A DNA stretch of 64,000 nt from Methanooceanicella nereidis (GTDB lineage Archaea; Halobacteriota; Methanocellia; Methanocellales; Methanocellaceae): assembly GCF_021023085.1 (NCBI RefSeq), contig NZ_PGCK01000005.1, forward strand, positions 1-64,000, given 5' to 3'. The notes beneath the pieces are model-generated. The model saw only the letters and a list, made by a program, of their open reading frames with translations. It was not told where the DNA came from and did no database searches. A program made the position numbers and the translations under genes. Of this stretch, positions 1 to 64,000 are shown one piece after another (position 1 is the stretch's first letter; every line of letters begins with the position of its first letter).

Positions 1-329
1 AACGTTTTAGTTTTCACACACAAAAAACAACCGATAAACTGATAACTCCTCCCATACTAACCAACCAAAAACACCACAAAAACAAACAACAACACCACAA
101 CCAACTAAACACCATCACAACTACTGGGCTCAAGGGTTCACAAAGGACTTTTTTGAAGATAATTATTATCATAAAAAACTTAGTGTACCCTAGAGCCCGT
201 TGAGCGCTTCGTGGTGAAAAATAGTGTACATTACTCGCCTTTGTGAGAGAATATACACTTAAATAAGATTACCAAAACCGGGAAAATTTCACCGAAAAGT
301 ATCTAATATTCAGTGTTAGATTGAACAGT
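1..329. repeat. intergenic region with a family 2 inverted-repeat relic
   Basis: No gene is visible before the first CDS. The first 120 bases are A/C-rich low-complexity sequence. From about 125 to 240 the sequence resembles the dispersed family 2 palindromes seen at 1.8, 37.7 and 43.4 kb. It has a left arm containing GGTTCACAAAGGACTTTTTT, an AT-rich middle, and a right arm with GAGCGCTTCGTGGTGAAAAA. The outer left arm is poorly preserved, so this copy is probably degenerate or truncated. An AT-rich stretch around 300-315 may be the promoter of the following gene. Confidence 0.5.
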
Positions 330-830
330 ATGCGATTAAGAGCTAAAATGATCATCCCAATGATAATCTTGATACTTACAATATCATTTAGCAGTGGTTG
401 CATATGCCAGCAGCTCTCGCCGGAAAGTACAGCACCGGTAGAAGGTTCCCTGATGAAGGAACTTAGCAGTGCGGAAGACATAGACGCCGCGCTGGAGACA
501 GGACCGGTATTTTTGGAGTTCGGGAACGACGGATGTTACTGGTGCCGCTTACAAAAACCAATAGCAGAGCAGCTGTCAATAGAGTATGATGGCATCAGTT
601 TCCTGTACATAGATACGAGCGTACACAGGGCTCTGGTCGCAGAGTATAACGTAAATCCGATACCGCACATGAATTTGATCGTGAAAAAGAACCCGGACGG
701 ATCATACCTTTATGTAGATGAGGCCGGAAACCTGACAGAGAACAGGGATAGCTCGAAGATCCTGGGCCTTCATCAAAAGGACCAGCTTGTTAAACTGCTT
801 GATACTGCCTTAAGCGCAAGAGCAGCATGA
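330..830 (+). CDS. thioredoxin-like lipoprotein
   Basis: A thioredoxin-fold protein of about 166 aa, probably exported and lipid-anchored. The N-terminus is basic, then hydrophobic for about 15 residues, and ends in a lipobox-like SSGC. The thioredoxin domain follows, with the active-site CxxC in the segment GNDGCYWCRLQKP and the conserved cis-proline context NPIPHMNL. The expected role is thiol-disulfide exchange outside the membrane, possibly helping exported proteins; no partner gene is adjacent. I prefer the ATG at 330; an in-frame TTG at 321 would add three residues. No Shine-Dalgarno motif is seen, so the mRNA may be nearly leaderless. The family assignment is firm, the substrate unknown. 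Confidence 0.8.
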   Translation: MRLRAKMIIPMIILILTISFSSGCICQQLSPESTAPVEGSLMKELSSAEDIDAALETGPVFLEFGNDGCYWCRLQKPIAEQLSIEYDGISFLYIDTSVHRALVAEYNVNPIPHMNLIVKKNPDGSYLYVDEAGNLTENRDSSKILGLHQKDQLVKLLDTALSARAA

Positions 831-943
831 TCGAAACATGGTAAATTAGGCGGGAATCATTCCCGTTTTCTTATTTTTACATAACAACTTTTAAATTTAC
901 CCCGGTATAGTATTAGTATGCCAAAGTAATGCACGGTGTGAAC

Positions 944-1738
944 ATGGAAGGACTTGAACTCTCGAAGGAAAGCCTGGTAAAATGTGAGAATAAGATAATG
1001 GAATCAATAGTGCGTGTCGTCGAGCTTAGTAACTCAAACGGCGCTATACTTGCCATCAGCGGCGGCATAGACTCCGCGCTCGTCGCGACGCTTGCCTCAA
1101 GGGTGGTCGACGTGTACGGCCTGATCATGCCGGATTCCACGTCCACGGACCCGGACGATATACAGCACGCGAGGGAGCTTGCCGAGAGCCTTGGCATCGA
1201 TTATGAGATCATCGATATAAGCAGCATCGTGCAGGCTATCTACAGGTCGAGGCCGGAGTTAGGGCCCGAAGAATGTAAACTGGCATACGCCAACGTCAAG
1301 CCGCGCGTAAGGATGATCATGAACTACTTTGCGGCGAACCTGGACGGCCGCATAGTCCTCGGGACAGGGAACAAGACTGAACTGTGCCTTGGCTACTTTA
1401 CGAAATACGGTGACGGCGGAGTCGACATTTTGCCTATTGGCGATCTTTACAAGACCAGGGTATGGCAGCTATCAAGGCACCTGGGAATACCGGAGCATAT
1501 CGTTAGTAAAGCGCCTTCTGCAGGGTTATGGAAAGGGCAGACGGACGAGGCGGAGCTCGGGCTGAGCTATAAGACTGCTGATATGATCCTATATGCAATG
1601 TTCGATAAAGGACTGACAAGGGAACAGATCAAAAAAGAGACTGGCGTAGATGACGAGTCGATCGATAAAGTGATGCAGAGGATCAGGGGCAGCGAGCATA
1701 AGCGCATCATGCCGCCGATAGTCAAACTCGATGTATGA
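944..1738 (+). CDS. nadE: NAD+ synthase (ammonia-dependent type)
   Basis: Catalyses the last step of NAD biosynthesis, adenylating nicotinic acid adenine dinucleotide and amidating it. The N-terminal PP-loop SGGIDSALVA binds ATP. The downstream segments GTGNKTELCLGYFTKYGDG and DILPIGDLYKTRVW are typical NadE substrate-binding and dimer regions. There is no nitrilase glutaminase domain, so ammonia rather than glutamine is the expected nitrogen donor. The length of about 264 aa fits archaeal NadE. The ATG at 944 has GGTG five bases upstream; an alternative in-frame ATG at 929 adds five residues. The gene is monocistronic, and a large inverted repeat starts 60 bp past its stop. Confidence 0.93.
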   Translation: MEGLELSKESLVKCENKIMESIVRVVELSNSNGAILAISGGIDSALVATLASRVVDVYGLIMPDSTSTDPDDIQHARELAESLGIDYEIIDISSIVQAIYRSRPELGPEECKLAYANVKPRVRMIMNYFAANLDGRIVLGTGNKTELCLGYFTKYGDGGVDILPIGDLYKTRVWQLSRHLGIPEHIVSKAPSAGLWKGQTDEAELGLSYKTADMILYAMFDKGLTREQIKKETGVDDESIDKVMQRIRGSEHKRIMPPIVKLDV

Positions 1739-1798
1739 GCACATAGCGATTGATTACATTGTAGAAGATTTATTCGCCGCAAAAGTAATTGATGAATA

Positions 1799-2325
1799 CT
1801 ATTTTTCACCACAAAGGACACAAAGGTTACTAAGGTCCACCAGCTTAACCACAAAGGACACAAAGGCAACCAAGTAACACGGTTTTTCACCACAAAGGAC
1901 ACAAAGGCAACCAAGTAACACGGTTTTTCACCACAAAGGACACAAAGGCAACCAAGGAACACGGTTTTTCACCACAAAGGACACAAAGGCAACCAAGGTC
2001 CGCCAGCTTAACCACAAAGGACACAAAGGCAACCAAGTAACACGATATATTTAAAAAAGATGAACAAGCTCAAAAAAATTGTGTTACTTAGTTGCCCTCG
2101 TGTACTTTGTGGTTAAGCTAGTGAACCTTAGTTACCCTCGTGTACTTTGTGGTTAAGCTAGTGAACCTTAGTTACCCTCGTGTACTTTGTGGTTAAGCTA
2201 GTGAACCTTAGTTACCCTCGTGTACTTTGTGGTTAAGCTAGTGCACCTTAGTTACCCTCGTGTACTTTGTGGTTAAGCTAGTGAACCTTAGTTACCCTCG
2301 TGTACTTTGTGGTGAAAATTTTGGA
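1799..2325. repeat. family 2 giant inverted repeat with six tandem units per arm
   Basis: A 527-bp non-coding structure between nadE (+) and the DUF192 gene (-). The left arm holds six copies of a roughly 41-bp unit built on ACCACAAAGGACACAAAGG. The right arm holds six copies of a 40-bp unit containing CTCGTGTACTTTGTGGT, which is the imperfect reverse complement of the left unit. The arms flank a short AT-rich centre at about 2041-2090, bordered by GTAACAC and GTGTTAC. A transcript could fold into a hairpin of over 200 bp. The right-arm units are more uniform than the left-arm units, suggesting recent tandem amplification or gene conversion. Confidence 0.9.
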
Positions 2326-2344
2326 AAAATTTTTCTAATAAAAA

Positions 2345-2698
2345 TTACCACTCTAGCACGCCCCCTTCCTTCAGATAAAATTTTTCTACGGTCCCCACCG
2401 GCATTTCTATTACATATCTTGCAGGTGACTTAGGTGTCGCCATCCCTGTCCATGGCTTTAATCCTTTCTTAAGATCAACTATCTTTTTTTCATTATTCAG
2501 GTAGACCAGATCGATGGGGAAAGTGACGAACATCATATGTATGTCCACGTATTGTTCCCATATCACGTCGAATATCATTGCAAAATCTTCAGGTATATCT
2601 CTGCGGAACATCAGCCCGATAGTTTGCTTTAGCATCGTGTCGGCGAACTCTATGTTCCTGGCTATGATGGTCCCGTCGCTCTTCTTTAGTAGATTCAT
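2345..2698 (-). CDS. DUF192 family protein
   Basis: A 117-aa protein with the full DUF192 signature. The segment TIGLMFRRDIPEDFAMIF is followed by the conserved DIHMMFVTFPIDLVYL and by ARYVIEMPVGTVEKF near the C-terminus. DUF192 is a small beta-rich domain found in bacteria and archaea. Many members have a signal peptide, but this one does not, so it is probably cytosolic. Its biochemical function is not established. The start is a plain ATG. It is convergent with nadE, separated from it by the giant inverted repeat. Confidence 0.85.
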   Translation of the reverse strand: MNLLKKSDGTIIARNIEFADTMLKQTIGLMFRRDIPEDFAMIFDVIWEQYVDIHMMFVTFPIDLVYLNNEKKIVDLKKGLKPWTGMATPKSPARYVIEMPVGTVEKFYLKEGGVLEW

Positions 2699-2761
2699 TT
2701 AATGGTAATTAGCCGGAAAACTATTTATCAATAATTGACCTCCTATAGTCTCGTGGATTGA

Positions 2762-3856
2762 ATGGACCTGGTACTCTTTCTACTGAGCTTTGCCATAATA
2801 CTCACCGGATGTGAGCTTTTCACGAACGGTGTCGAGTGGACCGGCAAGCGTTTTAAACTATCAGAAGGTGCAGTGGGCAGTGTCCTTGCAGCCGTCGGGA
2901 CGGCTCTCCCGGAGACGATAGTACCCCTTATAGCGATATTGTTAATAGGCGGGGATGCAGGACATGAGATCGGTGTCGGAGCGATACTCGGCGCACCGTT
3001 CATGCTGGCGACACTTGCGCTTTTCGTCTGCGGATTGTCTGTGCTGGTATTTAGAAAGAGAAGAGGGACGAATAAACTCAAGATCAACGGATTGCTGATC
3101 AGGCGCGACCTTAAGTTTTTCCTGCTGGCATATTCGCTGGCTGCGATCGCAGCTCTCACACCGCCCGAGTACGGGTTTTTCAAGGTCATACTTGGATATA
3201 CTCTGATACCTTTATACCTCGTTTATGTGATCTATACTTTAAAGACGGGCGAGACATGTGACGGCGGGGAGGATCTGAAGAACCTTTACTTTGATAACGT
3301 CATTAGAAAATGTACTGGTAAGTCTGGTGAGCCCGTACAGTGCCCTACTGACATGGACGGTTCGGGCTATAAAGTCTTCAATCCGCCAGAGCCTCATACA
3401 ATACTTATTATCATACAGGTGCTGGCCGCGCTTGCCGCGATCATTCTGGGAGCGAACCTGTTCGTGAACCAGATCAAAAGCATCGCGGATATCATAGGGA
3501 TAAACCCGCTCATATTATCACTTATTATCAGCCCTATCGCTACCGAGCTTCCGGAGAAGTTCAACAGCATGCTGTGGATACGCGAAAAGAAGGATACTTT
3601 TGCGATAGGGAATATTACCGGCGCAATGGTGTTCCAGAGCTGTATACCCGTGACGTTCGGTATTATTCTTACAGGATGGCACCTTGATCTGACGAACACT
3701 GTGCAGTTCCTTGAGGCAGTGAGCATTGCGATAGCGCTATTCTCCGGTGTTGTGCTTTACATAAGGTCGAGCCATAAAGAGATGAGCATGTCCGGGCTTA
3801 TGATGGGCGGATTGCTATACCTGATCTTCATAGCGCTGGTGCTATGGAGTATCTAG
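2762..3856 (+). CDS. Ca2+/Na+ antiporter-family membrane protein
   Basis: A 364-aa polytopic membrane protein with two sodium/calcium-exchanger repeats. The first repeat has the ion-binding segment SVLAAVGTALPETIVPLIAI followed by GAILGAPFMLATLALF. The second has LIISPIATELPEKFNSMLW followed by GNITGAMVFQSC. The acidic residues in TALPE and TELPE are where exchangers of this superfamily bind cations. A hydrophilic loop of about 70 residues joins the repeats and contains several cysteines (MTCDGG-like and KCTG/QCPT segments), which is unusual. The exact ion pair cannot be read from sequence. It is convergent with the PGI gene across a family 1 palindrome. Confidence 0.85.
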   Translation: MDLVLFLLSFAIILTGCELFTNGVEWTGKRFKLSEGAVGSVLAAVGTALPETIVPLIAILLIGGDAGHEIGVGAILGAPFMLATLALFVCGLSVLVFRKRRGTNKLKINGLLIRRDLKFFLLAYSLAAIAALTPPEYGFFKVILGYTLIPLYLVYVIYTLKTGETCDGGEDLKNLYFDNVIRKCTGKSGEPVQCPTDMDGSGYKVFNPPEPHTILIIIQVLAALAAIILGANLFVNQIKSIADIIGINPLILSLIISPIATELPEKFNSMLWIREKKDTFAIGNITGAMVFQSCIPVTFGIILTGWHLDLTNTVQFLEAVSIAIALFSGVVLYIRSSHKEMSMSGLMMGGLLYLIFIALVLWSI

Positions 3857-3872
3857 ATTTTTAGTAGTTTTA

Positions 3873-4408
3873 CCTGACGGATGGCAGGTAGATACAAACC
3901 TCACGAAAACACGGAAACACAAAAATTTTTTTATGATTTTTTAAGAGCTCAAAAGCACCAAAAACTTACTCACTAAACCACAAAGGCTCTAGTATCACCG
4001 TCAATGCACTAACGTCCCAAATGCTCAACTCAACGCACCAAATTCTCTAATACACTAACGCTAAAACAAATCCCGAACCTCTCAAAAGCACGAAAGTTTA
4101 ATAACCCGGTTTCCGTTCAACACGACTAAAGCATACCGGATATAATGATGATCAATAAGGCTTAGCACAAACCGCGATTTAAACTTTCGTGTTTTGGGGA
4201 AGTTCGGGCCTTGTTTTAGCGTTAGTGGATTAGTGATTTTCGTGCGTTGAGTTGAGCGTTAGTGACGTTTGAGCGTTGACGGTGATACTAGAGCCTTAGA
4301 GGTTTAGTGAGTGAACTCTTAGAGATTTCGTGCCCTTAAAAAAAATCATTAAAAAATTTTGTGTTTCCGTGTTTTCGTGAGGTTTGTATCTACCTGCCAT
4401 CCGTCAGG
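3873..4408. repeat. family 1 long palindromic element, copy 1
   Basis: A 536-bp element whose ends are a perfect 28-bp inverted repeat starting CCTGACGGATGGCAGGTAGA. Complementarity continues inward through almost the whole element, for example CACGAAAACACGGAAACAC pairing with the matching right arm and CACGAAAGTTTAA pairing with TTTAAACTTTCGTG. About 70 bases of non-palindromic core remain, containing GGTTTCCGTT and GGATATAATGATGAT. No ORF is visible. It lies between convergent genes. Two more copies occur at 19.07 and 21.79 kb. Confidence 0.93.
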
Positions 4409-4523
4409 CATAAGGCGAAGATTTTGATAAAGTAGCAGAACCTTAATTTAAAATAGATATCATAGGGTGGAAAAATCCCAATGCAATTATAACTTATAAC
4501 ACCCTATAATATCAATATTGTCA

Positions 4524-5291
4524 TCATAGCATTGGAGGCTCTGCCCGGTTTTTATCGCTCAGTACCTCCTCCCATAGCCAGTCATATTTTTCTGGATAGT
4601 TCAGGTATTCGAGTTTACCGGGATCGCGCACAAGTCCATACATCTCTTTACCCTTCGCGAACCCTACCTTTGAGTAGTTCGTCGGCTTTAGGTATCTGAT
4701 CTCCGGGACCTGGTCGCACCTGGCGTTCTTTATCAGCCGGCCGTCAGTAAGCTCGTAGTAAGCAGCCCCGCCGCATTTTTTGTATGGCTCGTATATTGAC
4801 TCGAAGTTCCTGGATACCCAGTTCGCCATCTTTAATTCTTTATTTGACGGGTTAATTGTCACGTGGCCGTAGTTCGGGGGGATTATGACCTTGTCGCCCT
4901 CGACAGCCTCTATCATCACGACGTCGGCCATCCTGCCGCCTTCACATTTCTGTAATAAGTAGTGAGCTTTTCCCTTTAGCACTTCGTAGACTTCGGGGAA
5001 GGTATAGCCGGTATCGCCTTTGTACGGGTGGTAATGTCCTGCCGTTTTAATGAATTCGCTGCCCAGCCTTGCGGGCGGGATGACTGTGATATCATAGCGG
5101 AGACCGTTATCTAATATTATGGAATGGTCCTGCCTGCTCATGTGGACATCCCTGTACATATAATAAAGTTCCATGTCCGGGGCGTTTTTAAGCCATTCGA
5201 TATCATAGATGACGTCAGTCATATCACTTAATCTTCTGACGCTCGGGGAAATGGTCTTGCCGCCGAATTCAAGCGTTCTGGTCGGGTTCAC
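4524..5291 (-). CDS. pgi: cupin-type glucose-6-phosphate isomerase
   Basis: Archaeal phosphoglucose isomerase of the cupin superfamily, interconverting glucose-6-phosphate and fructose-6-phosphate in gluconeogenesis/glycolysis. It is unrelated to the bacterial SIS-fold enzyme. The metal-binding cupin motif is visible as KTAGHYHPYKGDTGYTFPEVYEVLKG (two histidines and a glutamate), with the last histidine in IIPPNYGHVTINPS. The length of 255 aa is slightly longer than the roughly 190 aa of minimal members because of a C-terminal extension. The start is GTG at 5291 with GGTG upstream. It is convergent with the antiporter gene. Confidence 0.92.
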   Translation of the reverse strand: MNPTRTLEFGGKTISPSVRRLSDMTDVIYDIEWLKNAPDMELYYMYRDVHMSRQDHSIILDNGLRYDITVIPPARLGSEFIKTAGHYHPYKGDTGYTFPEVYEVLKGKAHYLLQKCEGGRMADVVMIEAVEGDKVIIPPNYGHVTINPSNKELKMANWVSRNFESIYEPYKKCGGAAYYELTDGRLIKNARCDQVPEIRYLKPTNYSKVGFAKGKEMYGLVRDPGKLEYLNYPEKYDWLWEEVLSDKNRAEPPML

Positions 5292-5422
5292 TATAACACA
5301 CCATTTATATAATAATGCATTTCCCCGTATTATAGGTTTTGAAATGTATCGGAGAAAAGAAGTCGAAAGGTTAAGAATAAACCGAATAATTTATAAGCAA
5401 TCAGTTAGTGAAAATTAGCATT

Positions 5423-5551
5423 ATGGAAGATGTTGACCAGAATAAGGTATTTTACGTATGCAAAGTGTGCGGGTTCGTATTTGAGGCTGATCCTTACTTT
5501 TTCCCGATAAAATGTCCGCATTGTGGAAGCGAAGATACGATGAGGACATGA
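5423..5551 (+). CDS. 42-aa rubredoxin-like zinc-ribbon protein
   Basis: A very small CDS reading MEDVDQNKVFYVCKVCGFVF at its start and closing with KCPHCGSEDTM. It has two CxxC pairs, 15 residues apart between the inner cysteines, in the layout of rubredoxin-like or zinc-ribbon knuckles. Such mini-proteins bind one metal (Zn or Fe) and are common in methanogens. The function here is unknown; electron transfer or nucleic-acid binding are both possible. The ATG at 5423 has no strong Shine-Dalgarno motif. The gene is followed by a highly AT-rich stretch. Confidence 0.75.
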   Translation: MEDVDQNKVFYVCKVCGFVFEADPYFFPIKCPHCGSEDTMRT

Positions 5552-5665
5552 TAATAAAAAATTATTAAAATAAAAATATTTTATTTAATTATTGTAAATA
5601 TTTAGACATTAAATATATATAAATATATATATATAAAAAATATATTATATGTTTAATAAATTCAA

Positions 5666-6100
5666 TTAAACATTAGTATCTATTACAACTTTTTCTTTTC
5701 CATCGACTTTTGCGGTTACAACTAGATGTATATCATTCATTGGTACATTTACATATTTATACCTGTAAACATCACCTACTGACATAACAGTCCCAATATT
5801 ACATGGATTCCCCAATCCACCGTTTTGATATTGAAGTTCATATAAAGAACCTGTCTCTGGCGATATTATTGTCAATTCACTTACTATTTGTGCACCATTT
5901 TTATCTGCAAAAGTAATGTCTAATACATCATTAGACATCTTTGTTATTGTAAATACAGGAATATTATTTTTACCAATATTATTTAATAGTCCAAGCGAAT
6001 AAGCCGCCACTAAAGCTGCTAAAATGACAACAATTGCAACTATAAGAATAATGCCAATAGTTTCTGATTCGCCTTTATCATTATTTTGAAAAAATAACGT
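5666..6100 (-). pseudogene. archaeal type IV pilin paralogue without a canonical start codon
   Basis: A second small pilin beside the intact one at 6181-6588. The frame reads NNDKGESETIGIILIVAIVV, a good match to the class III signal and hydrophobic helix of its neighbour (NDEAVSAVIGVILMVAITV). It ends in VVIDTNV, against VVIDATV in the neighbour. In-frame ATG, GTG or TTG codons are missing upstream of the helix; the first one (GTG at 6010) lies inside it. An AGGGG Shine-Dalgarno-like motif at 6108-6112 is followed in frame by ACG at 6100. Either translation starts at a non-standard codon or the start was lost by mutation. Apart from that the reading frame is intact. Confidence 0.65.
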
Positions 6101-6157
6101 ATTAAAACCCCTATGTATAATAATGTTAAAACTAAATAAAATTTATTACTATAATAA

Positions 6158-6180
6158 AAAAAAGAAGAGGATTAATCCCC
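6158..6180 (-). terminator. probable terminator of the major pilin gene
   Basis: Directly after the pilin stop codon the minus strand has GGGATTAATCC, a small palindrome, followed within two bases by a run of eight T. It also separates this gene from the paralogue downstream. Confidence 0.55.
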
Positions 6181-6588
6181 TTATACAGTTGCATCAATTA
6201 CTACTTGGCTATTTCCATCGACTGTAGCACTACCTACAACGTGATACTGAGCCGAGGAGGCTAATGTATACCTGTAAGTTTCACCGACAGTCATCGAAGT
6301 TGATGAAGGTACAGGAACTGCTGTTAAAGTAGTACCATCAGCTGTTAGTGTAAGAGAATTTACTGTCTGTGCTCCACCCATGTCTACAAAAGTAACATCT
6401 AAATAGGTAGTTGATCCACTTGCAACCCTCTTCATTGTGAAAGCGGGATTCTTCTTTGTACCTACGCCACCTGCCATTCCAAATACGAATGCTGCAATAA
6501 CTGCCGCTAAGATAACGGTGATCGCTACCATAAGGATAACACCGATGACGGCGGATACTGCCTCATCATTCTTCTTAAAGTTCCTCAT
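6181..6588 (-). CDS. archaeal type IV pilin
   Basis: A 135-aa pilin of the archaeal PF07790 type. The N-terminus is a class III signal: basic MRNFKKNDEAVSAVIG, then a helix of about 20 hydrophobic residues ending AAFVFG. Prepilin peptidase would cut just before the helix. The remaining ~95 residues are beta-rich and Thr/Ser-rich, the exposed globular part. A strong GGAGG Shine-Dalgarno (6599-6603) ten bases before the ATG suggests high expression. It is probably a structural subunit of a surface filament or adhesin. Upstream lies about 820 bp of AT-rich sequence without genes. Confidence 0.88.
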   Translation of the reverse strand: MRNFKKNDEAVSAVIGVILMVAITVILAAVIAAFVFGMAGGVGTKKNPAFTMKRVASGSTTYLDVTFVDMGGAQTVNSLTLTADGTTLTAVPVPSSTSMTVGETYRYTLASSAQYHVVGSATVDGNSQVVIDATV

Positions 6589-6603
6589 ATTAGTTTAACC
6601 TCC

Positions 6604-7300
6604 TAAACCATTCCACCCCACTTGTGAACCCACAAATGAGACACATATAAATATGCTAGATACTGTATTACTATCAATAGGTACTTAATCTTTTTGCTGT
6701 CAAAAACGCCATACACCAAAGTTATTTTGTAAAAATTGTACTGTATGAAATTTAGTAGATTTAATGTAAAAATAAAAAATGTTTACTAAAATTTTCGAAA
6801 ATATTTTCGAAAAATCATTTTATAAAAATAAATTGTCGAGTTTATTTACAAATATTTTTAAAAAATAATTTATTGAAATAAAATATGATTAATAAGTAAA
6901 AAACTAAATAAAAATTATAAAGCAAACATTATAAAATTGTAATTAAAAAAGTAAAAATACTTATGAATAATTACAATACAAAGATTTATAAGTAATTGAT
7001 TTTTAAATATGATTTTTACTAATATTTTGTATATTTTGTAAAATTTGTGTCAATAGGTTTTTCTATGCCCAAGTTTTTTCATGAGGGCCCCATCATTCTT
7101 GACCTTTACCATGTTTAATTAATAAGGTAGATATTAAATAATGCCCTACTTCAGAGTAAAGTAAAACACCAAAATATAAAATATCCACATCAAAATTACC
7201 TTATATACTATTTATATTATAAATATATAAAAAACTGATTCTGGTTCTTTCTACGAAAATTATGCGCCTTTCAAGTTATTTTCAATAAAAAATAGAATTG
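6604..7300. other. AT-rich non-coding region upstream of the pilin gene
   Basis: About 700 bp of strongly AT-rich sequence without a credible ORF, tRNA or ordered repeat. It includes the pilin promoter, whose TATA-like elements cannot be singled out in such AT-rich DNA. I see no iterated origin-recognition motif and no cdc6/orc1 gene nearby. Confidence 0.5.
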
Positions 7301-7301
7301 T

Positions 7302-7380
7302 GCAGTAATCCAGGATACCGTTTGATCAATATGATCATAGGTTTATTCATTTACCTATTACCTGCATCCTGAATTACCGC
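7302..7380 (-). terminator. stem-loop downstream of the pilin-like operon
   Basis: An inverted repeat GCAGTAATCCAGGAT (7302-7316) against ATCCTGAATTACCGC (7366-7380), with two mismatches. Smaller nested repeats lie in the loop (ATAGGT/ACCTAT and GATCA/TGATC). It sits 30-110 bp past the last gene of the operon and is a plausible 3' end or processing structure. Confidence 0.45.
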
Positions 7381-7411
7381 ATCGGACAGTCTATGTTAAT
7401 TTATATCAAGC

Positions 7412-8962
7412 TCAGCTTTGCATGCTTCCTGTCTTTGACGACAGGCCTACTTTTAATACACCCTCTGTTATGTAAAGGTATTTTATATCCTGGCCGGAAC
7501 GATATTTTATAAATACCCTTGACTCGTCAGGGTTAAACTTGAAATTATTATTGCCGGTTGGCCCTCCAGGCAGACCTGATATTTTCTTTTCCGCGATATC
7601 ATAGTCCGGCCCGTCATCCGGGTATTGTTTTGCCATCAGCCAGAGATAATGCTGTGTTATGTCGTGAAGCGTCTTAGACCCTCCCGGCATAATATCAGAA
7701 CTGTCATCATACCCTATCACCAAACCCGTATCAAAATTGGCCTGGTCCGTGCCCCATGTCACTGTCGGGTTCGTGCTATGATAATTAAGCACGTAAGACT
7801 GGTTAAGCATATCTATATACAGGCTGTCTTCCCTGAATTCCTGCCTTTGGTATTCGGTACAGTTTGCAAATACCTCTTCTATGCCGTTCGCCTTATCAAT
7901 ATACTTGAACTCGATGACGCCGTAGTTCTTGTTTTCATTTACCGGCACGCCAGCCTCGTCCTTTATTTTACCGTTAAGTCTCGTCACGATGATGTATAAC
8001 TGCGGATCGGGTTCTGCACCGTCAATATCGGGTACACAGTAAGTCAGGGTATAACAGTTACCGGGGTTCCTGCCAGTAAGGTTAAGGATAAAGACCTCTA
8101 TCGGTGTAGGATCGTCAGTATCCATGGCTTCTGTCGTGAAACCGTCTATTGCAAGTTTATTCTGTAACGGTATACCGGTCTTCAGCGAGACGTTCACGAT
8201 CTTTTTAGATGGGTCGGTCACGGCTATTGCGCTGGTACGTTCGTTGATATAGTCCGCCCATGCTGAATAGTAATCCGATTTAATGGTAATGTTAATAGAG
8301 TAGTTCTGAGGCACAGGGTTCATGCCCTTGATGCCCGGATAGATCGGAGTTATCACGCCGTCAGGCGAGCTCGCGTCAAGCATTACAGCGCCACCGCCGT
8401 TAACAGCAATGCTTGTATTGCCATCAATACGCGTTATGGGCAGCGTAAGCGTGACGCCATTATAGTTAAAGTCTGGAGGGGACCGCATTATGGTGCCGCC
8501 GTTAGGATATTTTACCCAGACACCTCCGCCCTGATATGCTATTTCGCCGTTATCACCCACATATTTTACAGTTCCCAGCGCACAGCGGTGGATCAGTTTT
8601 TGGTCCGCGCCATAAATAGCGATATAGCTATCATCTTCTGTGCCGTTCACGAAGACCGTTCCGTCACCGAACTCAAAAGGCGTCTCCTGGAATATGGATG
8701 TACTGAACCTTGCTTTGCTCATCCTGGAGTCCCCTACGGTAAAAGCCTGCTCAACTGTATTGAACTGGGCAGTTTCTTTACTGTCAGGGATCACATAAGC
8801 TCCGGAAAGTAATATAATCGATATTCCCAAAACCACTATTCCCATGAGGATCAGGTAACCGAATATTTCAGAGACCGCATCATCCCTTATTATCATACTA
8901 TCGTGCCCGTTTTTAGCCGATCTTAGATCATTCACCAACATAGATACTGTCCCCTTTGTCAT
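7412..8962 (-). CDS. pilin-like surface protein, DUF7289 type
   Basis: A 516-aa protein, last in the six-gene pilin-like operon. After a short cytosolic N-terminus, IIRDDAVSEIFGYLILMGIV gives a class III-like signal and a single transmembrane helix. A long extracellular beta-rich region with many N-glycosylation sequons follows. The AVSExxGYxL pattern is that of the DUF7289 family, known in haloarchaea from similar clusters; this name is recalled, not searched. Its ATG overlaps the stop of the preceding gene (ATGA), so the two are translationally coupled. It probably forms part of a surface filament or secretion-like complex as a large minor subunit. Confidence 0.75.
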   Translation of the reverse strand: MTKGTVSMLVNDLRSAKNGHDSMIIRDDAVSEIFGYLILMGIVVLGISIILLSGAYVIPDSKETAQFNTVEQAFTVGDSRMSKARFSTSIFQETPFEFGDGTVFVNGTEDDSYIAIYGADQKLIHRCALGTVKYVGDNGEIAYQGGGVWVKYPNGGTIMRSPPDFNYNGVTLTLPITRIDGNTSIAVNGGGAVMLDASSPDGVITPIYPGIKGMNPVPQNYSINITIKSDYYSAWADYINERTSAIAVTDPSKKIVNVSLKTGIPLQNKLAIDGFTTEAMDTDDPTPIEVFILNLTGRNPGNCYTLTYCVPDIDGAEPDPQLYIIVTRLNGKIKDEAGVPVNENKNYGVIEFKYIDKANGIEEVFANCTEYQRQEFREDSLYIDMLNQSYVLNYHSTNPTVTWGTDQANFDTGLVIGYDDSSDIMPGGSKTLHDITQHYLWLMAKQYPDDGPDYDIAEKKISGLPGGPTGNNNFKFNPDESRVFIKYRSGQDIKYLYITEGVLKVGLSSKTGSMQS

Positions 8963-9747
8963 TTTGCTGTTATCGTTACATATGAGGGCATCCAGCAGAA
9001 CTTAATGCCCGAAGTATAATTATTGCTAAGGACGACGACACCGCCGGTATTGCTCAACTCATTGAAGTACAATTCGTCCTGGAAGAACCTGCTAAGATAA
9101 TTAGTATAATCACCGCTTAGATGTACGTCTATCCGCTTAACGTTATCATAGTAGCTTGGCATAGGGTAACTGACATACTGAGAAAGTTTTGAGTAGTAAG
9201 GCGTCGAGATCGATATTCTAGTCAGGCCGTTGCCGCTTATGGCCACGTTGCTGTTGTAAAACTTTATGACCGGTACGACGAACATGTTTGAGCTATTATA
9301 GATCTCAGGGTTCTTTACGGCATATGTATAATCACCGTTTTTCCTGCAAACTCCGCCCAGCAGATATGCTACACCCTGGTCATTTATAGAATATTCCATA
9401 GCTGACAATGTCGTGCTATTATTGCCCATTAAATTGTTACCTTCATGGTCGCTATAGCAAAATATGTTTATATAGCCGTCCTCACGTATGCCAAGGGAGC
9501 CGCCGTGTAACTTTAGCTCTGCGGACTGAAATGTCGACTCCAGCATTGCGACCTTATTGCCTTCGGAGGCCATTATGTAAAAGCCTTCTTCCATATTCTG
9601 AAGGTGGCTCCTGTCCAGTTCCTGGGTGAAGGCAGGATATCCTATTAACAAGATTATAGATATCGATGTGACAAGTATAAAGGTCACTAATATGTAGCCC
9701 ATAGATTCGGATACCGCTTTATCGGAGCTTAACAAAGAACGATACAT
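8959..9747 (-). CDS. pilin-like surface protein, DUF7289 type, smaller paralogue
   Basis: A 262-aa protein with SSDKAVSESMGYILVTFILV at the N-terminus, the same AVSExxGY signal-helix as the downstream 516-aa protein. The two are likely paralogues with different extracellular lengths. The body is beta-rich with sequons such as NNST and NYT. A GGAGG motif about ten bases upstream supports the ATG at 9747. It overlaps the next gene by four bases. It is probably an accessory pilin-like subunit of the same complex. Confidence 0.72.
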   Translation of the reverse strand: MYRSLLSSDKAVSESMGYILVTFILVTSISIILLIGYPAFTQELDRSHLQNMEEGFYIMASEGNKVAMLESTFQSAELKLHGGSLGIREDGYINIFCYSDHEGNNLMGNNSTTLSAMEYSINDQGVAYLLGGVCRKNGDYTYAVKNPEIYNSSNMFVVPVIKFYNSNVAISGNGLTRISISTPYYSKLSQYVSYPMPSYYDNVKRIDVHLSGDYTNYLSRFFQDELYFNELSNTGGVVVLSNNYTSGIKFCWMPSYVTITAK

Positions 9748-9751
9748 ATGA

Positions 9752-10252
9752 TCAATCCTCCAGGTCTATTACTATCGTGCTACCATTGTAATAGATATGC
9801 CCTGGCGCGTCCGAGCTATAGAAGAAAGTCTCTTCCACCGGCACCACGCTGCTAAAGGATGCTGCTGATGTCACGCCGGAATTTGCTTCATAGGTAATGA
9901 TAACGTCTCCGCTCCTTGTAGCGGCGTCATAGGTAACGTTCACAATGTATTGCTTTCCTTTTACCAGTTTCGGCAATTCAAAATACAGGCCATATCCTGT
10001 CGCTGTCGTGTTCGTGTGTTCATCGGTATAGCCATTCATATATATCTCGTTGGAGACGCAGGTTATCCTTCCCGCAAAGTCATTAGAGATGATGTCGAAC
10101 TCTTCCTTCAGGACAAGCCTGTCACTGGTGCTTATAACAGAATTTAATGTCATAAGCAGGATCGTCAGGAGTACGGACATGATGATGAGGGTGAAAATAT
10201 ATTCGACCACCACGTTGACTCCCGTTTCATCCTTCAAAAAATTTTTACCCAT
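9752..10252 (-). CDS. pilin-like membrane-anchored protein, DUF7266-like
   Basis: A 166-aa protein beginning MGKNFLKDETGVNVVVEYIF, followed by a hydrophobic helix TLIIMSVLLTILLM and an extracellular beta-rich domain. The arrangement resembles the DUF7266-like members of archaeal pilin clusters. The start chosen is the ATG at 10252, with GGAG nine bases upstream. An in-frame TTG at 10282 would overlap the previous gene and give ten extra residues without a signal-like character. It is the fourth gene of the operon. Confidence 0.68.
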   Translation of the reverse strand: MGKNFLKDETGVNVVVEYIFTLIIMSVLLTILLMTLNSVISTSDRLVLKEEFDIISNDFAGRITCVSNEIYMNGYTDEHTNTTATGYGLYFELPKLVKGKQYIVNVTYDAATRSGDVIITYEANSGVTSAASFSSVVPVEETFFYSSDAPGHIYYNGSTIVIDLED

Positions 10253-10272
10253 AGCAGCTCGCTCCTGTGGAT

Positions 10273-11499
10273 CTATGGCCAATCGCCGGGATTACCCCGT
10301 ACGTGTATGATGACCTCTCGCTCGTAAAGCGGCCTGTTCCCGGGTGTCCCGCAAATGTTACACGTTCCGGATATTCTCATGGTCAGGTTCGCAAAGTAGG
10401 GATAGTCATTATCAAGACATTGTATACGTACATTGATGTTTTTATTATAATTGGTACCGCTGATCAGGGCCTGAGTGAAAGAGCCGCTATCATCCGACGT
10501 TGCGAAAGCCGTGTTATTGGAATCGGGATTTAAGGTTATATCCACCTTGAAATTGCTGAAGTTGTATAATCCGTTTACGTAAATATCGTAGCTGATCTTA
10601 ACGAAATCAGCCCTCAGGTTACCGCCGCCGGTAGCATAGATCTTCTCATTCTCCGCATATGTTTTTGTATAGGTCGTATTGCCCACAACATGACTGCAGG
10701 CGGATGGTATCGGGGCGCAAAATATGTTAATGTCGTTAGATCTGTTACCAGCCCCGATCGTCGCATATATCGTATCGGTGCCTGTTTGTGCACTAACATA
10801 TTTTAACGTAGCCTTGCCGGTAGAATCGGTAGTGACGACAGTTACGGCCGTACCCGAGAGATCCCTGAATTCTGACCCCGCAAGAGTTTTATGCATAGTC
10901 ACATCGACGTTTGCCTGTGCCACAGGGGTTGAACTGTTACTGAAAACTTCAACCGTCAAAAGTACGTAATCCATAGGCGTTAGCCCTACGGTCACGTTAT
11001 ATTTCGAAGGTATAATGTTTATCTTATAGCCGCTGGAAGTCCCGCCGGGGGTCGTTCCCGAAGATAGAGGGTTACCCGTAAATATCTTATAAGTTAAATT
11101 AGAGTTCCTTCCGATGATAGATAATTGCGATTCGGTCTCTGTGACGGCGAGCGGATCGCTGATAGGGATACGGTATGGCGTACTCGTAATGGTGACCTGT
11201 TTTGATTTTATTCCATACAGGCCGTTAAGTGCTTTCTCATAGTCGTCCGTATATTTGTCAAACCTGCTGCTGTCTGCGTCGCCTTTAGTATAATTATAAG
11301 CATAGGATATTTCTTTAGCCGTAGCCTGTTTAAGAGACAGGGCATCGTACCTTGACTGGTCCATCATGCCTACATATGCCATATTGCTCGAAAATATCAC
11401 GTTATTCAGCATGAGCGTGATCGCGATTATGGCGAAAGCTAGTATGAATGCGCTTGTCAGCAGGAACTGGCCGGAATCATCCCTAATGATCTTTGACAC
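10273..11499 (-). CDS. pilin-like surface protein with Ig-like domain, DUF7261 type
   Basis: A 408-aa protein beginning MSKIIRDDSGQFLLTSAFIL. The DSGQ tetrad followed by a helix is the DUF7261-type signature. The middle (about residues 150-270) looks like an Ig-like repeat of the big_1 kind: VGLTPMDYVLLTVEVF, then DSTGKATLKYVSAQTGTDTI. This kind of domain is common in adhesins. Several Asn-X-Ser/Thr sequons are present. The GTG start at 11499 directly abuts the upstream TAG stop, implying reinitiation. It probably projects from the cell surface as part of the filament machinery. Confidence 0.72.
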   Translation of the reverse strand: MSKIIRDDSGQFLLTSAFILAFAIIAITLMLNNVIFSSNMAYVGMMDQSRYDALSLKQATAKEISYAYNYTKGDADSSRFDKYTDDYEKALNGLYGIKSKQVTITSTPYRIPISDPLAVTETESQLSIIGRNSNLTYKIFTGNPLSSGTTPGGTSSGYKINIIPSKYNVTVGLTPMDYVLLTVEVFSNSSTPVAQANVDVTMHKTLAGSEFRDLSGTAVTVVTTDSTGKATLKYVSAQTGTDTIYATIGAGNRSNDINIFCAPIPSACSHVVGNTTYTKTYAENEKIYATGGGNLRADFVKISYDIYVNGLYNFSNFKVDITLNPDSNNTAFATSDDSGSFTQALISGTNYNKNINVRIQCLDNDYPYFANLTMRISGTCNICGTPGNRPLYEREVIIHVRGNPGDWP

Positions 11500-12153
11500 C
11501 TACATCACCCACATCGTCAGTTTTACTTCAGCCACGTTATGCAGCGGCGTATCCGGACTTATATCCGGCAATATGAAGCTATTATCATAATAGCCGTCGA
11601 CGGGTATGTCTTTCCCGGTCCCGTAAACGTCATCGTGCAGTACTATGATCCTTGAGACGGTCACGCAGTTTTCAGACGGGTCGCCGTTCCATATCATTTT
11701 TGCACACCTGACACGATTCTCCATGTCAGGATAAGCGACCTCTACGTTAAACGCCACGCCGCGATCTATCAAAGCGTAACTTAAAGCGTTCCCTAAAGCG
11801 GTATTCAGTATCGTGGTGTTGTTCACATAAGAAAGACTGACGTACGTGGTGTTGTTCCATGCGTACCAGTCATAATTATTAACCAGGACCCATTCTTTGA
11901 TGCTCTGCTTTAATAACGACGTCGCGTTCAGATCGGTAGTGTTCATCGTATACGTCTCATCTAACGTCGTAAGTATATCCTGGCCCATGTTTTGAAGCTC
12001 TAATTTAATATGCTGGTTAGTGAATGAAGATGTAAGAGGTGTCACTGAAGTCGTCTGTACGACTAACGCAAGCACTGACAGCATGATCATAGCTGCTCCC
12101 AGCCCTTCGATAGTCTGCATTTGCCCCCTGTCGTCACGTCTTAATGAAGCCAT
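11500..12153 (-). CDS. pilin-like membrane-anchored protein, DUF7288 type
   Basis: A 217-aa protein with RRDDRGQMQTIEGLGAAMIM near the start, leading into a transmembrane helix and an extracellular region. The RGQxxTxEG pattern is that of the DUF7288 family, a usual partner of DUF7287 and DUF7289 in archaeal pilin operons. The ATG at 12153 overlaps the previous stop codon (TAATG), showing tight coupling. A TTG two codons upstream is less likely. Confidence 0.72.
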   Translation of the reverse strand: MASLRRDDRGQMQTIEGLGAAMIMLSVLALVVQTTSVTPLTSSFTNQHIKLELQNMGQDILTTLDETYTMNTTDLNATSLLKQSIKEWVLVNNYDWYAWNNTTYVSLSYVNNTTILNTALGNALSYALIDRGVAFNVEVAYPDMENRVRCAKMIWNGDPSENCVTVSRIIVLHDDVYGTGKDIPVDGYYDNSFILPDISPDTPLHNVAEVKLTMWVM

Positions 12154-12665
12154 TACCAAACCCTCACGGTCAATATTGCCATTTTACCCGGATAATTAGC
12201 CGGATTGGAGTCCCGCATATAAACGAAACGCTTGCTCTGGCCGACATTTTCATTTCCCGGGGTTATCCCGCCATTGATCTTGTACTCTGTGCCGTCCTCA
12301 TCCTCAACTATGATCTGCAGGTTATGGATCTTACCATTAATATCCATACCCAGTGATCTCATTAGATTATTATAGTCAGCCGGGCTGGAAGGGCTCTCTA
12401 TGCCGGATTTTAAATTATTGAAAACGTTAAGATCGACGATCCCCGGCATTATCGTACCCGAATTGTTTTTTGCCAGTATCGTCTCTACCAGTGTCATTCC
12501 CACCCTGTCGGCGGTCATTGTCAACTCATCGGAGTTTGACTGGAAAGGCGTGAACATTCCCGGTATGAATGCGAATACAAAGATAAACGCGATCAAGAAG
12601 ATGGTTATCCCTGTAATGAAATCCAGGCCTGTTTGAGCAGTATTATCGCGAATTAGTCTCCTCAT
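12153..12665 (-). CDS. pilin-like protein, DUF7287 type, first gene of the operon
   Basis: A 170-aa protein starting MRRLIRDNTAQTGLDFITGI, then a hydrophobic segment IFVFAFIPGMFTPF. The QTxLDFxxG signal followed by FAFIPGMFxPF is diagnostic of DUF7287, which opens equivalent clusters in haloarchaea. The ATG at 12665 has GGAAGGT upstream; a TTG at 12683 is a weaker alternative. It starts a six-gene minus-strand operon ending at 7412, with every junction overlapping or within about 20 bp. The promoter must lie in the AT-rich gap up to 12.97 kb. Confidence 0.75.
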   Translation of the reverse strand: MRRLIRDNTAQTGLDFITGITIFLIAFIFVFAFIPGMFTPFQSNSDELTMTADRVGMTLVETILAKNNSGTIMPGIVDLNVFNNLKSGIESPSSPADYNNLMRSLGMDINGKIHNLQIIVEDEDGTEYKINGGITPGNENVGQSKRFVYMRDSNPANYPGKMAILTVRVW

Positions 12666-12944
12666 AGTGCCAGTACCTTCCAAATAGGTATCGATTGCTT
12701 TATTATTTTAAGCAGAAGTCTTATAATAAGCTATCGCTGGAAATTTCGATTTTAAATATGTCTTTTTACATAATATTCAAATATAACTTTTCTATGTATA
12801 AAATATTGAATAATAAGCATTAATTATTTAAACGAAAGAAAAAGACGATTTTTAATGTTACTTGATAATAAGAATACGTTTTGAACGTTTAAAAACCATA
12901 AAGAACTTAATTATTAGTTAGATTAATCTATAATTGAAGTTTAG

Positions 12945-12953
12945 CTTATATAC
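12945..12953 (+). promoter_or_regulatory. TATA box of the tautomerase gene; leaderless transcript likely
   Basis: CTTATATAC lies about 25-30 bases upstream of the ATG at 12976. With the usual archaeal TATA-to-start distance the transcript would begin at or next to the start codon. The rest of the 12.67-12.97 kb gap is AT-rich and holds the divergent promoter of the pilin-like operon. Confidence 0.5.
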
Positions 12954-12975
12954 TTTTAAAAAATATTCTATTGAT

Positions 12976-13155
12976 ATGCCTGTAATTAAGATATATATGT
13001 GGGAAGGCCGAACTAAGGAAGCTAAGAAAAAGATAGTATCCGGGATTACTGATGTATTCGTAAAAGAAGGAGTAAATCCGGAAGCAGTGACAGTGATCAT
13101 AGAAGACGTTAAAAAAGAGAACTGGGGCTGTGCAGGTAAGCTGGCTGATGAGTGA
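12976..13155 (+). CDS. 4-oxalocrotonate tautomerase family enzyme
   Basis: A 59-aa tautomerase-superfamily protein reading MPVIKIYMWEGRTKEAKKKI. The proline after the initiator Met is the catalytic base once Met is removed, which fixes the start at 12976 rather than at the earlier in-frame ATG at 12934. Two arginine/lysine positions that bind the substrate are plausible, and VTVIIEDVKKENWG matches the family's second beta strand. The physiological substrate in methanogens is unknown. It is monocistronic. Confidence 0.88.
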   Translation: MPVIKIYMWEGRTKEAKKKIVSGITDVFVKEGVNPEAVTVIIEDVKKENWGCAGKLADE

Positions 13156-13204
13156 GCTTTTATTATCAAATTTTTTCTAATATATTTTTATCAAATTTTT
13201 AGCT

Positions 13205-13853
13205 CAAATTATAAAGAAAGATGTTATCGTCCATATCCCCATGTGGGATACCTGCAGCAAGCCAGTTACCTTTCTTCACATAGTAAAAGCACAGGACGCA
13301 CAGCTCAAGGAATAACGATCCCGTAAATACTCCCGACTGGATGAAAGCGTTAGGGAACAGTATAAGTTATTTTTCGGCCTGAGCGCGGTCCTTTCATCAT
13401 CATCGAGCCGGACAAGCCTGAATATATAAACGCATGCAACTATCAAGCAAATATTCTAGACGATAAACCCCGAGATAAAAAAGTCGCCCGCTAGAACGTT
13501 CACCAGGGGCATCAGCAGAGGACATAGAGGGAAAAACGCATAGTTGGACATGTTGACTTCATTGGAGTATCGCCGAATAGCCGTTCGCGGCAATATCCAG
13601 ATACCATACGCTGTCCCACACACCTCACATGCTCAGCCAATCGAACTCCGTATAGCTTTTTAGCCAGAGTCAAATGTGACATGAGCCCTATAGCGGTCAG
13701 CATTACCCTTGTGGCCGTAAAAAGCAAAAGTGTATATTTTATCCTTACGGGAATATTAGATAAAACATTTTTAATGGTCGCAATGAGCTTAATTTCATTG
13801 ATCTTCGGAAGCATCATTGAACTGCCTTTTATATCCGTAGCCATTGATAACAA
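13205..13853 (-). pseudogene. wrecked PIG-V-like mannosyltransferase
   Basis: The remains of a GT-C fold integral membrane glycosyltransferase of the PIG-V family, split over all three minus-strand frames. In order: an N-terminal helix segment (LLLFTATRVMLTAIGL) from 13853; then the family signature VWDSVWYLDIAANGYS (about 13622-13571) in a second frame; then SNYAFFPLCPLLMPLV in a third; an in-frame TAG after FISGFIV; then RLVRLDDDERTALRPK; and after another shift FPNAFIQSGVFTGSLFLELC with FYYVKKGNWLAAG. The C-terminal half is missing. At least three frameshifts and one stop show it is dead. Intact homologues attach mannose to lipid-linked glycans. Confidence 0.8.
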
Positions 13854-13893
13854 ACGTCTTCTGCATGTTAAGACTTTAATAATTTACAGCCTA

Positions 13894-14625
13894 TTATATG
13901 TTTAATATATCCCGGAACTCTTTTAACATGGGGAACTCCAGCGCTTCGTCATCAGCAGTGATGATAGGGCGATACTTGCCGATGTCCCCTTCTTTGATGA
14001 ATGCGGACATAAAATCCCTGGAGTCCATATAGTTTATCGTCGTCCCGGAACAAAGGGGATTAAACGCGGGCAATACAAGCACGTCCTTCCCGCGCCAAGT
14101 CTTCTTGCCATACAGGAAGCAAGGCTGCTTTTTAAGTTCTATGTCAAGCGAGGGATGCTCATGGCCGAGCACTATGAGCTTTACGTCAGGATCGTTCGCG
14201 CGGGAGGGTATGGTATTCCCGTGCGTGAAGAGCACACCCCCTTTAAAAAAGAATTCTTCTGCCGTAACGCCATCGATGTCCTGAAGAGCCAGTTCCAGCA
14301 TCTTATCATGCGAGCCTGTTATCACTATGATATTATCCACGGAGGCGATAAGGCTGAGCATTATCCTGTCGAAGGACTTTTTAGTGTTCCTCCTCAGCCT
14401 GTGGAACTCATGCAGGATGTCGCCGTTAAGCACGATAGTTTCCGGCTTGAATTTTTTTATTATATCGTTAAAACGTTCCTGCAGTTCGCGCTCCTCGTCC
14501 AAAGGCATTGAGAAGCCTTCGGCCTGAAGGGCGTCCTCTATGCCGATGTGTATGTCGGAGCATGTGCAAACTTTAATGCCAGGGAAATATGCAGCGCTGC
14601 GGAAATACTCTATCTTCAACCTCAT
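13894..14625 (-). CDS. Lhr-associated metallophosphoesterase
   Basis: A 243-aa calcineurin-like phosphoesterase. The metal-binding motifs are in order: SDIHIG (D-x-H), LNGDILHE (GD), VITGSHDKM (GSHD replacing GNHD), LFTHGNT and VLGHEHPS. The family includes SbcD/Mre11-like nucleases and archaeal phosphoesterases typically encoded next to Lhr-type helicases. Its ATG overlaps the helicase stop codon (ATGA), so the two are co-translated and probably work together in DNA or RNA end processing. The C-terminus lacks an Mre11 capping domain, so a role as a small nuclease or phosphatase is open. Confidence 0.87.
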   Translation of the reverse strand: MRLKIEYFRSAAYFPGIKVCTCSDIHIGIEDALQAEGFSMPLDEERELQERFNDIIKKFKPETIVLNGDILHEFHRLRRNTKKSFDRIMLSLIASVDNIIVITGSHDKMLELALQDIDGVTAEEFFFKGGVLFTHGNTIPSRANDPDVKLIVLGHEHPSLDIELKKQPCFLYGKKTWRGKDVLVLPAFNPLCSGTTINYMDSRDFMSAFIKEGDIGKYRPIITADDEALEFPMLKEFRDILNI

Positions 14626-17288
14626 TTACTCCCGATCTTTTCCATGACGCGCCTGTGGAACTCTTTCAGCAGCGACGTCTTGTCCTCCGCCAGCACGACG
14701 TCCGAAGCGGACAGAGACGCCACGCCGAACGACAGCGGGCTCGGGGAATCGACATTGATAACGACGACTTCCATATCGCCGCCCTTTATCGCGCGCACTA
14801 TCTGCTGGATATGGTCTATCTCCAGCTTATCCTCGATTATTTCCCTGTATGACTCTTCAAGTACAGAAAAGTTATCGAGCCGGTGGGCGAACGACAGCAT
14901 CATATCGGCGGACACCTGCTGGCGCCTTGCGCTCTTCTGGTGGCCCTTATAGTTCCTTAGTATCATAAGGGACCTTGTGGCGTTGATCCTGAACATGCGC
15001 TTCAGAAGCTGGCTCTCCTCGAGCGACTCGCGAAGTATCTCCTTCGCCATGGTCTCGTCAAGCGACTCCATATAGCCTTTTATGTCCAGCTTTTTCGAAA
15101 GCGGGACCGAGATGAAGAAGCCGCTGTCGCTTACTGACAGTGTCACGTTGCTGGTCTTTTCCCTTGATACTATGAAAGCGAGGATACGGCTAAGCCCGTC
15201 GTTGAACTGTCTGCCGTAGTTAGACTGGAAGTAGTAGTAACGGCGCAGGTGCTCCTTATCCTGGTGCTCCTCGACCACGAACCTGGTTCCGGTCGCTATG
15301 GAATCGTCGCCCGAATATCTATCCTGTTCGTCGAAGATCTGAAAGATGCTCGCCGCCGTGTTCTCGTCCACAGGGTAATTCTTAAAAAGCCATTTTAAGG
15401 TCCGGCTGTCCCCTATGCGCTTTGTCATCTCTGCCTTGAACTCGAGGACATGAAGCCCGAGGTCGAAGGAGAGCGGCAGCCTTTCCGAGAACCAAGAGGG
15501 GACGGTCGGACGGCTTGTCGAGTTGTCGACATACACCTTTCCGCCCCTGCGGTATATGAACTCGTAGAATTTACCTCCGAGAACGAAAACGTCGCCCTTC
15601 TGGAGTTTTTCAAGGTACTGCTCGTCAAGGCTTCCCACCCATTTGTTATCTCCGCGAGTCAGCACGTCGCATGAGAACTCATCGGGTATGACGCCTACGT
15701 TAGTGTAATATATCATCCTTGAGAGCTTTCCGCGCTTTCCGATATAGTTCGTCTCGTCGTCGTACCATATCTTGCCGTATATGCTCTTCTCTTCCATTCC
15801 GGGGAGCCCGCCCGAGAGATATTTTACGACGCTCATGAAGTCTTCGTCGCTGAGGTCCCGGTAACAGTAACAGCGCTTAATGATATTTTTGGCCTTTTCG
15901 ATGCTCATGGGCTCGTTTATAGCCATTCCGAAAAGGTGCTGCGTCAGTACGTCAAGGCAGTTCTCGGGAATGTGCACGCCGTCGATGAAACCTTCCTGGG
16001 CTTTCTTCAGCATTACAGCGCACTCTATAAGCTCATCACGGTCGAGGGCGATAACCCTGCCTTTCACGACCTGGCCAAGGCTGTGGCCTGCCCTGCCTAT
16101 CCTCTGTAATAATGATGCTACGGATTTAGGAGAGCCCACCTGTATGACAAGGTCGAGGTATGGCATGTCTATGCCCAGTTCCAGCGACGTAGATGTCGTG
16201 GCGACCTTCATCGTACCGGACTTTAGCTTATTCTCAATGTCATGCCTGCCGCTCTTTGAAAGTGAGCCATGGTGGCATCCGGAGTTTTCTTCCGTATAAA
16301 ATTCAGGGTAAGACTTCCTCAGATGATATAAAATTCGCTCGGCGCCGCTGCGGGTATTCGTGAATATCAGGGTGTTCTTGTTTTCCTGTACAAGGCCGTG
16401 TATCATCTCGTACATCGCCTCGTTTATCTCATGCGCCGTCGCTTCTATAAGGTTGGGCACGGGACATAATAGCTTCAGGTCGAACTCCCTGACAAAGCGG
16501 GTATCCACGATACTGACATCCCGCGTAGTTCCGTTATCGTTCCCGGCAAGGAACTCGGCGATCTTATCCAGGGGCTCTACCGTGGCGCTGCAGCCTATCC
16601 TGACGAAAGGCCTTTTAGTGACTTCCTGAAGCCTTTCCAGCCCTAATGATAAGAACACGCCCCTTTTATTATCGGCCATCGAATGTATCTCGTCGATTAT
16701 GACCCACCTTACCGTCGCGAGCTTTTCCACGAACTTTGGCGAGTTCAATAAAATTGCGAGAGTCTCCGGCGTCGTGTTAAGTATATGCGGGGTCTTTCTC
16801 AGCATCGCAGACCGCTCTTCGGATGCGGTGTCGCCGTGCCTGATAGCATGGCGTATAAGCCTGTCGTCGCCATAGAGGGCGCTGATCCCGGCAAGGGGCT
16901 CCTCCAGGTTTTTATGTATATCGTTAGCCAGTGATTTCAAAGGTGATATGTAAATGCAATAAACGCTGTTCTCCAGCCCTTCTTCCGATCTGGCCAGAAG
17001 GAAAAGCTCATTGATTATTGACGTAAATGCCGATAGCGTCTTTCCCGAACCCGTAGGGCTGCATATGAGGACGTTCTTGCCCTCGTGAATGAGCGGGATG
17101 GCAAGTCGCTGCGGCGGTGTAAAATAGCCTCCGTTGACTTTGCGGCGTGAGCCGAACGTATCTTTCCACCATTTTTTTACCGACGGCTCGAACAGGTCGA
17201 GGATCTCCTCGTCCGTGTGCGCCAGCGTCGCGTAGCTTACCGGTGAAACTGGAGTGTAGGCCTGCTTTTTTCTCCTTGATGTTGACAT
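14622..17288 (-). CDS. lhr: Lhr-core type ATP-dependent helicase
   Basis: An 888-aa superfamily 2 helicase. RecA domain 1 has Walker A SPTGSGKTLSAF (about residues 78-89), motif II IIDEIHSM and motif III GCSAT. RecA domain 2 has TNTRSGAERILYHL, ATTSTSLELGIDMPYLD and motif VI QRIGRAGHSLGQ. A winged-helix region and the DUF4-like C-terminal domain follow. Length and layout match the Lhr-core, without the large bacterial Lhr C-terminal extension. Lhr-core unwinds forks and RNA:DNA hybrids in DNA repair. It forms a two-gene operon with the metallophosphoesterase. Confidence 0.92.
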   Translation of the reverse strand: MSTSRRKKQAYTPVSPVSYATLAHTDEEILDLFEPSVKKWWKDTFGSRRKVNGGYFTPPQRLAIPLIHEGKNVLICSPTGSGKTLSAFTSIINELFLLARSEEGLENSVYCIYISPLKSLANDIHKNLEEPLAGISALYGDDRLIRHAIRHGDTASEERSAMLRKTPHILNTTPETLAILLNSPKFVEKLATVRWVIIDEIHSMADNKRGVFLSLGLERLQEVTKRPFVRIGCSATVEPLDKIAEFLAGNDNGTTRDVSIVDTRFVREFDLKLLCPVPNLIEATAHEINEAMYEMIHGLVQENKNTLIFTNTRSGAERILYHLRKSYPEFYTEENSGCHHGSLSKSGRHDIENKLKSGTMKVATTSTSLELGIDMPYLDLVIQVGSPKSVASLLQRIGRAGHSLGQVVKGRVIALDRDELIECAVMLKKAQEGFIDGVHIPENCLDVLTQHLFGMAINEPMSIEKAKNIIKRCYCYRDLSDEDFMSVVKYLSGGLPGMEEKSIYGKIWYDDETNYIGKRGKLSRMIYYTNVGVIPDEFSCDVLTRGDNKWVGSLDEQYLEKLQKGDVFVLGGKFYEFIYRRGGKVYVDNSTSRPTVPSWFSERLPLSFDLGLHVLEFKAEMTKRIGDSRTLKWLFKNYPVDENTAASIFQIFDEQDRYSGDDSIATGTRFVVEEHQDKEHLRRYYYFQSNYGRQFNDGLSRILAFIVSREKTSNVTLSVSDSGFFISVPLSKKLDIKGYMESLDETMAKEILRESLEESQLLKRMFRINATRSLMILRNYKGHQKSARRQQVSADMMLSFAHRLDNFSVLEESYREIIEDKLEIDHIQQIVRAIKGGDMEVVVINVDSPSPLSFGVASLSASDVVLAEDKTSLLKEFHRRVMEKIGSK

Positions 17289-17441
17289 GAAAAATACCTT
17301 GAACGTTCGTTTTTAGATTAGCGAGTGAGTCTTTAAGTTTAAGGTTCATATCTTTTCTCTATGTGAGTATTGAAAGTATTTTTCTATAAAAACGGTTAGA
17401 TATGTGCAAAGCAATCTGTAGTATGTAAAAGGTGATACCTG

Positions 17442-18263
17442 ATGGCCGCCGGCAGCGCGTTAAAGTCGAAACTCATGAGGCTGAAAGAGATATTGCAAGA
17501 GCTGGATAGCGTGCTGGTCGCATATTCGGGAGGAGTGGATTCCACATTACTTTTAAAATGTGCCGTGGACGTACTCGGATATGAAAAGGTCGTCGCAGCG
17601 ACGGCGGTATCCGAGATAATGATACAGGAGGACATCGAAGAGGCTAAGAAGGTCGCCGAAGGCCTGGGTGTCAGGCACATTATTTTTCACTCAGAGGAAA
17701 TGGAAAACTTAGAGTTTATCGCTAACACCCCCGAAAGATGTTACATCTGTAAAAAAGGCCGGTATGAAAGCCTTGTCGGGTTAAAGGAAGAGCTTGGGCT
17801 GGCATATATTGTCGATGGTTCCAACAAGGACGATGAAAAAGACTACAGGCCGGGAGAAAGAGCTCTGAAAGAATTAGGTATCAGGAGCCCGCTGAGAGAG
17901 GCCGGACTGTATAAATCCGAGATCCGTGAGATTTCCAGGGAGATGGGACTGCCGACGTGGGACAGCCCTTCGAGGACATGCCTGGCCACACGCATACCTT
18001 ATGGAGAGAGCATAACGAAGGATAAAATCTACGCGATACGCGAGGCCGAGAACCTGCTTCACTGCATGGGATTCGCCCAGGTTAGAGTGAGACATCACGG
18101 CGACATCGCACGTATAGAGGTCCCGTATGATGAGATAGATGATATTTTAAAGCATAAAAAAGATATTGTAGATGGTATTAAAAAACTAGGCTTCAAGTAT
18201 ATATCGCTCGACCTTGAAGGATTCAGGAGCGGAAGCCTTAACGAGGTCCTTAAAGGCCAATGA
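17442..18263 (+). CDS. larE: sulfur transferase LarE, iron-sulfur type candidate
   Basis: A 273-aa PP-loop enzyme (YSGGVDSTLLL) that activates the pincer precursor with ATP and then transfers sulfur in nickel-pincer cofactor synthesis. Family segments RCYICKKGRY and SPSRTCLATRIPYG are present. Three cysteines, C100, C103 and C180, are placed like the ligands described for LarE enzymes carrying a [4Fe-4S] cluster; in the Lactiplantibacillus type a single cysteine is the sacrificial donor. This suggests a catalytic rather than suicidal sulfur transfer (inference). GGTGAT precedes the ATG. larC follows after 21 bp; larA and larB are not in the window. Confidence 0.87.
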   Translation: MAAGSALKSKLMRLKEILQELDSVLVAYSGGVDSTLLLKCAVDVLGYEKVVAATAVSEIMIQEDIEEAKKVAEGLGVRHIIFHSEEMENLEFIANTPERCYICKKGRYESLVGLKEELGLAYIVDGSNKDDEKDYRPGERALKELGIRSPLREAGLYKSEIREISREMGLPTWDSPSRTCLATRIPYGESITKDKIYAIREAENLLHCMGFAQVRVRHHGDIARIEVPYDEIDDILKHKKDIVDGIKKLGFKYISLDLEGFRSGSLNEVLKGQ

Positions 18264-18284
18264 TCATTCATGGCGGTCGGTTAA

Positions 18285-19031
18285 ATGAAAATTTTGTACC
18301 TTGATTGTTTTTCCGGGATAAGCGGCGACATGTTCCTGGGTGCCATGGTCGACGCAGGCGTAGATATCCGCGTTCTTGAGGACGGGCTGGATATGCTCGG
18401 CATAGAGGGTTTAAAGCTCGAGGCCGGCAGAGTAAGAAAATGCGGCATCTCGGGCACAAAGGTCGATGTTCTGGCATCCGACACGACCGAGGAAAGGCAC
18501 CTTTCTGACATCATCGAGATCCTTGATAACAGCAAGCTAGACCCCGATATTAAGAAAATGGCGAGGGCTGTGTTCAGAAGGCTGGCCGCGGCAGAGTCGA
18601 AAGTGCATGGTATTCCTGTAGAGCATGTACATTTCCATGAAGTGGGAGCGCTCGACACGATCGCCGACGTGGTCGGTGCGTCCATATGCCTGAGAGAGTC
18701 GGGAGTTGATGCCGTCTATGCATCCCCGGTGAACGTCGGAGGCGGTTTTGTAAAGACGTCTCACGGATTGCTTCCGGTCCCCGCACCGGCCACTCTTGAG
18801 ATCCTGAAAGGCATACCGATATACTCAAGCGGCGTGAACATCGAGCTGGCTACGCCCACGGGAGCCGCCATTCTTGCCGAGGTCTGTTCCGGCTTCGGCC
18901 ATATGCCAGGCATAAAGGTGGAAAGCATAGGATACGGCGCAGGCTCCAAAGAGCTGGAAATGCCGAACATGCTTAGGGCAATAATAGGCGAAAAGACAGA
19001 GCTGAAAAAAGAATATTGCCAAAAACATTAA
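18285..19031 (+). CDS. larC: LarC N-terminal domain (LarC1) without LarC2
   Basis: A 248-aa protein matching only the N-terminal part of LarC, the CTP-dependent nickel insertase of the pincer cofactor. It has the opening MKILYLDCFSGISGDMFLGA, the histidine-rich HVHFHEVGALDTIADVVG, and TPTGAAIL, ending at PNMLRAIIGEKTELKK. Full LarC runs on for about 130-150 residues (LarC2, the CTP-binding part, made by frameshifting in Lactiplantibacillus). Nothing like LarC2 follows in any frame; 37 bp past the stop a family 1 palindrome begins. Either LarC2 is encoded elsewhere, or the protein was truncated. It is the second gene of the larE operon. Confidence 0.85.
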   Translation: MKILYLDCFSGISGDMFLGAMVDAGVDIRVLEDGLDMLGIEGLKLEAGRVRKCGISGTKVDVLASDTTEERHLSDIIEILDNSKLDPDIKKMARAVFRRLAAAESKVHGIPVEHVHFHEVGALDTIADVVGASICLRESGVDAVYASPVNVGGGFVKTSHGLLPVPAPATLEILKGIPIYSSGVNIELATPTGAAILAEVCSGFGHMPGIKVESIGYGAGSKELEMPNMLRAIIGEKTELKKEYCQKH

Positions 19032-19067
19032 TAAAAGGTTTTTAAGTCTTTTTATTAAAACTACACC

Positions 19068-19595
19068 TTTCGGATGGCAGGTAGATACTAATTTCACAGA
19101 ACCACAAAAATACTAAAATTTTTATATGATTTTTTAAGGTCTCAAAAGCACCAAAAAACATACTCACGAAACCTCTAAGGCTCTATCAGCACCGTCAACG
19201 CACTAACATCCCAAATGCCCGACTCAACGCACTAAAATCTCAAATTCTCTAACGCTAAAACAAGGCCCGAACATCTCCAAACCACGAAAGCTCAATAGCT
19301 CGGTTTCCGTTTAAATCGACTAAAAAATACAGGATATAATAATGATCAATAAGGTGCAAAACAAACCGGGATTTAAACTTTCGTGCTTTGGAGAGGTTCG
19401 GGGTTTGTTTTAGCGTTAGTGGATTTGTGCACTTTGGGCATTGAGTCGGGCATTTGGGATGTTAGTGCGTTGACGGTGCTGATAGAGCCTTAGAGGTTTC
19501 GTGAGTAAATTCTTAGAGCTTTCGTGCTCTTAAAATCTGAAAAAATTTTGTGTTTCTGTGTTTCTGTGAAATTAGTATCTACCTGCGATCCGAAA
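19068..19595. repeat. family 1 long palindromic element, copy 2
   Basis: A 528-bp inverted repeat with ends starting TTTCGGATGGCAGGTAGATA and one mismatch between the terminal arms. The arms are complementary almost throughout. The non-palindromic core again carries CGGTTTCCGTT and GGATATAATAATGATCAATA. It lies between larC (+) and the YqjD/YqjE-like trio (-), a convergent junction. No ORF is visible. Confidence 0.92.
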
Positions 19596-19648
19596 ATAAT
19601 AACCTTAAAGATAATTCGAAAAGTGTAAAGACCATAAAAAATAGTATT

Positions 19649-20104
19649 TTATCTTTCTGCTTTTATAGGCTCTTTATCAGTTTCTGTTTTCACGGCCGTA
19701 TATTCACTCTTTTTTCCTGTGAACATGTTCGCCAGCTCTTTTTCCAGGTATGCTATGGCATACGGGGTCGCCATGGAAACAACCTGGGACGTTAGCTGAG
19801 ATATGATATCCGGCCCCTTTTTAGGTGCGGGCTTTTCCGCTTCCCCTTCCTTTACCGGTACAGGGACCTCTTTTACGACGACCTTTGGCGTGGCGATGCG
19901 TATGGCCTCGTGGATTATAAGCCCGGTGCCTGCCGCTGCCGCGATCGTGGCGTACGGGTGCTCCTCCACCAGATCAGTAACTGGCCTGACAATATCAGAA
20001 GGCACTTTAAGTACGGCTTTCTTCAGGTTCCCGAAGGATCTGCCGATCATCTCCTCGGTGACGCGCAGGTCGTCTTCCGTGACAGGTTTCTTATACGTCG
20101 TCAA
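19649..20104 (-). CDS. YqjD/ElaB-associated hypothetical protein
   Basis: A 151-aa protein, last of a three-gene set. The middle segment LVEEHPYATIAAAAGTGLII resembles the C-terminal membrane anchor of ElaB/YqjD (DUF883) proteins but is followed by about 80 more residues with a Pro/Lys/Glu-rich linker and a second amphipathic region. The TTG start at 20104 overlaps the upstream gene by 14 bases and has AAAGG close by; an in-frame ATG at 20050 is an alternative. Role unknown, probably membrane-associated and linked to its two neighbours. Confidence 0.6.
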   Translation of the reverse strand: MTTYKKPVTEDDLRVTEEMIGRSFGNLKKAVLKVPSDIVRPVTDLVEEHPYATIAAAAGTGLIIHEAIRIATPKVVVKEVPVPVKEGEAEKPAPKKGPDIISQLTSQVVSMATPYAIAYLEKELANMFTGKKSEYTAVKTETDKEPIKAER

Positions 20105-20486
20105 CCTTTGTCAGCTCCGATGTCTTTGGCGTCTTCATGACAAGCTTTCTGGAGAACAGGATGTATGCTATGGCGCCCGCAAGTATGACGGACACAACGC
20201 CCGCTATGATCAATGCGGCCCACAATGGGATGAGCGTGGATATGAAAAGTATCAGCCCTATTGCCAGCGACAGCGTGCCGACCACAAGCAGGGAAGCCAG
20301 CACGGAGAGGTATATGACCTGTTTTATGATGAAATCAAGCGGGTCCAGTACATAGTTCTGGATATACAGGTCTATTTTTTGCCTTATGTACAGGTCAATG
20401 AATCTGACCATGTTCGAAAACTCTTCCTCGACCGAACCTGTCCGGTCGGAGCGGAGTTCCTCGTGGCCAGCGCCCTCCTCGTGCAA
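20091..20486 (-). CDS. YqjE-like (holin superfamily III) membrane protein
   Basis: A 131-aa protein with two long hydrophobic segments, VIYLSVLASLLVVGTLSLAI and ALIIAGVVSVILAGAIAYIL, behind an amphipathic N-terminus. This is the arrangement of YqjE-type proteins of the actinobacterial holin-III superfamily. The TTG start is backed by GGAGGG seven bases upstream. Position between two ElaB/YqjD-like genes copies the bacterial yqjD-yqjE order. Function is unknown; in bacteria such proteins are membrane-located and stress-linked. Confidence 0.7.
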   Translation of the reverse strand: MHEEGAGHEELRSDRTGSVEEEFSNMVRFIDLYIRQKIDLYIQNYVLDPLDFIIKQVIYLSVLASLLVVGTLSLAIGLILFISTLIPLWAALIIAGVVSVILAGAIAYILFSRKLVMKTPKTSELTKVDDV

Positions 20487-20496
20487 TGCAGCCCTC

Positions 20497-20799
20497 CTAG
20501 TCGCGTCTCATCAGTGAGCCGAAAATAAACCCTACGCCTACAGCTATCGCTATAGATGCGAACGGATGTTCCGTTATAAAGTCTTCTACCGGTTCGACCT
20601 TCTTTTCCACATCCATCTTAAGCTGGTGAGTCTTAGCCTCGACATCTGCGATAATGGCCTTGACCTCATCTCCCTTAACGGAAACTCTTGCTTCCCTTAA
20701 CTTCCTTGCCGCATCTTCAAATGCTTCGGCAGTCTGGATTTTCATGCTTTCAGCTTTTTGGACAGTGGAATCAACGACACGTTCAACGTTATGTTCCAT
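20497..20799 (-). CDS. ElaB/YqjD/DUF883-like membrane-anchored protein
   Basis: A 100-aa protein: a helical, charged N-terminal part (likely coiled coil), then the C-terminal anchor FITEHPFASIAIAVGVGFIF closing with GSLMRRD. The HPF...GxGxxxGxLxRR pattern is that of ElaB/YqjD/DUF883. In Escherichia coli YqjD anchors ribosomes to the membrane in stationary phase; whether this applies here is unknown. It opens the trio with the YqjE-like gene, 11 bp apart. The family is mostly bacterial, so horizontal transfer is plausible. Confidence 0.75.
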   Translation of the reverse strand: MEHNVERVVDSTVQKAESMKIQTAEAFEDAARKLREARVSVKGDEVKAIIADVEAKTHQLKMDVEKKVEPVEDFITEHPFASIAIAVGVGFIFGSLMRRD

Positions 20800-20868
20800 A
20801 TCTTCACCAAGTTACTATTAAATTTTAAAATATAAAATAGTTTGTAACCTATTAAGGAAAAAGCGATA

Positions 20869-21618
20869 CTATTGTAACTTTTTAAGGTTCTCTGCAATAT
20901 CCTCCAGGCTCCTTGACAGTGACTCCGCGTTAGAGAACTCGACAACGATCTCCTGAAGCTCCATCGGCGACATGCTTTTCATCTCCAGCGCAAACGCATG
21001 GATGTTAGGTATTGCCCTGACTATGTTATCGACTATAGTTATCGTGGCCATCCTCGAGGTGCGGGAGAGCGGGTTCAGGTCAATGGTTATTACCTTCTTC
21101 CCCATCCGTATCAGCGCTTCGCAGCGGTCCCCGTCCTCCAGCGGCACGAGCACGACGTCGGCCGCCCATATCCCTTCGGAAGATGCCTTAGCCCGGTCAT
21201 GTGATAGTCCCGGTATAAGGCGATCAGGATTATCGCCATAGATAGTAATGCATCCGTCAGATCTCAATCTTTTCACGATCTTTCCGACCCTTTCTTCGGT
21301 CCTGTGAAAAAGATTGACTTCCACCGGCGCGTCAATGAGCTTTGAAAGCTCGCATATCTCCTTAGAGACAAGCGCGGCAGTGTTACCGTTCACGGATATG
21401 ACCGGCCTTTCCGCCAGAAGCAGCATGGCTGCTGCCGCTTTTGTTGCCCTCATCGCCGTTCCGGTAGTCTTTTCTCCTATAAGGTAATCAAAAGCTTCTC
21501 CGCGGCCCTGGGCGATAAGGCCCTGCATGCTCGTAATTCCGTCATTCACGCCCTTGACGAGCATTTCCCTCGTGACGAGGGACATGTATCGCGGGTGATC
21601 CTCTGGTATCTCTGTCAT
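20869..21618 (-). CDS. 4-phosphopantoate--beta-alanine ligase
   Basis: The archaeal phosphopantothenate synthetase (DUF137 family), joining 4-phosphopantoate and beta-alanine with ATP in CoA biosynthesis. It replaces bacterial PanC in most archaea. The start IPEDHPRYMSLVTREMLVKG is the family's hallmark. Further signatures are ISVNGNTAALVSKEI, the LFHRTEERV segment and ITIDLNPLSRTSRMATITIVDN. The length of 249 aa is normal. It is monocistronic, and a family 1 palindrome lies upstream. Confidence 0.92.
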   Translation of the reverse strand: MTEIPEDHPRYMSLVTREMLVKGVNDGITSMQGLIAQGRGEAFDYLIGEKTTGTAMRATKAAAAMLLLAERPVISVNGNTAALVSKEICELSKLIDAPVEVNLFHRTEERVGKIVKRLRSDGCITIYGDNPDRLIPGLSHDRAKASSEGIWAADVVLVPLEDGDRCEALIRMGKKVITIDLNPLSRTSRMATITIVDNIVRAIPNIHAFALEMKSMSPMELQEIVVEFSNAESLSRSLEDIAENLKKLQ

Positions 21619-21784
21619 TGTATCACGGGTAGTGTATGAATGAGAAGATAATTATTTAATGGTTTTGGAAAAATAGCGCCGTTCCTCGCTTAAAAATGAA
21701 TACGTTAATGGCCTTTATGACAGGATCAATAACGGAATTTATTATATACAGTTTTGAGAGACTTTTTCAGGTCATTCCTTTTGT

Positions 21785-22294
21785 ATGGCAGGTAGACACT
21801 AATTTCACAGAACCACAAAAACACAAAATTTTTTTAGATTTTAAGGGCACGAAAGCTCTAAGATGTTTTTACTCACCAAACCTCTAAGGCTCTAATTTCA
21901 CCATCAAAGCACTAACTGCTCAAACGCACGGCTCAACGCACTAAGAACACGAATCCTCCAACACTAAGACAAGACACTAATCTCCTCTAAACCACGAAAG
22001 TTTAATGGCACGGTTTCCGTTTAACTGGATGAGGCATACAGGATATAATGATGATACGGTGCAACACCAACCGTGGTTTAAACTTTTGTGTTTTAGTGTT
22101 TTAGAGCCTTATTTTAGTGTTAGAGGCTTTGAGCACTTTGCGCGTTAAGTCGAGCGTTTGAGCAGTTAGAGCTTTGATGGTGAAATTAGAGCCTTAGAGG
22201 TTTGGTGAGTGAATTTTTTTTGTGCCTTAGAGATCTTAAATATTAAAAAATTTAGTGATTTTGTGTTTTCGTGAAATTAGTGTCTACCTGCCAT
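21785..22294. repeat. family 1 long palindromic element, copy 3
   Basis: A 510-bp inverted repeat with perfect terminal arms starting ATGGCAGGTAGACACTAATT. The arms carry several differences from copies 1 and 2, but most changes are matched on the opposite arm, so base pairing is kept. The core has CGGTTTCCGTT and GGATATAATGATGAT. Unlike the other copies it sits between divergent genes. Confidence 0.9.
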
Positions 22295-22442
22295 CCGAAA
22301 GAAACAAAAAAGGCTAATATCATAATAAACCTGGATCCAATACGCCGAAAACCCAATAAAATGTCCTTTATGCCTCATAAGAAAATTTAATAAGGATTTA
22401 AGGATATAGCATACCCTATCGCGATTAGAAGGTCGGGGGGCT

Positions 22443-23309
22443 ATGTTAGCGAAGATAAGGAATATACTGGGCAGAAAGCCTGCGAAGATCGAGCATTCTT
22501 TAGAAAACGTTCCGGAAGTTAAGCATTTTAGAAATGAGACGGTGGAGCAGGCCGGCAAAAGGATAAGATCACCGGACAGCCTTAAGAAAGACATAAACCA
22601 TAACGGTCATTTTAGAGTCATAGCCAGGAACGATGAAGAGGCGGAGAGTATCGGGAAAGAGAACCTTAAGTCGTCCAGCGAAAAGAAGACAGTGCTCTAC
22701 GGGGATGATAATATCTCCGGGTACATTTCCGGCGACAGGTATCTCAAGTTCTTAACGCTGACAAGGAACGGGGATATTTTCTCGACATACCCGCTTTTCA
22801 GCGCAGGCAAGCCGACACCTGCGAGGCTCACGAATATCACGGAATGCGAGAACTCATACGAAGGGCAGCTGGAGATATTCTTGAACGGCTCTGCCATATC
22901 GTTTTTCGACACGCTATATTTTGCTAACAAGAACAAGTATTATCCCGGCAAGGACGTCAAAGTCCTGTTATCGGGTGTCGCATACGTTCTTACCAGGGCA
23001 AGGAAAGCACCTCTCGCGGAAAAGAAAAGCCAGGCCGTCCCGAAGGTCCTGGGAGAGATGGAACTTGCGACGAGATATGAGAACGGTGACCTGGACGACT
23101 ACATTTTCCGCGGTATCGTAAAAGGCGTCAAAGAGTTCAGGATAAGAGAAAAGAAAGCTTACGTCATTAAGACATCTTTGAAGACCGGGATTGACGGCGA
23201 TCATACGGACTTTTATATTTGCGCAACGGAGAACGCCATCCAGGAAAAGGTACGTGTAGGCGACCACATAAGCGGCATAGTATGGATGCAGGGATTCATC
23301 GTCGAATGA
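22443..23309 (+). CDS. hypothetical protein, OB-fold/beta-rich C-terminus
   Basis: I do not recognise this 288-aa protein. The first ~80 residues are charged and likely disordered (KHFRNETVEQAGKRIRSP). The remainder is beta-rich, with repeated alternating strands such as GYISGDRYLKFLTLTRNGDI and KAYVIKTSLKTGIDGDHTD. There is no signal peptide or transmembrane helix. The terminal VRVGDHISGIVWMQGFI resembles the closing strand of OB-like or SWIB-unrelated beta domains, but this is only an impression. GGGGGG precedes the ATG. It is a single gene with a stem-loop after the stop. Confidence 0.65.
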   Translation: MLAKIRNILGRKPAKIEHSLENVPEVKHFRNETVEQAGKRIRSPDSLKKDINHNGHFRVIARNDEEAESIGKENLKSSSEKKTVLYGDDNISGYISGDRYLKFLTLTRNGDIFSTYPLFSAGKPTPARLTNITECENSYEGQLEIFLNGSAISFFDTLYFANKNKYYPGKDVKVLLSGVAYVLTRARKAPLAEKKSQAVPKVLGEMELATRYENGDLDDYIFRGIVKGVKEFRIREKKAYVIKTSLKTGIDGDHTDFYICATENAIQEKVRVGDHISGIVWMQGFIVE

Positions 23310-23340
23310 GCGGCCATAATAACGATGGCTATTAATGATA

Positions 23341-23385
23341 GTGATACTGCAGGCAGTGCATTATGCCTGCGTACAGCATTATCAC
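23341..23385 (+). terminator. stem-loop after the hypothetical gene
   Basis: Nested inverted repeats GTGATA/TATCAC and GCAGGCA/TGCCTGC form a hairpin 32 bases after the stop. No long T run follows directly, so termination is likely but not certain. Confidence 0.4.
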
Positions 23386-23525
23386 ATCGCACTTACATTA
23401 TGTAATGAGCATGGACCAATGAGAATGTATTTTTCTGTATTAAAATTATTAGACATATTATAATCGCTTATCATATAGCGCGTCGCTGGTAGAAAATATA
23501 TAAACGAAAAGCCTTATAGCCACAA

Positions 23526-23538
23526 AGTTATATAAGAC
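23526..23538 (+). promoter_or_regulatory. TATA-like promoter element of leuS
   Basis: AGTTATATAAGAC lies about 55-65 bases upstream of the leuS ATG, giving a short leader that includes the GAGGGTG Shine-Dalgarno. A second AT-rich TATA-like site (AAATATATAAACG) lies about 35 bases further upstream. Confidence 0.4.
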
Positions 23539-23591
23539 TACCACAAGTACAAACATAACTTACAATCATTTTGTTCGATCGAGGGTGTCAT

Positions 23592-26408
23592 ATGGATTTT
23601 AGATCAATTGAAGAGAAGTGGCAGAAGAAGTACGAAGAGTCGAAAATATTTGAGCCTTCCGTGATAAGCGGGATGCCGAAGTATTTCATCACGTTCCCGT
23701 ACCCTTACATGAACGGGTATTTCCATATAGGCAGGGCCTTCAGCGGCATGCGTGCAGAAGTCCTTGGCAGATATAAGCTCATGCAGGGCTTTAACGTATT
23801 ATTCCCGTTCGCTTTTCACTGCACCGGCACCCCGATAGTGGCTGCGGCCGAGAGGATCGCCGAAGGCGAAAAGAAACAGATGGACATCCTCAAAAAGATG
23901 GGCATCCCGGAAGAGGAGATACCAAAGTTCGCTGACCCGGTATACTGGACACAGTTCTTCCCTAAGGAGACTATGAAGGACCTTAAGAGGATAGGGGCTG
24001 CAGTTGACTGGTCCAGGACTTTCATCACGACATCTCTTAACCCTTATTATGACCAGTTCATAAAATGGCAGTTCAGGAAGCTGAAGGCCGGAGGGTACGT
24101 GGTCCAGGGAGAGCACCCCGTTGTATGGTGCCCGAGGTGCAAGTCGCCAGTAGGCGATCATGCAAGGCTTGAAGGCGAAGGTGTCACACCTGAGGAAATA
24201 TACCTGATCAAGTTCAGGCTCGGCGAGACGGTGCTTCCGTGCGGAACATACCGCCCGGAGACAGCGTTCGGAGCCACCAACCTGTGGCTTAACCCCGACG
24301 TGACGTACGTGAAGGCAAAGGTCAACGACGAGGAATGGATAGTCTCGGAGGAGACCATAGAGAAGCTTGAGAACCAGAAATTCGAGGTCAGTGTCATTGA
24401 AAAGTTCCCGGGCAAGGAGCTCATAGGCAGGAGAGTCATGAACGAGGTGACGGGTAACGATGTGCCGATACTGCCCGCTACGTTCGTGGAGCCCGGAACG
24501 GGTACCGGTGTCGTCATGTCAGTGCCGGCTCACGCGCCGTTCGACTATGCCGCTCTCAGGGACATAGAGAACGACCCCGAAAAGTTCGGGATCAACATGG
24601 ATATCATAAGCGGAATGAAACTTATCCCGCTGATCACCATAGAGAACTTCGGAGAGTTCCCCGCCAAAGAGATAGTGGAGCAGATGAACATCAAGGACCA
24701 GAACGACCCGAAGCTCGACGATGCCACCAAGGAGATCTATAAGAAAGAATTCCACACCGGCCTCCTTAATAAGAATACTGGCAAGTATGCAGGCATGAAG
24801 GTCATGGAAGCCAAGATGGAACTGGTCAGCGACTTCGTTCACAGCGGCAAGGCGGCGATATTCTATGAGCTGCCGGACCCTGTGATCTGCAGAGACCTTA
24901 CAAGATGTGTCGTGAAGATAGTATCCGATCAGTGGTTCCTGAACTACAGCAGCCCGATATGGAAAGCGCAGGCGCATAAGGCTCTCGACAATATGAAGCT
25001 CTATCCGGAAAAGGTGAGAAAGCAGTTCGAGTATGTCCTGGACTGGCTCAAGGACTGGGCGTGCACCAGAGAGTACGGCCTCGGCACCGAGCTTCCGTGG
25101 GACAAGCGCTGGATGGTGGAGTCGCTTTCCGATTCGACAATATACATGGCATACTACACCATAGCGAAATATCTCGAGCACGGCGGATCGACGATCAAGC
25201 CCGAGTCGCTGACGGACGAGTTCTTTGAGTTCATATTCCTTAATAAAGGCCGGGCGGAGGAAGTATCCAAAAATACCGGCATAAGCATGGAGCTGCTGCT
25301 TAAGATGAAGCAGGAGTTCGAGTACTGGTATCCGTTCGACGTCAGGAGCAGCGGAAAGGACCTCGTGCAGAACCACCTTTCGTTCAGCCTGTTCAACCAT
25401 ACGGCCATATTCCCGGAAAAGTACTGGCCAAAAGGCTTTGCTGTCAATGGTTTCCTGCAGCTCGACGGACAGAAGATGTCGTCGAGTAAGGGTAACATAT
25501 ACACCCTGCGCCAGATATGCGACATGTACGGCGCCGACGCCACGAGGCTTACGCTGATGTACGGCGGAGAGGGCCTCGAGGACCCCAACTGGGACAGCGA
25601 GTTCGCCCGTACGGCAGGCCCGAAACTTTCCCAGTGGTACGATTTTGCCACAGAGAGCTATGGAAAGGGAAGGGAAGATGAGAAATACATAGACAGGTGG
25701 CTCGAATCCGTCACAATAAAGGCGATCAAGCTCACGAAGGACGCCATGGACAACATGGACTTCCGTACCGCTATACAGCGCGGATACTTTGACATGCAGC
25801 GCTACCTGCGCTGGTACATCCGCAGGACACCCGTGCCAAATAAGCGCGTGATATCGTGGTTCATAGAAGTCCAGACAAAGATTCTCGCCCCGTTCTGCCC
25901 GCACCTGTGCGAGGAGATCTGGGAGATAATAGGCGGCAAGGGCTTTATCGCGAAATCCCCGTACCCTTCCTGGGACGAGACCGTGGAGGTAGACGAGTCG
26001 ATAGAGAGGTCAGAGGACTTCGTAAGGAGCGTAATAGAAGACCTTCAGGAGATCATAGAGGTGGCTCACCTGGAGAAAGCCAGCGAGGCTTATATTTACA
26101 CTCCGGAAGGCTGGAAGTACAGGGCACTTGAGCTTGCCGCCGGAAAGAACATGGGCGACGCCATGAAGATAGTCATGGCAGAGGAAGAGATGCGCAAGCA
26201 GGGCAAGGAAGTAAGCAAGTACATCCAGAAAGTCGTCGCCGACAGGCTTGTGCCATCGGGAGTGAGCGAGAAGGAGATCCTTGAGGAAGCCAGGGACTTC
26301 ATATCCCGTGAGATCGGGATGAAAGTGGAGATAGACTCCGAGTTCGACCCCGAGAAAAAGAGAAGGCACGCCATACCGGGAAGGCCTGCGATATACGTCA
26401 AGATATAA
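23592..26408 (+). CDS. leuS: leucyl-tRNA synthetase, archaeal/eukaryotic type
   Basis: A 938-aa class I synthetase charging tRNA-Leu. Motifs: the HIGH-like YFHIGRAFSG near residue 45, the KMSKS motif QKMSSSKGN around residue 633, and an inserted CP1 editing domain between them with VPAHAPFDYAAL. The insertion position and the C-terminal part fit the archaeal/cytosolic LeuRS form rather than the bacterial one. The start chosen is the ATG at 23592 (MDFRSIEEKW), with GAGGGTG 5-12 bases upstream. A TTG seven codons earlier is unlikely. A clear terminator follows. Confidence 0.96.
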   Translation: MDFRSIEEKWQKKYEESKIFEPSVISGMPKYFITFPYPYMNGYFHIGRAFSGMRAEVLGRYKLMQGFNVLFPFAFHCTGTPIVAAAERIAEGEKKQMDILKKMGIPEEEIPKFADPVYWTQFFPKETMKDLKRIGAAVDWSRTFITTSLNPYYDQFIKWQFRKLKAGGYVVQGEHPVVWCPRCKSPVGDHARLEGEGVTPEEIYLIKFRLGETVLPCGTYRPETAFGATNLWLNPDVTYVKAKVNDEEWIVSEETIEKLENQKFEVSVIEKFPGKELIGRRVMNEVTGNDVPILPATFVEPGTGTGVVMSVPAHAPFDYAALRDIENDPEKFGINMDIISGMKLIPLITIENFGEFPAKEIVEQMNIKDQNDPKLDDATKEIYKKEFHTGLLNKNTGKYAGMKVMEAKMELVSDFVHSGKAAIFYELPDPVICRDLTRCVVKIVSDQWFLNYSSPIWKAQAHKALDNMKLYPEKVRKQFEYVLDWLKDWACTREYGLGTELPWDKRWMVESLSDSTIYMAYYTIAKYLEHGGSTIKPESLTDEFFEFIFLNKGRAEEVSKNTGISMELLLKMKQEFEYWYPFDVRSSGKDLVQNHLSFSLFNHTAIFPEKYWPKGFAVNGFLQLDGQKMSSSKGNIYTLRQICDMYGADATRLTLMYGGEGLEDPNWDSEFARTAGPKLSQWYDFATESYGKGREDEKYIDRWLESVTIKAIKLTKDAMDNMDFRTAIQRGYFDMQRYLRWYIRRTPVPNKRVISWFIEVQTKILAPFCPHLCEEIWEIIGGKGFIAKSPYPSWDETVEVDESIERSEDFVRSVIEDLQEIIEVAHLEKASEAYIYTPEGWKYRALELAAGKNMGDAMKIVMAEEEMRKQGKEVSKYIQKVVADRLVPSGVSEKEILEEARDFISREIGMKVEIDSEFDPEKKRRHAIPGRPAIYVKI

Positions 26409-26438
26409 AATGGGGTTTGTATACCCCATTATTTTTTG
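26409..26438 (+). terminator. leuS terminator
   Basis: AATGGGGT and ACCCCATT form an eight-base stem with a short loop right after the leuS stop, followed by ATTTTTT. It is the clearest hairpin-plus-T terminator in the window. Confidence 0.7.
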
Positions 26439-26523
26439 ATTTACCATTTTTTGAATTGTCAGTTTCAATAGTAATAAATGATGACATAGCTCCTGCCATC
26501 ATTACGTCAAGATCAAGAAAAAA

Positions 26524-27849
26524 TCATACCCGGTTTTTTGCGGGCAGCATTAAGACAAACCTGCTCCCCATCCCATAGTTCCCGGGAATACGGTCCTCGA
26601 CCCAAATCTTACCGTTAAAATACTCGACCAGCATACGCACCAGGTATAACCCGAGGCCAGTACCCTTGACCTTCGACATCCCTCGTTCTAATCTCCTGAA
26701 TACCTTTTCTTTTAATTCATCCGGAATACCCGGGCCGTTATCATCTATGGTCAACTTATAGTACTGATCTGAATCCTCGTATGTTTTATTTAGATAGATA
26801 TCTATACATACGTCTCCTATCGAATGTTTCACGGCGTTACCTACGATATTTGAGATCGCGTCCTTCAATAGATAATTAGCGCAAACAAAATAGCCCGTTT
26901 TGGGAGCGAAATTAAGGTTAATGATAACTTTTTTCCAGGGGTTATTTTGATATTCATCCCTGACTTCTTCGATCATCTTGCCGATATCGACTGACTCGAA
27001 TGATATTTCCTTCGATTTTAGGCTCTGGAGCTTCCTGACGTTGCTTATCAGCTTTGAGCTATTTACCATCATTTCATGGGATTTTTCGACATAGTTCAAT
27101 TCATCATCAGTTATTTTCGCGGTGGATTTTAGACTGCCAAGAGCCAGCTCAAGATAACCCATGGCGATCTGGTTCATGTTATTGATGTCATGGCCCATTA
27201 AGTCAATATATAATTCCACCTCTGCCTTCGACTCCTGAAGCTGTTCCTCTATCCTTTTCCGCTCCAGTATCTCTTCCCCGAGCGCGATGTTAGCTTTTTT
27301 TAGGTCTGCTGTACGCTCTTCGACCCGTGACTCCAGCGTGTCTCTCGCCATCTTTAACTCATTTTCAGTCCTTTTCAGGTCCGTTATATCAAGTATGACA
27401 CCTACGATGCCGGCCGGTTCTCCTTTCGTATCATGGAAAACAGCTTTATGAAATATCACATCATGTAACTCATCTTCAGCATCCCTGACGGAGCTTTCAT
27501 ACCTTTGAATTCCGCCTGCTTCAAATAGCTCTTTATCGGCTTTATAATAAATATCGGCTAATTCCTTTGGCGCGACATCATAGACGGTCTTCCCCACTAT
27601 TTGATCCTTTGTCAACCCGAGAAATTTTTGAAAAGAGATGTTACATCCCCGGTATATTCTATTCATATCTTTATAGAATATGGGAACTGGTATAGAGTCG
27701 ATAAGTTCCTGTAAAAAATGAAGCTGTTCATGAAACGTAATATCTACTAGCTCTTTTCTTCGTATTATATCGAGTAAATAATTTATACGATCTCGCTGGT
27801 CTTCAAGTTCCCGGATCAGCTTTTCATATATTTTATTCCCATTCGTCAT
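26524..27849 (-). CDS. soluble PAS-domain sensor histidine kinase
   Basis: A 441-aa kinase with no transmembrane segment, so cytosolic. Domain order: short N-terminal coil; PAS domain (about 45-165, with IPVPIFYKDMNRIYRGCN and GIVGVILDITDLKR); a coiled coil of about 50 residues; HisKA-like dimerisation region with phospho-acceptor candidate in DLMGHDINNMNQIA; and the HATPase domain with N box SNIVGNAVKHS, G1 DDNGPGIP and G2 KGTGLGLYLV. This layout is common in methanogens, often without a linked response regulator, and none is adjacent here. The signal is unknown. Confidence 0.9.
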   Translation of the reverse strand: MTNGNKIYEKLIRELEDQRDRINYLLDIIRRKELVDITFHEQLHFLQELIDSIPVPIFYKDMNRIYRGCNISFQKFLGLTKDQIVGKTVYDVAPKELADIYYKADKELFEAGGIQRYESSVRDAEDELHDVIFHKAVFHDTKGEPAGIVGVILDITDLKRTENELKMARDTLESRVEERTADLKKANIALGEEILERKRIEEQLQESKAEVELYIDLMGHDINNMNQIAMGYLELALGSLKSTAKITDDELNYVEKSHEMMVNSSKLISNVRKLQSLKSKEISFESVDIGKMIEEVRDEYQNNPWKKVIINLNFAPKTGYFVCANYLLKDAISNIVGNAVKHSIGDVCIDIYLNKTYEDSDQYYKLTIDDNGPGIPDELKEKVFRRLERGMSKVKGTGLGLYLVRMLVEYFNGKIWVEDRIPGNYGMGSRFVLMLPAKNRV

Positions 27850-28143
27850 AAAGCCCTATATGGATGCGATTTTGAGTGCGATTTTTTTGAAAGTTATCTA
27901 TTATTGTATTTTATTATTATAGATGTATAAATTATATAATATAGAAGTATCTTAAATGTGCAAAAAGATAACGATGCAAATGTATAAAATTCGCGGCAGG
28001 GGTGCACATTGTAAACGGATCGTATTGTACGGTGTTGTTTAACAAGGACTTAAAAGATATTCACGATACTTGACATCTACCGATAAATTTATAGCATATA
28101 CCGCACTATGATGTGCTAGAACATCGTCTATGTTCACAAAGAA

Positions 28144-28215
28144 GGGCACGTAGATCAGGGGTAGATCGCTTCCTTGGCATGGAAGAGGCCTCGGGTTCAA
28201 TTCCCGACGTGTCCA
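28144..28215 (+). tRNA. tRNA-Ala (anticodon GGC)
   Basis: A complete cloverleaf: acceptor GGGCACG with CGTGTCC, D-arm GATC/GATC, anticodon stem CTTCC/GGAAG with loop TTGGCAT (anticodon GGC), and T-arm TCGGG/CCCGA with TTCAATT loop. The acceptor stem has the G3:U70 pair, the identity element of alanine tRNAs. The discriminator is A at 28215 and CCA is not encoded. No intron. An AT-rich promoter-like stretch lies at about 28080-28100. Confidence 0.95.
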
Positions 28216-28301
28216 TAGAATTTTTATCAAAATTTTTACAACAAATCTCTTTTTGCACGATACAATCACGCTGGCTGGTGAGGAGACTCGCTGGCCTGTT
28301 A

Positions 28302-29300
28302 TTAAGTGAACTTAAGGCGTTTGTCCTCTTTATACTGGATATTTTTAGGGTTACCCTCAGCTCTATACACTCGGCCCTCATTGAGATCATAGACTGACGA
28401 CCACACAGTGTCAAAATCAAGCCCTTTTTCGTACTGACACATAAATCCGTACTTTCCGCCCAGAATATCCCTGGCATATTGTATGGAGTCTGAGTCAAAT
28501 CCCTTTTTTAACGCGTCATAACCGGTTCTATACCGGTCCATAGAATTATACAGGTCCGTAATATTCTCAAACTGTTTCATTTCATCGGATAAAAAATTAT
28601 TAGATGCTATGACAAAGCTGGCGTCAGCGTCCTTTTTTTCTATATGGATCTTATCGGCACAGCATTCTGCATGTGCGATATCGCCGCTTCTGTCCGCTAA
28701 GATCACATGCCATGCCCCGGCAATGGGTATAGACTGTAAAGCCTCGATACCCTCATTGACAGTCGCACACCTTTCCAGGATGTAGCGTACGAAAACCATT
28801 GAGTTCAATCCTGGCTTAAGCTCTTTCGGGCATACGAACGTCATTCCGGCAGCAAGCCCTTTTTCGTTCACGCCATCTTCTGCGATGACAAAAGCGGAGG
28901 AGTTCGCAATGAATGAATGCCCGTTCATTGGCGAATATAAGCTGCTGTTGCTTATTTTTCTAAATACTGGCGGCAGATCGTTATTCCGCCCGAAAAAGAC
29001 CTTGTCGTCCTTTTTGAACGCGAACATCGTACAACCCTTTTTTTCAAGGCAGACGCTTACACACATAAGCCACGCGGAAAATTTTTCGTACGGATACATG
29101 AGTCCGTCTGCAATACCTTTTATTTCCTGACATGCTTCGGGAAAATACTTCCTTAATATGAGTTCTGATCCAGTTCCAAAGGCAAGTTGCTCCTGTGATA
29201 GGTCTATTAAACCAAAAAAATCAATATTATTCTTTTTAAGTAATCGCCCGCATTTCATCCCGAATTCATAATGATCGCCTTTAAACCTTGGGTGGTACAA
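28302..29300 (-). CDS. C45/acyl-CoA:6-APA acyltransferase-like Ntn hydrolase
   Basis: A 332-aa N-terminal nucleophile hydrolase of the penicillin acyltransferase (IAT, peptidase C45) family. The conserved GCT segment is KKGCTMFAF, where the Cys becomes the nucleophile after self-cleavage. FGRNNDLP, VNEKGLAAGMTFV and WHVILADRSGDIAHAE follow, as in the family. It probably hydrolyses or transfers an amide-linked acyl group; the substrate is unknown. The TTG start has GGAGGAG six bases upstream. It lies between the intact tRNA-Ala and its broken 3' copy. Confidence 0.85.
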   Translation of the reverse strand: MYHPRFKGDHYEFGMKCGRLLKKNNIDFFGLIDLSQEQLAFGTGSELILRKYFPEACQEIKGIADGLMYPYEKFSAWLMCVSVCLEKKGCTMFAFKKDDKVFFGRNNDLPPVFRKISNSSLYSPMNGHSFIANSSAFVIAEDGVNEKGLAAGMTFVCPKELKPGLNSMVFVRYILERCATVNEGIEALQSIPIAGAWHVILADRSGDIAHAECCADKIHIEKKDADASFVIASNNFLSDEMKQFENITDLYNSMDRYRTGYDALKKGFDSDSIQYARDILGGKYGFMCQYEKGLDFDTVWSSVYDLNEGRVYRAEGNPKNIQYKEDKRLKFT

Positions 29301-29484
29301 CTTGTTCTCCTCCCATTTTCTTTAAACTAATAAGCCAGAGTTGGTATTTATAGATGCCGAAATAAATTTAATTGAAAAAATAATTTTAAATTTACAGAAT
29401 GCTTGCCAGTGCCCGGATAGTATTTACGTCGCCATTTACAATGAACACGATGAGCCACATACACTAGTTTTCATAAAAGTGAGC

Positions 29485-29531
29485 TTTCCTGACGGGGAAT
29501 AGGCCGCGGGTTCAATTCCCGACGTGTCCAT
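29485..29531 (+). pseudogene. broken 3' copy of tRNA-Ala
   Basis: The stretch 29496-29531 repeats the tRNA-Ala segment 28181-28216 with only two differences over 36 bases (3' anticodon stem, T-arm, acceptor 3' strand and the following base). The anticodon arm just upstream is recognisable but mutated. The 5' half (acceptor, D-arm) is absent. A full cloverleaf cannot form, so it is not a functional tRNA. Such 3'-end duplicates are what site-specific integration at tRNA genes leaves behind. The remaining gap between 29301 and 29688 holds nothing else. Confidence 0.7.
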
Positions 29532-29688
29532 TAGCCTATTTTTAATAATCGACAATCTTTTCTTCTTTGTTTTTAGGATAATTTAACGGCATGCTTTACG
29601 GCCGTTTCGACGTATAGCTCGATGCGCTCCTTTGAAAGTAATGTGAGGGAGTATTTTAAAATATTAAATATGTTATATTATTGAAAAA

Positions 29689-30639
29689 TTAATCAGTACG
29701 AGGAGTAATAGGTATATTCGGTTTAGTACTATTAGTCCTGCTTATTGCTTCATGAATTCCTTGAGCCAGTTCATACGCATTCCCCGTCGCCCAAAAGTGC
29801 ATGAAGAACATACGAGGCTCCTCGGTCAACATATGACTGTGCAAAGCTACTACTTTTATATCATTATCATTTAAAGCACGGATCACTGGATTGACCTCGG
29901 TAGATACAAGAATAAAATCGCCGGTGATCGCAGCTCGTTCGCCTCCTAACGGCTGGAACTTGATCATAGTGGCCACATCCATGGTAGGCGGTATCTCCAT
30001 GCCCATATCTATGATTTTCTCCGCCCTTGGGACATCATATTTATAGATGCCATCCTCCAGTATGCCATTATAACCCATTACCCGGTCAAGTCGAGAATGA
30101 TCAATGCTTGAACTAACCTCAGGAGTCTCTTTAGATGAATTATACGACATATTCGTCAATGAAAGAGCGTCGTGAACTTTTTTAGCCATAACTACCGGAT
30201 CACCCTGTCCGCCAATATGCAGGTCGAAAACATTCGGGGTCTCGCCGATGAGCGTATTATGGATGGCGGTTATATCAATACCTTCCTGCTGGATCCTTTT
30301 CTGAACAGACCATATCTCATCTCCCGTTAATACAAGGTCGCCCATCATCATCGCCCCATCACCCATATCCATGAACGCAACCCAGGAATCAAGGCCAAAA
30401 GCAGGTTTTAATTGAACATCCCCGATCATCAGGTCAATATCATTTCTCGGAAGGCTGACCATGAAAACACCGCCCGGCAACATAGTCCCATTTTTCCCTA
30501 ATGCATGTTCGACAGGCTCCCATCCCACATTGCTAATTTTCATATCTCTGTTTTTTATATCTTTGACACTGCCGAAAAGAGATACTGCCATTAGAAGCAC
30601 AATGCAGATACATAGCCATTGCCATACGCTCAATCGCAT
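29689..30639 (-). CDS. exported LppY/LpqO-like (DUF1259) protein
   Basis: A 316-aa protein with an N-terminal signal or anchor helix (WLCICIVLLMAVSLFG) and two repeats of the LppY/LpqO-type domain. Repeat 1 runs to about residue 160 (GDLVLTGDEIWSVQKRIQQE, ITAIHNTLIGETPNVFDLHI). Repeat 2 covers about 185-300 (GDFILVSTEVNPVIRALND, KVVALHSHMLTEEPRMFFMH). The paired histidines suggest metal binding. The function of the family is unknown. GGTGGGG precedes the ATG. It acts outside the membrane. Confidence 0.8.
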   Translation of the reverse strand: MRLSVWQWLCICIVLLMAVSLFGSVKDIKNRDMKISNVGWEPVEHALGKNGTMLPGGVFMVSLPRNDIDLMIGDVQLKPAFGLDSWVAFMDMGDGAMMMGDLVLTGDEIWSVQKRIQQEGIDITAIHNTLIGETPNVFDLHIGGQGDPVVMAKKVHDALSLTNMSYNSSKETPEVSSSIDHSRLDRVMGYNGILEDGIYKYDVPRAEKIIDMGMEIPPTMDVATMIKFQPLGGERAAITGDFILVSTEVNPVIRALNDNDIKVVALHSHMLTEEPRMFFMHFWATGNAYELAQGIHEAISRTNSTKPNIPITPRTD

Positions 30640-30930
30640 TTTACCCCACCATGAATTATTTGTATTAAGGGTAAATCACAATTTTATACGAGAAAAAATA
30701 GTTCACTCTTTATAGCGCGCTAAATACCCATAATTAAAACAGTTAGCGATAAACTTGAAATTGCAAATTCAATTTAAGATACGTCACAAAAAAGAATATA
30801 ACGTCAGAATGTGAGCTAAATTTATAGGTTTTTATCGATACTTTCTCGCATTGCCCGTCATACATCTTAGCTTGCCAATCTATGGCTTATATCCTATTCC
30901 CTAAAGTTATGAGATTAAAAAAGAAAATTC

Positions 30931-30955
30931 CCGGTGCAAGGAGGTAGTGCACCGG
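30931..30955 (-). terminator. terminator of the 30.97-kb gene
   Basis: A perfect eight-base stem CCGGTGCA/TGCACCGG with a nine-base loop. On the minus strand it is followed by GAATTTTCTTTTTT. It lies ten bases after the stop of the gene at 30965-31378. The rest of the 30.64-30.96 kb gap is featureless AT-rich sequence. Confidence 0.65.
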
Positions 30956-30964
30956 ATCTATTTA

Positions 30965-31378
30965 TTATTGGTCTACCATGTCCATTTCGAGGAACATGTC
31001 CCACTGGCCGTCAAGCATAGCGGCTGTGACCTTGTTCTTATCGACGGCGATGTAGGCTTTATGGGGGGTTATGGCCTGCGTGACCATCTGTCCGGTCCTG
31101 TCGCCGTATCCGCCGTGGGCGCAATCGAACTCGGCTATGAACTCATATTCTCCGGGGCCGTAAGCCTCGTTGAGGTATATTTTTAAGGTGTCAGCCATGC
31201 CGTCGAACTTGAAGGTCTCATCCGCGAGGACGAATTCCTTTGCGACATCCATAGCTTCCTCTTGAGTGTATTTGCCGTCCAGTGCCTGCAAGTTCCCGCT
31301 GTCCGATAGTATGAATATAAGGGCCAGTATGGCCAGGATCGCAAAACCGCAAATACCTATCAAGGTGGTAGTCTTCAT
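30965..31378 (-). CDS. membrane-anchored hypothetical protein
   Basis: A 137-aa protein beginning MKTTTLIGICGFAILAILAL, a signal or anchor helix, followed by an extracellular region of about 110 residues. Segments DGKYTQEEAMDVAKEFVLAD and HGGYGDRTGQMVTQAITPHK resemble small exported proteins seen in methanogens. The ATG at 31378 is chosen because GGTGA lies five bases upstream; an ATG four codons earlier (31390) is possible. The function is unknown. It carries its own terminator. Confidence 0.7.
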   Translation of the reverse strand: MKTTTLIGICGFAILAILALIFILSDSGNLQALDGKYTQEEAMDVAKEFVLADETFKFDGMADTLKIYLNEAYGPGEYEFIAEFDCAHGGYGDRTGQMVTQAITPHKAYIAVDKNKVTAAMLDGQWDMFLEMDMVDQ

Positions 31379-31627
31379 ATTAGTCACCATTCTTACGATA
31401 ATAAAGTATTACCGCAGTGATATTAAGCGTTATGTAAACTACGAACCAAACCGTAGTTTAATTTTCAGTATAACGAATAAATATGGAATATTACGACAAC
31501 AGAAAATAAATATAGCAAGAAATCATCATATAACATTTTAACAACAAATAAAATAGAACAAATACTTAAATACCTGTGAACAGGATAAGGTTGTTAGCCT
31601 TTTTAAAGGCATGTGGAGTAAAATCGT

Positions 31628-31807
31628 ATGGATGATTCCATAGAAAAATGCAAATATTTGATATTTTTGGACTCGTGGTTTTGTAGGTTAAAAGGTCAGA
31701 AGGACCCGAACTGTGAAAAATGCAGCATATTATGTACCCGGAAAATAAGGCCTGAGGTAGATAACGACGATAGTTCAGGATTCCTAAAAAGGATCAAGAT
31801 CTGGTGA
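31628..31807 (+). CDS. 59-aa cysteine-rich small protein
   Basis: A short gene reading MDDSIEKCKYLIFLDSWFCR at the N-terminus, with five cysteines spaced C-x10-C-x9-C-x2-C-x3-C (positions 8, 19, 29, 32, 36). This pattern suggests a metal-binding or iron-sulfur mini-protein. GTGGAG lies upstream of the ATG. No homologue is recognised. The preceding promoter region is AT-rich with TACTTAAATAC about 60 bases upstream. Confidence 0.6.
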   Translation: MDDSIEKCKYLIFLDSWFCRLKGQKDPNCEKCSILCTRKIRPEVDNDDSSGFLKRIKIW

Positions 31808-31816
31808 ATGATATGG

Positions 31817-32020
31817 CTATTTATCTATCGTAGTCCTGTAATCATCAATGATCTCGTGTCGTTTCTTTGCCTCTTGATAGCGTTTCTCTTCAGCCAGCTC
31901 TGCGCCCGTTTCTTTTACACTGGCACCGGATGGTTTATCCATTTTCTTTTCTTTTTTAAGGGGAGTATAGGAAGGCATGAGATCACCAGTATCATATCTG
32001 GTATCCTTGCCTAACATCAT
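31817..32020 (-). CDS. small charged hypothetical protein
   Basis: A 67-aa, highly charged protein (many Lys, Glu, Asp) without hydrophobic segments, for example KKEKKMDKPSGASVKETGAE. It is probably disordered or helical. The start ATG at 32020 is uncertain because ATG and GTG codons lie next to it. Coding status rests only on the open frame and plausible spacing to its neighbours. Confidence 0.4.
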   Translation of the reverse strand: MMLGKDTRYDTGDLMPSYTPLKKEKKMDKPSGASVKETGAELAEEKRYQEAKKRHEIIDDYRTTIDK

Positions 32021-32070
32021 TTCCACAGATTTATTCAGTTATAAGGGACAAATCAAAATAAATAACAAAA

Positions 32071-32095
32071 AAGAAGCCCGGCACCGGCAAGAGCA
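32071..32095 (-). terminator. probable terminator of the acetyltransferase gene
   Basis: GCCGG and CCGGGC around TG form a compact hairpin on the minus strand, followed by TTCTTTTTTG, about 25-45 bases after the stop at 32121. Confidence 0.5.
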
Positions 32096-32120
32096 TGATC
32101 ACATCATAGCATGGCCTTTT

Positions 32121-32669
32121 TTAACTTTGCCAGTCCCTTTTTATCATGCCGTACACGACCAGGTCAATGAAACGATCATTAAGCCATGCTGCTTCTCTCA
32201 GCGTTCCCTCTTCTACGAATCCCAGTCTCTCCGGGATCACTCTGCTCCTTTTGTTTTCTACGGCACATCTTATCTCGATCCGGTTCAGGTAAAGCTCATT
32301 GAACGCATGGTCGATCATCGCCTTGCATGACCTTATCATCAACCCTTTTCCCTGGTATTCATCCCCCAGCCAGTAGCCCATACCTGCGGAAAGATTAACA
32401 TTGTCGATGCCATGGCATCCGATAAGCCCTGCAAGCCGGCCGTAATGCCAGATGCCCGTATGGTATTCATTTTTATTGAGACTGTTATCTATGCACAGAA
32501 GAATGAAATTTCTCGAGTGATCCACGCAGGTGTTGGCATCCAGCCATGGGAGCCATTTGCGAAGGTATTCCCTGTTCTTATCCACCAGGGCGAACAGCTC
32601 TTCCGCATCTTCTTCTTCAAGCGGCCTTAGCTCAAGGTCTTCACTGATCTTTTGACACAACATCGTCAT
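32121..32669 (-). CDS. GNAT acetyltransferase, RimJ/RimL type
   Basis: A 182-aa Gcn5-related N-acetyltransferase. The acetyl-CoA site is GYWLGDEYQGKGLMIRSCKA (the Q/R-x-x-G-x-G/A motif). N-terminal LELRPLEEEDAEELFALVDK and C-terminal RLGFVEEGTLREAAWLNDRF with VYGMIKRDW are typical of the RimL/ribosomal-protein Nalpha-acetyltransferase branch. The substrate could be a ribosomal protein or a small amine. GTG/ATG alternatives surround the start; I use the ATG at 32669. Confidence 0.88.
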   Translation of the reverse strand: MTMLCQKISEDLELRPLEEEDAEELFALVDKNREYLRKWLPWLDANTCVDHSRNFILLCIDNSLNKNEYHTGIWHYGRLAGLIGCHGIDNVNLSAGMGYWLGDEYQGKGLMIRSCKAMIDHAFNELYLNRIEIRCAVENKRSRVIPERLGFVEEGTLREAAWLNDRFIDLVVYGMIKRDWQS

Positions 32670-32728
32670 CACTTATGGATTATATGGACAGGTCATGAGA
32701 AGAGTCAGTCCTGGATACGAGATATGAA

Positions 32729-33175
32729 CTAATCCTGCTTTCTCGGGACATGTACCATGATGACCGGGCATTGAGCCTCCACCAGCACAGCGTTCGCGAC
32801 GCTGCCCAGTACAAGCTGTTTCAACATGGTCCTTCCTCTGTGCCCGATAATAATGGCATCATAATTAGCGCTGTTATATTCATATATTATTTGCCCGGCT
32901 ATGTCGTCTGATTCGACGACCTTCATCGAAGGCTTTATATTGAACTTGCCCAGCATTTCCATGCACCGCTCAAACATCTCCGACTCCTTTTCGATAAGCG
33001 GGAGAGAAAAAAGCTTGTCTTCAGTGATAATATCGGTCACGACACTCTCGGGAGGCTTACGTACATGGAATAAAGTGACACGGGCATTACATGAAGATGC
33101 GATGACACCGGCCACATTTATTGCTCCGAAACTCTGCTCGGAGCCATCAACGGGGACCAGGATATTCTTATACAC
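32729..33175 (-). CDS. universal stress protein (UspA)
   Basis: A 148-aa USP domain protein starting YKNILVPVDGSEQSFGAI. The ATP-binding loop G-x2-G-x9-G-S/T is GHRGRTMLKQLVLGSVANAV, so nucleotide binding is expected. The chosen GTG start at 33175 (reading VYKNILV) fits the family; a TTG at 33196 would add seven hydrophobic residues. Soluble, stress-related signalling. It is divergent from the YhfC gene. Confidence 0.9.
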   Translation of the reverse strand: MYKNILVPVDGSEQSFGAINVAGVIASSCNARVTLFHVRKPPESVVTDIITEDKLFSLPLIEKESEMFERCMEMLGKFNIKPSMKVVESDDIAGQIIYEYNSANYDAIIIGHRGRTMLKQLVLGSVANAVLVEAQCPVIMVHVPRKQD

Positions 33176-33272
33176 ATTAAAAAGATACAATATCAATAAA
33201 TTTAAAGTTTAACTGTATACAAGTGTGTGAAAATTAAGATATCTTGAAGAAAATAGGTATGGAGCATATCAT

Positions 33273-34037
33273 ATGGTCAGCGTGTTAAACCTGTTATCCG
33301 GGGCCGGAATGGTCACGGTGGGCGTGGCGGCGATCGCTTACTGGTATCTGAAAAAGAAGCCCGGCCTGGAGTATTTCTTTTATGGCGGAATTTTTTGGGC
33401 GATAGCTATCGGCATAAAGCTCGCCATGGACCTGACGATCTCACAGCCTTTACAAAAATTTTTGCTGGCCAATATGAGCATTCTTCCTTTCCTGATACTG
33501 ATATCATTATATGTGGGCGTAAGGACGGGATTGTTCGAGAGCGGTATCACGTACATAGTGGTTAAGATGACAAAGCTATCGAAGATGAACTTTAATGAGG
33601 CGATAGCTGTGGGGATAGGGTTCGGCGGCGCAGAGGCTATCGTTTTAGGCCTATTATCAATGCTGTCCATAATGACATATATCCTGATGCCCGATCTTGT
33701 CAGCACGCTTTCCGCAGAGGTTCAGGACCAATTTTCATTAAAGTATATGCCCCTTCCAATAATTGAGAGAACCTTCACGCTATTATGCCACGTGTTTGCG
33801 ACGCTGCTCGCAATATATGCTGTAAAGCTGAACGACCTGAGATGGCTGGGCGTCTCCGTCTTATTTAAGACAGCCCTTGATGCCGTGATACCTATAGCGG
33901 GTTATTATTTAACGGGGTTCTCCGGGACAGTGCTCATTGAAGGGTATGTGGTATTGCTCGGAATTCTGGCCTACATCGGTACGATATGGTTTAAAAATAA
34001 GTATGTGGCTGGTGAAAGAGACGCATATAAAGCCTGA
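33273..34037 (+). CDS. YhfC-family intramembrane protease-like protein
   Basis: A 254-aa protein with about seven transmembrane helices. GIGFGGAEAIVLGLLSML and LPIIERTFTLLCHVFATLLA carry the conserved Glu, Glu-Arg and His of the YhfC family, grouped with CAAX-type (Abi) intramembrane proteases. Whether it is a protease is an inference from those residues. The ATG follows GGAG. It overlaps the next gene by 35 bases, so both are co-transcribed. Confidence 0.82.
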   Translation: MVSVLNLLSGAGMVTVGVAAIAYWYLKKKPGLEYFFYGGIFWAIAIGIKLAMDLTISQPLQKFLLANMSILPFLILISLYVGVRTGLFESGITYIVVKMTKLSKMNFNEAIAVGIGFGGAEAIVLGLLSMLSIMTYILMPDLVSTLSAEVQDQFSLKYMPLPIIERTFTLLCHVFATLLAIYAVKLNDLRWLGVSVLFKTALDAVIPIAGYYLTGFSGTVLIEGYVVLLGILAYIGTIWFKNKYVAGERDAYKA

Positions 34038-34599
34038 GATAAGGGTACTGGGAATTGATGACTCCCCGCTCGTCTCGGATAAGATCATGATCGTAGGAGC
34101 GATAATGCGGGGAGGCGAATGGCTTGAAGGAGTTCTGAGAACTGACATAACCAGGGATGGGTTTGATGCCACGGTCAGGCTATCCGAGATGATATGCGGG
34201 AGCAAACACTACGGCCAGATAAGAGCTGTCATGCTAAATGGTATCACTTTTGGCGGTTTTAATATCGTGGACTTGCGAGAGCTATACGAAAGGACCCGTC
34301 TGCCGGTGATAGTTATCATGAGAGAGATGCCCGATATGGAAAAAATAAAGGAGGCGCTAAAAAACCTGTCGGATCCTGAGGGAAGATACGAAATGATCAC
34401 CCGGGCAGGGAATATCATAAAAGTGCAAACCATCAAGCGAGGTAAGCCGATATTTATACAGGCGTACGGTATTGAGGCACAGGATGCGGCCAATATCGTA
34501 CAGGCCACCTCAATTCATAGTCGAATACCCGAGCCGATAAGAGTAGCTCACATAATAGCCACAGGAGTTATCCTGGGAGAGTCAAAAAAGAGGGCATGA
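34003..34599 (+). CDS. DUF99 (UPF0215) protein
   Basis: A 198-aa archaeal DUF99 protein. Family motifs are RVLGIDDSPLVSDKIMIVG, VMLNGITFGGFNIVDLRELY and RLPVIVIMRE. The fold is related to endonuclease V (RNase H-like), and the DD in GIDDSP matches its first catalytic aspartate. No nuclease activity has been assigned. The start is the ATG at 34003, or GTG at 34012; an ORF extending to 33937 would run deep into YhfC and is rejected. It ends ten bases before the convergent gene. Confidence 0.88.
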   Translation: MWLVKETHIKPEIRVLGIDDSPLVSDKIMIVGAIMRGGEWLEGVLRTDITRDGFDATVRLSEMICGSKHYGQIRAVMLNGITFGGFNIVDLRELYERTRLPVIVIMREMPDMEKIKEALKNLSDPEGRYEMITRAGNIIKVQTIKRGKPIFIQAYGIEAQDAANIVQATSIHSRIPEPIRVAHIIATGVILGESKKRA

Positions 34600-34608
34600 T
34601 AGCCCGGC

Positions 34609-35019
34609 TCAATTGCTGAACCAGTTCCATTTCTTTCCATAAAATAACAGGTATAGAGGCATTACGACAAACGGCAGCAGGACCAGTGTCCCGAAATAAT
34701 TGAACAGGTTGCCGCTCTCGTATAGAAGATATAATGCAGTTATTGTCGTACCTGCGAGTATGCTGGCCGTGACTAAGGATAGCATAACTCCAAGCCGGTC
34801 AAAGAACTCATAATAATAGTGCCTCATGATGGCCATATTCCCTATACCGCTCAACTCGTTAAGCTGCTGAGGCGTAAGGTTTTCCTTATCGATGAAGTCC
34901 GATAGCTCAACGAGGCGGGATACGACCTCTTCCGGCGTGTTCGCCTTTCTGATGTCCTTGAACACGACATCTACTTTGTTCTTTATTTCATCTCTTGTTA
35001 TCTTATCGATGCTCGACAT
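34609..35019 (-). CDS. two-helix membrane hypothetical protein
   Basis: A 136-aa protein: an acidic N-terminal helical region of about 75 residues, then two transmembrane helices (MLSLVTASILAGTTITALYL and FGTLVLLPFVVMPLYLLFY) and a short tail. No family is recognised. The ATG is clear. It is convergent with DUF99 at ten bases. Confidence 0.65.
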   Translation of the reverse strand: MSSIDKITRDEIKNKVDVVFKDIRKANTPEEVVSRLVELSDFIDKENLTPQQLNELSGIGNMAIMRHYYYEFFDRLGVMLSLVTASILAGTTITALYLLYESGNLFNYFGTLVLLPFVVMPLYLLFYGKKWNWFSN

Positions 35020-35235
35020 CCAAATGCATATTGAATAAAAACATATAAAAGCATATTGTTACAAAAAAGTAGTTATAAAAAGAGATAGCTTTTAGCTAAA
35101 GCAAGCCGAAAAAAATCCCGAGGGACGTGCGTTAAGGCTGCTTCCTGAGAAAAATCGTACAATAATAAAAATGCCTCGCGTTTCCCGATAGTTCATAATT
35201 TTTATAGGTTATGGGAGAGATGTATATATGATCTT

Positions 35236-36474
35236 ATGTCAACTTTTACATCAACAGTAGCGAAAAAGATAATGCTTATTGTACTGGATGGCGCATCGGA
35301 CAGGCCTGTTGACGGCGCCACGCCGATGTCACGCGCAAAGACGCCAAATCTTGACAGGCTTGCTGCCGAGGGAATAAACGGCATAATGGACACGATATCC
35401 CCTGGCGTCAGGCCGGGCTCGGATACATCCCATCTCGCATTACTGGGTTATGATCCGTATGAGTACTATACGGGCAGAGGACCGTTCGAAGCGGCAGGTG
35501 TCGGCATAGAGGTAAAAGGCGGCGACATCGCTTTCAGGTGTAACTTCGCGACGGTAGAGGATGGCGTCGTTACAGACAGAAGGGCTGGAAGAATAAAGGA
35601 AACAGATGAACTGGAGAAAACCATATCTGAAAAGGTAAAAGTCCCCGGAGTGGAGATCATATTCAAGAGATCTACAGGGCACAGGGCAGCTCTCGTGTTG
35701 AGAGGAAAGGGACTTTCTGCTGACATAACCGACACGGACCCGAAGAAAGAAGGTTCGCCCATAAAAGAATGCCACGCCACGAATGATTCGCCTGAGGCAA
35801 AAAGGACCGCAGAAATAGTCAATAGCGTATCAAAGCAGGTCGTCGAAGCCCTTGACAGTCACCCGATAAATGTCGAGAGGAGAAAAAACGGGCTTCCAGC
35901 CGGTAACTCGATACTCATAAGGGGCGCGGGCATGGTACCTCACATACCGGACTTTTACGACAGATACCATCTAAAAGGAGCCGTCGTCGCAGCCGCAGGC
36001 CTTATTATAGGCATAGGCAAGATGTGCGGCCTGGAATATCTGCCTTTAAGCGGCGAAGAGGCAAAAGTCGAAGGTTCCCAGGTGGCGGCCAAAGTAAAAA
36101 AGGCCGTAAAAGCGCTTGATACGCATGATTTCGTGCTGCTAAATATCAAGGGGGCCGACGAGGCCGGTCATGACGGGGACTTCGAAAAGAAAGTGGCTTA
36201 CATGGAAAGCGCGGACAAGGCGTTAAAGAGCGTGCTCGACCTCAAGGATACCATAGTCATAGTGACAGTGGACCACAGCACACCTGTATCCATAAAGGAC
36301 CACTCCGCAGACCCTGTACCGGTCCTGATCAACGGTGCAGGTGTCAGGGTCGATGACGTGACGCAGTACAACGAGCTCGTGGCTTACAAGGGCGGGCTAT
36401 GTCGCATCAAGGGCATGGACCTGATGCCGATAGTCCTTGACCTTATTAATTTGACCAAAAAATTTGGGGCTTAA
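35236..36474 (+). CDS. apgM: 2,3-bisphosphoglycerate-independent phosphoglycerate mutase, archaeal type
   Basis: A 412-aa metalloenzyme of the alkaline phosphatase superfamily interconverting 3- and 2-phosphoglycerate. The N-terminal metal site IMLIVLDGASDRP is followed by TPNLDRLAAEG, then GVRPGSDTSHLALLGYDP (the catalytic Ser is in SDTSH), and the C-terminal metal ligands in NIKGADEAGHDGD and TVDHSTP. This is the aPGAM form of archaea, shorter than bacterial GpmI. It works with the cupin PGI in gluconeogenesis. A terminator overlaps its 3' end. Confidence 0.94.
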   Translation: MSTFTSTVAKKIMLIVLDGASDRPVDGATPMSRAKTPNLDRLAAEGINGIMDTISPGVRPGSDTSHLALLGYDPYEYYTGRGPFEAAGVGIEVKGGDIAFRCNFATVEDGVVTDRRAGRIKETDELEKTISEKVKVPGVEIIFKRSTGHRAALVLRGKGLSADITDTDPKKEGSPIKECHATNDSPEAKRTAEIVNSVSKQVVEALDSHPINVERRKNGLPAGNSILIRGAGMVPHIPDFYDRYHLKGAVVAAAGLIIGIGKMCGLEYLPLSGEEAKVEGSQVAAKVKKAVKALDTHDFVLLNIKGADEAGHDGDFEKKVAYMESADKALKSVLDLKDTIVIVTVDHSTPVSIKDHSADPVPVLINGAGVRVDDVTQYNELVAYKGGLCRIKGMDLMPIVLDLINLTKKFGA

Positions 36475-36497
36475 GCCCCTGTAATTTTATTTTTTGG
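36466..36497 (+). terminator. apgM terminator
   Basis: The perfect palindrome GGGGCTTAAGCCCC overlaps the last codons of apgM and is followed by ATTTTATTTTTT. The gap beyond, to 36775, is AT-rich and carries the nifB promoter (TATA-like sites cannot be ranked). Confidence 0.6.
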
Positions 36498-36775
36498 CAA
36501 CATCTTTTTTCATTAGATGGCTATAATAAAATCCCTTTCAATGGAATATAAAAAAATAGCTCTTCTGTAAGCTTATATACTACCCTAAAGTATTTATTGA
36601 CTAAAATAAACTTATAATTAAGTTTTGTAAAGATATGAACATCGCAAGAAGTCGGACTGCTTTTTCCCGAAATATTTTTTAACTAAATGCGATGTACAGT
36701 ATTGGTATAGTAAAATAGATTAAGCGTAACGAAAATACTAATCATAGAGTATAACCTGAATTAATGGAGATTGAC

Positions 36776-37669
36776 ATGGAAGAATTAAAAGTATACCAGG
36801 GTCCGAAGTCAAAATTCTCGCATATGACCTCTGCTCACCCGTGTTTTAACGAAAAAGCCCATTTTTCTACGGCAAGGATACACCTCCCCGTTGCCCCAAA
36901 ATGTAACATTCAATGTAATTTCTGTACAAGAAAGATAGATAAGTGCGAGCACCGCCCCGGAGTATCCTCGGGAGTGATGACACCGCAGGAGGCCGCGGAC
37001 AGAGTAGACCAGGCAGTAAAAGAGGTCGAGAACCTGAGAGTCGTAGGAGTCGCCGGACCCGGTGAAGCCCTTGCGAACGAGGAGACTATCGAGACCTTTA
37101 AGCTTGTTCACCAGAGACACCCGAACCTGATCAAGTGTGTGGCCACGAACGGCCTTTATCTTGCAGAGAAAGTAGATGACCTTGTTAAGGTCGGGATCAA
37201 CAGCGTCACTGTCACTATTAACGCCATTGACCCGGCGGTCGGCGCAAAGATCTACTCCTGGATAAGGTACCACAATAAGACCTATCGCGGAGAGGAAGGC
37301 GCAAAGCTCCTCATCGAGAACCAGATCAAAGGAGTGGAAGCCGCAGTCAAGGCCGGCTTTATAGTCAAGGTAAACACCGTGCTTATACCTGAGATAAACG
37401 CGGAACAGATCGAGCCTATCGCGAAGATGGCGGCCGAGAAGGGCGCCATACTGATGAACATCATACCGATGATCCCGCTCTACAAGTTCGCCGGAATGAA
37501 AGCTCCGGAATGCTCGGACCTTGAAAAGGCAAGGGCAACAGCTGAAAAGTACCTGCCACAGTTCAGGCTTTGCAAGCAGTGCCGTGCGGACGCGTGCGGA
37601 GTACCGGGCAAGGAAGAGTCCATATCGCCCGCGCAGCGTGTCGCCAGAGGCGAATACTACCACGCATAA
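36776..37669 (+). CDS. nifB: NifB-type radical SAM protein, short form
   Basis: A 297-aa radical SAM enzyme. The NifB hallmark HPCFNEKAHFSTARIHLPVA is followed by the SAM cluster motif CNIQCNFC and then CEHRPGVSS. Later cysteines in LCKQCRADACGVPG match ligands of the K-clusters. NifB builds the NifB-co carbide cluster for nitrogenase. This form lacks the C-terminal NifX domain, as in methanogens. Other nif genes are not in the window. GGAG six bases upstream supports the ATG at 36776 over that at 36764. Confidence 0.92.
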   Translation: MEELKVYQGPKSKFSHMTSAHPCFNEKAHFSTARIHLPVAPKCNIQCNFCTRKIDKCEHRPGVSSGVMTPQEAADRVDQAVKEVENLRVVGVAGPGEALANEETIETFKLVHQRHPNLIKCVATNGLYLAEKVDDLVKVGINSVTVTINAIDPAVGAKIYSWIRYHNKTYRGEEGAKLLIENQIKGVEAAVKAGFIVKVNTVLIPEINAEQIEPIAKMAAEKGAILMNIIPMIPLYKFAGMKAPECSDLEKARATAEKYLPQFRLCKQCRADACGVPGKEESISPAQRVARGEYYHA

Positions 37670-37675
37670 GCGGAT

Positions 37676-37700
37676 AGTGCCCAACATGGGCACTTTTTTA
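37676..37700 (+). terminator. nifB terminator
   Basis: A stem AGTGCCC/GGGCACT with a five-base loop, followed by six T, just after the nifB stop. Confidence 0.75.
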
Positions 37701-37730
37701 CTCTTTTTAAAACCCTTTATGAAGTTCTGT

Positions 37731-37893
37731 TACACCACAAAGGAACACAAAGGACACGATTTTTTCACCACTAAGGGCTCAAATGTGAGTAAGGTTCACA
37801 AAAATTTTTTTTAAATATATGATAATTCTTCTGAAAAAGTCCTTTGTGTACCCTTGTGTGCCTTTGTGCGCTTAGTGGTGAAAAAATCGTGGA
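37731..37893. repeat. family 2 inverted repeat, copy 3
   Basis: Left arm with ACCACAAAGGAACACAAAGG and TTTTTCACCACTAAGGGCTC; right arm with CCTTTGTGTACCCTTGTGTG and GCGCTTAGTGGTGAAAAAAT. The AT-rich centre contains TTCTGAAAAAGTCC, also found in the 43.4-kb copy in reverse. It lies between nifB (+) and the pyrophosphatase gene (-), convergent. No ORF. Confidence 0.85.
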
Positions 37894-37940
37894 TACTGAT
37901 TGTCTTTGTAATTATTTAATCAAAACTGAAAATCTATAAA

Positions 37941-37977
37941 TTAAAAAAAATTAAGGGGGTTGGGTTTTTCACCCAAC
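37941..37977 (-). terminator. hppA terminator
   Basis: On the minus strand GTTGGGT and ACCCAAC form a seven-base stem right after the stop, followed by AATTTTTTTT. Confidence 0.7.
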
Positions 37978-40038
37978 TTATTTTAACAGGTAGTATGTGG
38001 ATATCAGGCCGATGAATATCAGCGATACTGTGTTCATGACCTTGATAAGGGCGTTCAGCGCAGGGCCTGCGGTGTCCTTGTACGGGTCGCCTACAGTGTC
38101 GCCTACTACTGCCGCCTTGTGGGCATCGCTGCCCTTGCCGCCATAGTTGCCTGTCTCTATGTACTTCTTACCGTTATCCCATGCGGCACCGCCGGAAGTC
38201 ATGTGAATAGCCAGCAGCAGACCGGTTACGATAACACCAAGAAGTAAACCGCTTAATGCTGCAGGACCGAGTACGAATCCTACGATAAGCGGAGCGATGA
38301 CCGCGAGAATACCCGGAGCAGCCATCTGCTTGAGCGCTGCCAGAGTGACTATGTCAACACACTTTCCATAGTCCGGCTTTGCCTTTCCTTCCATGATGCC
38401 CGGTATCTCTTTAAACTGACGCCTGACCTCGCTGACAATGGCGAAGGCTGCCTTTCCTACTGCCTGCATACAGAATGCGCTGAACAGGAACGGTAGTGCT
38501 CCTCCAATGAACAGTCCGATGAGGACTATTGGCTGATCGATCGAAAGGTCGAGGAGCTCTCCGCCCGGGATCTCAGCCTTGAACGCTGCGAACAGCGCCA
38601 GTGCCGCGAGTGCCGCCGAGCCGATAGCATAACCTTTAGTGACCGCCTTGGTCGTGTTGCCTACTGCGTCAAGCGCATCGGTGATCTTCCTGACTTCGGA
38701 CGGCAGGTCTGCCATTTCGGCTATACCGCCTGCGTTGTCAGTGATCGGGCCGTAGGAGTCTACAGCGACGATTATGCCTGTGACGGATAACATTGCCATT
38801 GCGGCGATCGCTATACCGTATAAGCCTGCGAACTGGTATGCGAGGAATATGCCTATGATGATGACAAGCACCGGAAGTGCGGTTGCCTCAAGGCCCATCG
38901 CGATACCGGTAATGATGTTCGTTCCTGCGCCTGTCTGTGACGACTTTGCGACCTCTTTGACCGGCCTGTGATCGGTACCGGTGTAGTATTCGGTGATCAC
39001 TACCATTGAGGCCATGACGCCGAGACCTACAAGCGACGAGAGGAAGATGCCCCAGTTGCCGTCAAGAAGTATCTCGGTCGCAAGGAAGAACAATCCGATA
39101 GATATGATGGTCGACGCGATAAGTCCCTTATACAGGGCGCCCATGATCTTTTTGCTGGAGCCAAGCCTTACGAAGAACACACCGATGATCGATGCGAATA
39201 TGGCCATGGCGCCGAGAAGAAGCGGGTAGGTCGCAAGGTTCTCCGCAGCTGCTGCGGATAATCCTATGTTAGCGATAAGATAGTTCTGTATCTCAGGGAA
39301 GCTTCCCAGTAAGATCGCTGCGAGCCCCGTTACGACGTATGTCTCGAACAGGTCGGCACCCATGCCGGCGCAGTCGCCTACGTTGTCACCGACGTTGTCT
39401 GCGATGACAGCGGGGTTCCTCGGGTCATCCTCGGGGATGCCTGCCTCGACCTTGCCTACAAGGTCAGCGCCTACATCTGCCGCCTTTGTGAAAATGCCTC
39501 CGCCTACCCTGGCGAATAAGCTGATAAGGCTCGCACCGAAACCAAGTCCTATGAGAGGAGCGAGGTTCATCTCAGAGCCTGCGGGGGTAAGGAAGTTGGC
39601 GATAAGGATGTAAAAACCGCTAATGCCAATAAGACCAAGACCTACGACAGCAAGACCGGTGACCGCTCCGCCTTTGAAAGCGACCGATAATGCCTTGTCA
39701 AGCCCGGATTTTGCCGCTTCGGCGGTCCTGACGTTTGCCCTGACCGATATGTTCATGCCGATATAACCGGCAACAGCGGACAGTACAGCGCCCACAAGGA
39801 AGCCTATGGCGACCCAGACGCCGATAAATACGCCTAATATGATAGCGAGCACTATCGCAAATATGCCGATGGTAGTGTACTGTCTGTTCAAGTATGCCAT
39901 CGCGCCTTCCTGCACCGCGCCGGATATTTCCTTCATCCTCTGGGAACCTGCATTCTCCTTGAGGACTGCATATGCAAGGTAACCGGCAAATACCAATGCA
40001 AGAGCACCTGCGATCGGTGCCAGAATGGTATAATCCAT
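37978..40038 (-). CDS. hppA: membrane-bound proton-translocating pyrophosphatase
   Basis: A 686-aa polytopic enzyme (about 16 helices) coupling PPi hydrolysis to ion pumping. The catalytic loop [20 protein letters not shown] and [19 protein letters not shown] bind Mg-PPi. The C-terminal [20 protein letters not shown] is also conserved. The determinant region reads [18 protein letters not shown]; Lys at the position where K+-dependent enzymes have Ala indicates a K+-independent, thus proton-pumping, type. A GGAGGA motif precedes the ATG. A 22-bp palindrome about 105 bp upstream may be an operator. It recovers energy from biosynthetic PPi. Confidence 0.95.
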
Positions 40039-40143
40039 GTAGATTTATCCTCCTATGAAATTTATATGATCGATCAACCACCATATAGCAACATGGTAAA
40101 CCGAGACATTGATTCCCGGACCGTTTTTTTAAGAGCCTGTGTA

Positions 40144-40165
40144 AGATTGTGATAGATCACAATCT
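40144..40165. promoter_or_regulatory. 22-bp palindrome upstream of hppA, candidate operator
   Basis: AGATTGTGAT and ATCACAATCT are perfect inverted 10-mers with an AG spacer. It lies about 105 bases upstream of the hppA ATG and about 108 bases past the stop of the gene at 40273. Symmetry, size and position fit a dimeric repressor or activator site. No second copy was seen in the window by eye. Confidence 0.5.
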
Positions 40166-40272
40166 ACAATTTACATGAATGGTGATACTTGGTATTAGTA
40201 ATAATAGTACATATTTATAACATTTACTGCTTAACAGCCGATAATATCCAAAATGAGCGCTAAAAATGAGTC

Positions 40273-41445
40273 TCAGGCTTTTATACCCAGAGTACTGCCA
40301 GTATCCAGAGATAGGCGCTTTCTAAGCTTTTGCGGGAGTATCACTGAACTGCCCTCTTCTTTGTATACCGGGACTCGCTCCAGTTTAACAGGGTATTTTT
40401 TTCCGCCGGGAATGATAAGATATGCGTTAGCAGATTCTTGCACGCCGAGAGACCTCAATGCCTTCTCGTCGACCCATGCTATATTGCGTTCCTCCAGCGT
40501 TTCGAGTGTCCGGTACTTTGACCTGTGCTTAATGTTCAATGCCTTATCTTCGCTTGATACGACTTTTAGTTCGATCAGCTTTTCCACCTGCACTTCTTTT
40601 TGCCCTGCGGCGATCTTTTTAGGGGCAGGCTTCTTTATTCCGCTTACCGGAGCCTCGACTGATGTCACGGCTTTTTCTTTTGGTGCCTGTAAGGGGGCAA
40701 TATCAGCCTTTACTTCAACCGGCTTAACAGTGACTTTTTCTACCGGAGCCTTGATCTTCATCGCTTCTTCAGGCCTGGCCTCGACGGGGGTCGATGGCGC
40801 AGCGGCTTTTGGCCCCTTAAAGAAGGCTTCCGGAGAAAGGGCTTCAATGGTGGTCGGCACTTCTTTCTCATGCCTGGCCGCCTCTATAAAGTATATCTTT
40901 GCAGATACGCTCTTCCCGGAATAGGACGATTCCATCGTACTTAGCGCTTCCTCTCCCGATAGCTTCTCGTCTCCGGCAGAGTAAGAGGAGCTTAGAACTA
41001 TGCCCGAGCTCATATACATATATCCTTTAGACCGGCTATCTTCCAGTTTCAGTATACAGGAATTGCGCTCTTTCCTGATGTTCTTTATAAGCGATTTAAG
41101 GGAAATATACTCGCCAAGCTCCGTTTCGGTCATCGACACTAATTTTCCATTCAGGAAAAGGTCCAGGATGTTCTTCGAAAGCTCATATGCGGACATGACG
41201 CCGTCTGAAACAATGGCTTTATTCTCTACCGGCTCAACGTACTTTGCACCCATGCTCATCCACCGGTTAGATTCCTCAAGCGCGGTCATCGCTTCTCCGC
41301 CTGAGTAAAATATCATAGCCTCGAAATCAGAAAATATGATATGGACGCACCCGTTGAACCCGGACGCCCTTAGCTCCTTCTTTCGCTTATAGTACTCTCT
41401 TGAACTGATCCCTTCGAACAAGGTCTTTTTACCGGATATCAGCAT
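40273..41445 (-). CDS. hypothetical protein with Pro/Lys-rich linker and AbrB-like tail
   Basis: A 390-aa protein of unknown function. The N-terminal ~190 residues seem to hold two related beta/alpha domains, each with a hydrophobic strand and a Ser/Gly-rich turn (GCVHIIFSDFEAMIFYSGGE and GYMYMSSGIVLSSSYSAGDE), reminiscent of DUF4388-like modules. A Pro/Ala/Lys-rich linker spans roughly 200-285. The C-terminal ~60 residues end SSVILPQKLRKRLSLDTGST, which resembles an AbrB-type swapped hairpin. GAGGT precedes the ATG. It is 11 bp behind the small membrane protein gene, in one operon with it. Confidence 0.6.
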   Translation of the reverse strand: MLISGKKTLFEGISSREYYKRKKELRASGFNGCVHIIFSDFEAMIFYSGGEAMTALEESNRWMSMGAKYVEPVENKAIVSDGVMSAYELSKNILDLFLNGKLVSMTETELGEYISLKSLIKNIRKERNSCILKLEDSRSKGYMYMSSGIVLSSSYSAGDEKLSGEEALSTMESSYSGKSVSAKIYFIEAARHEKEVPTTIEALSPEAFFKGPKAAAPSTPVEARPEEAMKIKAPVEKVTVKPVEVKADIAPLQAPKEKAVTSVEAPVSGIKKPAPKKIAAGQKEVQVEKLIELKVVSSEDKALNIKHRSKYRTLETLEERNIAWVDEKALRSLGVQESANAYLIIPGGKKYPVKLERVPVYKEEGSSVILPQKLRKRLSLDTGSTLGIKA

Positions 41446-41455
41446 GTGGAAAACC

Positions 41456-41704
41456 TCATACGGCCGTTAATATGCCTGTCGCGAAAAACAGCCCTGCGCC
41501 AGCCTGGAGCAGCAGGGAATATATTCCCGTGTCGGTACCTGTCAGGAACAAAGGTATCACGCTGGATATGAGCAGCGCTAAGAACCCCAGCCCCATAAAA
41601 ATGAACATACGGAGCTTATATGATGAGTAGAAATAGATCGAGAGCAAGACCAGGACAGCCTGTATTGCTATCACCGCATATAGCATGACCTGAGTGATTT
41701 CCAT
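41456..41704 (-). CDS. small three-helix membrane protein
   Basis: An 82-aa protein almost entirely hydrophobic, with helices around VMLYAVIAIQAVLVLLSIYF, MFIFMGLGFLALLISSVIPL and LLQAGAGLFFATGILTAV. No family is recognised. It is upstream in the operon with the 390-aa hypothetical, so the two may interact at the membrane. Confidence 0.65.
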   Translation of the reverse strand: MEITQVMLYAVIAIQAVLVLLSIYFYSSYKLRMFIFMGLGFLALLISSVIPLFLTGTDTGIYSLLLQAGAGLFFATGILTAV

Positions 41705-41787
41705 AGCGATAACCTAGAAAGTATAATATGTAATCATTTATGATACTTTCGTTGTTTGATATATACAGTTATTCTTTAGCTACCTGA

Positions 41788-42048
41788 CTACCTTATTTTT
41801 GTCCTGACCTTTTTTGTCCTGGATATCCATTTTGCGAACCGGGATATTTCGGGATGGGAAAGTATCTTCTCGATCGTGTTATATTCTTAAGCCAGCTCTT
41901 TATTGTTTATTTTTTTATGAAGATGGTCGTGGCAGGCTATGCAGACATAGATCTTATCTCCCTTTGATCCCCCTTCTTCCCTGGGCACGAGGTGATGTTC
42001 CTCCAGCGACCATTCGGGTAATTCCCTCTTACATATCTCGCATTTCAT
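41788..42048 (-). pseudogene. HNH endonuclease-like gene with in-frame TAA
   Basis: The frame starts MKCEICKRELPEWSLEEHHL and continues VPREEGGSKGDKIYVCIACH to DHLHKKINNKELA, then hits TAA (41887-41889). The same frame goes on with EYNTIEKILSHPEISRFAKW to TAG at 41788. The two CxxC pairs, the HH and the CHxxLH match the compact HNH fold. The part after the TAA looks like the conserved C-terminal tail of such proteins (NTIExxxxHPEIxxFxxWI). The TAA therefore appears to be a nonsense mutation in an 86-aa gene. A 53-aa product with the whole metal and catalytic core is still possible. Confidence 0.65.
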
Positions 42049-42183
42049 CCCAAAAAATATAGCCCTATCATTAAATTATAAATTATGTCCGGTCATAACG
42101 GCGACCTGCAAGGAAAGGGCTTTTGATATGATCGGTATCCAATAACGTTTTATGATTTTAGCGGCTATTTTCTATGAAATTCG

Positions 42184-43302
42184 ATGAAAGATCTTAAGAT
42201 AAATTTCCGCTGGAACCCGAAAAACCGTTATAGCATAGCCGTGCTTGGCGCGGTCATTAAAGACCGCAGACTGGTCAAGGGTCCTGAGGACGGCATAATG
42301 CTCTATAGTTTCGCCTCGTTGCAGGCAGAGGACGTCTTTAAGGAAGTGAGGAGCGCAAAGACGGACTCGGTTTTTATAGCCGGAGGGCCGCACCCGACAG
42401 GATGCCCCGGGGAAACTCTAAAATATTTCGATTATGTCGTCATAGGAGAGGGCGAAGAGACATTGCCCGAATTAATAAATGCTTTACGCGAAGGGAAAGA
42501 CGTATCCGGTGTCAGGGGGATAGCCTATAAAGATAACGAGAGTGTCGTTTTTACCGAAAAAAGGGAATACGTCGATCTGAATAAATATCCTCCTTTTGAG
42601 CCTCCGCTTTTCGGCCCGATCGAGATCTCCAGGGGGTGCCCGTGGAACTGCGCATACTGCCAGACGCCCCGGATATTCGGGCACAGGATGAGGCACAGGA
42701 GCGTCGAGCAGATATGCAAATACGATAAGTTTTACGAGGACAAGAGGCTGATATCGCCTAACGCGTTCGCCTACGGCTCGAACGGCGTTACCCCTGACGT
42801 TAAGGCGGTAGAAAAGCTGTTAAGTTCGCTTTCCGGCAATATCTACTTCGGGACTTTCCCATCGGAGGTCAGGCCGGAGTTCGTGATACCGGAAATGCTG
42901 GATCTCGTGAATGCTTACTGCGCGAACAAGGAGATACACCTCGGAGGACAATCGGGCAGCGATAAAGTCCTAAAGGCCATTCACAGGGGACATACCGCAT
43001 CTGACGTGATAGTGGCCGTGGAAAGAGTCTGTGACGCCGGCCTCACGCCCGTCGTTGATTTTATCTTCGGGCTCCCCGGCGAGAATGAAGAGGACCAGAT
43101 GCTGACGATAGACTGCATAAGGACAATAATAAAGGATGGCGGGAAAATAAGAGCACACTATTTTATGCCCCTGCCGGGCACCGAACTTGCCGGTACGACA
43201 CCCGCGGAGCTTAGCCCTGAGGTTGAAAAGCTGCTGGGAAAGCTGGCGCTGGGCGGCAGGCTGACGGGCTCATGGTCGGATAAGAAAAAGATGAAAAAAT
43301 GA
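42184..43302 (+). CDS. B12-binding-domain radical SAM protein (TIGR04013-like)
   Basis: A 372-aa protein. The N-terminal B12-binding-like Rossmann domain (about 1-110) has VFIAGGPHPTG and YVVIGEGEETLPELINAL. The radical SAM core starts at about 140 with EISRGCPWNCAYCQTPRI, giving the CxxxCxxC cluster ligands. GQSGSDKVLKAIHRGH and FGLPGENEED are typical of this subgroup, which matches the methanogen-rich TIGR04013 family (recalled). Its reaction is unknown; C-methylation or C-C bond chemistry are the usual roles. It is monocistronic. Confidence 0.85.
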   Translation: MKDLKINFRWNPKNRYSIAVLGAVIKDRRLVKGPEDGIMLYSFASLQAEDVFKEVRSAKTDSVFIAGGPHPTGCPGETLKYFDYVVIGEGEETLPELINALREGKDVSGVRGIAYKDNESVVFTEKREYVDLNKYPPFEPPLFGPIEISRGCPWNCAYCQTPRIFGHRMRHRSVEQICKYDKFYEDKRLISPNAFAYGSNGVTPDVKAVEKLLSSLSGNIYFGTFPSEVRPEFVIPEMLDLVNAYCANKEIHLGGQSGSDKVLKAIHRGHTASDVIVAVERVCDAGLTPVVDFIFGLPGENEEDQMLTIDCIRTIIKDGGKIRAHYFMPLPGTELAGTTPAELSPEVEKLLGKLALGGRLTGSWSDKKKMKK

Positions 43303-43340
43303 AAAACAAAATTGGTGCTGTCTAAATCCAGGTATTTAGA

Positions 43341-43545
43341 CCACAAAGGCCACTAAGGCACACTAACGCTCACCACAAAGCGCACAAAGGAACACAAGGG
43401 TACATAAAGGACTTTTTCAGAAGGTTATCATATCCAAAAAAAATTTGTTTACCCTTGAGCCCTTAGCGCCCTTCGTGGTGAAAGTTAGTGGACCTTCGAG
43501 CCCTTAGAGCGATTAGTGGTGAAAAAACCGTGCCCTTCGTTGACT
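43341..43545. repeat. family 2 inverted repeat, copy 4
   Basis: The left arm has two tandem units (ACCACAAAGGCCACTAAGG, then CACCACAAAGCGCACAAAGG). The right arm has two units with CGCCCTTCGTGGTGAAAG and GCGATTAGTGGTGAAAAAAC. The centre contains AAAGGACTTTTTCAGAAGG. It lies between the radical SAM gene (+) and sppA (-), convergent. No ORF is visible. The remaining gap to 43651 is AT-rich. Confidence 0.85.
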
Positions 43546-43651
43546 TTGTGTTAAGCTTAATAAAATATGGACTGACATTTGCATAAAGAACATACGGTAC
43601 AGAGCAATAAGGACCAAACATGCTATAATTTTTAAAATATCGGAAAGGCCA

Positions 43652-44626
43652 TCATATCATGTATAGCCGTCCATAAGGCGAATAATAAAACCCGCCCGGT
43701 TTCGCAGGGTCGGAAAACTTATTATCATAGCCTAACGCCGTGCCCTGGCTTTGCTCTCCGAAAAGTAAAGAGTATAATGACGGCTCGTTCATGTAGGTGA
43801 TGTCAGGAGTTCCAGTAATGTTGCCCATCTTTGCGGCGGCGTCTATAGCATCATACATGCTTCCGATCTCGTCCACAAGCCCCAGCGCTATTGCCTCGTC
43901 ACCCGTGTATACTCGGCCATCGGCTAGCATCTCCACCACCTGTACCGGGATGTTCCTGCCTTCGGATACTGCGGATATAAAGTGATGGTTGGACGCGTTG
44001 ATTATATTGTACACGTACTGCTTCTCGCTCTCGTTAAGGCCTCTCCAGTCAGCCCCCACATCCTTATATGTGCCGGTCTTGGCCACATAATAGTCGATGC
44101 CCTCTTTATTATAATACGCGCTTCGGTTCTCGAAAACCCATATCACGCCGATGCTTCCCGTGAACGTGTCGGGGTTGGCGAATATCTTATCGCAGGGCGA
44201 GGATATGTAATATGCCGCAGAAGTCGCAAGGTCGCCCATGGATACGACGACGGGCTTTACCTCGCGGGTCTTCTCTATCTGTGAATAGACCTCCTGGGCC
44301 GCTACCGGCGTGCCTCCGGGAGAGTTGATCCTTAAAACGATAGCCTTGACGGACTTATCCTCCTGAGCGGCTCGAAGGCTTTTGATAATATTATTAGAGC
44401 TGGCATAGCCAAAGCCTTCCGGCACGTTATCAGTGACCATCGTGCCTTCGACATATATGACTGCGACCTTGTTAGAGATGGGGCTGAGCTTCTTAAAAGG
44501 AAGAGACAGGTCGCTCTGGGCCATGATGAGCGCAGACTCGGCAAATAGCATGACGCCCATGGCTAAGATTATCAGTATAAGAAATATGTTGACGATATTT
44601 AACCTGCCTGGCCTGCTTCCTTCCAT
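43652..44626 (-). CDS. sppA: signal peptide peptidase SppA-like protease
   Basis: A 324-aa membrane-anchored serine protease. One N-terminal transmembrane helix (NIVNIFLILIILAMGVMLFA) is followed by the SppA core: VAVIYVEGTMV, RINSPGGTPVAAQEVY, nucleophile Ser in GDLATSAAYYISSPCDKIFA, and general base Lys in VAKTGTYKDVGADW. This Ser/Lys dyad order and length fit the single-domain archaeal/Bacillus form. It degrades leftover signal peptides. A short Tyr-rich tail (GGFYYSPYGRLY) is distinctive. It is monocistronic. Confidence 0.9.
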   Translation of the reverse strand: MEGSRPGRLNIVNIFLILIILAMGVMLFAESALIMAQSDLSLPFKKLSPISNKVAVIYVEGTMVTDNVPEGFGYASSNNIIKSLRAAQEDKSVKAIVLRINSPGGTPVAAQEVYSQIEKTREVKPVVVSMGDLATSAAYYISSPCDKIFANPDTFTGSIGVIWVFENRSAYYNKEGIDYYVAKTGTYKDVGADWRGLNESEKQYVYNIINASNHHFISAVSEGRNIPVQVVEMLADGRVYTGDEAIALGLVDEIGSMYDAIDAAAKMGNITGTPDITYMNEPSLYSLLFGEQSQGTALGYDNKFSDPAKPGGFYYSPYGRLYMI

Positions 44627-44791
44627 AGTCCCACCCGTAGATAGTTAAGTTATCCGGTCTCAAATCCATCCTTAATGACCGGGATAATCAATCATAGGGT
44701 ATATTAAGCATATATAGTTTCTAGTCAAGGCTAAAGAGAACTAAAGCTGTCCCGGTAATAAGCCGATGCCCGTAAGGCTTCGTTGACTGCT

Positions 44792-45160
44792 CTAAGCTAT
44801 GATTATCTTGCTTGCCCCGTTATCCCTGGGCTTTACCGGAGGCGCGGCAACTGGCTGCTGTGGCGCCGCTCCCAGTGCAGAGCAATTAAAGACAAGCTCA
44901 TACAGGAATTTTCCATACTTGCTGTTCCTGTCATACCTGTAATAGCTTATCTTGCCGACTTTTTTTGTCTCTTTGATAATGCCGTATTTTAAAAAGCCTT
45001 TCAACATTTTCGAGACCCTGGGCTTTGACAGTTTCGTACGATCTGATATGTCCTTGACAGCGAATTCGCTGCCGTGGTTGACCACCAGAAAAACGAGGAG
45101 ACCTGCAGACGAACTGCTGCCGAAGATCTCGACTAATGGTGAAGACGGTAGATTACTCAT
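44792..45160 (-). CDS. winged-helix transcriptional regulator
   Basis: A 122-aa DNA-binding protein. The winged helix spans about 20-85: FAVKDISDRTKLSKPRVSKM is the helix-turn-helix and GKISYYRYDRNSKYGKF the wing. The C-terminal tail is Ala/Pro-rich. It resembles MarR/TrmB-like or ArsR-like small regulators of methanogens. The ATG at 45160 has GGTG five bases upstream; one at 45181 is less likely. It is downstream of the second pilin-like cluster in the same direction and could regulate it (inference). Confidence 0.78.
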   Translation of the reverse strand: MSNLPSSPLVEIFGSSSSAGLLVFLVVNHGSEFAVKDISDRTKLSKPRVSKMLKGFLKYGIIKETKKVGKISYYRYDRNSKYGKFLYELVFNCSALGAAPQQPVAAPPVKPRDNGASKIIIA

Positions 45161-45258
45161 ATGCACACCAATACCAAACATATCAAACGCTTAATTGTCT
45201 TAAAGACATCGCATGAAGAGAAATATAAAAAAGATAATATTCGAATTTCGAATGTTAT

Positions 45259-45780
45259 TTATAAAATTTGACTTTCCCAACCCCTACAGTAAATAATATT
45301 ATCATGAGGCAATATTTCGACATGATAATGTTCAACACCCCCCTTAGTCCCGTAAATATTGATACCCCCATCGGGGCCATATATTTTTCTAGCTTCTCTT
45401 GCCACACAGCATAGTTGGTCATAGATTTCTGCTTCGTTATCAGTATTTTTTACTTCTGTGAGAAGTTGAACGTCAATAAATTTATAATTTAGAACCTGAT
45501 TAGGTCCCACAACATCTGCTACTAAAATATATCCTTTTTCCAGATTTGGATAAGACGACCATTTAATATTATTAATTACGTAGTCATTATCCGGAATACA
45601 AAAAGCATAACTGGAATTGTTTGAAGAGGGAGATGCTACTGGTTGCAGATCGTCTATAGGAATATAACTTAAATTATCATTTATTATATTGTTCGTATTT
45701 GTTTGACAATATTCCATTATGTAGACTAGAAAGAATATAGAAATAAGTAATATCACTATAGTCCACTTATTGAATTTCAT
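45259..45780 (-). CDS. membrane-anchored hypothetical protein
   Basis: A 173-aa protein with an N-terminal signal or anchor helix (WTIVILLISIFFLVYIME) and an extracellular domain ending VEHYHVEILPHDNIIYCRGW. The coding sequence is AT-richer than its neighbours, with frequent Asn and Ile codons. GGTGATATT directly precedes the ATG. It lies 19 bp after the 515-aa surface protein gene, so it likely belongs to that operon. No family is recognised. Confidence 0.65.
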   Translation of the reverse strand: MKFNKWTIVILLISIFFLVYIMEYCQTNTNNIINDNLSYIPIDDLQPVASPSSNNSSYAFCIPDNDYVINNIKWSSYPNLEKGYILVADVVGPNQVLNYKFIDVQLLTEVKNTDNEAEIYDQLCCVAREARKIYGPDGGINIYGTKGGVEHYHVEILPHDNIIYCRGWESQIL

Positions 45781-45798
45781 AATATCACCTAAAATTTA

Positions 45799-47280
45799 TT
45801 AAATTTCTCTGAATGTTACAGAACCCTTTGGTCCCCCATAATTCATCTCAAATTGTAACTCACCTATACACTGATCTTTGTATATCCGATAATGCCCATT
45901 GGGTCCGCCTATATCCCAAGACTCGTAGTAGCTAGCACGACTGTAATGACTACATAATGGGCCATCATACACATAGGATATACAACCAGGATGCAACTGA
46001 CCGTTCTTTTGTATCAAGGTCATTGTCCCCGTCGCTATATATGCCTGATACGGATCCGGAGTCGGAGCCGGAGGTGTAGGCGTGGGACTTATAACATGGA
46101 TAGTCTGTGTCGCTGACTCTCCGAACAATGTGCCGTTTTTCAGTAACATACGGTATCCCGGAGTGTATGTTCCCGGAGCTGGAGCCGTGATCTGGAAACT
46201 GAACGTGTAGTTTTCGCCCTGCCTGATAATAGACGCGGGAGACATGTAGATCCTGTCGCTTGACCCGTTGAACTTATATGCATCCCCGGAAAGCCCCCCT
46301 ATCATCCCCAGGCATGTGAGCCTTTCAGGTATCGCATACCATGCTGCAGTGCCGGTATTTTGCACAGTGATGCTTACTGCCCTTATTTCTCCCGGCAGCA
46401 TTTCGGAAGGGAAGTCCACGGAAACAATTCGGGCATCGTATACTGGCTCCACGACAGTGATGTTCTTTGTAAAGCGTTCCCCGAACCAGCCGTATCCAGC
46501 GCTTTGCATACGCAGAGAGCATTGATGGACCCCGGGGGTTGAAGGCGCCAGAAATGTTATGTTAAAAGTCTTTTCCGATGAAGGAAGCACTTCTTCTCCC
46601 GGAACGAAAGCCGCTGCTGAAACATGGAAAATGTCTGATAAGTATGGAGACAGGGAGTACCCGGAAGACAGGTTCCAGGAAAGGTATCCAGTGTTCAGAT
46701 ATTTGATACCGGAACAGTAAATGTCGTTAGCGGTCATGGTATCCGGAATATTATCATCGATATATTTTGAGTCAGGATACAGGCGGAAGAAGGACTCGAA
46801 GATAGACATCGCCGGGGAAGATCGCTCTCCTGAATCATCATATGCGACAGCTTCTATGCGATATTTACCTTCGGGGTACCTGCATGCCTGCCCATACCAG
46901 TCGTTCAGGCTTAAACTGGCTTTTATCCACGGGCCTTCGTTTATCTTATAGTAGACAAACGAGATCATTTGCCCGGCATCAGGTATCACCGATCCAAAAA
47001 TACCGACTTCCTGGTCGCAGTAAAATACGCTTCCGTTAGCAGGAGACGTTATCTCAATAGACGGGGCGGCGCCATTATAGCTGCCCATGTCATTATGGGA
47101 ACCCCAGACACGGAACTTTCCAAATTCCAGCGCAGTGTTAACCATGCCGTCCCCGATGGTCGTCTTAACGAGGATAGCGGCTATCAAGACAACAGCAAGC
47201 AAGAACAGGGTACCCTGAACTTCAGAGAGCCCGATGTCGTCCAGGGGCTTTTTTCTTCCGGATGAACATAGCGCCGGCAT
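45799..47280 (-). CDS. pilin-like surface protein with CARDB/Ig-like repeats
   Basis: A 493-aa protein starting MPALCSSGRKKPLDDIGLSE, with the class III-like region and the helix TLFLLAVVLIAAILVKTTIG. The exterior has beta-sandwich repeats: one with ITSPANGSVFYCDQEVGIFG, and two with paired-strand VSITVQNTGTAAWYAIPE typical of CARDB-type or NPCBM-like domains. A Pro/Thr-rich linker (PTPTPPAPTPDP) leads to a C-terminal domain with four cysteines. The ATG at 47280 is preceded by GGTAGGTAGG, so an earlier start overlapping the upstream gene is rejected. It is probably a large minor pilin or adhesin. Confidence 0.75.
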   Translation of the reverse strand: MPALCSSGRKKPLDDIGLSEVQGTLFLLAVVLIAAILVKTTIGDGMVNTALEFGKFRVWGSHNDMGSYNGAAPSIEITSPANGSVFYCDQEVGIFGSVIPDAGQMISFVYYKINEGPWIKASLSLNDWYGQACRYPEGKYRIEAVAYDDSGERSSPAMSIFESFFRLYPDSKYIDDNIPDTMTANDIYCSGIKYLNTGYLSWNLSSGYSLSPYLSDIFHVSAAAFVPGEEVLPSSEKTFNITFLAPSTPGVHQCSLRMQSAGYGWFGERFTKNITVVEPVYDARIVSVDFPSEMLPGEIRAVSITVQNTGTAAWYAIPERLTCLGMIGGLSGDAYKFNGSSDRIYMSPASIIRQGENYTFSFQITAPAPGTYTPGYRMLLKNGTLFGESATQTIHVISPTPTPPAPTPDPYQAYIATGTMTLIQKNGQLHPGCISYVYDGPLCSHYSRASYYESWDIGGPNGHYRIYKDQCIGELQFEMNYGGPKGSVTFREI

Positions 47281-47285
47281 CCTAC

Positions 47286-47903
47286 CTACCTGTAAAGTGA
47301 GTATACGGGTCCCATCTGACCGTTCAGGTTCCAGGACAGCATACAACGGGCGTTGTTTATATCCCTGTAAAAGTATCGGACCTTAATAGTATGATAGCCG
47401 CCGGATAGCTGAATATCAGGGCTTTGAATGGCTACAGGCCCGTGAACGCCATGATTATCGGCGATCATCGACCCGTCAATCCATAACCATGAGCCGTCAC
47501 AGCTTTCGAGCTCGAACTTATAAGCTCCGTCCTTCGGGACATAGAGATATCCGGTCCATATGACGGACCCGTCGTTATCCGGCACGTTCAAAGGCTTATT
47601 CGATACGTTAAAAGATATTATTTCATCGATCCGCTCCGAAGCCATCCTTTTAAAAAGTATATCGTTCGGATCGGCCGACAGATAGTCCGTGCCGGTAGTA
47701 TCTACATGATAATAATATCCATACAGGCCTTTTTTCATGCCCTGAGATGCAAATTCGGATAGCTGGACGCCTGATTCGTTACTCTGGCGGGAAGCGGCCG
47801 AAAGGATGACGCCGGATATGGCGATGCCCATTATGACCACTAGCGAAACGGACAGGATAGTATAAAATGCGTCGGCTATTCCCGAATCATCCATTTTAAG
47901 CAT
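47286..47903 (-). CDS. pilin-like protein with PA14 domain
   Basis: A 205-aa protein starting MLKMDDSGIADAFYTILSVS, with a helix VVIMGIAISGVILSAA. The C-terminal ~140 residues form a PA14-type domain: GLYGYYYHVDTTGTDYL, then FELESCDGSWLWIDGSMIAD and GGYHTIKVRYFYRDINNARC. PA14 domains bind carbohydrates in adhesins and glycosidases. GGGGGATACT precedes the ATG at 47903; the longer TTG start is rejected. The stop is six bases before the next gene, so they are co-translated. Confidence 0.8.
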   Translation of the reverse strand: MLKMDDSGIADAFYTILSVSLVVIMGIAISGVILSAASRQSNESGVQLSEFASQGMKKGLYGYYYHVDTTGTDYLSADPNDILFKRMASERIDEIISFNVSNKPLNVPDNDGSVIWTGYLYVPKDGAYKFELESCDGSWLWIDGSMIADNHGVHGPVAIQSPDIQLSGGYHTIKVRYFYRDINNARCMLSWNLNGQMGPVYSLYR

Positions 47904-47923
47904 AGTATCCCCCGGATACCCCG

Positions 47924-48403
47924 TCAACGGGCAACCAGCAGCATCATGCCTATCTGCTGTTTTGTCTGGATGCTGGTGACCTTGATTGTGTATTGTGCGC
48001 CCTTGACCACGTTACCGCCGGTGACATTAAGCGGTATGGCGGATGTCTGAAGCCCGGGGCTCAATGTAGAAGGACTGGCAGGAGGCGATAATGAGGACAG
48101 GCTGGTCGTGCCTATCAGCACGCCGGAACTATCGAACACGCTCAGCGAGAGCTGGTCGGTTTGAAGAGTATCTCCTGATTCATGGTTGATCAGCAGTGTC
48201 GGTTGGGAGCCGCCTGAGAGAACTCCTGACAGGCTGGCTTTCGGAGAGCTTGTCAATAGCTGGATCTGACCGCCTTGCGACAGCACGATAGAGCCTATCA
48301 TAAGCGCTACGATCACGACCACGGCTATCATCAGTATGCCGTATACGGCGTTCTCGACGCCCCGGTCGTCATCCAGTAGCATAGAGATAATTTTAATATT
48401 CAT
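47924..48403 (-). CDS. archaeal type IV pilin-like protein
   Basis: A 159-aa protein starting MNIKIISMLLDDDRGVENAV, with the helix YGILMIAVVVIVALMIGSIV, as in PF07790 pilins. The remainder is Ser/Leu/Thr-rich and beta-rich. GAGGGTT precedes the ATG. It is the first gene of the second pilin-like operon (48403 to 45259), whose later members carry PA14 and beta-sandwich domains. It is probably the filament core, with the others as tip or cargo proteins (inference). Confidence 0.8.
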   Translation of the reverse strand: MNIKIISMLLDDDRGVENAVYGILMIAVVVIVALMIGSIVLSQGGQIQLLTSSPKASLSGVLSGGSQPTLLINHESGDTLQTDQLSLSVFDSSGVLIGTTSLSSLSPPASPSTLSPGLQTSAIPLNVTGGNVVKGAQYTIKVTSIQTKQQIGMMLLVAR

Positions 48404-48610
48404 GCATAACCCTCTAAGATGTTAATTTCATATATTTGCAATAATACTTATTTTCATTATTATGATAAAAAGTTTTCGATTTGTATAAAATCCTTTAGGC
48501 CGGGCGGTAAAATTTTTCAAAATAAGTGCTTAAACCGCATATTCCGGTAATACAGTAAATATTATGGCGTGGCCGATATTTCGATAGTATAAAATATTCG
48601 AGTGATCCGC

Positions 48611-49192
48611 ATGCCTAATAAAGCTCTCATTATCTATGATACCAAATACGGGGCTACCGAACAGATCGCGAACTGGATCGCCGAAGGGTTGAACGGTGCC
48701 GACATCCAGCATGTAGATGATGTGACCACTACGATCTATGAGCTTGTGATAATTGGCTCCCCGATATACAACGATATGACTTCGAAAAGGATCATCAGGT
48801 TTCTCGATAAAAATAAGGATACGTTAAGCAGCAGAAAGATCGCATTATTTACGGTGAGCGTCCCCCCGGATATGACAGAGGACAGGTCGAAAAGATTTAA
48901 GGGCGCCTATACGCTGGAAAAGCTGCTGGAGCATGCCAGAGGAACGATACTGTCGACAAAGGCGTTTTTAGGAAAAATAGAGTTAAAAGAGATGACAGAG
49001 CTTGACAGGCTGTCACTCAGGATAGATTATTTTTTAAAAGGGTACAGGCTCAGGGATGTTAACTATATGGACAGGGAAGAGGCGGTAAACTGGGGAAGAC
49101 ATCTATATGACCTTATGGTAAACCCGCCGGAAACGATCCCGGAAAAGCCTGCGACTCGACAGGAAAGCCAAAAAAGAGAAAGAGAAAAATAA
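48611..49192 (+). CDS. flavodoxin-domain protein
   Basis: A 193-aa protein with an N-terminal flavodoxin fold. KALIIYDTKYGATEQIANWI is the FMN phosphate loop (T-x-x-x-T/A), IIGSPIYNDMTSKRIIRFLD the aspartate/isoalloxazine loop, and IALFTVSVPP the central strand. It resembles HemG/protoporphyrinogen-oxidase-like or FprA-type flavodoxins. The C-terminal tail is Lys/Glu-rich. The ATG at 48611 is used; GTG at 48602 is an alternative. It is convergent with the deaminase at 14 bp. Confidence 0.82.
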   Translation: MPNKALIIYDTKYGATEQIANWIAEGLNGADIQHVDDVTTTIYELVIIGSPIYNDMTSKRIIRFLDKNKDTLSSRKIALFTVSVPPDMTEDRSKRFKGAYTLEKLLEHARGTILSTKAFLGKIELKEMTELDRLSLRIDYFLKGYRLRDVNYMDREEAVNWGRHLYDLMVNPPETIPEKPATRQESQKREREK

Positions 49193-49206
49193 GGATCTTG
49201 CCGGAG

Positions 49207-49692
49207 TTAAACGCTCAGAGGCCTTTCTTCCATTGATCTTTCCGTTTTAGGCCCCGGCATCATCAGTACCTCGATATTGGCCTGCTTAAGGAAATCCATA
49301 GATCTCAGGTCGGGGTACTCGTTCTGGAAAACGACACGCTTTATCTTGCCGTTGATTATCATCTTGGTGCACAGGATACAGGGCTGGTGCGTACAGTAGA
49401 TGGTGGCGCCTTCTATCGAGACGCCGTGCAGCGCGGCCTGGATGATCGCGTTTTGCTCCGCATGCACTGCCCGGCACATCTCATGCCTTGTGCCGTGGGC
49501 TATGTTTTGCTGTTCCCTAATGCAGCCGATGTCAAGACAATGCTCGAACCCGTATGGCGCGCCATTGTAGCCAGTGGATAGTATTCTGCCGTTTTTAACT
49601 ATGACTGCGCCTACGTGGATCCTGAGGCATGTGGACCTGGTAGCCACGACACGCGCGATCTCCATGAAATATTCATCCGGCGTTGGTCTCAT
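49207..49692 (-). CDS. deoxycytidylate (dCMP) deaminase
   Basis: A 161-aa zinc-dependent enzyme converting dCMP to dUMP. The zinc site is [15 protein letters not shown] (HAE) plus [20 protein letters not shown] (PCxxC). [14 protein letters not shown] and [17 protein letters not shown] are the extended substrate loop characteristic of dCMP deaminases. The sequence is typical of the archaeal ComEB-like branch. It follows the deoxyhypusine synthase gene by ten bases, so it is the second gene of that operon. Confidence 0.9.
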
Positions 49693-49702
49693 AACGTATC
49701 AC

Positions 49703-50854
49703 TTATTTCTTGGGTTTTGATCTCTTAGCTGCGGGCTTTTTCGCGGCCTTCGCGGCAGATTTCGGTGCCTTTGAGGCCTTTGGAGCTTTTTTAGCGCTTT
49801 CTGCCTCGAACTTTACTCTCAGCATCTTGCCAGACCAGTCATAGCGCGGAGCTTTTCTGGACGCTATGGTATCCCTGGTCTTTTCTTTCAGCGCGTGCGA
49901 GACGATCGGGAGCGCTATCGTCGCATCCGTGAACACCTGCACCTTTGGCGCGACGGAAGCGATCTTGCCCCATGATACGGCCTCTTCGAAAGTGCATCCT
50001 GACAGGCCTCCCCAGTGCGGTGAGTCCGCTGTGTACTGAATGGCATAGCTGTGCCCTTCGATGTCAAGCCCGAGCATGGACATGATGACCTCGGTCTGCT
50101 GTATGAAGTTCTTCGGGACGCCTCCGCCGACGTATATTACACCGGTCTTCTTTGTATTTTCGACGATCTGCGTGATCTCGTCGACGTCCTTCATCTGGTC
50201 GATATTGTATGCATATCCGGCGCGTCTTTCGCACATCAAGGATATCCCTATTGAGCTGTCGCTTAGTGCCGGGACGAAGATAGGCACGTTGTGTACGTAT
50301 GCGCTGACGACGATGGAATCCTTATCCGCGCCCTGCTCGTATAGCCACTTTCCAAGCTCGTAAAAGAACTCTCTCGTAGAATATGGCCTGTTGGGTTCAA
50401 GGTGTTCCCGGCTCCATTTCATGACCAGCCTGTCGGTCCCCCTGAACTCTTCCTCTACGGCGAATACGTCGTATATCCTGTCAACACCGTCCTTGAACAA
50501 TGCTTCGTCGTTGGCGGTGTGTGAACCGACGTAATGTTTACCTCCAAGTGACTCGTGAATATCATGGAACATGTTGGCGCCCGTTGAGACCAGGCAGTCG
50601 ATCATGCGGTTCTGGATAAAGTACGCTATGATCTTTCTCATGCCGGCCGGGGACATCGCGCCTGTGTACCCCATGAGGATCGTAAGCCCATTTTCTTTTA
50701 GCATCTGTGCCCAGGTCTCGACGGACTCTCCCAGCTTTCTTCCCTGGAAGCCGGTCATCGCCATGGCACCTGTAAGCTCTGAAACGGATCTGTCAGTAAC
50801 GGTGATGGGCACCGTTTGCTTATGTAAGAATTTGCTCTTGGCTATCTCGTTCAC
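49703..50854 (-). CDS. dhs: deoxyhypusine synthase
   Basis: A 383-aa NAD-dependent enzyme making deoxyhypusine on initiation factor aIF5A from spermidine. Features: TGFQGRKLGESVETWAQML, FIQNRMIDCLVSTGANMFHD, and the catalytic Lys in TFEEAVSWGKIASVAPKVQV. The core is family-sized, but the last ~30 residues are an unusual Ala/Lys/Pro tail (AKAAKKPAAKRSKPKK) similar to histone-like tails, likely disordered and basic. The start is GTG at 50854. Archaeal homologues sometimes use agmatine-based routes; the catalytic Lys favours a true DHS. Confidence 0.88.
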   Translation of the reverse strand: MNEIAKSKFLHKQTVPITVTDRSVSELTGAMAMTGFQGRKLGESVETWAQMLKENGLTILMGYTGAMSPAGMRKIIAYFIQNRMIDCLVSTGANMFHDIHESLGGKHYVGSHTANDEALFKDGVDRIYDVFAVEEEFRGTDRLVMKWSREHLEPNRPYSTREFFYELGKWLYEQGADKDSIVVSAYVHNVPIFVPALSDSSIGISLMCERRAGYAYNIDQMKDVDEITQIVENTKKTGVIYVGGGVPKNFIQQTEVIMSMLGLDIEGHSYAIQYTADSPHWGGLSGCTFEEAVSWGKIASVAPKVQVFTDATIALPIVSHALKEKTRDTIASRKAPRYDWSGKMLRVKFEAESAKKAPKASKAPKSAAKAAKKPAAKRSKPKK

Positions 50855-51087
50855 CCTCTTTTTTCAATAAAACTTATTATTAGAATATAAAGCTTTTTAG
50901 AAAGCGCAGTATGTCGATTTTTGATGTGCGGACGTTATAAGGCGTGACAATTTTTAACTATAAGGCCGGATACGATCGTAAATGCGCAGATACGGACGTA
51001 TAAATAAAAATGGAAAGAACGATGCGGTATCATCGCTTAAAATAAGCATTAAACGGTGTAAAAAACCTAATTTGGATTTTTAACAAA

Positions 51088-51120
51088 TAAAAAATGGCGC
51101 CTGAGTTGATCATTAGCGCC
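51088..51120 (-). terminator. terminator of the NrpR-domain gene
   Basis: GGCGC and GCGCC form a hairpin on the minus strand, followed by ATTTTTTATTTG, about 35-65 bases past the stop. The rest of the 50.86-51.15 kb gap shows nothing more. Confidence 0.5.
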
Positions 51121-51155
51121 TGTGATATATTCTGGTGTCCTCAAGACTAAAGAGT

Positions 51156-51908
51156 TCAGACCAGCTTTTTCATCTCGCGAAAATCCATTACTCCCTTTAT
51201 GGCTTTTGTCTGTATTGGAATGCTGGCTTCCTGTACTGCCGCCATCGGGTTGGTACCGCCGGTGATGATAATGCCCATGTGATCCCTGTCGACCGATGCG
51301 CCCAGCACTGGAGTGTTCGGTTCACCCACTTCGAGAATGCCATAAAACCCTGCGGTCAAAAGTCGGTTCAGAGTGCGGTCGACCTCATCCTTGGCGGACA
51401 TCGGGACTTCCCTGAAGTTAGCGAGTATCTTTCCTGAACCGGTCTTCATCATCTCCCTTACGGACGTAAGGTCCTGGGACATGAGAACCTCGAGCGGGTC
51501 TATGGTAGTGCAGCTATAGCTGATTATGTCGGTGAACCTGATAGGCTCCCTGTCTTTAACCTGTACTATGCCGCCGAACTTTGGCCTCACAGGAATTCCG
51601 CTCTTCAACAGCACGCCGTCTATGGTGATGCTGCATGCGGTCGCGATCCCGGTCTTGCCCGCCGGTATGGTCAGTTCATGAAAAGTCTCGTTTTCGTCAA
51701 ATATCTTAACGTATGAGCATACTGAGAGTCCGCTGTACATGACCTGGCGGAAAATGTCGAGTGTCTGTTCCAGGTCTTTTTTATCCACGATCGACACATT
51801 GGCGATTATGTCCCCTACCCTTGTCTTCGGGTTAAAGGTCACCTGGTACATTATTGACTCTATCTTAGCGCTTGTGAACATCATTTCTTCTTCTCTAATT
51901 AGACTCAT
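51156..51908 (-). CDS. NrpR regulatory-domain protein without DNA-binding domain
   Basis: A 250-aa protein consisting of one NrpR regulatory domain (DUF128): YQVTFNPKTRVGDIIANVSI, ELTIPAGKTGIATACSITID, RFTDIISYSCTTIDPLEVL, then GFYGILEVGEPNTPVLGASV. In methanogens NrpR senses 2-oxoglutarate and represses nitrogen-fixation and ammonium-assimilation genes. Here the usual N-terminal helix-turn-helix is missing, as in the NrpRII protein of Methanosarcina, which acts with DNA-binding NrpRI. The start ATG 51908 is chosen over a TTG. It is divergent from the next gene and could control its own promoter region indirectly. Confidence 0.82.
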   Translation of the reverse strand: MSLIREEEMMFTSAKIESIMYQVTFNPKTRVGDIIANVSIVDKKDLEQTLDIFRQVMYSGLSVCSYVKIFDENETFHELTIPAGKTGIATACSITIDGVLLKSGIPVRPKFGGIVQVKDREPIRFTDIISYSCTTIDPLEVLMSQDLTSVREMMKTGSGKILANFREVPMSAKDEVDRTLNRLLTAGFYGILEVGEPNTPVLGASVDRDHMGIIITGGTNPMAAVQEASIPIQTKAIKGVMDFREMKKLV

Positions 51909-51980
51909 GGCAACCCACAATTTATTTATCTCTAAAGGTTATTTACTTTTGGATTAAAAATAAATCCGAAAGGAGTTACG

Positions 51981-53132
51981 ATGTCGAATAATTTACTAGA
52001 TGTCATAAAGGAAATTTTTAGCACCTACAATTACGCTGTAAGTGCTGGAAATCAAGGCTTTGACCTTCTAGCGAAGAAAACTAACAATACTGTGGCTATA
52101 AAGCTCTCTGACAGTATGTCCGTAGATGAGCTTGGCTCTTTTATGGGATCTTTCGGAGAGATGAATGCCAAAGGGCTTGTAGTCACGATGGGGTATTTCT
52201 CCGAAGATGTTAAGCTGTTCGCGAAGCAGCATGATATATTACTCTGGGAAAGGCCCGAGCTGGAAATGCAGATAGGAAAGGCCGTACTGATCAGCTTTGA
52301 GGGGAAGCCGGACCCGTTCATGGAAACCGCTGAGACCGCCAGCCAGCCGGCACAGAAAAAGGACATTTCGGCGATCACCCAGGAGCTTTATACCAGGGTG
52401 CCCGAGAAGGCAGAGAAGTCTTCGAAGAAACTTGCGAGCATACTGCCGGAAAAAGCTCAGGCCAAATCTGCAGCCAAGGCTGAGAAGCCCGAGCCCGTCA
52501 TTGAGCCGCAGGTAAATGAGCCTGCCAGTGAGATCATAGAGGCAGCAGCCGAAGAAGAGCCTGAAGATCTCAAGATCCCGCTGCATACTATCCCTATAAA
52601 GGTCAAGAGCACGGATGCGATCAAGATCGCAGGCAATATAGGCAGGGCAGAGGACGTAGAGTATTCGCTGAAGTTCATACCGTTCTGGAAATACAGTTAT
52701 AATGTCGATGTCCAGTCAAAATACAAGGATATAGTCGTTCCGCTCAAGTCAAAGGGCACGAAGATAATCAACGCGATAAATAAGAATGTCGATCCGGCGC
52801 CGACAATAAAGCCTGTCGAGTCTATAGACATACCTGACGCGCCATACAACATCGAGATGACCATCCTGACCCAGGAAGAAGCCCAGGCAATGGCCATGAA
52901 ATCAATAGTCGACGAGAGCAGCAAGACTATCAGGTTCAAGGCAACGATAGGTGAGGCTGCAATGGTAGAGCATAAAAAGTTCAGCCCGAAACCCGCGGAA
53001 GTAAAATTCGACATAGAGCTTCTATATATCCCGTTCTGGGCTGTCAGAAGCCATAAGGGGTACATAGAGATAAACGCCTACGATGGAAAGCCGTCAAAGA
53101 TGCCGATAGATGATGGTGCGGAGATACTGTAA
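51981..53132 (+). CDS. hypothetical protein with Mrr-like N-terminal domain
   Basis: A 383-aa protein. Residues 1-105 resemble a restriction endonuclease-like (Mrr/PD-(D/E)xK) domain: GNQGFDLLAKKTNNTVAIKL, then LVVTMGYFSEDVKLFAKQHD. Residues about 120-210 are Ala/Glu/Pro-rich linker. The rest is a beta-rich region with two similar segments, KFIPFWKYSYNVDVQSKYK and LLYIPFWAVRSHKGYIEINA. AGGAG precedes the ATG. The function is not recognised. It is divergent from the NrpR-domain gene. Confidence 0.65.
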   Translation: MSNNLLDVIKEIFSTYNYAVSAGNQGFDLLAKKTNNTVAIKLSDSMSVDELGSFMGSFGEMNAKGLVVTMGYFSEDVKLFAKQHDILLWERPELEMQIGKAVLISFEGKPDPFMETAETASQPAQKKDISAITQELYTRVPEKAEKSSKKLASILPEKAQAKSAAKAEKPEPVIEPQVNEPASEIIEAAAEEEPEDLKIPLHTIPIKVKSTDAIKIAGNIGRAEDVEYSLKFIPFWKYSYNVDVQSKYKDIVVPLKSKGTKIINAINKNVDPAPTIKPVESIDIPDAPYNIEMTILTQEEAQAMAMKSIVDESSKTIRFKATIGEAAMVEHKKFSPKPAEVKFDIELLYIPFWAVRSHKGYIEINAYDGKPSKMPIDDGAEIL

Positions 53133-53204
53133 CCCCGCATTATCTTTCCACAAGGTATTTGTATTAAACTATTAAGATTAGATTGTTCAATCAGGTGATA
53201 TAAA

Positions 53205-53522
53205 GTGGTAACAGTAACACCAAAAGCAGCGGAACAGATCAAGGGTCTGCTTGAAAGCCAGGGAAAAATGGAGGGCATGATCAGGATATATCTCGCAGGA
53301 TATGGTTGCAGCGGCCCCCAGTATGCACCGGCACTGGATATGGAAAAGAAAGAGGATGACGTAGCGATCAATTCCAATGGCATTAATCTGGTCTACAGTA
53401 AGGACCTCGATGACGACCTCAAAGAGTACGAGCTTGACTACATTGAAACGCCATACGGCAATGGTTTCATAGTCAGGAACCCGAACGCGGTCTGCGGCGA
53501 AGGCTGCAGCGGATGCCATTAA
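53205..53522 (+). CDS. HesB/IscA-family Fe-S protein
   Basis: A 105-aa A-type iron-sulfur carrier-like protein: VTVTPKAAEQIKGLLESQGK, LAGYGCSGPQYAPALDMEK, and a C-terminal VCGEGCSGCH. The cysteines in GCSGP and the CxxxCxxC end fit cluster binding, with a slightly different spacing from IscA (CGCGxSF). It may deliver or sense Fe-S clusters. The GTG start at 53205 has AGGTGAT six bases upstream. It follows the Mrr-like gene by 72 bp, possibly co-transcribed. Confidence 0.82.
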   Translation: MVTVTPKAAEQIKGLLESQGKMEGMIRIYLAGYGCSGPQYAPALDMEKKEDDVAINSNGINLVYSKDLDDDLKEYELDYIETPYGNGFIVRNPNAVCGEGCSGCH

Positions 53523-53545
53523 AAATTAAATTAACATCAGTGATC

Positions 53546-53623
53546 AAGGGAGTTTAAAGCCGATAATGCGATCATACTTTATCAGGCAAAAAACGCGTCA
53601 TCGTATCTCCTTAAAACTCCCTT
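53546..53623. terminator. long-stem inverted repeat between convergent genes
   Basis: AAGGGAGTTTAA and TTAAAACTCCCTT form a stem of about 12 bases around a 53-base loop, located between the HesB gene (+) and the rhodanese gene (-). Probably a shared, two-way terminator. Confidence 0.45.
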
Positions 53624-53693
53624 ACAGTTCTCATTTTTTGTTATTGATCTTTATAGATCTGACCTCTTTATAAAAAGTATAAGCGATGACCGT

Positions 53694-54065
53694 TCAGGTC
53701 ATCCTTCTTTCGCTTCTGTCGACACGGTTTCCGGCGTTGATCCAGCCTTCGAGACCTTCCTCGAAACTCCATACGTTCTTGAATTTCATGTCCATGAACC
53801 TTCGTGCGGCGTCGTCACACATCTTTGTATGTGTTGGTGTCCCGGTGGCATATACGATGATGTCCATGTTCTTGTCCATATCTTTCGCCAGGGACATGAT
53901 CTCAGGGTCGAATAGTGAGATCGCTCCGGGTATATGTCCCTTATCGAAAGCCTCGACCTCCCTGACATCTATCAATAAATGAGGTTTATCCTTTCTGTTT
54001 AACCGGTCTCTCAACTGGTTAGTGTTTATACTTCTCAGTTTTTGTTCGTACAAGTTTATCACCAT
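53694..54065 (-). CDS. rhodanese-like protein lacking the catalytic cysteine
   Basis: A 123-aa single rhodanese domain: PHLLIDVREVEAFDKGHIPG is the conserved start, FKNVWSFEEGLEGWINAG the end. In active enzymes the strand before the loop ends in a Cys (V-Y-C-x-x-G-x-R-S). Here the place reads IIVYATGTPTHTKM, with Ala instead of Cys. It is probably not a sulfurtransferase but a binding or regulatory version. The ATG is clear. Upstream begins the AT-rich flank of the CRISPR array. Confidence 0.82.
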   Translation of the reverse strand: MVINLYEQKLRSINTNQLRDRLNRKDKPHLLIDVREVEAFDKGHIPGAISLFDPEIMSLAKDMDKNMDIIVYATGTPTHTKMCDDAARRFMDMKFKNVWSFEEGLEGWINAGNRVDRSERRMT

Positions 54066-54396
54066 TTTAAAATAATAGGGTATTTATTTAAAATTCACCC
54101 GTTAAATAAGGTTATTTTAACGGTGTTTTGACAAAAATTAACCATAATTGGCGTTTATTGCTAATTTAGCCATGAATTTTGGTTATTTATTATAATATAA
54201 GCATATTTTGGCACTTAATAACTAATAGGATTACTGATCAGGGTTATTTATTAACATTCAATTGAAATATTGTTAAGGTCTGATTTATCATCAAAATCCT
54301 GATCGAAATAAAAAAAATTCCTAAAATATACGAAGATTTCTATTCATAACATACAGATGGGGATTATAAGAATGTGTTTATTGACCTCGACTGTAT
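54066..54396. other. AT-rich flank at the distal end of the CRISPR array
   Basis: No gene. It contains two imperfect inverted repeats: CCGTTAAATAA with TTATTTTAACGG (54098-54122), and AACCATAATTGGC with GCCATGAATTTTGGTT (about 54140-54190). Because the array is probably transcribed toward this side, these may end the pre-crRNA and hold the rhodanese promoter. Confidence 0.4.
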
Positions 54397-56255
54397 ATGT
54401 TCACCCCACGCATGTGGGGACCTTATCCTTCCAGTTAGCCGCGTACCGTTCCAGCGTCGGTTCACCCCCACGCATGTGGGGACCTTATCATTGAGTGTAC
54501 AACACTGCCGCCCACAAGCGGTTCACCCCCACGCATGTGGGGACCTTTCAGGTTACTGCGTCTTTGCCTGGTGTCGATACGGTTCACCCCCACGCATGTG
54601 GGGACCTTGTTGTTTGTGGGGACACTATAGATAAGCAGACGGTTCACCCCCACGCATGTGGGGACCTTTACGCTCAACACCCCTCTTCTCGTTGACATCG
54701 CGGTTCACCCCCACGCATGTGGGGACCTTTTCAATTTCTTGTTCTTTTTTTCGGTCCATTCGGTTCACCCCCACGCATGTGGGGACCTTTTTTTATTGAT
54801 CCCTGCAACTTTAGCCATAGTTCGGTTCACCCCCACGCATGTGGGGACCTTTCGCCTCTAGTTGGTCCTTTAATGGTGGCTCTCGGTTCACCCCCACGCA
54901 TGTGGGGACCTTTGTTTTGGATAAAAAGGCTTTTAGGGGTACAGCGGTTCACCCCCACGCATGTGGGGACCTTTCAGGGGATCGATAAGACTTATAATAT
55001 TATTCCGGTTCACCCCCACGCATGTGGGGACCTTGCTTTTACCTCTTCTTTATGAGAGTTTACATACGGTTCACCCCCACGCATGTGGGGACCTTTGGAT
55101 CATGTCCTTCGGCTCCCACTCGGCGACCGGTTCACCCCCACGCATGTGGGGACCTTTTCTAGGCCGGAACTATAACCCCCCGATCCGCCGGTTCACCCCC
55201 ACGCATGTGGGGACCTTCCGAGAGCCGCAGCGAGCCTTGTCGTTGATACCGGTTCACCCCCACGCATGTGGGGACCTTCTCGAAAGCCGCGTCTAATATC
55301 ATCGGTCTGACGGTTCACCCCCACGCATGTGGGGACCTTTGGAAACTGTCGAGGTCGCCCCGAGCAACGGCCGGTTCACCCCCACGCATGTGGGGACCTT
55401 GATGTATCCGCAAAATCAACTAATGCAGAACCCGGTTCACCCCCACGCATGTGGGGACCTTTGCGTAGACATTCCAGACGAACTAGACGAACGCGGTTCA
55501 CCCCCACGCATGTGGGGACCTTTATTTGCTATAACACAAGAACCGAGCATTGGACGGTTCACCCCCACGCATGTGGGGACCTTTAAAAAGCGAGGTAACG
55601 AACATGGAAAAAGATCGGTTCACCCCCACGCATGTGGGGACCTTTTTAATATTTTAGGCACTTTAACGGCTGTTGCCGGTTCACCCCCACGCATGTGGGG
55701 ACCTTGCAAGGACCAGGGTTCCCGCCTCGATGTTGAACGGTTCACCCCCACGCATGTGGGGACCTTCTCTCCTTCTCCACGGATAACTGGTCGGATACCG
55801 GTTCACCCCCACGCATGTGGGGACCTTCTCATCGTTAGAATAGGCGCGGATATAACCGACGGTTCACCCCCACGCATGTGGGGACCTTCTCTCCTTCTCC
55901 ACGGATAACTGGTCGGATACCGGTTCACCCCCACGCATGTGGGGACCTTCTCATCGTTAGAATAGGCGCGGATATAACCGACGGTTCACCCCCACGCATG
56001 TGGGGACCTTGTTAGCCTCGGCACAGATTATGATACGGGCGTCCGGTTCACCCCCACGCATGTGGGGACCTTCTCTTATCATCAAACATTTTTTCATTGA
56101 TGATCGGTTCACCCCCACGCATGTGGGGACCTTGCCTTGCAGAACTCGTCCGTCGCCACATGACACGGTTCACCCCCACGCATGTGGGGACCTTACCTTC
56201 AATGCAAGGTTTTACTGTTTTACCATCGGTTCACCCCCACGCATGTGGGGACCTT
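54397..56255 (-). CRISPR. type I-E CRISPR array, 31 repeats
   Basis: 29-bp repeats with the central CCCCCACGCATGTGGGG hairpin, and 30 spacers of 31-33 bp. On the minus strand the repeat ends in GTGAACCG, the place and size of the type I-E crRNA 5' handle, so the array is transcribed on the minus strand like the cas genes. The repeat at 54397-54424 is degenerate (ATG instead of CGG at one end, one C missing), marking the leader-distal end. Spacers 23-24 and 25-26 are identical pairs, so 28 spacers are unique. Cas6e should cut after the hairpin. Confidence 0.97.
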
Positions 56256-56282
56256 ACTACAAAAATTAGTCGATTTCAATTA
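56256..56282 (-). promoter_or_regulatory. very short putative CRISPR leader
   Basis: Only 27 bp of AT-rich sequence separates the cas2 stop codon from the first repeat. If the leader is at this side, most of its function must be encoded inside the 3' end of cas2, or the array is transcribed from further upstream together with cas2. Confidence 0.45.
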
Positions 56283-56573
56283 TTATGGTTTTTCCGGCCG
56301 AATTACTAAAGACAGTCCTTCAAAGTCACATATCGTTCTTGATGTATCACCAGAAGTTTCTATTTTATATCCTTGTTCGTTATTATATGAGTAAATCAGA
56401 ATAGATCCACCTTTTTTCGTATTTTTAATAATTTTCTCCCAAAGTTTGCTTCTAACAAGCGCAGAGATCTTTCCGACAAAAACGCCTGACTTAGGTTCGA
56501 TCATCCAGCGAGTCAACTCGCCGCGAAGAGACTGACTAACAGACTCAAGTATAAAAATAGATATTGATGCCAT
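56283..56573 (-). CDS. cas2: type I-E Cas2
   Basis: A 96-aa Cas2 of the type I-E (CT1978-like) subfamily. SISIFILESVSQSLRGELTR forms the first ferredoxin-like strand-helix, and MIEPKSGVFVGKISALVRSK the second. It binds Cas1 to make the spacer integration complex. Its nuclease activity is not needed for adaptation. GGATGATC precedes the ATG. It follows cas1 with nine bases between; the array follows after 27 bp. Confidence 0.93.
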   Translation of the reverse strand: MASISIFILESVSQSLRGELTRWMIEPKSGVFVGKISALVRSKLWEKIIKNTKKGGSILIYSYNNEQGYKIETSGDTSRTICDFEGLSLVIRPEKP

Positions 56574-56582
56574 ATGATCATC

Positions 56583-57524
56583 CTAATTACCATTTGAATA
56601 ATTAACGCCACCGGGCAGCGGTCCTGATTTAGGGTCCCAAACCTTGCTCGGCACAACCTGCTCCGAGTCAAAATCATCAAATATTAAATCAGAGGGGATT
56701 TTTACATCAAGAGCTCTTTCAATGTCAGGAACGATCCTTGATAAAAGATTTAATTCGTTAAACTTATCCCTGCATGCAAGGCGCACCCTTCTTTCAAGCC
56801 CCTCATCTCCATCTGCTGCTGCCGCCCTAAAAGATAATGGTATCGTAATACTTGCCTTATATAAATCCGCTATATCATAAACAAATGATAACTGTTTACC
56901 GGTATGGATAAAACCAAGCCCTGTCGAATAACCAATCGAGATTATGGCTGCGCTACATATACCATAAAGGCAGGAGTTCGCCACTGATAACGCGCGATTG
57001 ACCGGGTCAGCATTAGACCAGTTATTGGGGTCAAAATTTCTACCGGTCCATGGTACACCAGTATCCATACTTGCCAGAGCATATGTTTGCCGGACTCTCT
57101 GGCCTTCCATACCCCTTAGCTGCTGAATTGTAAGGTTCTCAGGTATCTGGTCATTGAATCTCATCCGGTACATACGTTCTACAACTTTTAGACGGAGAGA
57201 TGGGTTACTCACCAGTAGAGCCTGTCTTATCAATTTTGAAGAATGGCGGGTCTCGCCGAATCCCTGTGCATAAAAACGAATGCCACCTTCGCCGCACCAT
57301 GCAGCGAGACATCCGTTATCTGCCAATGTCTTTACTGCTTCGTGAGTAATACTTGTTCCCGGACCCATCATTAGCAAAGCAAGACTGGCACAGGGGACAC
57401 TGGTTCTCCCTCTTTCATCATGGATAGCTACTGCCTTATTTTCTCGATCGATTTTACAGTGCTCTACATAAAGGTAGCTCCACCCGTCCTCGACTCTCGG
57501 GAGTTCATGCAGATCTTTCGGCAT
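56583..57524 (-). CDS. cas1: type I-E Cas1 integrase
   Basis: A 313-aa metal-dependent integrase inserting new spacers. Catalytic residues are in place: Glu in QLRGMEGQRVRQTY (position 140 from the ATG used here), His in LGFIHTGKQLSF (207), and Asp in VYDIADLYK (217/220). The numbering almost equals Escherichia coli Cas1 (E141, H208, D221). The ATG at 57524 shares a base with the cas6e stop (TGATG), with GAGGGG upstream. Confidence 0.95.
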   Translation of the reverse strand: MPKDLHELPRVEDGWSYLYVEHCKIDRENKAVAIHDERGRTSVPCASLALLMMGPGTSITHEAVKTLADNGCLAAWCGEGGIRFYAQGFGETRHSSKLIRQALLVSNPSLRLKVVERMYRMRFNDQIPENLTIQQLRGMEGQRVRQTYALASMDTGVPWTGRNFDPNNWSNADPVNRALSVANSCLYGICSAAIISIGYSTGLGFIHTGKQLSFVYDIADLYKASITIPLSFRAAAADGDEGLERRVRLACRDKFNELNLLSRIVPDIERALDVKIPSDLIFDDFDSEQVVPSKVWDPKSGPLPGGVNYSNGN

Positions 57525-58273
57525 CAATCCCCTCTTGCTGAGGCAATAGATAAAAGTCCGAACCCATATGCTTTCCCACTACCTATCCCAGCTTTCAAGG
57601 TATCCTGAAATTTGCAGGCGTCGGTGACTATAAGTTTTCCTTCATAAAGTACGGAGACAAAGCTAAGCCTGTTATTGACAGTTCCGTTAGAACACTGATT
57701 ACCTTTTAAGTAAGCCCCTTTTTGTGGGCTTTCTTCTTTTACAAGTACATCGGCCAGTTCATGAATCGCCTTTGCTGCGATCAGTTCGAATCCTCCGTGA
57801 TCACCTTTACGCTTTAACCATGATATCTGTTCGGCCTCATTTTTTAGTGGCACTCTTTTTCCATTAGACTTAGGCTTGCCCAGTTTTATTTCCTCTACCC
57901 TAGACGTACCTACTTTTTTTGTAGGATTCGCCCTTAACCGGAATGTAAAAACGTCGCCGGATTTTATACCGCCATATTGTTCAGATATTTGTTTACATGC
58001 TGGATTTTCCAGATCCGTATCGATAAGAAGGTATCCTGCAGGTAAAGACGACCAGTCAGGATTCACCAGAGATTGTACAAGCAAAACTATAGCACCGCTT
58101 CGGGGATGAATGTCAAGCCTGTGAAGTACCCCGAACTTTTCTCTTGCATCCGCATCTTCTTCATTTAAGTCCGGATACCCGCCGAGGACCGTCCTGTGAA
58201 GTTCCTGACAATCCGCAAGGTCTCTTCTCACCGCTTTATTTCCGGGATTGAGTATTAATCTAGAGAGGTACAT
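57524..58273 (-). CDS. cas6e: Cas6e crRNA endonuclease
   Basis: A 249-aa repeat-specific RNase (CasE, Cse3) that cuts the pre-crRNA at the hairpin base and stays bound to the 3' end. MYLSRLILNPGNKAVRRDLA and the catalytic His in DCQELHRTVLGGYPD match; VLHRLDIHPRSGAIVLLVQS and FKDTLKAGIGSGKAYGFGLL (the glycine-rich RAMP loop, here LKAGIGSGKAYGFGLL) are present. The ATG has GGAGG upstream. It overlaps cas5e by 19 bases. Confidence 0.94.
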   Translation of the reverse strand: MYLSRLILNPGNKAVRRDLADCQELHRTVLGGYPDLNEEDADAREKFGVLHRLDIHPRSGAIVLLVQSLVNPDWSSLPAGYLLIDTDLENPACKQISEQYGGIKSGDVFTFRLRANPTKKVGTSRVEEIKLGKPKSNGKRVPLKNEAEQISWLKRKGDHGGFELIAAKAIHELADVLVKEESPQKGAYLKGNQCSNGTVNNRLSFVSVLYEGKLIVTDACKFQDTLKAGIGSGKAYGFGLLSIASARGD

Positions 58274-58983
58274 GTATCCTCCTTCATTATAGGTGCTTTA
58301 ATTTTGAAAATTCTAACATTTCTTATACCATACATGCGAACAGGGCTCTTTTGTACTCGGTCCGTCCTCATATAAGGCCCATTATGATCTTCTACGATGC
58401 ATTTGAGCTCTTCAGGATATTTTTCACGAACTTCACATGTATAAGAACTCCATGGATACTTTGCCAGCACATCATCGATAGACCCATAATCCTGTGTTAT
58501 TGTTTCAAATATTGGCCTGGTAGGCGGACAGGATTTTCTTCCGAGATAAATCGGCCATCGAGGATCTTCCATTGCATCTCTTATCTTATACAGGAGTTGA
58601 CCGGGACCTTCGATAGCGACCAGAAAAGATGCGTCTTCAATATATTCCCTTATTGATATTATTGTAGTAGGCTCACCGTCACTACCTTTGAACTTACCTT
58701 CGGCAGTGGGAAGTACTCCGTTTATTGTATGAAAGTCTTTAGAAATTTCGCCCGGATTTTCTATTCTTATACCTATCCGGAGGTTCTTATCAAGCTCTTC
58801 TACAAGTCTCGGATCATTTCTCGAATAACCCATAGCGCATCCTATCAGCCCGACAATGCCCGATTTTGACGGTTCTTCCCCTGTGTCTCTTATGTCCCAT
58901 TTTGCCTTGAGGCCCCATGACTGCATAGGCCCTTCTAGCCTTAAAATCAAGATAGGTGGATAATCCGTCATTAAACCACCCAT
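58255..58983 (-). CDS. cas5e: Cas5e Cascade subunit
   Basis: A 242-aa RAMP subunit (CasD) that caps the 5' handle of the crRNA. PPILILRLEGPMQSWGLKAK is the Cas5e opening signature, with GIVGLIGCAMGYSRND and GRKSCPPTRPIFE later. The start ATG overlaps the cas7e stop (TAATG); an internal ATG four codons downstream is an alternative. Confidence 0.94.
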   Translation of the reverse strand: MGGLMTDYPPILILRLEGPMQSWGLKAKWDIRDTGEEPSKSGIVGLIGCAMGYSRNDPRLVEELDKNLRIGIRIENPGEISKDFHTINGVLPTAEGKFKGSDGEPTTIISIREYIEDASFLVAIEGPGQLLYKIRDAMEDPRWPIYLGRKSCPPTRPIFETITQDYGSIDDVLAKYPWSSYTCEVREKYPEELKCIVEDHNGPYMRTDRVQKSPVRMYGIRNVRIFKIKAPIMKEDTCTSLD

Positions 58984-60161
58984 TAAAACGCCTTTTTAAT
59001 ACTGGATATAAGGTCATCGATGGACGGGCATTCATCTGCCCCGTTTATTCTTTTATTTCCAGTCGTAAACAGCAGCCTTTTTGTAGATTCAAGATTAAAT
59101 TTAGCAGTCTGAAGTTCAACCTCATTAATGAACTTATTTATGCTATCCTCGATCAAGTCAACGCTATTCGATGGTTTCGCTGGCCTGATGAAAGCATTTG
59201 CAAAACTTACAGGAGTCTTTTTCGGCCTGATCTCTACGAGTATCATACTTGGTAACTGATGAGCTGCAAAGCTGTTCTGTTTACCGCTTGGGGTCGTATA
59301 AATCGCGGCTTTTATGAATGCGCTTATTGTAACGGAAGCTATTTTTTTGGCATTTTCAAGAGCTTCTTCGTATGCCTTTTTCTCGGCTTCATCCGATTTT
59401 TCTCCCGGTTTGATGCCTGCGAGATTTTCAACGAATGATTCGTAATCAAGTGAGAAATATTTATAATAGCAAGCCGAATTAAATTGAACGTCACCGATCA
59501 TATCAGCTCCTGTATCTTCATTATTATTTTTTTGAAGATCATCGACTGCGGTGAAATAATCGAACTCGTGATCCATCTTGTTCGTCGATAATGCATGGGC
59601 TACCTGCATGGATGCCTCAACGTTCATGAACGCATCTGAAGTGGTCATACGCCCGAATAAAGCAATATCGGGAGTTATGGGACGCCAGCCCTTAAGTTCT
59701 GCTTTTTTCTGAAGGTCGGCAGCTTTAATTTTCTTAAATTCTTCGACACTGTCGGAAGTTTTAATTGCATCCTTCATTACTTCGGCAACTGCATCGATGT
59801 CTTTTTGTGTTATAAACATCGTCTGTGCAGTGTTCAATTCACCTTCTCGCTCCTTCCCGTCTTTTGTACCGAAACCGGTTGCCTTTTCTGCGGCCATATT
59901 AGCCATTTTTTCATCAATGCCTTCACTCAATAATTTCTGTTTCACCAGTTCCGGCAGCCTTCTAGTCCTCATCGCGAGTCCGATATCTTTCATCTCTTCC
60001 TGGAATATTTCAGAGGCCCTGATGCTTCGCTTTATGCTCTGGCTGGATATTCGCGACCTTCTGATCCCTCCGAACATGCAATCTTTAGGGCTTCCTGTAT
60101 CATCCCTGTTCAGATTACAGGGAGCGTGATTCTGTATCATGTGTATCTCAATTAATTTCAT
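58983..60161 (-). CDS. cas7e: Cas7e backbone subunit of Cascade
   Basis: A 392-aa protein (CasC, Cse4) present in six copies along the crRNA. KLIEIHMIQNHAPCNLNRDD and GGIRRSRISSQSIKRSIRAS are the family start. DIALFGRMTTSDAFMNVEAS and QVAHALSTNKMDHEFDYFTA follow, then SFANAFIRP near the C-terminus. The size is about 30 residues above E. coli Cas7. Its ATG overlaps the cse2 stop by four bases. Confidence 0.95.
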   Translation of the reverse strand: MKLIEIHMIQNHAPCNLNRDDTGSPKDCMFGGIRRSRISSQSIKRSIRASEIFQEEMKDIGLAMRTRRLPELVKQKLLSEGIDEKMANMAAEKATGFGTKDGKEREGELNTAQTMFITQKDIDAVAEVMKDAIKTSDSVEEFKKIKAADLQKKAELKGWRPITPDIALFGRMTTSDAFMNVEASMQVAHALSTNKMDHEFDYFTAVDDLQKNNNEDTGADMIGDVQFNSACYYKYFSLDYESFVENLAGIKPGEKSDEAEKKAYEEALENAKKIASVTISAFIKAAIYTTPSGKQNSFAAHQLPSMILVEIRPKKTPVSFANAFIRPAKPSNSVDLIEDSINKFINEVELQTAKFNLESTKRLLFTTGNKRINGADECPSIDDLISSIKKAF

Positions 60162-60739
60162 ACTTTTACCTCCTTGTTTATTGATTGATCATTATTTTCT
60201 GCAGGTTTACCATAGCCGAAATACGACCTGGCCCACCTTTTCTGAACTTTCTTTTCTGGATTATTCCAGAATTTTAGATCTTGTAGCAGTCTTAGCCAAT
60301 CAACACCGATCTCATGGCTGCCTGCAAGTTTTACACATTGCCTTATTCTGTAGGCGAGCTCTCCGCCGCCAGGCTTAAAACCGTCTACAATATCGAATTC
60401 ACTATCCAGCAATGCAGCCATACGGCTGTCAATGCTTTCTGATCCGGCCCGTTCTTTCAATCTTTTCATCGTCAACCCGAAATCGCCATCAAAATGATAC
60501 TTATTATGCCCGTAAAGTGTTGCGACGATGAAAAATACCTCTTCATTTGGAGAGTCTGCAATGCCATATGGAAGTATATTGTAGAAAGCCTTCATTGCCC
60601 CGCGGGATTCCGCTATTGTATTGCCTGCATTCCTTTTAAGGACGGCAAGATCGCCCCTGTCGACACTCGACAGCCTTTGAAGGAACTCCTCGTTTCTGTC
60701 TGGTTTTTGCTGTTCTTGTTTCTCGTAATAAGCTTTCAT
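60158..60739 (-). CDS. cse2: Cse2 (Cas11) small subunit of Cascade
   Basis: A 193-aa, mostly helical subunit (CasB). FLQRLSSVDRGDLAVLKRNA matches the conserved N-terminal helix, AFYNILPYGIADSPNEEVFF and HKYHFDGDFGLTMKRLKER the centre, and LLQDLKFWNNPEKKVQKRWA the end. Two copies stabilise the R-loop. It overlaps both neighbours by four bases. Confidence 0.93.
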   Translation of the reverse strand: MKAYYEKQEQQKPDRNEEFLQRLSSVDRGDLAVLKRNAGNTIAESRGAMKAFYNILPYGIADSPNEEVFFIVATLYGHNKYHFDGDFGLTMKRLKERAGSESIDSRMAALLDSEFDIVDGFKPGGGELAYRIRQCVKLAGSHEIGVDWLRLLQDLKFWNNPEKKVQKRWARSYFGYGKPAENNDQSINKEVKV

Positions 60740-62334
60740 GTTGACTCCTTCTTATTCCTCGATTTTTTACCGTCTTTTTTACTATCAGGATACAATGCAG
60801 CTCTGGTACGCGCCCTGAATTCATTCATGGCTTCGACCTGCCGCTTTAGTGATTCACCATCCGTATCAAGAGGACCTAACCCTTTCTCAAGAGCTTTTGT
60901 ACCCTCTTGTACCAGTATCTTTTTCCATTCATCTATCAGTTTAAAATAAGCTCCAGAGTCGTTTTCATCCTGTTTCGATAGTGTCGATAAAAATTCATTT
61001 TCGAACTGATCCTTCAATGATCTCCAGTAAGATGATTGGGCTGAAACGATGATATTATCAAATGCTTTATCGTTAGACTTGCCATTTCTTGGATAAGCCT
61101 TTTTCAGGGCTTGCCGGATATTATAAGATACATAATCGGCAAGGTCCATCCCATCCTGAATTAACCTTCCGGCATTATTCTTATCAAGGATCTCCCTGGC
61201 AATGTTAAGATCCTCATGATACCATTCATATATTTTCATCTTACCATCTGTCCGAATGCCGAAAACTTCAATCTGGAGTGGTTCTTCTTTTCGTATGATG
61301 CCAGTGTCTCCAAGTTGTTTGAATTGATTGATGACCGAGGGTCTTTCGTAGCTTATTTTTCCATCCTTGCCGGAATAATCTCCATGCTGTAATAGCATAA
61401 GCGGCCCGATATCTCTCCATAATTCTTTATTTGGGACGGGCCGTAATGGCCTAATACCTTCTTTCGTTTTAATGTAGGATACTTGTGGATCAGCCCAATA
61501 TCCAGGTTCAGGTGATTTTTGGCCCGGCCCCCAATTCATGTGTCGTACAAGTCCGGGCTGTTCGGCCCCGCTATATGTACATTTTCCTACTGATCCTTCA
61601 GGTATAAGTTGAATAATACGAGGTCTCCAGGTCAGGCCTCCCGGTATCGAGAATGTTTTCACATCTTTTATGGAATCAAGTTTATTTCCATTCTTCCATA
61701 CAACAGGCATATCGCCTATAGGCTTTATGAATGGCTGAACAACACAAACATTATAGACGATAGTTTCAAAGAGATTCCTTCCTTTGACTAAGACATACCA
61801 TGGAGGACTACCATTAATGCTTGGAGATAAACCGGCACCGCCAGCAGTCATGAATGGCGCTATCGTCACGAGCCCCTTTGCACACTGTTCATAAGAAAAG
61901 GCATGGTCTTCCCAATTTCCATGATGGAAATGCGTAACGTTTGTGCCGGCAGGAAGATGTTGCATTAACCTTGCTACCGGCTCCGGTGGTTTCTTTTTAA
62001 TGTCATTTATCGGTTCTTGCATAAATGGGTGTTTTTCATCAAAAATATCGAACCTGTCCCCCCATTCAGTGGCGTATAAATCTAATATTTCGTGGTCAAA
62101 ATATCCATTTTCAAGTATATCGGCAAGATCTTCCGTATCGCCAGGATTAAACGCATCCATAATAAATGCGATAAGTAAGCGATATATGCCAAACTCAATA
62201 GGAGGGGCGGGATCATAAATACATTTAAGATTATGCGACTCTTTCAGAGTACCCAGAATACCCATGTGCCTAATACTACCCGATTGATCAATGGAACCAA
62301 TCCATGGTTCTGTTAATAGATTATATGATGCCAA
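60736..62334 (-). CDS. cse1: Cse1 (Cas8e) PAM-recognition large subunit
   Basis: A 532-aa subunit (CasA) recognising the PAM and recruiting Cas3. The start MASYNLLTEPWIGSIDQSGS and HPFMQEPINDIKKKPPEPVA are typical; GGAGLSPSINGSPPWYVLVKG and GLTWRPRIIQLIPEG mark the middle. The C-terminal part is a four-helix bundle. A TTG start with GAGGTGAAAAT is used. It follows cas3 by 12 bases. Confidence 0.94.
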   Translation of the reverse strand: MASYNLLTEPWIGSIDQSGSIRHMGILGTLKESHNLKCIYDPAPPIEFGIYRLLIAFIMDAFNPGDTEDLADILENGYFDHEILDLYATEWGDRFDIFDEKHPFMQEPINDIKKKPPEPVARLMQHLPAGTNVTHFHHGNWEDHAFSYEQCAKGLVTIAPFMTAGGAGLSPSINGSPPWYVLVKGRNLFETIVYNVCVVQPFIKPIGDMPVVWKNGNKLDSIKDVKTFSIPGGLTWRPRIIQLIPEGSVGKCTYSGAEQPGLVRHMNWGPGQKSPEPGYWADPQVSYIKTKEGIRPLRPVPNKELWRDIGPLMLLQHGDYSGKDGKISYERPSVINQFKQLGDTGIIRKEEPLQIEVFGIRTDGKMKIYEWYHEDLNIAREILDKNNAGRLIQDGMDLADYVSYNIRQALKKAYPRNGKSNDKAFDNIIVSAQSSYWRSLKDQFENEFLSTLSKQDENDSGAYFKLIDEWKKILVQEGTKALEKGLGPLDTDGESLKRQVEAMNEFRARTRAALYPDSKKDGKKSRNKKEST

Positions 62335-62346
62335 ATTTTCACCTCT

Positions 62347-64000
62347 TCATAATTTTTCCATTCTCAGCCCATACTCGTCATCATTTGTTATTACAACACG
62401 ATCGCCATTCTTATTGACACCTTTCCACATCACGGAATTCATACATAATATGCTCAAACCTTTTAGCCACATAGGACCCTGTATTATCTGTTTATAACCA
62501 GGTTCAGCGTCATATTCATTGATCCAACTACAGGGTATGCTGGCCATTTTCAACATCAAACGCTTCATCATATCTTTAGAAGGAGCGTTCTTGCAATTAA
62601 TAAAATCCTCGAACTCGTCGTCATTCAGGATTAATAATCGGTTAGTATTATCGCCGAGACGTGTCTTTGCATAAAAGTAGGATCTGGTGCCAGTATCATC
62701 CTCATCAAAGGAAAATGCGCTTGACATCAACGCCAAACTGAATTCCTTTTTATTTGGATCTGTAATTAGATATGGCGAAGCTTTCCCTTTTTCACCATCT
62801 ATACTATGTCGCATATCGTCATAAGAGTCGGAAAGATCCTGGATTGTGATACCAGAAGATGATGGCATCATGTCCGGAGTATAAATTGAATATGCTTTCT
62901 CGACGAGCGTACGTATATCTGTCGGTATCAGAATATTATCTAAGGATCCAATGATGTCTAGCGTTCTCAAAAGTGTATACCTATGATAAATAACTTCAGA
63001 AGCCCCAAAATCAGGTTTTCCTTGGGCGGGAAGTAATATATGCAGCCTTGGTATCGTTCCAGTCGGTCTGTTTTTACGGTCGTGTCGATGAAGACGGCCT
63101 GCTCTTTGCAAGATAAGATCGATAGGTGCGATCTCAACGATCATCTCATCAAAATCTAGATCGAGGCTTTGCTCAACTACCTGTGTAGCAACCAGTATCG
63201 CTCTTTTAGGTCTCACAGTATAATCAGGATGACTTTCGATGAGCAAACTTCTTTTATCAAATAATTTAAGAGCTTTTTTCTCGATCACTCCCCTTATATC
63301 GGCCGTAAACCTTGAATGGAACAATAATAGTTCAACGCTATCGTCTTTTAAATTCTTCAGGGCTTCATAGACTTTCTGAGCAGCTTTAACGGTATTTAGT
63401 ATGATACATATGCAGCCGCCATTAGTAGACGATTCAAGAGCAAGTGACGCAATTTTATGGTATTCACCGATAAATCCGGGATGCTTTTCTAAACTAATGT
63501 TCATATGCTTAGATGACCCGGCAACTGCTTCTTCGATGATATTATTATTTTGGTCGACGTAAGTTACTAAAGGATAGCCCATAGTTGGCTGGAAAGTTCC
63601 AAGATTTTTTTGACCTTGGTTTATGAAAGAAGATAATAGTTCTTGCTTTTTATCAGAAGGCAATGTTGCTGACAAGAGAATGACAGGAATTTCAAGACAG
63701 GAGCACCACTTAAGCAATAGCCATAATATTGTGCTCATATATGCATCATAAGCATGGACTTCATCTATTATCAATACTTTATTTGATAACCCGAACAGTC
63801 TAAGGAAACCAAATTTAACGTTAAGTACACTCATTAGACTCTGATCGATTGTTCCTACAGAATACGGAGCCAGTAGGGCTCGTTTTGAAGGCTTGAACCA
63901 ATTCATTATTTCTATAGTATTATCGAATTCATCATCGTATTGCACATTTATTGGGGATACCTCGTCTATGACCCAGGACATTCCATGGACTAGATGTGGT
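62347..64000 (-). CDS. cas3: Cas3 helicase-nuclease, C-terminal part (cut by window edge)
   Basis: An open frame running off the window, with no stop before 64000. It contains the SF2 helicase part: GTIDQSLMSVLNVKFGFLRL, motif II VLIIDEVHAYDAYMS, motif III LLSATLPSD, VVEQSLDLDFDEMIVEI and motif VI LILQRAGRLHRHDRKNR, then the C-terminal domain. The HD nuclease and Walker A lie beyond the edge. Cas3 unwinds and degrades the target after Cascade binding. It is the first of the eight cas genes on this strand. Confidence 0.94.
   Translation of the reverse strand, partial: PHLVHGMSWVIDEVSPINVQYDDEFDNTIEIMNWFKPSKRALLAPYSVGTIDQSLMSVLNVKFGFLRLFGLSNKVLIIDEVHAYDAYMSTILWLLLKWCSCLEIPVILLSATLPSDKKQELLSSFINQGQKNLGTFQPTMGYPLVTYVDQNNNIIEEAVAGSSKHMNISLEKHPGFIGEYHKIASLALESSTNGGCICIILNTVKAAQKVYEALKNLKDDSVELLLFHSRFTADIRGVIEKKALKLFDKRSLLIESHPDYTVRPKRAILVATQVVEQSLDLDFDEMIVEIAPIDLILQRAGRLHRHDRKNRPTGTIPRLHILLPAQGKPDFGASEVIYHRYTLLRTLDIIGSLDNILIPTDIRTLVEKAYSIYTPDMMPSSSGITIQDLSDSYDDMRHSIDGEKGKASPYLITDPNKKEFSLALMSSAFSFDEDDTGTRSYFYAKTRLGDNTNRLLILNDDEFEDFINCKNAPSKDMMKRLMLKMASIPCSWINEYDAEPGYKQIIQGPMWLKGLSILCMNSVMWKGVNKNGDRVVITNDDEYGLRMEKL

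Follow-up and report, generated by a model that had tools for sequence, protein, structure and literature searches.

Giant palindromes of Methanooceanicella nereidis and their GxxExxY-bearing relatives as possible hairpin mobile elements

Results

Palindromes of the window and their copies in the genome

The window, i.e., the whole stretch of 64,000 nucleotides analysed here (positions 1 to 64,000 of contig NZ_PGCK01000005.1), contains three giant palindromes, hereafter family 1, with near-perfect inverted arms at each of the three places reported in the earlier note (Table 1). The shared terminal repeat GGATGGCAGGTAGA was verified at their termini. Each palindrome measures approximately 520 bp in total with arms of approximately 240 bp, and copy 1, folded as single-stranded DNA, forms a single hairpin with a folding energy of -199 kcal/mol (z = -26.4), which none of 100 shuffled sequences equalled. 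The core sequences CGGTTTCCGTT and GGATATAATGATGAT, described earlier as conserved, are present in the window but mark a minority subfamily, a different core being found in most of the 64 aligned copies of the genome. A fourth palindrome (1803-2318), of a second type, has an arm that, along 245 bp, shares 91% identity with an arm of the gene-bearing locus L105 (G000:C12:110745) in the same genome and is, as judged from its sequence, a gene-less relative of that GxxExxY element (see below). Elsewhere in the window, a run of minus-strand open reading frames (ORFs) at 5666-12683 was noted in which the protein starts resemble, by eye, those of archaeal pilin-type or membrane-anchored secreted proteins.

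Table 1. Palindromes of the window and their arms (window coordinates)
Feature	Position	Strand	Arm complementarity	Remarks
Palindrome copy 1, gene-less	3868..4413	.	83-95%	core ~4109-4175; full-length relatives genome-wide
Copy 1 inner arms	3937-4101/4179-4343		83%	
Copy 1 outer arms	3868-3930/4351-4413		95%	
Palindrome copy 2, gene-less	19068..19595	.	87-89%	82% identity to copy 1
Copy 2 inner arms	19154-19295/19373-19514		87%	
Copy 2 outer arms	19068-19123/19540-19595		89%	
Palindrome copy 3, gene-less	21775..22304	.	85%	terminal-repeat sites 21783 and 22280
Copy 3 inner arms	21868-21980/22101-22213		85%	
Copy 3 outer arms	21775-21841/22238-22304		85%	
Second palindrome type, gene-less	1803..2318	.		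inverted arms of tandem ACCACAAAGGACACAAAGG-like units; ends TTCACCAC...GTGGTGAA

A genome-wide search revealed that these palindromes are not unique to the window. Thus, 145 terminal-repeat sites with no more than 2 mismatches were located, and approximately 73 palindromes, a few of them partial, were counted from arm pairs in the 1.2 Mb around these sites. Pairing by terminal repeats gave 69 palindromes, of which five were outside the usual length; nearly all copies measured 512-534 bp. The mean identity of the aligned copies was 82% and that of the best pair 99% (n = 64). None of these 64 copies overlapped an ORF of at least 100 amino acids by more than 60 bases, so that all were intergenic, and 24 of 62 copies were situated between convergent ORFs compared with 179 of 827 in the background, both results being based on ORFs rather than curated genes. 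In 39 of the 64 copies, extra flanking sequence was shared, extending for approximately 85-136 bases on the left side and, in all but one copy, for 96-116 on the right side, and forming a longer unit of approximately 735 bp beyond which the sequences were unrelated. The ends of this unit, in many cases of the TTCACCAC ... GTGGTGAA type, are of the same kind as those of the 1803-2318 palindrome; the outer shared flanks are absent from the window copies. Copies of family 1 were not found at an E-value of 0.001 in two of three relatives from the same family of organisms.

Incomplete copies were also seen. At L047:14697, L052:7424, L064:9205 and L099:14289, a lone terminal repeat was present in a short hairpin-like context with no second arm; these sites are perhaps deletion remnants. 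At L050:12067-12308, an unpaired family-1 arm adjoins a gene for a UvrD-type helicase with a PDDEXK_1 domain.

GxxExxY genes between the arms

The statement in the earlier note that the palindromes encode nothing was accurate for the three window copies but not for the family, since three other copies, each of approximately 1005 bp, carry a gene between their arms. The ORF in these loops encodes a GxxExxY protein (TIGR04256/PDDEXK_3; PF13366) and passes curated cut-offs (123.7 bits versus 35 for TIGR04256 and 118.5 versus 22 for PF13366), although one of the three reading frames is shortened and another is broken by a stop. The protein retains the conserved D and E-x-K typical of PD-(D/E)XK nucleases. 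A profile search of the PDB gave one match only, which was at chance level, and a search of a defence library gave none. The three units of approximately 1005 bp were 88-93% identical over their full length while their flanks were unrelated, and thus arms and gene have spread together. No coding member was found with exactly the core of the window type.

The association of GxxExxY genes with inverted arms was not limited to this genome. In the four genomes of the same family of organisms, GxxExxY genes mostly have inverted arms on either side, and across the phylum 50 of 394 genomes gave a GxxExxY match above cut-off. Spanning arms that scored 30 bits or more were present at 34 of 41 archaeal GxxExxY genes (i.e., those sampled with approximately 6 kb of flank) as opposed to 4 of 185 control ORFs taken from these stretches (Mann-Whitney p = 2e-21, a value that is optimistic owing to related copies). 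The remaining 7 of 41 genes scored below 30 bits, and two of these (L166 and L183), in genomes that also hold positive ones, had no clear arms. Inverted arrays of the arm unit described below, correctly oriented to either side of the gene, were noted at 31 of 41 GxxExxY genes compared with 1 of 196 controls. The sequences of the arms vary by lineage (e.g., CCACAGAGG, CCGCAGAG, CGCCAAGA, CCGCGAATC and CCACGGAAT) while the type of unit is kept. In G266, a genome from another archaeal family with five listed GxxExxY genes, one GxxExxY arm gave 108 matches, and relatives of this genome contain gene-less palindromes of approximately 366 bp with that type of arm (at L235 and L236); single arms are also common there. 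At L234:1479-2853, arms of 170 bp that are 96% alike surround an ORF of a kind other than GxxExxY, whose product has several hydrophobic stretches.

Among 72,556 plasmid records, 8 carried the GxxExxY gene. Arms were evident at GxxExxY, by eye and partly by search, in plasmid-collection records of Bacteroides, Sphingomonas, Bernardetia and Gemmatirosa, and a shorter inverted repeat was seen in that of Treponema, whereas no clear arms were seen in those of Prevotella and Persicobacter. By an automatic motif count, only 2 of these 7 bacterial cases have the units to either side of the gene. Phage records and viral contigs gave no match with the queries and limits used.

Conservation of arm units

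The arms consist of inverted arrays of a CNCNRA-type unit, which is CWCNAA in the family-1 consensus. Among family-1 copies, positions 1, 3, 5 and 6 of CWCNAA were more than 99% conserved compared with 80% for position 2 and 61% for position 4. Between pairs of copies more than 95% identical, differences per site were 0.176 at N, 0.005 at the C and A sites and 0.040 at other sites, a contrast that may be helped somewhat by the choice of units according to the consensus motif. The same pattern of unit conservation was noted in related palindromes of genome G002. Variation of the N position could result from copying between units or from lack of constraint.

Changes in one arm had been described in the earlier note as often matched on the opposite arm, and a covariance analysis had been suggested. 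This matching was not borne out, agreement between the arms of one copy being at the level of chance. Thus, identity of the right arm was 81.8% to its own left arm and 81.4% to those of different copies, the own arm showed an even spread of ranks among all arms, and agreement with the own arm at variable columns was observed 1600 times as against 1667 expected. Selection for pairing within copies is therefore unsupported, and the compensatory changes between paired arms that mark a structured RNA were not found in the aligned family copies. Because the C and A positions are conserved, position 4 is nearly free and the mirror arm lacks compensation, the sequences suggest that the unit is recognised as DNA and not as an RNA hairpin.

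Insertion traces

No consistent direct repeat was found around 30 copies, of which 1 had a repeat of at least 9 bp compared with 4.7% of controls, the exact ends of the copies being uncertain. Such a lack would fit a route in which no DDE transposase takes part, although it may simply reflect the uncertain ends. For one GxxExxY unit of G266 (L172), an empty site was not found in eight genomes of its genus. The flanks of this unit were apart in relatives, i.e., at approximately 82 kb and 1539 kb in G212, approximately 3.9 kb apart in G163 and on different contigs in G315 and G393, and at the counterpart locus in G163 (L189) a GxxExxY unit is present whose arms are different. Since the L172 flanks are not contiguous in these four genomes, the palindromes may mark rearrangement breakpoints.

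Discussion

Three ideas had been put forward for these palindromes in the earlier note, namely mobile hairpin elements, origins of long double-stranded RNA and chromosome-structure signals. The first was the best supported, as indicated by the dispersal of similar copies, their unrelated flanks and the spread of gene-bearing units. With moderate confidence, family 1 is interpreted as a hairpin mobile element of which the coding members carry GxxExxY and the window copies are gene-less, MITE-like members. Each copy consists of two long inverted arms, in which CWCNAA-type units abound, around a short loop. In coding members the loop contains the gene for the GxxExxY (PDDEXK_3) nuclease, and gene-less copies outnumber coding ones, as MITEs outnumber their parents. 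We infer that GxxExxY moves the palindromes. Thus, the nuclease would recognise either the units of the arms or the hairpin once extruded, and would cut DNA, the break would be repaired by copying of the element, and gene-less copies would be moved in trans.

A broader proposal is offered more tentatively, namely that GxxExxY proteins may be the mobility enzymes of hairpin elements widespread in archaea and bacteria, reading inverted CNCNRA-type arrays and spreading both their own element and the commoner gene-less palindromes with no target duplication. GxxExxY genes, to which no role is ascribed, are annotated in many genomes. The proposal, if true, would join an orphan protein family and scattered degenerate inverted repeats under one idea and would enlarge the range of mobile elements by a class linked to a nuclease. 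Literature on GxxExxY, mostly from non-subscription sources, yielded almost nothing, the name of the family being mentioned with no link to palindromes, and example repeat sequences likewise led to no pertinent paper.

The chief alternative explanation is a selfish passenger role for GxxExxY, which would be inserted or kept in the loops of palindromes that spread otherwise, i.e., by recombination, by template switching during replication or by another enzyme. This explanation, which we consider rather unlikely, is in keeping with the use of loops by IS256-family copies, with the occurrence of GxxExxY among many different arm sequences and with the gene-less state of most palindromes. Random palindromes, however, would not be expected to share one type of unit at GxxExxY arms across families and in bacteria, and the joint spread of arms and gene in the M. 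nereidis genome also speaks against this explanation.

The IS256-family copies also bear on an improbable explanation, that an insertion sequence with a DDE transposase, such as IS256, gave rise to the palindromes, which would then be ordinary MITEs whose terminal repeats are very long. The strongest control match in the test for spanning arms was an IS256-family transposase gene in a palindrome loop of G002 (L201 and L202), where the arms are like those of family 1, and in M. nereidis, at two contig ends (C13:1-102 and C21:4617-4718), the end of a transposase sequence abuts family-1 arms. From this abutment, IS256 at first appeared likely as the parent, and the dispersal of uniform copies would also fit a MITE origin. 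This candidate was set aside since two IS256 copies, identical over 1284 bp, have ends of their own (GGCTCTGTCCC...GGGACACTGCC) and one of them has AAAATGCG on both sides within the loop, indicating secondary insertion into loops; the lack of a consistent target duplication at the palindromes is a further point against a DDE transposase. IS256 may have a preference for palindrome loops, and its presence there means that residence in a loop is not by itself proof of a working partnership.

Selection of the palindromes as host signals, either bidirectional terminators or chromosome-structure sites, appears still less probable. Strong hairpins, conserved unit positions, the intergenic location of all 64 aligned copies and their excess between convergent ORFs are as such signals would predict, but a tolerated mobile element would likewise insert outside genes, and neither the three coding copies and large composite units nor the absence of copies (at the E-value given above) from two of three relatives is readily explained by a host function. 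A source of long double-stranded RNA, to which the strong hairpin potential would be suited, is very improbable given the lack of compensatory change between the arms of one copy and the lack of an Rfam match at the palindromes.

The interpretation of family 1 as a hairpin mobile element can be compared with several known systems. Homing endonuclease genes offer one likeness, namely a nuclease gene through which, by a break and subsequent copying, the host element could be spread. The present palindromes differ in having neither intron nor intein, in lacking a defined cut site and in their many gene-less copies. IS256-family insertion sequences share the loops of these palindromes but are insertions with their own ends and not palindrome parents. 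REP/REPIN sequences with their RAYT proteins also pair dispersed palindromic DNA with a DNA-cutting protein encoded by the genome, a likeness in manner of working (PMC2817692, PMC3116915). REPs, however, are palindromes of 20-40 bp with GTAG-type tags (GTAG or CGTC for REP/REPIN) and a tyrosine (HUH) enzyme (PMC2817692, PMC3116915), as opposed to approximately 520 bp, different termini and a protein of a different fold family in the present case.

The closest resemblance is to prokaryotic MITEs (PMC10969869), which are likewise short, dispersed and intergenic with inverted termini and a gene-less majority accompanied by few coding relatives. Length alone, on which the earlier note had set the palindromes apart from MITEs, does not exclude them, and the window copies are short dispersed elements that end in inverted repeats and lack a transposase gene. 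A parent with the same ends and a transposase was not among the sequences compared, the IS256 copies in loops having other ends and their own duplication. In contrast with the MITEs so described, arms span nearly the whole element as arrays of CNCNRA-type units, no target duplication was seen, and coding members carry a PD-(D/E)XK-type protein rather than a DDE transposase. Family 1 can be placed among MITE-like inverted-repeat elements, and the recurrence of GxxExxY between inverted repeats of this kind in other archaea and some bacteria suggests a class of mobile element that has been little described.
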